Shown here one piece after another: positions 1-23,610 of a stretch of 23,610 nt of DNA. This DNA comes from a virus. Location of the stretch: IMG/VR virus record IMGVR_UViG_3300010354_000671, positions 1-23,610 of that record, one strand, 5' to 3'. Within the stretch, counting starts at the first letter, position 1, and each line of letters opens with the position of its first letter. The notes under the pieces are model-generated. The model saw only the letters and a list, made by a program, of their open reading frames with translations. It was not told the DNA's origin and made no database searches. The position numbers and the translations under genes were made by a program.

Positions 1-3000
1 GGAACATCTGCTTCTGTAGTTCCAAACTTTTCTGGAAATCAGAATGCATACTATGGGTATCCAGATGGTTATCCACAAAAATCTTCTTCTGGAATTGGTA
101 CAGATGCTAAATTCAGTGCATTTATTGTTTATAATTCTTCTACTGGGCAACCAATATCAACTTCTATTGTTTTAAATAGTGGTGGAAGTGGATATAGGGT
201 GGGAGACACCGTATCAATATCAGGAACTTATTTTGGTGGTTCTGATACGGTTAATGATTTATCATTTACTGTTTCTAAAGTATCAAGTACAAGAATTCCA
301 GGTGCAGCAAATAATTCATATTTAAATATTGGTGGAATTAATTCTGGAATTGGAACTAATGCTAGATTTAATATTTATAGAAATTCTTTGGGAGATTTAA
401 GTAAAGTTGAAATAGTTGATGGTGGTGTTGGATATGCACTAACTGATAGAATTACAATTTTGGGTTCAAGTGTTGGTGGAACAAATGTCAATGATGATAT
501 ACTATTGTCTCCTGTAGGTCTGGGAACTAATAAATTACCATCAACTTTATACATCAACCAATGCAATGACGATTCATTCAAAGTTTCTGGTCTTCCAACA
601 GAAAAAGAATTAAATATCAATTCTTTAGGAATTGGCACACATTCATTTGAATTTGACAATGCAAATGCAAGTACATTAATTTTATTAGATAATATAATTC
701 AAAGTCCTGTTTATATAAGAGATGTTAATGTAAGTTTAGCATCATCAGTAGCAATTGGTACTAATTTTGTATTCTTATCTTCAGGAATAACTTCAATAAC
801 TTCTCAAGATATTTTCAAAATAAATGAAGAATTTTTTGAAATTAAAAATATAGGTATTGGTTCAACCAATTCTGTTGAAGTTACTAGAGCATTTTTAGGA
901 TCAAATCAAGAATTCCATAGTAAAGATTCAACAATTACTTTATATAGAGGAAACTTTAACATTGTAAAGGATGTTATTTACTTTGTAGTTCCACCATATG
1001 GAAAAATAGGACCAGAAGGACTTCAAGTCAGTTCTACTTTCCAGGGAAGAGTATTTAGTAGAAAATTTGATCCAGGATTACCAAATGATAAGAATATTAT
1101 ATTAGATGATATATCACAAAACTTTACTGGTTCAGATGTTTTTGTTGGAATAATAACTGGAACTCTTGATTCGTCAAATAAAAAAATAATTTCTGGAATT
1201 AATACTTCTGGCATTTCAATTGGTGATGTAGTAACTCAAACTACACCTGACCCTAGATTTATTTTGCCCAATACTAGAATAACTTCTATTGGTTCTAGCT
1301 TTATTGGAATTTTACCAGATCATAATGTTTTTTCTGGAATAGCAACCACATCATTTAGTATAACTAGATTAAATTATATCTTAAAGTCAAATAAAGAAAA
1401 TGTTGTTGGTTTATATACCAATACAAATAGTTCCGTCAGTATAGATGCTTCTGGTGATATTAATAATAATCCAATAATTTTAATTAATAACATACCTCAA
1501 GTTTCTGGAACTGACTATATTATTGATACACCAAATCAAAATACTTTTAAATTTATTAGTGGCATTCCAAATGCTGGTAGAATAGTTAGAGTTGGAATAA
1601 ACAGTGGATTTGGTTATCAGCCTTTAGTTGGTGCTTCTGCAACAGTGACTGTTTCTCCTTCGGGAACTATTTCAAATATTACCCTAACTGGAGGTGGTTC
1701 TGGGTACAGAATTGCCCCAATAATATCTTTGAATTCTTCTCAAGGAATTGGTGCCTCATTCTCTGCCTCAATTGGTGCTGGGGGGACAATTACTTCATTA
1801 TCAATAGTCAATTCTGGTTCTGGTTATACGTCAAATCCTTCACCTAATGTTTTAATAGACTTACCTTCAGGTTATAGTGATTTAGAAACCCAATATGTTA
1901 GTGGGTCGATTGGTGATGGTGAGGGTGCAAAGGTTTCAGTAGTAGTTGGTTCTGGGACAAGTATAGTTGGATTTGAATTAGAAGAACCAGGATTTGGTTA
2001 TAAAGTTGGTGATGTACTATCAGTTGTCGGAATAACCACAAGACCAGGTGTTGGGGCAGCATTTAGTGAATTTAGATTATATGTTCAAGAAATATTTACT
2101 GATAAATTTAGTGGTTTTTATCCAGGTCAATTCCTACAATTTGATGATATAAGTCAGTTTTTTAATGGTGTTAAGAAAAAATTCACTCTAACTGTTACAG
2201 AAAATGGAATTAAAGATGCTATTAGTTTAAGAGTTTCACCGACAAGTAAATTAAACATAGAAAATAATTTATTTGTTTATATCAATGATGTATTACAGCA
2301 ACCTGTAATATCATATACTTTCTCTGGTTCCAGAATAACTTTCAAAGAACCTCCATTAAAAAATAGCAAATGCACTGTATTATTCTATAAAGGATCGGAT
2401 TTAGATGTTGAGCAGGTCGATCCACCAAAAACTATAAAATCTGGTGATACTGTAATAATTGAAGAAAATATTTTAGATCCTACAGATAGAGCACAATTTG
2501 AAAGAGTTGTTAAAACTATTATTTCTACAGATGCATTTGATACATTTACTTATAATAGTATTGGCATAAACACTGACTTGACAAAGGATAGACCTTTGAC
2601 TTGGATCAAACAAACTCAAGATAGAATAATTAATGGAACACTTCAATCAAAATCTAGACCAGATTTAAAAACTAGAGTAATGCCTTCTTGTCAATTGATA
2701 AAAAATGTATCTGACGTTGATTCTTTTGTATATACAAATAATGCATTCCCAATTTTTAGTGCTGTAGATAAAATAAAAGAAGAATTGAGTGATATTATAA
2801 TAGTAAATGAAAGAGATATTTCTCCTGCAATTGGTACTGCTATAGTATCTTCTGGATCAAGTATTTCTGATATATCAATAAGTTATGGTGGTCTTGGTTA
2901 TTTTGAAAACTTAAATCCAGAGGTTTCTATTTCATCACTTTATATAAAGAAAAAGGATCCAATTTATAACTGGCAGACTGCTTTACCACTAACCTCACAA

Positions 3001-4647
3001 AATTTCAACTCTGTTTCTTTTGGAAATAATGTAATTTCTGTTGGTCAAAGTGGAATAGTTGGTTACAGTTCTGATGCGATTTCTTGGAATGTTTCTAGTC
3101 TTGGATATGGTTCAACTATTTCTTTTAATTCCGTAGTTTCAATATCAACAAATAAGTATGTTTCTGTTGGAGATAATGCAAAAATTATTTCATTTGTTTC
3201 TACTGGTTCTTCAATTGCGAACTTATCAGAATATACTTTATCAATTTTAGTTCCAGATGTTACTTCCATTCTCAGTGGAACTTTAATTAAAGAAGCAAGT
3301 CAATATAGTGAAGTATTTAATGACTTGGCATATTCTCCAGTTCAAGATAGAGTAGTTGCTGTTGGAAATAGTGCTGCTGCTTTTGTTTCTGTTGGTATTG
3401 GTTCTGATGAATTTTTAGAACAATCATCAAGATCTTTTTATGATTTATTAAGTGTTGCTAATAGTGACAAAACTGTGACAGGAATTTCATCTCTATCTGA
3501 TAGTCGTTTTGTTGCAGTTGGAAAAAATGGAACAATTACACTTTCTCCAAATGGTGAGGATTGGTTCTTAATATCTTCACCAACAGTAAATGATTTAAAT
3601 AAGATTATTTGGGATGGCAGTAGATTTGTTGCAGTTGGAGATTCTGGTACTATTGTAGTTTCTGATTCCAATTTAAACTGGAGTTTAATATCTACAGACC
3701 CAATTTTATCCGAAAATATCACCAATATAAGATATTATGATGGATTGTACGTTATATTAACTTCAAATTCAAAATTATATTACTCCTTTGATTTAATTTA
3801 TTGGTCAGAAAGATCAACAAATCAACCAAATAAAATAAATGATTTAATTTTTATTGATTCTCTTGGTGTTGAGGGTAGATATGTTGGTGTTGGTGATACT
3901 GGAACATTTATATATGCAGAACCTATTTTTAATAGAGCAACTGCAAATGCTAATGTTGTAGGTGGAGTTGTAGATTCAATCACAATATTGAATCCAGGAT
4001 TTGGTTATTCTAAGGATTCTCCACCTCCAATTATTTTCAGTTCAGATGCATTAACTTCAGAAAAATTAGTTTCATATAAAGTTAAGGGTGATTTTGGAAA
4101 TATAGTCAAAGTGTCTATTGGAACTAGCACAATTGACTTTGAATTGAAAACTGAATTTTATGATGGACTTGCAATTGGTGCTGGAATTGGGTATAGTGCT
4201 TTGAATTCTTATGGTGTTGAATTTAGTAATTTAGAAGTAGGAGATCACTTTGTTATATTTGAAAGTTCTCCAACTGTTGGACACGCATTGACTTGTATAG
4301 ATATTGACAATGGTGGTTTATCTAATTATCCAGATTCTATCGTTGGAACTGCTACAACTTATTTGGATGGGGCATATAGAGTTTCTGATATAATCGGAAC
4401 ACCATCACCTATTTCTGGAATAACCACTGTTAGATGTCATTTTGCATATGCTCCAGGTGGTGGTCCAATTCAAGTTAATACGTTAAACGTCACTAACGGA
4501 ATTTATGGAAAATATTCTTGGTCTAAATTCTTTGACTATGAAACTCGTTCCACTACAAATTCGAAGGCATTTACAGTAAATACTAATAATGGATTAGTTG
4601 GGTTATCAACTGCACCAAAAATTTATAGAACTCGTGGATTAATCTAG
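1..4647 (+). CDS. gp7: gp7-like baseplate wedge protein, C-terminal 1548 residues (5' end outside window)
   Basis: The frame is open from base 1, so the first internal Met codon (199) is not the start and the gene is partial. Its place directly before gp8 is that of T4 gene 7, the large wedge component linking the central baseplate to the periphery. At 1548+ residues it already exceeds T4 gp7 (1032 aa). In order from base 1 it holds: GGxGY repeats (about residues 60-160); an INDE-type module (247-316); an 'INNIPQ' beta module (about 480-535); three or four more GGxGY repeats (535-685); a second 'INDVLQ' module (720-800); a seven-repeat beta-propeller-like domain (989-1309); and a conserved-looking C-terminal domain ending in YRTRGLI. 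There is no signal peptide or membrane segment in the visible part. The gp7 name rests on position plus remembered similarity of marine myovirus homologues, not on catalytic motifs. It could instead be annotated only as a virion structural protein. Confidence 0.75.
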   Translation, partial: GTSASVVPNFSGNQNAYYGYPDGYPQKSSSGIGTDAKFSAFIVYNSSTGQPISTSIVLNSGGSGYRVGDTVSISGTYFGGSDTVNDLSFTVSKVSSTRIPGAANNSYLNIGGINSGIGTNARFNIYRNSLGDLSKVEIVDGGVGYALTDRITILGSSVGGTNVNDDILLSPVGLGTNKLPSTLYINQCNDDSFKVSGLPTEKELNINSLGIGTHSFEFDNANASTLILLDNIIQSPVYIRDVNVSLASSVAIGTNFVFLSSGITSITSQDIFKINEEFFEIKNIGIGSTNSVEVTRAFLGSNQEFHSKDSTITLYRGNFNIVKDVIYFVVPPYGKIGPEGLQVSSTFQGRVFSRKFDPGLPNDKNIILDDISQNFTGSDVFVGIITGTLDSSNKKIISGINTSGISIGDVVTQTTPDPRFILPNTRITSIGSSFIGILPDHNVFSGIATTSFSITRLNYILKSNKENVVGLYTNTNSSVSIDASGDINNNPIILINNIPQVSGTDYIIDTPNQNTFKFISGIPNAGRIVRVGINSGFGYQPLVGASATVTVSPSGTISNITLTGGGSGYRIAPIISLNSSQGIGASFSASIGAGGTITSLSIVNSGSGYTSNPSPNVLIDLPSGYSDLETQYVSGSIGDGEGAKVSVVVGSGTSIVGFELEEPGFGYKVGDVLSVVGITTRPGVGAAFSEFRLYVQEIFTDKFSGFYPGQFLQFDDISQFFNGVKKKFTLTVTENGIKDAISLRVSPTSKLNIENNLFVYINDVLQQPVISYTFSGSRITFKEPPLKNSKCTVLFYKGSDLDVEQVDPPKTIKSGDTVIIEENILDPTDRAQFERVVKTIISTDAFDTFTYNSIGINTDLTKDRPLTWIKQTQDRIINGTLQSKSRPDLKTRVMPSCQLIKNVSDVDSFVYTNNAFPIFSAVDKIKEELSDIIIVNERDISPAIGTAIVSSGSSISDISISYGGLGYFENLNPEVSISSLYIKKKDPIYNWQTALPLTSQNFNSVSFGNNVISVGQSGIVGYSSDAISWNVSSLGYGSTISFNSVVSISTNKYVSVGDNAKIISFVSTGSSIANLSEYTLSILVPDVTSILSGTLIKEASQYSEVFNDLAYSPVQDRVVAVGNSAAAFVSVGIGSDEFLEQSSRSFYDLLSVANSDKTVTGISSLSDSRFVAVGKNGTITLSPNGEDWFLISSPTVNDLNKIIWDGSRFVAVGDSGTIVVSDSNLNWSLISTDPILSENITNIRYYDGLYVILTSNSKLYYSFDLIYWSERSTNQPNKINDLIFIDSLGVEGRYVGVGDTGTFIYAEPIFNRATANANVVGGVVDSITILNPGFGYSKDSPPPIIFSSDALTSEKLVSYKVKGDFGNIVKVSIGTSTIDFELKTEFYDGLAIGAGIGYSALNSYGVEFSNLEVGDHFVIFESSPTVGHALTCIDIDNGGLSNYPDSIVGTATTYLDGAYRVSDIIGTPSPISGITTVRCHFAYAPGGGPIQVNTLNVTNGIYGKYSWSKFFDYETRSTTNSKAFTVNTNNGLVGLSTAPKIYRTRGLI
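739..948 (+). repeat. INDE-type module, copy in gp7
   Basis: The segment contains FKINEEFFEIKNI, a short spacer, VEVTRAFLGS, then FHSKDSTITL. This is the same layout as the modules in the giant protein (IIINDEVIQYTGY...GITRAINR...HLAGSSVF) and gp15 (IMINDEALYIREI...LVVDRGKD...HIAGDAINV). The common pattern is [IK]-I-N-[DE]-E-x-x-x-I, about 10-14 residues, a [VI]-x-R-[AG] strand, then His near the end. It is likely a small beta-sandwich surface domain, and its function is unknown to me. Confidence 0.65.
1603..2064 (+). repeat. GGxGY beta-repeat cluster in gp7
   Basis: Units of the form [IL]-x-[NGE]-x-G-[GSF]-[GS]-G-Y-x(4)-P-x-[VI]-x-[IL], each followed by an Ala/Gly/Ser-rich beta stretch, occur as NSGFGYQPLVGA, TGGGSGYRIAPIISL, NSGSGYTSNPSPNVLI and EEPGFGYKVGDVLSVVG. 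Further copies in the same protein lie near 175 (NSGGSGYRVGDTVSI), 415 (DGGVGYALTDRITI), 2885 (YGGLGYFENLNPEVSI) and 3990 (NPGFGYSKDSPPPIIF). They are protein-level repeats with diverged DNA. Similar units occur in gp8, the giant protein and gp14. Confidence 0.85.
2965..3927 (+). other. Seven-repeat beta-propeller-like domain embedded in gp7
   Basis: Seven imperfect repeats of about 30-45 residues start near bases 3004, 3124, 3316, 3475, 3595, 3718 and 3835. The core is [FLI]-N-x-[VIL]-x(6-9)-[FY]-V-[AS]-V-G-[DNK]-x-[GA]-[TI]-[IV], often followed by an 'S-x(3)-x-W-x-x-x-S' strand. The clearest are RFVAVGKNGTITLSPNGEDW and RFVAVGDSGTIVVSDSNLNW. The pattern resembles BNR/Ycf48-type propellers, in which each repeat is a four-stranded blade, and seven repeats would close a ring. 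T4 gp7 is not known to me to have such a domain, so this looks like an insertion. A carbohydrate- or protein-binding role at the baseplate edge is inference only. Confidence 0.75.
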
Positions 4648-4655
4648 AATAAATA
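4648..4655 (+). promoter_or_regulatory. T4-type late promoter (AATAAATA) before gp8
   Basis: One mismatch to TATAAATA, in the 28-base gap between gp7 and gp8. T4-like late transcription would start about 6 bases beyond the octamer, near 4661, giving a leader of about 15 bases before ATG 4676. No clear Shine-Dalgarno is visible. In this AT-rich DNA the match alone is weak evidence; the intergenic position is what supports it. Confidence 0.55.
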
Positions 4656-4675
4656 GAAAAAAATGTTTATTAAAA

Positions 4676-6244
4676 ATGCCAGCTATCATATCTGATCAAT
4701 TTAGACTATTGAATGCTGAGACTTTTGTAAAAAGTTTCGTTTCTGTTGGAAATACATCGAATAATTATTATACTTTTATTGGACAACCAAATTCATCCAG
4801 TGTTCAGGCAAATGGGACAATTGATTGGATCACAAATGTTCCATCACCACTGGATGGGTTTAAAGAAGAGAATGAAATAAAAGAAACTATTCTTTCAATG
4901 AAAAGGATAACAAATGATGATGTTAGGAGAGTTGTAAGGAAGGTAAATTGGACTTCTGGTGAAGTTTATGAAATGTATAGAAATGATTATTCGATTTATA
5001 ATTTGACACCAAATACTAATGCTTCAAGTTTATATGAATCTAATTTTTATGTAATAAATGAAGACTTTAGAGTTTATGTTTGCCTCCAAAATGGTACAGA
5101 TCCAGAAAATCCAAAAGGAAGACCTTCAGTCGATCAACCTTTATTTGTCGATTTAGAACCAAGAGCAGCTGGAACTAGTGGTGATGGATATGTTTGGAAA
5201 TATCTCTATACAATTAAACCATCTGAAATTGTAAAATTTGATTCTATAGAATTTATTCCAGTACCTGAAGATTGGGGAACTGAGGGTAAAGAAAGTTTTT
5301 CTGTAAAAAATAATGCTATCGATGGAAATATAAAAACTATTACAATTAGAGAAAGGGGAACTAATTATCAACCAATATCAAAATCATTTGCCAATATACC
5401 CATACTTGGTGATGGTGAAGGTGGAAAGGCAACTATTACTATAGATTCTTTTGGTAAAGTTTCAGAAATTTTTGTAACTGATGGTGGAAAAAATTATACT
5501 CGTGGTATTATTAAATTTGAACCTGGAGCACCTGGCATTCCATCAGAATTGACAAACTCTGGAACAATAGCACAATTTGATGTTATCATACCTCCTAAGG
5601 GTGGTCACGGTTATGATATTTTTAGAGAACTTGGTTCATATAGAGTTTTAGTTTATTCTAGATATAAAACAGATGAATCAAATCCAGATGCAGTTGTTGG
5701 TAATGATTTTTCTAGAGTTGGAATCTTAAAAAATCCACAAAAAATAGGAGGAGATATTTTAACTGAATCTGAAGTGAGTGCATTGAAATCTTTAAAACTT
5801 GCTGGGACTGCAACTACTTTAACAAATTATGCAGTAGATTCAATTATAACTCAAACAGTAGGTTCTGGAACAACGGCAATTGGATTTGTTGCATCTTGGG
5901 ATAATATAACTGGAATCCTTAAATATTATCAACCAGTTGGTTTAGCAACATCAAGAGTTGGTTACAGAATAAACCAATTCACGTCATCTCCTGATGTTGG
6001 TGGATCTTTATTAATAAGTGGGGATAACATTTCTGGATCACCATTGTTAATTGATTCTTCATTTAATGGTAGCAGTATCGTAATAAATAATAGGACATAT
6101 CAATTGGGAAGTAATTTTATTTCTGGCATTTCATCATCAGAATATGATAAAAAATCTGGTGAAATAATTTACATAGATAATAGACAACCAATCCCAAGAA
6201 CAAAAAGTCAAAAAGAAGATATTAAAATCGTATTGGAGTTCTAA
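4676..6244 (+). CDS. gp8: Baseplate wedge protein gp8
   Basis: 522 residues, starting MPAIISDQFRLLNAETFVKS, a characteristic gp8 N-terminus of marine T4-like phages. The N-terminal 200 residues hold the recognisable wedge domain, including WKYLYTIKPSEIVKFDSI near residue 174 and the PVPEDWG segment. T4 gp8 is 334 aa, so this one is enlarged. The extra length includes two GGxGY-type repeats (about residues 220-290: RERGTNYQPI and TDGGKNYTRGI) and a Ser/Gly-rich beta region (about 390-480). gp8 dimers join gp7 and gp10 in the T4 wedge, and here it lies between the gp7-like gene and the giant protein, with only 6 bases to the latter, so these should be co-translated. The start is the first Met after a stop-containing gap with a late promoter. 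Confidence 0.9.
   Translation: MPAIISDQFRLLNAETFVKSFVSVGNTSNNYYTFIGQPNSSSVQANGTIDWITNVPSPLDGFKEENEIKETILSMKRITNDDVRRVVRKVNWTSGEVYEMYRNDYSIYNLTPNTNASSLYESNFYVINEDFRVYVCLQNGTDPENPKGRPSVDQPLFVDLEPRAAGTSGDGYVWKYLYTIKPSEIVKFDSIEFIPVPEDWGTEGKESFSVKNNAIDGNIKTITIRERGTNYQPISKSFANIPILGDGEGGKATITIDSFGKVSEIFVTDGGKNYTRGIIKFEPGAPGIPSELTNSGTIAQFDVIIPPKGGHGYDIFRELGSYRVLVYSRYKTDESNPDAVVGNDFSRVGILKNPQKIGGDILTESEVSALKSLKLAGTATTLTNYAVDSIITQTVGSGTTAIGFVASWDNITGILKYYQPVGLATSRVGYRINQFTSSPDVGGSLLISGDNISGSPLLIDSSFNGSSIVINNRTYQLGSNFISGISSSEYDKKSGEIIYIDNRQPIPRTKSQKEDIKIVLEF
5335..5530 (+). repeat. GGxGY-type repeats in gp8
   Basis: Two units, ITIRERGTNYQPISKSFANI and SEIFVTDGGKNYTRGIIKF, are separated by GDGEGGKATITID. 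Strand pattern and spacing follow the GGxGY units of gp7 and gp14, with the final Gly replaced by Asn before Tyr. Confidence 0.65.
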
Positions 6245-6250
6245 AGAAAA

Positions 6251-9200
6251 ATGCCTCAGAACAGTAATTTAAATGTTTCTCCATATTTTGATGATTTTAC
6301 TCCATCCAAAAATTATCAAAGGGTATTATTTAAACCAGGATATCCAATACAATCTAGAGAATTAACAACATTACAATCTATTTTACAAAATCAAATAGAG
6401 AAATTTGGACAGCACTTTTTTAAAGAAGGTGCGATGGTCATTCCTGGACAAATTTCTTATGATAATAATTATACTTGTGTTGAAATTGATGATACTCATT
6501 TAGGAATTCCCGTATCAACTTATATTGATAATTTAGTTGGTGTTAGAATTAAAGGTGAAATAAGTGGGGTAACAGCAAAAGTAGAAAATTATATTACAAA
6601 TTCGCAATCAGATAGGTCAAATTACACTCTTTATATTAAGTATCAAAGTTCAAGTGATACTAATTTTTCCACTAATACATTTGTAGATGGTGAAAATTTA
6701 ATTTCCCTTCAAGATATTGATTATGGTATTTCTTCAATACGTTCAAATACTACTTTTGCAACATCTATAATTTCATCAGCAATATCAGTTGGTTCTGCAG
6801 CAAAAATTACAGAAGGTGTATATTTTATCAGAGGATTTTTTGTAACTGTACCAACTCAAACTGTTATTTTAGATCAATATAATAATAAACCTTCATATAG
6901 GGTTGGTTTGAATATTAATGAAGAATTTGCAGCACCATCTAATAAGTATAATGATCTTTTTGATAATGCTCAAGGATTTTCAAATTATGCTGCACCAGGT
7001 GCAGATAGACTTGTAGTTGATGTAGAATTAGTAAAAAAAGACACAAATGACTTTAATGATGAAAACTTCATCGAATTGATGAGAGTTGAAAATGGAATTT
7101 TAAAAACTTTTGTAAATGAAACAAATTATAGTTTAATTTCAAATGAGTTGGCAAGAAGAACATATGATGAATCTGGAGATTATTATGTAAGACCATTCTC
7201 ATTAACTATTAAGGAATCATTAGACAATAAGATTGGAAATAATGGTCTATATTCAGATAGTCAAAAAACAAAGCAAGGAAATATACCTTCCGACAACATT
7301 GGATGCATAAGCATTAGTCCAGGAAAAGCATTTGTTAGAGGTTATGAAGTAGATGTAAAGGGAACTACAGTAATAGATTTTGATAAACCTAGAGACACTG
7401 AAAAACTTTTTAATCAATCTGTTCCCTTTAGTGTTGGTAGGCAGATTGATGTAAATAATGTTCATGGTTCAGTAATATCTGGTTTTTCAACAGTATCTCA
7501 GATTTCTTTTTATACTAATAGAACATTAAATGCTGGCATTTCGTCGGGGACAAAAATTGGTGTAGCAAGAGTTTATGATTTTAAATTAAAAAATGCAGAA
7601 TATGCAAATGATGCTACAAAATATGAATGTTCTTTATACGATATACAAACATATACAACATTATCTTTAGGTACATCAATTACTCTTTCTGCTCCTGCTT
7701 TTATTGAAGGAGTTAGTAGTGGTGCAAACGGATATCTTGTTGAAAGTGTTACTAACAGTAGTACAATTAATCTATATCAAGTATCTGGTTCATTTAGAAC
7801 TAATGAAAAAATAAAAATTAATGGAACTGAAGATGGTAGAGTAATATCTTCTTTTAGAGATTATAATTTATCTGATGCTCATCAATTTGTAGGAACATCA
7901 GGAACCGGTTCTTTTACTGCAGACACTTCTTTAGATGTATCAATTCCTTTATCAGAACCAAGTACAAGATTTACATTTACTCCAAGTGGTAGTAGAAATA
8001 TAGTAACTTCTTCAAATGATACATTTTTTAGAAATTTGAATATTGGTGATATTTTATCATATACAAAAACTTCTCAAACTGTACCAACATATAACGTTGT
8101 AGATCAAATTGATATTTCAAATAATAGAATATTTGTAGCACCTACACCAACAGTAACTAATGTGTGTGATGGTACTGTTTTCGGTTCAACAACCTTTGTA
8201 AATGATTTAAAAAAGGTTGTTTTAAATTCCAGAAATGTAAATGAGTCTTATCTTTATTCTAGATTAAATGTAAATAATATTTCAAACTTGGATTTGACAA
8301 ATTCAAGTCTTGTAGTAAGAAAAAGTTATGAAGTTACTATAAGTTCTGGTGTTGGTCAGATACTAGAGACAGATCCAAACTTGTTTTTTGAAACATTTGA
8401 TGAGGAAGACTATAATTTAACTTTTGTTTCAACAGGAAATGTAGAGTCTTTATCAAATCAAAATACTTTAATTTTAGACAAATCAGTAACATTTCAAAAT
8501 ATAAGTCAAAATGGCAAAGCAATTTTGACTGCATCATTAAGAAAGGTAAATTTAAATGAGAGAAGAAAAAATTTCTCCAGATGTTCTTCATTAATAGTTT
8601 CAAAATCAAGTTCTCCTTTATCTGGAATTGGTTCAATTTCATTGAATGATGGATTAACATTTGATTCTAGATATGGTTTAAGAGTTCAGGACAAACAAAT
8701 ATCATTAAACGTTCCTGATGTTGTAAGTGTTCTTGGAATTTTTGAATCTTCAACTACACAAGATCCACAATTGCCAAAAATATTTTTCTCATCAACAGGT
8801 TCTAACATTAATAATTTAGTTAAAGGAGAACTTTTAATTGGGCAAAATAGTGCTTCTGCCGCATATTTTGTTTCATCTAGTGGTTCTAATGAAGTAGAAA
8901 TTGTTTATGCAAATGAAAATAAATTTGTTTTAGGTGAAACAATTATATCTAAAGAATCTAATTTTTCTGGAGTAATTGGAGCAATAACTGTAGGTGATAA
9001 AGAAATAAAAAATAATTTTACTTTAGATAATGGACAAAGACCAGAGTACTATGATTACTCAAGAATAACTAGAAAAAGACAATTTAATTCTCCAACTAAA
9101 AAAATAAAAATAATTTTTAATAATTACGAAATTGATACATCAGAACAAGGTGATTTTGTATCTGTTGATTCTTATGACAACGATAGATACACTAACGATA

Positions 9201-12200
9201 TTCCAACGATAAATGGAATAAGAAATACTGATATAATAGATTTAAGACCAAGAGTTAAAGCATATAATGTTTCTTCTGGGACAAAATCACCATTTGAATA
9301 CGAATCAAGAGTATTTGAACCCACAACCAATTCTTCGACTAACATTTTAGCAAAAGACAGAAGTTTAAATTTATCTTATAGTTACTATCTTCCAAGAATT
9401 GATAAAATATTTTTATCAAAAAATGGTGTATTTACTGTAAATAAAGGAACTCCTTCTTTTTCACCAAAAGCACCAAATGCACTTGAATCATCTTTAGAAA
9501 TTGCTACGGTATTTTATCCCGCATATGTTTATGATATTAAAGATGTAAAAATTTCAACTTCTTCACACAAGAGATATACTATGAAAGATATCTCTAGACT
9601 TGAGGATCGTCTCTCAAACGTTGAATATTATACGTCACTTTCTTTATTGGAGACTGATACTAATAATTTAGTAATAAGAGACCCACAAACAAATTTGGAT
9701 AAATTTAAATGTGGTTTCTTCGTTGATAATTTTAAATCTTATTTTGGTGGAGATATTTCAAATATTCAATTTAGATGTTCAATTGATACATCATCAGGTT
9801 TATTAAAACCTCAACATTATTCAACTTCTTTGGATCTTTTGATTGGAACACAATCTGCAATTGGAATAGGTCAATCACAAAATTCTTCTGCTGATCTTAG
9901 GTTCTCAAATGATTTTGGTGATTCTAATATAAGAAGAACTGGTGATTTAATAAGTTTAAATTATCGAGATGTCCTTTATACTGAAAATAGATTTGCAACT
10001 AGAACAGAAAATGTAAATCCATTCAATACACCAAGTTGGATTGGTTCTATAGATTTAAATCCATCTTCAGATACTTGGGTTGAAACTAGAAGATCAGAAA
10101 GAGTTGAAGATGCCGAGGGGAACTTTACTGCTGTAATGCAGAATTTAAGTGCAGATACAAATACTGGTCTTTCACCTATAAATTGGAATGCATGGGAAAC
10201 TAATTGGACTGGAGTAGAAAATATTGAAGGTCCTGTTGTTGCAAGACAAACAGAAACTAGATTGGTTTCAGACAATACTGTTCCAGATTCCACTTGGTGG
10301 TGGTGGTGGTGGGGAGGTGCTACAAGAACACAAATTTTTGAAGATACAGAAACTACCGTTAGAAGAGATCAAGTAATAACCACTAGAAATCAATCAAGAC
10401 AAGGAATACAATTTGGTGTTAGTGAAAGATTTGATAGTTTCTCTGTCGGTGACAGAATTGTTTCAAGATCTGTAATAAACTTTATGAGGTCTAGAAATAT
10501 TGAGTTTGTTGCCAGAAGACTGAAACCTTCAACTAGATTTTACGGATTTTTTGATAATTTTGCTATAACTAATTTTATTGTTCCAAAACTTCTTGAAATT
10601 GAAATGGTAAGTGGAACATTCCAACAAGGTGAAACAGTCTTTGGACGTATCTCATCAACATCTAGCAATAGAACAATCGTTTTTAGATTAGCAGCACAAA
10701 ATCACAAGTACGGTCCATTTAATTCACCAACAGAAGTTTTTACTTTAAATCCATATAATCCAGAAAATTCTTTATCTAATTCATATTCTTCAACTAGTAC
10801 AATACTTAATGTTGATACTGCAAGTTTGGAAATACAAGCAGAGTCAAGATTTTTTGGTAGTGTAATTCCTGGAATGCAACTTGTTGGTGAATCAAGTAAT
10901 GCAGTTGCAAGAGTTTCTGATATTCGTTTGATAACAGATAATGCTGGAACTTTAATTGGATCAATATTCATTCCAGATCCAACTTTACGTTCAAATCCTA
11001 GTTTTGAGTCTGGTTCTAAAACATTTGTACTAACAACAAGTTCAACAAACTCAAGAGTAACTGGTTTTGCCGATAGTTTAGCAGAAACCAATTTTGTATC
11101 TAGTGGAACATTAGATAATGTAGAAAACTTAACTTTGAGAATTAGAAATGCTGATATTGAAAGAAACATAAGACAAGAAGACAGAACAGAAACAGAAACT
11201 GAAGATAGATTAGTTTCTGATACTGCAACTACTTCCAGATTTACACAAACAAGGATACAAAATAGGTGGATTGATCCACTTGCACAAACATTTGAAGTTA
11301 CTGATCCAAATGGAATTTTTATAACAAAATGCGATATATTCTTTAGATCGAAAGATTCTGGAAGCATACCAATAACTCTTCAAATAAGGACTGTTGAGAC
11401 AGGATTGCCCTCACAAACAATTCTTCCATTCTCTGAAGTAATATTGGAACCAAAAGACATTTCAGTTTCTGATGATTCAACTGTGGCAACAACTTTTACT
11501 TTTGAATCTCCAGTTTATTTGGAAACAGGTCAATCATATGCATTGGTTTTAATATCAAATTCTGATGAATATAATGTTTGGATATCTAGAATGACTGAAG
11601 TTGATGTTACTAGTTTAGAAAGACCAGAATCTGAAAGAATTATTGTTTCACAACAACCAACTCTTGGATCATTATTTAAATCACAAAACGGTTCTACTTG
11701 GGAACCTTCTCAATTAGAGGATCTTAAATTTAAACTATATAGAGCAGAATTTACATCTGAGTCTGGTTCAATTAGATTATACAATCCAACATTAAGTATT
11801 GGTAATAGACAAGTAGTTTCCCTGAGACCAAATTCTATTTCATTATTTTCTAAGAAGATAAAAGTAGGATTAGGTAAGAGTTTAAGTTCTGGTGAATACT
11901 CAAGTTTATTAATTGGAACAAGATTGACTCAAAATGGAGTAGATAATACTTTTTCTGGTAATTTAGAGAATATTGTTGGATCAATAGGAATAGGAAGTGA
12001 ATTACAAATAACTAATGCTGGATTTGGGTATAGCATCTCTTCAATTTACAATAATGTACCATTAGTTTCTATAACAGGAAATGGTTCTGGTGCAACTGCA
12101 AATATTAACATAAATCCCGTTGCAATCGCAGCAACAATTACTAATGGTGGAAATGGTTACTCTCCTGGAGATAGTTTGACATTTGATCCTTCTAGTATTG

Positions 12201-13804
12201 GTGGTTTTGGATATAATGCTATACTCACAGTTCCAAATAATGTAGGAATTATTTCTGCGTTTAATGGTCTTATCATTAAAAATGTTCAAGGAACAATTAA
12301 TGATTCTGGAACTGCAAATGAGATTAAATATGTAAATTCTTCTGGTGTAATTACTGATATTGTCAATGGTACTGTCATTTCAAGTGTTAATATTACAAAT
12401 GGTCGTGAAATAAAAGTCAGTCATAATAATCATGGAATGTATTCTTTTGATGATAAAGTTCAATTGTTTAATATGGAATCAGATATAACACCAACAAGAT
12501 TGGGGAATGACTATCAAATTAATTCAACAGATCCTATAAGATTGGATTCTATAGACAATTTTAAAAATTTTGAAGGAATTTTAGTAAGTCCATCAAACCC
12601 AGGTTATATTATTATAAATGATGAGGTTATTCAATATACTGGTTATAATGAAACAAACTCTACTTTAACGGGAATAACCAGAGCAATAAATAGGGATACA
12701 ATTGATGCTTTAGGTGCAATTTCAGTAATTTCTGGTTATCACCTTGCTGGTTCATCTGTGTTTAAGTATGAATTGGATGGGATATCTTTATTAAGAATAA
12801 ATAGAACTCATAATATTTCTTCTTCCAATCCAATTGGTTTAGATGAATATTATGTTGATATAGACATGAGCAATTTTTCACCTCTAGTGAAGAATAGATC
12901 TACGGATGATGCAGGAATTCCTGCTCTTTATTTGAAAGAAACTAAAAATGGTGGAAATTATTCAAATTACACTCCATCGGCAAATTCTTTATCTGGACCA
13001 AAGGCAACTCAAAATATTTCATTCTCAATATTGAGACCAAATGTCCAAACACTTTTACCAGAAACTACCAATGTAGAAGCAAAAGTCAGAACATTTACTG
13101 GTTCTAGTGTTTCTGGAAATGAAGTTCCATTTGTGGATCAAGGTTTTGAATCAATTTCTTTAAATTCGAATAATTACTTCACAACTCAAAGAGCAATTTT
13201 ATCCAGAGTTAATGAAAATAATTATCTTGAACCATATCCAGGCAAAAAATCTTTTACTATGGAACTTGAATTATCAACAAGAGATACTAAGGTTTCACCT
13301 TTTATTGATTTAGATAGAGTTAATATAATAACAACAATGAATAGAATAGATAAACCAATTGATGACTTCATTAATGATTCAAGAGTCAATAGTATATACG
13401 ATGACCCACATTCTTTCATATATCTTTCTAGACCAGTTAGATTGGAAAGAAGTGCTGACTCACTAAAAGTTCTATTTGATGCATATAGTGAAGACAGTAA
13501 TGAAATTAAAGTTCTTTATAGAATTTTTAGAGACGATTCTCCAGATTCCCAACAAATATACGAACTATTCCCTGGATATGATAATTTAGATAACGATGGA
13601 AATGTTGTTGATGAAAGAAATAATAGTGGAAATTCGGACAGAATTGTCAATAGTTCAAATTATGTTTTTGATTATAGAAACTATGAATATACTGCAAGAG
13701 ATTTACCATTATTTACTGGTTATCAAATAAAATTAGTGGTTACTGGAACAAATCAAGCAGCAATTCCTTCGATTAAGAACTTTAGAGCAATTGCCACAAT
13801 ATGA
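6251..13804 (+). CDS. Giant baseplate/tail-fibre protein with DUF4815-like N-terminus (gp9-gp10 position)
   Basis: 2517 residues. The N-terminus (YFDDFTPSKNYQRVLFKPGY, then QSRELTTLQSILQNQIEKFG) is the hallmark of DUF4815-type proteins of T4-like marine phages. That region seems to run to about residue 1020 (near IIDLRPRV). It is followed by a YYTSLSLLETDT helix (about 1128), a Trp-rich stretch (W1349-W1354), an 'RFYGFF' domain (about 1430), a WIDPLAQTF beta-sandwich (about 1673-1790) with an LETGQSYALVL strand, GGxGY repeats (1915-2000), an INDE module (about 2100-2175) and a C-terminal domain ending GYQIKLVVTGTNQA...FRAIATI. It occupies the place of T4 genes 9-12 and probably replaces wedge gp10 plus attached fibres. 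Several 'GExIxG' motifs recur (about residues 510, 870, 900, 1465). The start is 6 bases after gp8, and the stop overlaps the next ATG. Role at the baseplate periphery is inferred from family and position. Confidence 0.8.
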   Translation: MPQNSNLNVSPYFDDFTPSKNYQRVLFKPGYPIQSRELTTLQSILQNQIEKFGQHFFKEGAMVIPGQISYDNNYTCVEIDDTHLGIPVSTYIDNLVGVRIKGEISGVTAKVENYITNSQSDRSNYTLYIKYQSSSDTNFSTNTFVDGENLISLQDIDYGISSIRSNTTFATSIISSAISVGSAAKITEGVYFIRGFFVTVPTQTVILDQYNNKPSYRVGLNINEEFAAPSNKYNDLFDNAQGFSNYAAPGADRLVVDVELVKKDTNDFNDENFIELMRVENGILKTFVNETNYSLISNELARRTYDESGDYYVRPFSLTIKESLDNKIGNNGLYSDSQKTKQGNIPSDNIGCISISPGKAFVRGYEVDVKGTTVIDFDKPRDTEKLFNQSVPFSVGRQIDVNNVHGSVISGFSTVSQISFYTNRTLNAGISSGTKIGVARVYDFKLKNAEYANDATKYECSLYDIQTYTTLSLGTSITLSAPAFIEGVSSGANGYLVESVTNSSTINLYQVSGSFRTNEKIKINGTEDGRVISSFRDYNLSDAHQFVGTSGTGSFTADTSLDVSIPLSEPSTRFTFTPSGSRNIVTSSNDTFFRNLNIGDILSYTKTSQTVPTYNVVDQIDISNNRIFVAPTPTVTNVCDGTVFGSTTFVNDLKKVVLNSRNVNESYLYSRLNVNNISNLDLTNSSLVVRKSYEVTISSGVGQILETDPNLFFETFDEEDYNLTFVSTGNVESLSNQNTLILDKSVTFQNISQNGKAILTASLRKVNLNERRKNFSRCSSLIVSKSSSPLSGIGSISLNDGLTFDSRYGLRVQDKQISLNVPDVVSVLGIFESSTTQDPQLPKIFFSSTGSNINNLVKGELLIGQNSASAAYFVSSSGSNEVEIVYANENKFVLGETIISKESNFSGVIGAITVGDKEIKNNFTLDNGQRPEYYDYSRITRKRQFNSPTKKIKIIFNNYEIDTSEQGDFVSVDSYDNDRYTNDIPTINGIRNTDIIDLRPRVKAYNVSSGTKSPFEYESRVFEPTTNSSTNILAKDRSLNLSYSYYLPRIDKIFLSKNGVFTVNKGTPSFSPKAPNALESSLEIATVFYPAYVYDIKDVKISTSSHKRYTMKDISRLEDRLSNVEYYTSLSLLETDTNNLVIRDPQTNLDKFKCGFFVDNFKSYFGGDISNIQFRCSIDTSSGLLKPQHYSTSLDLLIGTQSAIGIGQSQNSSADLRFSNDFGDSNIRRTGDLISLNYRDVLYTENRFATRTENVNPFNTPSWIGSIDLNPSSDTWVETRRSERVEDAEGNFTAVMQNLSADTNTGLSPINWNAWETNWTGVENIEGPVVARQTETRLVSDNTVPDSTWWWWWWGGATRTQIFEDTETTVRRDQVITTRNQSRQGIQFGVSERFDSFSVGDRIVSRSVINFMRSRNIEFVARRLKPSTRFYGFFDNFAITNFIVPKLLEIEMVSGTFQQGETVFGRISSTSSNRTIVFRLAAQNHKYGPFNSPTEVFTLNPYNPENSLSNSYSSTSTILNVDTASLEIQAESRFFGSVIPGMQLVGESSNAVARVSDIRLITDNAGTLIGSIFIPDPTLRSNPSFESGSKTFVLTTSSTNSRVTGFADSLAETNFVSSGTLDNVENLTLRIRNADIERNIRQEDRTETETEDRLVSDTATTSRFTQTRIQNRWIDPLAQTFEVTDPNGIFITKCDIFFRSKDSGSIPITLQIRTVETGLPSQTILPFSEVILEPKDISVSDDSTVATTFTFESPVYLETGQSYALVLISNSDEYNVWISRMTEVDVTSLERPESERIIVSQQPTLGSLFKSQNGSTWEPSQLEDLKFKLYRAEFTSESGSIRLYNPTLSIGNRQVVSLRPNSISLFSKKIKVGLGKSLSSGEYSSLLIGTRLTQNGVDNTFSGNLENIVGSIGIGSELQITNAGFGYSISSIYNNVPLVSITGNGSGATANININPVAIAATITNGGNGYSPGDSLTFDPSSIGGFGYNAILTVPNNVGIISAFNGLIIKNVQGTINDSGTANEIKYVNSSGVITDIVNGTVISSVNITNGREIKVSHNNHGMYSFDDKVQLFNMESDITPTRLGNDYQINSTDPIRLDSIDNFKNFEGILVSPSNPGYIIINDEVIQYTGYNETNSTLTGITRAINRDTIDALGAISVISGYHLAGSSVFKYELDGISLLRINRTHNISSSNPIGLDEYYVDIDMSNFSPLVKNRSTDDAGIPALYLKETKNGGNYSNYTPSANSLSGPKATQNISFSILRPNVQTLLPETTNVEAKVRTFTGSSVSGNEVPFVDQGFESISLNSNNYFTTQRAILSRVNENNYLEPYPGKKSFTMELELSTRDTKVSPFIDLDRVNIITTMNRIDKPIDDFINDSRVNSIYDDPHSFIYLSRPVRLERSADSLKVLFDAYSEDSNEIKVLYRIFRDDSPDSQQIYELFPGYDNLDNDGNVVDERNNSGNSDRIVNSSNYVFDYRNYEYTARDLPLFTGYQIKLVVTGTNQAAIPSIKNFRAIATI
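10295..10312 (+). repeat. (TGG)6 tract encoding six consecutive tryptophans
   Basis: Six tandem TGG codons encode W1349-W1354 of the giant protein, in the context DSTWWWWWWGGATRTQ. This is the only simple repeat of this kind in the window and is G-rich inside AT-rich DNA. It is in frame, with the reading frame open on both sides, so it is expressed if the gene is. Confidence 0.97.
11267..11610 (+). other. WIDPLAQTF beta-sandwich domain in the giant protein
   Basis: Residues about 1673-1787 run from RWIDPLAQTFEV through KCDIFFRSKDS, LQIRTVETGLPS, PFSEVIL and ESPVYLETGQSYALVLIS to EYNVWISRM. This strand order resembles jelly-roll carbohydrate-binding domains of the DUF4082/CBM-like type found in large phage tail proteins. 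I recognise the pattern but cannot test the fold. It is a candidate receptor-contacting domain. Confidence 0.55.
11995..12240 (+). repeat. GGxGY repeats in the giant protein
   Basis: Units ITNAGFGYSISSIYNNVPLV and ITNGGNGYSPGDSLTF, the second followed by a partial GGFGYNAIL, with a GNGSGATANI linker between the first two. Same module as in gp7 and gp14. Confidence 0.85.
12545..12770 (+). repeat. INDE-type module, copy in the giant protein
   Basis: Contains YIIINDEVIQYTGY, then GITRAINRD and later YHLAGSSVFKYEL. The order of elements matches the gp15 C-terminal extension and the gp7 copy. Confidence 0.7.
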
Positions 13805-14001
13805 TACCAGTAGAAGGACATAGTAATCTTTATAGAGATGAAATCACAAATGCAATTATTAATTGCAATGATTATGAGTATAAACAGTATTTAAAAATAA
13901 AAGATTTGAAATTGAAAGAAAAAAATGAATTGAATTGTTTAAAAAAAGAAGTTGAAGAATTGAAAGATTTGATCAAACAATTAATTGATTGCAAATCATA
14001 A
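13801..14001 (+). CDS. Small coiled-coil virion-associated protein (unknown function)
   Basis: 66 residues. The ATG overlaps the giant protein's stop as ATGA, so translation is probably coupled, with no separate ribosome binding site visible. The N-terminus MIPVEGHSNLYRDEITNAII looks globular and well conserved in style. Residues 30-62 form a Lys/Glu/Leu heptad pattern (YLKIKDLKLKEKNELNCLKK and on to LIKQLI) typical of a short coiled coil. Similar small proteins starting MIPV...LYRDE occur, as far as I recall, in other T4-like phages next to baseplate genes. It may be an assembly factor or a minor baseplate part; no catalytic motif is visible. Confidence 0.75.
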   Translation: MIPVEGHSNLYRDEITNAIINCNDYEYKQYLKIKDLKLKEKNELNCLKKEVEELKDLIKQLIDCKS

Positions 14002-14004
14002 ATA
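13997..14004 (+). promoter_or_regulatory. T4-type late promoter (CATAAATA)
   Basis: One mismatch to TATAAATA. It overlaps the stop codon of the 66-aa gene. The expected start near 14010 gives a leader of about 19 bases before ATG 14029. Confidence 0.55.
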
Positions 14005-14028
14005 GTTTTAAATGGATAATTAAATCTA

Positions 14029-14379
14029 ATGTCGGTTTATGTAAGTAACATTACTATTCCAGTTGGTGCTGATTTTAATCAGACTTTTATCTTATCCAAT
14101 GCATTTGGCAATAGTTTAAATTTATCTGGTTATACTGCTTCTTCTATATTAAAAAAGCATCCAAATTCATCAAAAACTTCTGCGGTTTTTGATGTCACAT
14201 TTCCAGATCCAAGAATGACTGGGCAAGTTAGAATTTCTTTAGCATCTACTATTACATCTACTTTAAAGTCAGGAAGATATTGTTATGATATTTTAGTAGA
14301 TGATGGCAATGGTGAAAGAACTAGAGTTATTGAGGGAAGTGCTTTAGTTACAGCAGGTGTAACAACTACCGTCACGTAA
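14029..14379 (+). CDS. Small all-beta virion protein, BppU N-terminal-like (putative)
   Basis: 116 residues. The pattern VSNITIPVGADFNQTFIL, then LNLSGYTASSILKKHP, then a beta-rich region with GRYCYDILVDDGNGERTRVIEG and a Val/Thr-rich end, resembles the immunoglobulin-like N-terminal domain of phage baseplate upper proteins (BppU type): 'GDT...DLSGYTA...R...SGRYxYDIxxxDG...xxxxG'. It is followed after 1 base by the next gene and lies just upstream of the 772-aa fibre. The context suggests an adaptor or decoration protein that helps attach the fibre. A late promoter precedes it; the only SD-like sequence is a weak GGAT at 14013-14016. The fold assignment is by pattern memory only. Confidence 0.7.
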   Translation: MSVYVSNITIPVGADFNQTFILSNAFGNSLNLSGYTASSILKKHPNSSKTSAVFDVTFPDPRMTGQVRISLASTITSTLKSGRYCYDILVDDGNGERTRVIEGSALVTAGVTTTVT

Positions 14380-14380
14380 A

Positions 14381-14716
14381 ATGGCAAATCAACCAATAAA
14401 AGTAAAGATTTCAAGTCATAACATTCGTGTAAGACTTGGTGACGAAAATAAAAGAAAGGTTATTTCTTCTCTTGTTGGAATTACTAATTTTACTGATTTG
14501 TATGACGTTGATATTGAAAATTTAAATGAAAATAAAGATAACTATGTTGTTGTCTATAGTAATACCTTAGGTAGATTTACTATCGTAGATCCAGATGCAG
14601 TTCTTTCTGCCGCATCAACCTCGACAGGACCACAACCAGGTCTCCCATCCGATTTTACAACTGTATTAGATAATTTCTTAGATAACAAAATTGACGTTGA
14701 TGCTGGTTTTTTCTAA
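14381..14716 (+). CDS. Small virion-associated protein ending in a D-x-G-x-F tail (unknown function)
   Basis: 111 residues; ATG lies 1 base after the preceding stop. An N-terminal beta hairpin rich in Lys/Arg (QPIKVKISSHNIRVRLGDE) is followed by VGITNFTDLYDVDIENL and YVVVYSNTLGRFTIVDPD. The latter resembles the 'DV....DGDxLVYDxxxGKFxxxxx' modules in phage fibre proteins. The C-terminus IDVDAGFF resembles the IDGGAF end of the fibre encoded next. There is no signal peptide or membrane segment. Position and style suggest a fibre-associated structural protein. Confidence 0.7.
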   Translation: MANQPIKVKISSHNIRVRLGDENKRKVISSLVGITNFTDLYDVDIENLNENKDNYVVVYSNTLGRFTIVDPDAVLSAASTSTGPQPGLPSDFTTVLDNFLDNKIDVDAGFF

Positions 14717-14718
14717 CT

Positions 14719-14726
14719 AATAAATA
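14719..14726 (+). promoter_or_regulatory. T4-type late promoter (AATAAATA) before the fibre gene
   Basis: One mismatch to TATAAATA in the 31-base gap, with C following as in many T4 late promoters. The predicted start near 14732 leaves a leader of about 16 bases. A purine-rich TAAAAGG (14731-14737) could serve as ribosome binding site. Confidence 0.6.
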
Positions 14727-14747
14727 CTAGTAAAAGGTCAAAAAAAG

Positions 14748-17066
14748 ATGTCAGTATCTTCACCAATTATTCAATTTAAGAGAGGTTCTGCATCTCTTAT
14801 TTCTTCTGGCATTGTATCATTTCGTCAAGGTGAGCCAGGTTTCACTACCGATAAGTATGACTTTTACATTGGTTCAGATGAAACTAATATAGGAAATAAA
14901 TTTTTTGGTTCCTCTAGATATTGGACAAGAGAAAACGGGACAAAATCTGCAAGAATTAATTTAGTAAATAAAGAAGGGACCAATTACGTTTCACTTGCTT
15001 GCACGGATGGGCACTCTGGTATAACTACATATACTTTGCCATCATCTCCCATAGATGGTTATAGTTTAACTACTGATGCTAACGGAAATTTATCTTGGAC
15101 TAATGAGTTAAGAGGTGGTACATTTACCGGAAATGTAGCATTTACATCAACAACTGTTTCTACAAGTTCTTCTACTGGTGCAGTTGTTATAACAGGTGGT
15201 TTGGGTGTTGGTGGAACTTCTTATTTTGGTGATGATTTAAATGTGGGTGGTGACTTAAATGTAACTGGTATAACATCTATTAACAGTTCTGGATTTTTAG
15301 ATGTAAATTCTAATGCTGATTTTTCTGGCATTACCACATTTTCCAGTACAGAAAATAACGTATTGGGAGATGAAAACACTGGAGCAGTTCAAATTGATGG
15401 TGGAGTTGGTATTGCCAAAAATTTAACAGTTAAACAGAATTTTTATGTTGGTGGTGTGTCTGAGTTTGTTGGTATTGTTACCTTTAGAGGTGGCACAATC
15501 AACCTTGGGGATGAAAACACTGACAATATTAATGTCTCTGGTGAATTTATCTCAAATTTAACTCCAAATGCCGATAATACTTATGATATTGGTATTACTA
15601 CTCAAAGATGGAGAGATGCAAGATTTTCTGGAATAGGTAGTTTTGCAACTGGTGTGTATGCAGATAAAATTGAAATTGGAATCAACAATCCCAGTGAAAT
15701 TAAAGGTGTAGATGGATCTATACAACTTGTTGCTTCAGATCATGTTACTATCAGCAATGATTTACACGTTAATGGTAATGTGACGATTGGTGGAACAACT
15801 GTAACTTTACTTGGTGAAGATGTTTATATAAAAAATAAAGATATTATACTTGGTTATACGACAAGTGTTACTGGACAAGACATATCAGATGATGATACAG
15901 CAAATCATGCAGGTGTTGCAATTGCTTCCACAGAAGGAACACCTTTAGTATCATTTTCAGTATCTGGAATTAATACTCTTCCAGATACCTATAAGCAATT
16001 AATGTGGTTCCAAAAAAATACTCTGGGATTTGCAACTGATATATTTGGATTTAATTATGGTGTTGCAATTGGAACAACAACAGTAGCAGATGGTGTTCGT
16101 CTTGCCGTTGGTTCTGGAATTAGAATGACTGATTCAAATATCACTGCTTCTGGTGATATTGCTGTCAATGGTGGAGATGTAACAACCACCAATTCGACAT
16201 TTAATTTAATAAATTCTAATGCAACAACAGTAAATTTTGCAGGTGCTGCAACTAATATCAATATTGGTGCTTCATCTGGCATAACTACAATTTCTAACAA
16301 TTTAGATGTTAGAGGAAATACTACTTTAGGAACAGACCCTGCTGATTCTTTAACCATAAATGCTACCACATCATTTAACTCATCAATAACAGGAACTATT
16401 TCAACTTCCACTCGTTCAACACAAGTGGATACCACTGGAACTTCTAATGCCTCTACTTATTATATGCTATTTGCTGATACTTCAGCAGGTCAAGCATCCG
16501 AAACTGTAAGAGTTAGTACTGGTGCTTCTTTTGTACCTTCAACAAATACTTTAAGTGTTTCTACTCTTCATGCATCTACTATAAAATCTGCAAATGGTGC
16601 TGAAGCAATAACAATTGCAAATTTATCTGGTGATGTTGGAATTACAACTAATTTAACGGTTGATGGAAGTCTAACAGTTAAAGGTGATATTACATCTGTA
16701 AATACTGTAAATTTAAAAGTAAAGGACCAATTAATTGACTTGGGACTTGTAGATAATGGTTCTGGCACTCTTGTCCCACCATCTTCGGACTCAAATCTAG
16801 ATGTTGGAATATTATTAAACTATTATTCAAGTAGTGCTAAAAAATCTGCAATTTACTGGGATGATAGTGCAACAAAAATTGTATTTGCTTCAGATGTCAC
16901 AGAAACTTCTGGTGTTCTTTCTCCTGTAGGTGGTCAATCTGGAATGGCAAACATAGAAATAGGTTCTCTATCAGTATATGACTGTGCTGGTCAATCTCAA
17001 GTTATAACTTGTAGTAATTCACAAAGATTCTTAGAGAATATAACTATAGATGGTGGTGCTTTCTAA
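14748..17066 (+). CDS. Tail fibre / virion adhesin with Mtd-like N-terminal domain
   Basis: 772 residues. The N-terminus (IIQFKRGSASLIS, then RQGEPGFTTDKYDFYIGSD) follows the pattern of the Mtd/hyaluronidase-type fibre N-terminal domain ('Q.RRGTA...GEPG..TD...F.IGD'), which anchors fibres to the tail. The rest is Gly/Thr/Ser-rich beta structure with 'TGAV.I.GG.G' repeats (about residues 144-170 and 211-240), stacked 'DLNVGGDLNVTG' turns, and two related domains starting near residues 350 and 650 (VYIKNKDIILG and LKVKDQLIDLG). It probably forms a trimeric fibre. There is no visible C-terminal chaperone domain; it ends ENITIDGGAF. Its own late promoter precedes it, and a terminator follows within 25 bases of the stop. 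Receptor binding is the likely role; whether it sits on the baseplate or on the whisker position is unknown. Confidence 0.8.
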   Translation: MSVSSPIIQFKRGSASLISSGIVSFRQGEPGFTTDKYDFYIGSDETNIGNKFFGSSRYWTRENGTKSARINLVNKEGTNYVSLACTDGHSGITTYTLPSSPIDGYSLTTDANGNLSWTNELRGGTFTGNVAFTSTTVSTSSSTGAVVITGGLGVGGTSYFGDDLNVGGDLNVTGITSINSSGFLDVNSNADFSGITTFSSTENNVLGDENTGAVQIDGGVGIAKNLTVKQNFYVGGVSEFVGIVTFRGGTINLGDENTDNINVSGEFISNLTPNADNTYDIGITTQRWRDARFSGIGSFATGVYADKIEIGINNPSEIKGVDGSIQLVASDHVTISNDLHVNGNVTIGGTTVTLLGEDVYIKNKDIILGYTTSVTGQDISDDDTANHAGVAIASTEGTPLVSFSVSGINTLPDTYKQLMWFQKNTLGFATDIFGFNYGVAIGTTTVADGVRLAVGSGIRMTDSNITASGDIAVNGGDVTTTNSTFNLINSNATTVNFAGAATNINIGASSGITTISNNLDVRGNTTLGTDPADSLTINATTSFNSSITGTISTSTRSTQVDTTGTSNASTYYMLFADTSAGQASETVRVSTGASFVPSTNTLSVSTLHASTIKSANGAEAITIANLSGDVGITTNLTVDGSLTVKGDITSVNTVNLKVKDQLIDLGLVDNGSGTLVPPSSDSNLDVGILLNYYSSSAKKSAIYWDDSATKIVFASDVTETSGVLSPVGGQSGMANIEIGSLSVYDCAGQSQVITCSNSQRFLENITIDGGAF
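15175..15470 (+). repeat. Tandem TGAV/GG repeats in the fibre
   Basis: Two units, STGAVVITGGLGVGGTSYFG and NTGAVQIDGGVGIAKNLTV, each lead to a V-G-G turn. Between them is the shorter duplication DDLNVGGDLNVTGI, visible also in DNA (gatgatttaaatgtgggtgg and gtgacttaaatgtaactggt). Confidence 0.75.
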
Positions 17067-17080
17067 AATAATAGTTATAC

Positions 17081-17088
17081 TATAAATA
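17081..17088 (+). promoter_or_regulatory. Perfect T4 late promoter TATAAATA upstream of the neck operon
   Basis: Exact octamer in the 64-base gap after the fibre gene. The expected start is near 17094, giving a leader of about 37 bases to ATG 17131. It abuts the terminator at 17088-17116, and the predicted start falls inside the 5' arm of that hairpin. It should drive the 72-aa gene, gp13 and gp14. Confidence 0.8.
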
Positions 17089-17116
17089 AAGGTGGGGATT
17101 AACTCCACCTTTTTTT
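17088..17116 (+). terminator. Rho-independent terminator after the fibre gene
   Basis: The hairpin arm AAAGGTGGGG (17088-17097) pairs with CTCCACCTTT (17103-17112), with one G-U pair and a 5-base ATTAA loop, followed by a T run to 17116. It is the only strong GC stem plus T-tract that I see in the window. It should stop transcripts coming from the baseplate/fibre genes. Confidence 0.9.
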
Positions 17117-17130
17117 GTATATAAGTAAAA

Positions 17131-17349
17131 ATGAACGAGATTGATTTTAAAAATTTATTAGGTTCATATCAGCAAAAATCATTTGACTTATTTACTCAAG
17201 TTATTGCTCTTGAGGCAAAGATTGCTACCGCAAATCAGACAATTGAATCTTTGACATTAAAAATAAATCAACTTTCGGCAGAACTTGATAAAAAAAATAA
17301 GAGATCAAATAAAAATAACGAAGATTTTTCTACTTCTAGTATAGAATAA
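17131..17349 (+). CDS. Small coiled-coil protein preceding gp13 (unknown function)
   Basis: 72 residues, Gln/Lys/Asn-rich. Residues 10-55 have continuous heptad-like hydrophobic spacing (FDLFTQVIALEAKIATANQ, then IESLTLKINQLSAELDKK), predicting one long coiled coil with a polar tail. The stop overlaps the gp13 start as TAATG (1 base shared), so the two are translationally coupled. It is the first gene after the late promoter/terminator switch. There is no SD in front of ATG 17131. It could be a neck/tail assembly chaperone or minor structural part; I do not recognise a family. Confidence 0.7.
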   Translation: MNEIDFKNLLGSYQQKSFDLFTQVIALEAKIATANQTIESLTLKINQLSAELDKKNKRSNKNNEDFSTSSIE

Positions 17350-18164
17350 TGGCACAACCATCAACTCGTCAAGGTCTAATTGATTATTGTTTAAGGAAAC
17401 TGGGTTACCCTGTTTTGGAAATAAATGTTGAAGATGATCAAATAGAAGATCGTGTTGATGATGCATTGCAATATTTTCACGAAAGACATTTTGATGGAAT
17501 TGAAAGAGTTTTTTTAAAGCACAAACTGACAGGGAATGAAAAAAATATAATCACTGGTGTTCCAGAAACAACTATAGGAACGTCAAATTCTGGAATAACT
17601 ACATCAATTTATGAAGAGGCACAAAACTATCTTCCACTTCCAGATACTATTATTGGAGTAAATAATGTTTTTAAAGTTGATTCTAGTACCATATCTAGTG
17701 GTATGTTCAATATTAAATATCAAATATTTTTAAATGATTTATATTATTATGGAGCATTAGACTTATTAAATTATGCAATGGTTAAAACATATTTGGAAGA
17801 TATTAGTAGGATTATTACACCAGATGTTCAATTGAGATTTAATAAAAAACAACATAGATTATATTTGGATATAGATTGGAAGCAAGTGCCACAAAATCAA
17901 TATATTATTATAGATTGTTATAGAATCATAGATCCGAGTGATTTTCCAAAAATTTATAACGATTTTTGGTTAAAAAAATATCTTACTGCCTTAATTAAGA
18001 GGCAATGGGGACAAAATATGATTAAATTTAATAATGTTCAACTTCCTGGTGGAATTACATTGAATGGCAGACAATTGTATGATGATGCAGAAAGAGAAAT
18101 AGAAGAAATAGAAGCATCACTCAAATCAGAGTATGAACTTCCACCTTTAGATATGATAGGTTAA
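17349..18164 (+). CDS. gp13: Neck protein gp13 (head completion)
   Basis: 271 residues (T4 gp13 is 309). The N-terminus RQGLIDYCLRKLGYPVLEIN followed by VEDDQIEDRVDDALQYFHERHFDG matches the gp13 signature: an adaptor-like helical region binding below the portal. The middle has LLNYAMVKTYLEDISRI and FNKKQHRLYLDIDWK, and the C-terminus has KKYLTALIKRQWGQNMIKF and PGGITLNGRQL, also typical of the family. With gp14 it closes the portal after DNA packaging and forms the joint to the tail. gp14 follows after 1 base; AGG at 18158-18160 could serve as the SD for gp14. The start shares a base with the upstream stop. Confidence 0.93.
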   Translation: MAQPSTRQGLIDYCLRKLGYPVLEINVEDDQIEDRVDDALQYFHERHFDGIERVFLKHKLTGNEKNIITGVPETTIGTSNSGITTSIYEEAQNYLPLPDTIIGVNNVFKVDSSTISSGMFNIKYQIFLNDLYYYGALDLLNYAMVKTYLEDISRIITPDVQLRFNKKQHRLYLDIDWKQVPQNQYIIIDCYRIIDPSDFPKIYNDFWLKKYLTALIKRQWGQNMIKFNNVQLPGGITLNGRQLYDDAEREIEEIEASLKSEYELPPLDMIG

Positions 18165-18165
18165 T

Positions 18166-19554
18166 ATGACACCATTAAATCCATATTTTTTACAAGGTTC
18201 TCCATCAGAACAAAGATTAGTTCAAGATTTAATCAATGAGCAGTTGAGAATGTATGGGCAAGATGTTGTTTATATGCCCAGAAAATTTATTGGTGAAAAA
18301 ACAGTAATAAAAGAAAATATTTACACTAAATTTGATGACAGTTTTAGAATAGAAGCATATGTATTAAATTTTGATGGATTCGGTGGTCAGGGAGATATTC
18401 TGTCAAAATTTGGTGTTAGATCTACAGACGAATTGACACTAATCGTATCTAGAGAAAGATATGAAGATTTCATAACTCCATTTTTATCTAGTGATTCAGA
18501 TGTTAAAGTAACAATTCGTCCAGAGGAAGGTGATTTAATATATTTCCCATTAGACAATTCTTTGTTTGAAATTAAATATGTAGAGGGAAAACGTCCATTC
18601 TATCAATTAAATAATTTATATGTTTATGAATTAAAATGCGAACTATTTGAGTATGAAGATGAAGTTATTGATACATCAATCAATGAAGTTGATGAATCAG
18701 TACAAAATTTTGGTTATATAGTAACATTAAATATGGTAGAATCGACAGCAGCACCTTTGGAATTAACCAATCCATCTATACTCACACCAAAATCAGTTAG
18801 TTATATTGATTTAATAAATGATGGATATGGATACAAAGATATCCCAAGAGTAGCAATATCGTCTGCTCCTACAGGAGGAGTTACTGCTTCCGCAGAGGCA
18901 ATAATGAGAACAATACCAGGAAGGAATGGAAGTTCTATTGATAAAATTTTAATCACCAACCCAGGATCTGGATATACAACTCCACCAACTGTTCAGATTA
19001 TTTCATCATCTGGTTCTGGTGGAATTGCAACTGCAGTTATTGACACAGGTGTTCTTGGTCCAATTGGAATCGTTACAGGTGGATTGCAATATACTTCTCC
19101 ACCAACAATAAGTATATCTTCTCCACCATCAGTAAATGGAAGGGTTGCAATAGCTACTGCATCCATTAATTCTTCTGGTTCGGTCACTTCTGTTAGATAC
19201 ATTGATGCAGGAAGTGGTTACCTTCAGGCATTCTCTAGAACTATAACTATTCAATCACCAATTGGAACCTCTCAGGGTGATTATAAATTTAATGAGCAAA
19301 TTACTGGTCAGATATCAGGAACAACTGCATATGTAAAGGAATGGAATTCTATTACAAGAAAACTTAAAGTTTCTATTGTAGATGGTACTTTTGCACTTGG
19401 TGAATCTATAGTTGGTTCTGCTGCAACTTATAAGTTACTATCTGTAAATAATATGGATGATTTTTATGATGCATATGCAGATAATATTAATATAGAAAAC
19501 GAAGCAGATAACGTTATTGATTTTTCTGAAAGAAATCCTTTTGGTGATTACTAA
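18166..19554 (+). CDS. gp14: Neck protein gp14 with C-terminal repeat extension
   Basis: 462 residues against 256 for T4 gp14. Residues 1-185 form the recognisable gp14 part (LNPYFLQGSPSEQRLVQDLI, YGQDVVYMPRKFIGE, LTLIVSRERYEDF, PEEGDLIYFPLDNSLFEIKYVE, YQLNNLYVYELKCELFEYED). Residues 200-350 are an inserted or appended run of three or four GGxGY repeats, followed by 'FNEQITGQISGTTAYV' and 'FALGESIVG' motifs and an acidic tail ending ERNPFGDY. gp14 joins gp13 at the head-tail neck. The extension must therefore project from the neck and could act as collar decoration in place of whiskers (no wac-like fibritin gene is seen here). Assignment of the core is firm; the role of the extension is inference. 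Confidence 0.92.
   Translation: MTPLNPYFLQGSPSEQRLVQDLINEQLRMYGQDVVYMPRKFIGEKTVIKENIYTKFDDSFRIEAYVLNFDGFGGQGDILSKFGVRSTDELTLIVSRERYEDFITPFLSSDSDVKVTIRPEEGDLIYFPLDNSLFEIKYVEGKRPFYQLNNLYVYELKCELFEYEDEVIDTSINEVDESVQNFGYIVTLNMVESTAAPLELTNPSILTPKSVSYIDLINDGYGYKDIPRVAISSAPTGGVTASAEAIMRTIPGRNGSSIDKILITNPGSGYTTPPTVQIISSSGSGGIATAVIDTGVLGPIGIVTGGLQYTSPPTISISSPPSVNGRVAIATASINSSGSVTSVRYIDAGSGYLQAFSRTITIQSPIGTSQGDYKFNEQITGQISGTTAYVKEWNSITRKLKVSIVDGTFALGESIVGSAATYKLLSVNNMDDFYDAYADNINIENEADNVIDFSERNPFGDY
18796..19260 (+). repeat. GGxGY repeats in gp14
   Basis: Units INDGYGYKDIPRVAISS, TNPGSGYTTPPTVQIISS, TGGLQYTSPPTISISS and IDAGSGYLQAFSRTITI, separated by GxGATA-like linkers. Each is about 40 residues from Tyr to Tyr. 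Two copies of TSPP/TTPP make the clearest tandem pair in the window. Confidence 0.88.
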
Positions 19555-19557
19555 ATA
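19550..19557 (+). promoter_or_regulatory. Weak late-promoter candidate (ACTAAATA) before gp15
   Basis: Six of eight positions match TATAAATA, across the gp14 stop in the 29-base gap. A start near 19563 would give a 21-base leader. AT richness makes chance matches likely. Confidence 0.25.
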
Positions 19558-19583
19558 ATTAATAGAAACTTAATTTAATTAAA

Positions 19584-20633
19584 ATGCTTGGGTCTTATAG
19601 TTATAACGAAGTTATAAGAAAGACGATAATTTCGTTTGGGACTTTGTTTAATAATTTATACATCAAACATCAAGACGAAAATGATGTTGATACCAGTTTG
19701 ATAAAAGTTCCTATTGCTTATGGACCAGTCCAAAAGTTTTTAGCAAGACTTGAGCAAAAACCTGATTTGAGAAAAAGAGTTGCTATAACTTTACCTAGAA
19801 TGTCATTTGAGATGACAAGTCTCCAATATGATCCAGGGAGAAAGGTATCAACTGTTCAAACTTTCAAAGCAGTAAAGGACAATAAACAGACAAAAGTTTA
19901 TATGCCAGTCCCATATAACATTGGAATTCAATTGAGTATTATGGGAAAATACAATGATGATATGTTACAGATTGTTGAGCAAATTTTACCTTATTTTCAA
20001 CCTCATTTTAATTTAACAATTAATTTGGTATCAGCAATAGGTGAGAAAAGAGATGTTCCTGTTACATTAGAAAGTATTCAAATGAGTGATGAATATGAAG
20101 GTTCTTATGATTCAAGAAGAATTTTAATTTATACATTAAACTTTACTGCAAAAACTTACATATTTGGACCAGTTGCTGATAGTACTGATAAATTAATTAA
20201 AAAAGTTCAGGTCGATTATTACACAAATACAAATATTAAGAATTCATCAAGAGAATTGAGATATGTTGCAACACCAAGAGCACTAAAAGATTATGATAAT
20301 GATCAGAGTGCAATTTTAGCAGAAGACATTGATGAAACTTCAACGATAATTAATGTAAATGATTCATCATCATTGTCAGAAGACAGTTATATCATGATAA
20401 ATGATGAAGCACTTTATATTAGAGAAATTTCTGGAAATAGTTTAGTTGTTGATAGAGGGAAGGATAGTACAATTCAATCTGTCCATATTGCAGGTGATGC
20501 AATAAATGTAATAGATTCTTCTGATGATGAATTAATTGAGTTTGGTGATGATTTTGGTTTCAATGAGGATAGATTTGATTTTGGTGATGGTAAAATTTAT
20601 AGTCCATCAAAAGGAGTTGATGTAGATTTATGA
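19584..20633 (+). CDS. gp15: Tail terminator / sheath-stabilising protein gp15
   Basis: 349 residues (T4 gp15 is 272). Residues 1-220 match gp15: YNEVIRKTIISFGTLFNNLY, VPIAYGPVQKFLARLEQKPD, PRMSFEMTSLQYDPGRK, VYMPVPYNIGIQLSIM, QILPYFQPHFNLTINL and SYDSRRILIYTLNFTAKTYI. gp15 hexamers cap the tail tube and sheath and bind the neck. Residues about 243-315 are an extra C-terminal INDE module (YIMINDEALYIREIS, then VVDRGKDSTIQSVHIAGDAI), followed by an Asp/Phe-rich tail. The stop overlaps the gp16 start (ATGA). The extension is absent from T4 gp15 and has relatives in gp7 and the giant protein. Confidence 0.92.
   Translation: MLGSYSYNEVIRKTIISFGTLFNNLYIKHQDENDVDTSLIKVPIAYGPVQKFLARLEQKPDLRKRVAITLPRMSFEMTSLQYDPGRKVSTVQTFKAVKDNKQTKVYMPVPYNIGIQLSIMGKYNDDMLQIVEQILPYFQPHFNLTINLVSAIGEKRDVPVTLESIQMSDEYEGSYDSRRILIYTLNFTAKTYIFGPVADSTDKLIKKVQVDYYTNTNIKNSSRELRYVATPRALKDYDNDQSAILAEDIDETSTIINVNDSSSLSEDSYIMINDEALYIREISGNSLVVDRGKDSTIQSVHIAGDAINVIDSSDDELIEFGDDFGFNEDRFDFGDGKIYSPSKGVDVDL
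20310..20522 (+). repeat. INDE-type module appended to gp15
   Basis: Runs from AILAEDIDETSTIINVND through YIMINDEALYIREIS, LVVDRGKDS and HIAGDAINVID. This is the cleanest of the three copies in the window and begins just after the gp15 core ends, as expected of a modular addition. Confidence 0.75.
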
Positions 20634-21055
20634 AAAACAAATTTGATTCAATAGAAAATGCTTTAAGTATAGATACTACTACTATATCCAAAGAAATAGT
20701 TAAAGATAAAAAAATTTCTATAGAAAAAACCTCATCTAAAGAAGAAAACGCAGAGACAGATTATGAATATACGAGAGGAAATTTATATTCACTTATAGAA
20801 AAAGGACAACAAGCAATTAGTGACATATTAGATGTTGCACAGCAAAGTGATAGTCCAAGAGCATATGAAGTTGCTGGTCAATTAATTAAAAATGTTGCTG
20901 ATGTGTCGGATAAATTAATAGATTTGCAACAAAAAATGAAGAAATTAAATGAGGAGGAACCAAAGGGTCCAAAAAATGTCACAAATGCTTTGTTTGTCGG
21001 TTCAACCTCAGAATTGCAAAAACTTTTAAAGAAAGGTTTTGACACTTCTAAATAA
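20630..21055 (+). CDS. gp16: Terminase small subunit gp16
   Basis: 141 residues (T4 gp16 is 164). The central helical region (residues 51-107: LYSLIEKGQQAISDILDVAQ, SDSPRAYEVAGQLIKNVADV, then SDKLIDLQQKMKKL) has the amphipathic helix-turn-helix layout and the 'SDSPRAYEV' turn of T4-type small terminases, which form rings that stimulate gp17 and recognise DNA for packaging. The N-terminal 45 residues are Lys/Ser/Glu-rich and likely disordered. The C-terminus GPKNVTNALFVGSTSELQKL is also family-like. ATG overlaps the gp15 stop; AAGGAG at 20611-20616 is a possible ribosome binding site 13 bases upstream. Unlike T4, gp17 does not follow directly: two small genes intervene. Confidence 0.88.
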   Translation: MKNKFDSIENALSIDTTTISKEIVKDKKISIEKTSSKEENAETDYEYTRGNLYSLIEKGQQAISDILDVAQQSDSPRAYEVAGQLIKNVADVSDKLIDLQQKMKKLNEEEPKGPKNVTNALFVGSTSELQKLLKKGFDTSK

Positions 21056-21058
21056 ATA
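21051..21058 (+). promoter_or_regulatory. T4-type late promoter (AATAAATA) before the internal-protein candidate
   Basis: One mismatch to TATAAATA, overlapping the gp16 stop in an 18-base gap. The expected start near 21064 gives a leader of only about 10 bases before ATG 21074. Confidence 0.5.
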
Positions 21059-21073
21059 AAAATCAAAAGTTAA

Positions 21074-21616
21074 ATGAAAACTTTTAATGCTTTTATTTTT
21101 GAGGCATCTTCTCTTTGCAATAACACAAGGAAGAATGTAGATTGCCCCATGCACGGAAAGGAAACTTGTCCCGGTTTAAAACCACACAAATCAATTGAAG
21201 AGATTTCAGCAAAACATAATGTCAGTTTAGAAAAACTGACAAAACAATTGAAATTGGGAATTAAAGTTGAAAAAGAGCATACTAAGAATTTAGAAGTTGC
21301 TAAGAATATTGCATTGCAGCATTTAGATGAAGTCCCAGATTATTATACTAAGTTGAAAGCAGTAGAAAAGTCTTCTGTAAAGGAACAATATACTAGGATA
21401 CAGTCTTTTGGTTCAACATATGCTATTTTATTGACTTGGAAGGGAAGATACATACAATCTCAAATGTTTTTTCCACAAACAAAAAGACCAACTAAAAAGG
21501 AAATTTCTGATGAGGTTGGAAAGATTTATCCAGGTGCTCTTGTCATTTCATTTGCACCGGCAATTAAAGACCCAACCAAGCCATTGATGTTAATAGGAAA
21601 AAATAATGAATCCTGA
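21074..21616 (+). CDS. Putative packaged internal head protein: T4 IP-like capsid-targeting N-terminus, Cys/His cluster, DUF5661-like domain
   Basis: 180 residues. The first 11, MKTFNAFIFEA, align closely with the capsid-targeting peptide of T4 internal proteins (remembered as MKTYQEFIAEA). They contain an I-F-E/A site fitting the T4 prohead-protease rule [LI]-x-E/[AGS], with cleavage expected after E10. Next come C15, C24, H27, C32 and H38 (DCPMHGKETCPG), a possible zinc site. Residues about 44-98 (HNVSLEKLTKQLKLGIKVE, EHTKNLEVAKNIALQHLDE, PDYYTKL) follow the DUF5661 pattern. The C-terminal part (about 105-170: IQSFGSTYAILLTWKGRY, QMFFPQTKRPTKKE, KIYPGALVISF) looks like a small alpha/beta domain. 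It lies between gp16 and gp17 with its own late-promoter candidate, and its end overlaps the next gene by 11 bases. Function after injection is unknown; it could instead be a non-cleaved head or packaging accessory. Confidence 0.7.
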   Translation: MKTFNAFIFEASSLCNNTRKNVDCPMHGKETCPGLKPHKSIEEISAKHNVSLEKLTKQLKLGIKVEKEHTKNLEVAKNIALQHLDEVPDYYTKLKAVEKSSVKEQYTRIQSFGSTYAILLTWKGRYIQSQMFFPQTKRPTKKEISDEVGKIYPGALVISFAPAIKDPTKPLMLIGKNNES

Positions 21617-21788
21617 AAATATAAAGATAACAAATTTGAATAAACTTTTAATCTATGAACAACAGGCAAGAGTTATCGATAAAATGGATTTGGATGATGC
21701 TAGAAATTTTGCCAAATCTTATTGCAAATTATATTTGCAGCAACAAGAATTGATAAGTGAATTGGGATCGTCTTTTAAAACTTTATGA
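21606..21788 (+). CDS. Small acidic/helical protein preceding gp17 (unknown function)
   Basis: 60 residues, predicted all-helical: LNKLLIYEQQARVIDKMDLD, then ARNFAKSYCKLYLQQQELI. It starts 11 bases before the upstream stop, with AGGAAA at 21595-21600 as a ribosome binding site, and its own stop overlaps the gp17 ATG (ATGA). The tight coupling to gp17 suggests it is made in step with the terminase and could be a packaging accessory or small regulator. No family recognised. It is too small for a terminase small subunit, which is already encoded by the gene at 20630. Confidence 0.72.
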   Translation: MNPENIKITNLNKLLIYEQQARVIDKMDLDDARNFAKSYCKLYLQQQELISELGSSFKTL

Positions 21789-23434
21789 CAGAAAAACATT
21801 ATAAAGGTAATCCAAATTTAAAAGCAGAAAATGTTCAAATTGAATTTACTCAAGAACAAATTCAAGAATACATTAATTGTAAAAATAACCCAATATATTT
21901 TGCAAAAAAATATGTAAAAATTGTTTCTCTTGATGAAGGTTTAATACCTTTTGAAATGTATGATTTTCAAGAGGAACTTATTAGCAATTTTCACAACAAT
22001 AGATTTAATATTGCAAAATTACCTAGACAAACAGGAAAATCTACCACGGTTGTTTCTTACTTATTACATTATGCATTATTTAATGACAATATAAGAATTG
22101 CCATTCTTGCAAATAAAGCAGAAACTGCTAGAGAACTTTTAAGCAGACTTCAATTATCTTATGAGAATTTACCCAAATGGTTGCAACAAGGTGTTGGATC
22201 TTGGAATAAAGGTTCTTTAGAATTAGAAAATGGCAGTAAAATTGTAGCAGCATCCACATCATCATCTGCTGTCCGAGGGAACTCGTTTAATATCATTTTC
22301 TTGGATGAATTTGCGTTTATTCCAAACCATATTGCAGAACAGTTTTTTAGTTCTGTTTATCCTACTATTTCATCTGGAAATAGTACTAAAGTTATAATCA
22401 TTTCTACTCCCAACGGGATGAACATGTTTTATAAACTTTGGCACGATGCTGAAAGAGGGAAAAATGGTTATATTCCTTTAGAAGTTCATTGGTCTCAAGT
22501 TCCAGGAAGAGATGCAAAATGGAAAGAAGAGACAATAAGAAATACATCAGAAAGACAATTTACTCAAGAATTTGAATGTGAATTTTTGGGTTCGGTTGAT
22601 ACTCTTATTGCACCATCAAAACTGAGAACCTTAGTTTATGATGACCCAATAAAAAGGAGTAAGGGATTGGATGTATATCAAGAACCAAAAGATGAACATA
22701 ATTACCTATTAACAGTTGATGTTTCTAGAGGTACAAATAATGATTATTCTGCTTTTATAATCTACGATATTACAACGTTACCTTATGTTATTGTAGGAAA
22801 GTATAGAAATAATGAAATAAAACCAATATTATTTCCAAATATAATTAATGATATCGCAAAAGCATATAATAAAGCATATGTTTTAGTTGAAGTTAATGAT
22901 ATTGGTGAGCAAGTATCATCAATGCTTCATTTTGATTTAGAATATGATAATATTTTAATGTGTTCTATGAGAGGTAGAGCAGGTCAATTAGTTGGACAAG
23001 GTTTTTCTGGAAAAAAATCTCAACTTGGAATTAAAATGTCCAAAACTGTTAAAAAAATTGGATGCTCCAATTTAAAAACTTTAGTTGAAGATGACAAATT
23101 ACTTGTAAATGACTATGACATAATTAGTGAATTGACTACATTTATTCAAAAAAATCAGTCGTTTGAAGCAGAGGATGGATGCAATGATGACTTGGCAATG
23201 TGCCTTGTGATTTTTTCTTGGTTAGTTGTTCAACCATATTTTAAAGAATTAACAGATAATGATATTAGAAAAAGAATATATGAAGAACAAAAAAACCAAA
23301 TAGACCAAGATATGTCCCCATTTGGTTTTATTGTTGATGGAACAGATAATGAATCAACTTTTGTTGATTCTGATGGTGATAGATGGTATACAGATGAGTA
23401 TGGAGATGTTTCTTTTATGTGGGATTATAGATAA
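21785..23434 (+). CDS. gp17: Terminase large subunit gp17 (packaging ATPase-nuclease)
   Basis: 549 residues (T4 gp17 is 610). ATPase domain: Walker A RQTGKST (81-87), Walker B IIFLDE (170-175, with D174 and E175), coupling motif STPNG (207-211). Nuclease domain of the RNase H type: D312 in VDVSRG, E369 in VEVND, and D468/D469 in CNDDLAM, matching the catalytic acidic triad of T4 gp17. All key residues are present, so both activities should be intact. It docks on the portal, pumps DNA into the prohead and cuts the concatemer. The N-terminus is short before the ATPase domain, and the acidic C-terminus ends DEYGDVSFMWDYR. Start by ATGA overlap with the 60-aa gene; no SD is seen, consistent with coupled translation. 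Confidence 0.97.
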   Translation: MTEKHYKGNPNLKAENVQIEFTQEQIQEYINCKNNPIYFAKKYVKIVSLDEGLIPFEMYDFQEELISNFHNNRFNIAKLPRQTGKSTTVVSYLLHYALFNDNIRIAILANKAETARELLSRLQLSYENLPKWLQQGVGSWNKGSLELENGSKIVAASTSSSAVRGNSFNIIFLDEFAFIPNHIAEQFFSSVYPTISSGNSTKVIIISTPNGMNMFYKLWHDAERGKNGYIPLEVHWSQVPGRDAKWKEETIRNTSERQFTQEFECEFLGSVDTLIAPSKLRTLVYDDPIKRSKGLDVYQEPKDEHNYLLTVDVSRGTNNDYSAFIIYDITTLPYVIVGKYRNNEIKPILFPNIINDIAKAYNKAYVLVEVNDIGEQVSSMLHFDLEYDNILMCSMRGRAGQLVGQGFSGKKSQLGIKMSKTVKKIGCSNLKTLVEDDKLLVNDYDIISELTTFIQKNQSFEAEDGCNDDLAMCLVIFSWLVVQPYFKELTDNDIRKRIYEEQKNQIDQDMSPFGFIVDGTDNESTFVDSDGDRWYTDEYGDVSFMWDYR

Positions 23435-23455
23435 GGAGAGATAAAATTAGTAATT

Positions 23456-23463
23456 TATAAATA
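23456..23463 (+). promoter_or_regulatory. Perfect T4 late promoter TATAAATA before gp18
   Basis: Exact octamer followed by CTT in the 66-base gap after gp17. The predicted start near 23469 gives a 32-base leader containing AAGGGGA (23488-23494), the best Shine-Dalgarno of the window, 6-7 bases before ATG 23501. This suits a high-copy sheath protein. Confidence 0.85.
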
Positions 23464-23500
23464 CTTCTAGACTAATGAACTTCTTACAAGGGGAAAGCAG

Positions 23501-23610
23501 ATGGCATTAAATTTAGTATCTCCAGGCGTCAAAGTAAGAGAAGTTGACTTAACTATTGGAAGAATTGATACTATTAATGATCAGGTTGGCGCAATTGCTG
23601 GTCCATTTCA
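23501..23610 (+). CDS. gp18: Tail sheath protein gp18, N-terminal 36 residues (3' end outside window)
   Basis: The frame opens with ATG 23501 behind a strong SD and runs off the right edge. The visible sequence, MALNLVSPGVKVREVDLTIG and onwards to GAIAGPF, is the typical N-terminus of T4-type contractile sheath proteins ('SPGVxVxExDLT'), in which the early strand forms the inter-subunit handshake. Its position after gp17 is the same as in T4. It should be followed by the tail tube gene gp19 outside the window. Confidence 0.92.
   Translation, partial: MALNLVSPGVKVREVDLTIGRIDTINDQVGAIAGPF

Follow-up and report, generated by a model that had tools for sequence, protein, structure and literature searches.

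The 23.6-kb window analyzed here is a whole virus record and carries a block of T4-like structural genes, among them gp14, gp15, gp16 and gp17. The gap between gp16 and gp17 holds two open reading frames, one of 180 aa (21074-21616) and one of 60 aa. A reading made from the sequence alone, without database searches (the sequence-only reading), had placed the 180-aa ORF between the terminase subunits, and profile matches to both flanking genes establish this position (Table 1). The large terminase is 79% identical to that of S-CREM1 and 73–77% identical to those of many other cyanomyoviruses. The 60-aa ORF, directly 5’ of the large terminase gene, is kept in this clade. Elsewhere in the block, the gp14-like neck protein (window 18166-19554) has a C-terminal extension past approximately residue 200 that resembles tail-fibre/baseplate protein repeats (PHROG hits 5342, 701 and 708).

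Table 1. Coordinates of the features discussed (window positions unless a contig is given).
Feature	Position	Strand	Basis or remark
Small terminase gp16	20630..21055	+	PHROG 445, E=6e-53
Late-promoter-like CTAAATA	21048..21054	+	19 nt upstream of start codon
Precursor ORF, 180 aa	21074..21616	+	Predicted mature 170 aa (A11-S180), 19.2 kDa, pI 9.5
Leader (propeptide), codons 1-10, MKTFNAFIFE, capsid-targeting sequence	21074..21103	+	T4 match, kept in relatives
Predicted prohead-protease cut after E10, codons 8-11 (I8 F9 E10 / A11)	21095..21106	+	Fits gp21 motif
Cys/His-rich stretch, residues 14-33, possible small zinc-binding element	21113..21172	+	phrog_32143, E=7e-4
DUF5661 (PF18905), residues 43-99, all-helical	21200..21370	+	E=6e-16
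Second protease-like site V102-K103-E104/Q105, DUF5661 / C-module junction	21377..21388	+	C-module alignment
C-terminal module (C-module), residues 105-175	21386..21598	+	AF2 beta-beta-alpha-beta fold, pLDDT 77.5
Conserved ORF, 60 aa	21606..21788	+	phrog_27081, E=8e-15; syntenic in relatives
Large terminase gp17	21785..23434	+	Pfam Terminase_6N/6C; 79% identity to S-CREM1
Short MKSFKQFISESVNI-type genes	L056:6271-6579; L059:4111-4428; L060:3938-4258; L308:1959-2288; others		

Residues 1-11 of the 180-aa ORF, MKTFNAFIFEA (window 21074-21106, + strand), comprise the leader and the first residue of the predicted mature protein. They had been likened to a T4 internal-protein leader, MKTYQEFIAEA. 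In the T4 record AF158101, IPII and IPIII start in this way (IPI starts MKTFKEFTSTTTPVSTITEA), and the likeness holds at M1, K2, T3, the aromatic residue at position 4, F7, I8, E10 and A11. In T4, residues 1-10 of IPIII suffice for packaging, residues 4 and 7 weigh most in targeting and residues 8 and 10 in processing, and gp21 cuts after L/I-x-E (review, PMC9026906). The targeting residues F4 and F7 and the processing residues I8 and E10 are all present in the window protein, with A11 at P1’. The proposed prohead-protease site, I8-F9-E10/A11, thus fits the T4 gp21 motif (PMC9026906) and is kept in relatives. Cleavage after E10 would leave A11-S180, in agreement with the mature length of about 170 residues that was predicted earlier.

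Similarity to the T4 proteins is confined to the leader. In the BLASTP alignment with IPIII, only residues 1-12 of the window protein matched (67% identity, E=0.066), and no convincing similarity to IPI-III was found by BLASTP past residue 12. Membership in IPI, IPII or IPIII proper was therefore rejected, as the mature parts are unrelated. In the AlphaFold model, residues 4-11 form a helix, with low confidence (pLDDT ~57). A mis-called start was also rejected because an in-frame stop immediately precedes the ATG, with no codons between, and the leader is kept in orthologues.

Pattern searches were performed with permuted and reversed controls. The pattern M..[FYWL]..F[ILMVF].E occurs at 1 of the 223 start-like codons in the window that have at least 50 codons following, and at 2 of 3,428 start-like codons in the S-SCSM1 genome. 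The DNA form of MK.[FY]..F[ILMF].E gave 32 matches in 25 phage records as compared to none for the backwards pattern, and the DNA pattern for MKTF..FI.EA gave at least 119 stretches in viral contigs as compared to one for a codon-permuted control. With these controls near zero, a chance match was rejected; the leader match is not due to chance. An in-frame stop lies within 15 codons upstream of 73 of the 84 leaders examined, which are therefore gene starts. The first search pattern left positions 3, 6 and 11 free, and at these the 48 distinct leaders follow T4, with S/T at position 3 in 38, Q/E at position 6 in 32 and A/S/T/G at position 11 in 43.

Matches to the MK.[FY]..F[ILMF].E form in the T4 record itself were IPII, IPIII and gp61.1. 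The last of these, a 54-aa hypothetical protein (L168 / L307; AF158101 18966-19130, minus strand), has a capsid-targeting-like start, MKTFKEFIKEDM, and is a candidate fourth protein of T4 with such a sequence.

The mature parts behind the 84 leaders fall into 37 unrelated groups. Pfam names among these cargoes include SAM lyase, cytidylyltransferase, GNAT, AAA_33 kinase, glucosaminidase, DPBB lytic transglycosylase, DUF6267 and DUF6321 alone. These results bear on a reading in which the window protein is an ordinary structural or packaging accessory, such as a terminase partner, whose N-terminus is an amphipathic helix merely resembling the T4 leader. The gene order gp16-X-gp17 and the existence of homologues without a leader would fit such a role, but it is made very improbable by the codon-permuted control, by the occurrence of the leader on so many unrelated groups at gene starts throughout genomes, and by the mass spectrometry (MS) association in S-CREM2 described below.

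In the closest relatives, contigs L002 and L003, the orthologues are 85% and 83% identical and carry the leader MKTFNTFIFEA. More distant relatives keep a leader at the syntenic gene, including MKTFSQFLLEA, MKTFQEFILEA, MKPFSQFISEA, MKSFKEFIKEA, MKNFKEFIEEA and others. Altogether 13 distinct leaders were seen at this gene (e.g., MKTFSQFLLEAT, MKNFKEFIDETK and MKSFKEFIKEAN), varying mainly at positions 3, 5, 6 and 9, while the downstream modules change. In distant relatives the part downstream of the leader is swapped, or lengthened to more than 500 aa; in S-SSM7 or Sf-FS3 the cargo is a single module of 82-83 aa, and the Sf-FS3 gene encodes a leader (MKSFQKFLGEG) and the C-module, nothing else. 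The sequence-only reading would have counted homologues lacking the leader against itself. The syntenic genes keep the leader, but several homologues are without one, including the MS-detected S-SCSM1 gp029 and S-CREM2 ORF137; the leader is therefore not required in every member.

Two further gene types were observed among the relatives. Many cyanophages have a second short leader gene between the terminase genes (~100 aa, starting MKSFKQFISESVNI and alike) with a diverged C-module; it is present in S-SRM01, S-B43, S-SCSM1, S-CREM1 and others. Long homologues without a canonical leader (L062, L112, L124 and L072) have a conserved N-terminus, SF..W, followed about 15 residues on by I-x-E/DYEFSMAR. 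This N-terminus may be an extended leader of the kind seen in T4 IPI.

The sequence-only reading had called for a search for the gp21 protease. The window stops short of the gp21 position, and the search covered the contigs of relatives. A gp21 prohead protease is present downstream on both closest contigs, with 75-78% identity to S-SCSM1 gp40. Among 14 long leader-bearing contigs, five had a gp21 match, all five with a T4-type large terminase, and several fragments had neither. In the major capsid proteins of S-CREM2 and S-SCSM1, the expected end of the propeptide reads LTE/A or LAE/A (FLTE/A in T4). Upstream of the leader genes, [CA]TAAATA was found within 80 nt in 51 of 83 cases, as compared to 170 of 635 other ORFs (P=8e-10; shuffled mean 6.6). 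The late promoter of cyanophage S-PM2 is NATAAATA (PMC2984593).

Published virion proteomes were used to assess whether leader-bearing proteins are found in particles. In S-CREM2, 52 of 219 proteins were identified in the virion (PMC10665884 Table 3), and all five motif-bearing CDS are among them (relaxed motif; hypergeometric P=6.5e-4): the SAM hydrolase gp6, gp13, the kinase gp14, gp136, which is encoded directly after the small terminase, and the cytidylyltransferase gp154. The relaxed motif was set after leaders had been seen elsewhere, and the figure from the stricter motif MK.[FYWL]..F[IL].E is therefore safer; with it, four of four are virion proteins (P=0.003). The S-SCSM1 NMNAT (gp281), which starts MKSFLQFLKEA, is also a virion protein by MS (PMC9602691), yet S-SCSM1 gp030, with the leader MKTFKQFMSES, has no virion-protein annotation. 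Homologues of the C-module are likewise found in virions, namely S-SCSM1 gp029 (GenBank product ‘virion protein’) and S-CREM2 ORF137. The authors of the S-CREM2 study could not exclude co-purification of regulatory or abundant proteins; the shared leader argues for true packaging over co-purification. The S-CREM2 virion list also contains the Cas9-annotated gp12 (L153:7704-10313), in which a leader-like site, LRFASFMAEA at residues 17-26, is preceded by 16 extra residues.

Entry into the prohead need not mean delivery to the host. The T4 proteins gp67 and gp68, and the assembly role of IPIII, are examples of core or morphogenesis components. By analogy, the leader could direct the window protein to the prohead core as a component that is retained or degraded, not ejected as an effector. 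Consistent with this are the position of the gene between the terminase genes and within the structural block, the head aberrations that follow loss of T4 IPIII (PMC9026906), the absence of an assigned function for the modules, and the several protease-like sites, as in core proteins. Such a role is nonetheless rather unlikely, because enzymes that play no part in assembly (SAM lyase, cytidylyltransferase, GNAT and AAA_33 kinase) carry the same leader and the cargo is highly variable, down to the single module of S-SSM7 or Sf-FS3.

The predicted mature protein is itself modular (Table 1). The Cys/His stretch recurs in L075, L079, L132, DSL-LC02 and S-SM2. The DUF5661 assignment scores 58.9 bits against a Pfam gathering cut-off of 27, and AF2 places helices in this region at 41-48, 52-70, 73-86 and 90-103 (pLDDT ~90). 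C-module homologues lie between gp16 and gp17 in many cyanophages. The N- and C-parts of the homologues were aligned separately, and at the second protease-like site the C-module alignment has E at P1 in 32 of 32 sequences and V/I/L/M at P3 in 30 of 32, with P2 and P1’ variable. In the window protein P1’ is Q at this site, as compared to A at the leader site.

Structural comparisons gave few leads. In Foldseek searches of the PDB with models of the C-module and of the DUF5661/N-part, no match was found at E<=0.001. A PDB sequence search with C-module and N-part profiles returned a CAP repeat as the best match (E=4e-4), and no stretch passed alone. A VIA comparison of the C-module had as its top look-alike T7 Gp2, an RNA-polymerase inhibitor (Z 5.0, rmsd 2.2 over 48 residues); because ribosomal proteins tie with it, this match is no more than a lead. 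The VIA look-alikes (T7 Gp2, the RNAP epsilon subunit, ribosomal L18a/LX and phi29 p6) all lie within noise.

The long homologues are mosaics of small modules: DUF5661, DUF6321, LRDWF, CWxGY, KDACYHK, RYCP, the C-module and others. An [ILVM]-x-E motif stands just upstream of module starts in 73 of 98 distinct contexts, as compared to 28.5 in shuffles (maximum 42 in 5,000), and the enrichment holds separately for seven of the nine module types; in the same proteins 11.6% of random 8-residue windows contain it. Because the contexts come from related sequences, thinned at 8/12 identity, the significance is approximate. Judged by its sequence, [ILVM]-x-E is the gp21 cleavage motif. Since modules are joined at it, the gp21 protease probably separates them, in the window protein at VKE/Q, and the long homologues look like polyproteins that would be diced in the prohead. 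The mosaic architecture and the second conserved site, VKE/Q (residues 102-105), go beyond what the sequence-only reading had proposed.

The junctions could instead be conserved N-terminal edges of modules, or uncut relics of leader fusions, and not protease sites. The E belongs to each recognizable boundary, and a leader can be followed by one module only (DUF6321 in L197, MKTFKQFIKEA), so fusion could leave relics. On the other hand, the same P3/P1 pattern stands before about eight unrelated modules with P2 and P1’ free, and an E in every one of the 32 C-modules is not expected of a dead relic. This origin for the junctions is less probable than protease sites but has an appreciable chance of being correct.

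The sequence-only reading had also suggested a candidate host-takeover or anti-defence protein. T4 IPI inhibits a type IV restriction enzyme (PMC9026906), and the same leader occurs on SAM lyase, which belongs to an anti-restriction enzyme class. In the window protein neither homology to IPI nor a defence-related domain was found, and the best fold look-alike of the C-module, T7 Gp2, is within noise. An anti-defence or host-takeover role is possible in principle and unsupported by the mature sequence, which is unrelated to T4 IPI-III; that this is an injected anti-defence protein like IPI appears quite unlikely.

Taken together, these results suggest that the product of the 180-aa ORF is very probably an internal head protein of a T4-like cyanophage, with a capsid-targeting leader, trimming by gp21, modular cargo and probable ejection. 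The gene is probably expressed late, from the CTAAATA promoter next to the terminase genes. The precursor would attach to the prohead core through F4 and F7, after which gp21 cleavage following E10 (IFE/A) would yield a basic protein of 170 residues inside the head. The cargo comprises the Cys/His stretch, DUF5661 and the C-module, which gp21 probably separates at VKE/Q. The mature protein would then probably exit the head together with the DNA. Capsid targeting and trimming to 170 residues are well supported and likely; ejection with the DNA is probable by analogy with T4.

At the level of the class, the result is a portable capsid tag across marine T4-like phages together with candidate polyproteins, and this is of more interest than the one gene. 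As a kind, the tag is already known (the T4 capsid-targeting sequence), while mosaic cargo with protease-motif junctions appears to be new. In a literature search that mostly lay outside subscription papers, no link of the T4 capsid-targeting sequence to cyanophages was found. If the interpretation is correct, the proteins carried in the heads of marine T4-like phages can be predicted from a tag of 10 residues; these would include NMNAT, SAM lyase, kinases, acetyltransferases and many uncharacterized proteins. Since the tag occurs on dozens of phage proteins that are unrelated to one another, and several of these are present in purified particles, it can be used to list candidates for injected proteins. 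It also offers a mechanism where cyanophage proteomics papers left open whether proteins are packaged or co-purified. A polyprotein diced in this way would give a phage a new means of loading several effectors with a single address label. That a universal capsid tag loads interchangeable injected effectors in T4-like marine phages, some as gp21-diced polyproteins with one leader, is proposed tentatively, with a chance of being correct that falls somewhat short of even.

T4 IPI, IPII and IPIII are among the known systems nearest to the window protein. It shares with them the leader sequence and register, the cleavage motif, a small basic mature protein (predicted here), gp21 in the phage lineage and a late-type promoter motif. 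It differs from them in lying between the terminase genes, in its unrelated mature sequence, in its modular cargo and in the second protease-like site. In phage P1, an N-terminal signal of DarB is sufficient for loading into the head and delivery to the host (PMC9024508), but that signal has a different sequence and belongs to a different phage group. S-SCSM1 gp029 and S-CREM2 ORF137, both MS-detected, have a homologous C-module and the same neighbourhood upstream of the large terminase; they differ in being longer (517 and 490 aa), in having other modules and in lacking a canonical leader at the start. The cyanophage NMNAT/cytidylyltransferase proteins S-SCSM1 gp281 and S-CREM2 gp154 (MKNFSSFLTEA), also MS-detected, have an unrelated enzyme cargo but carry the same leader as the window protein.
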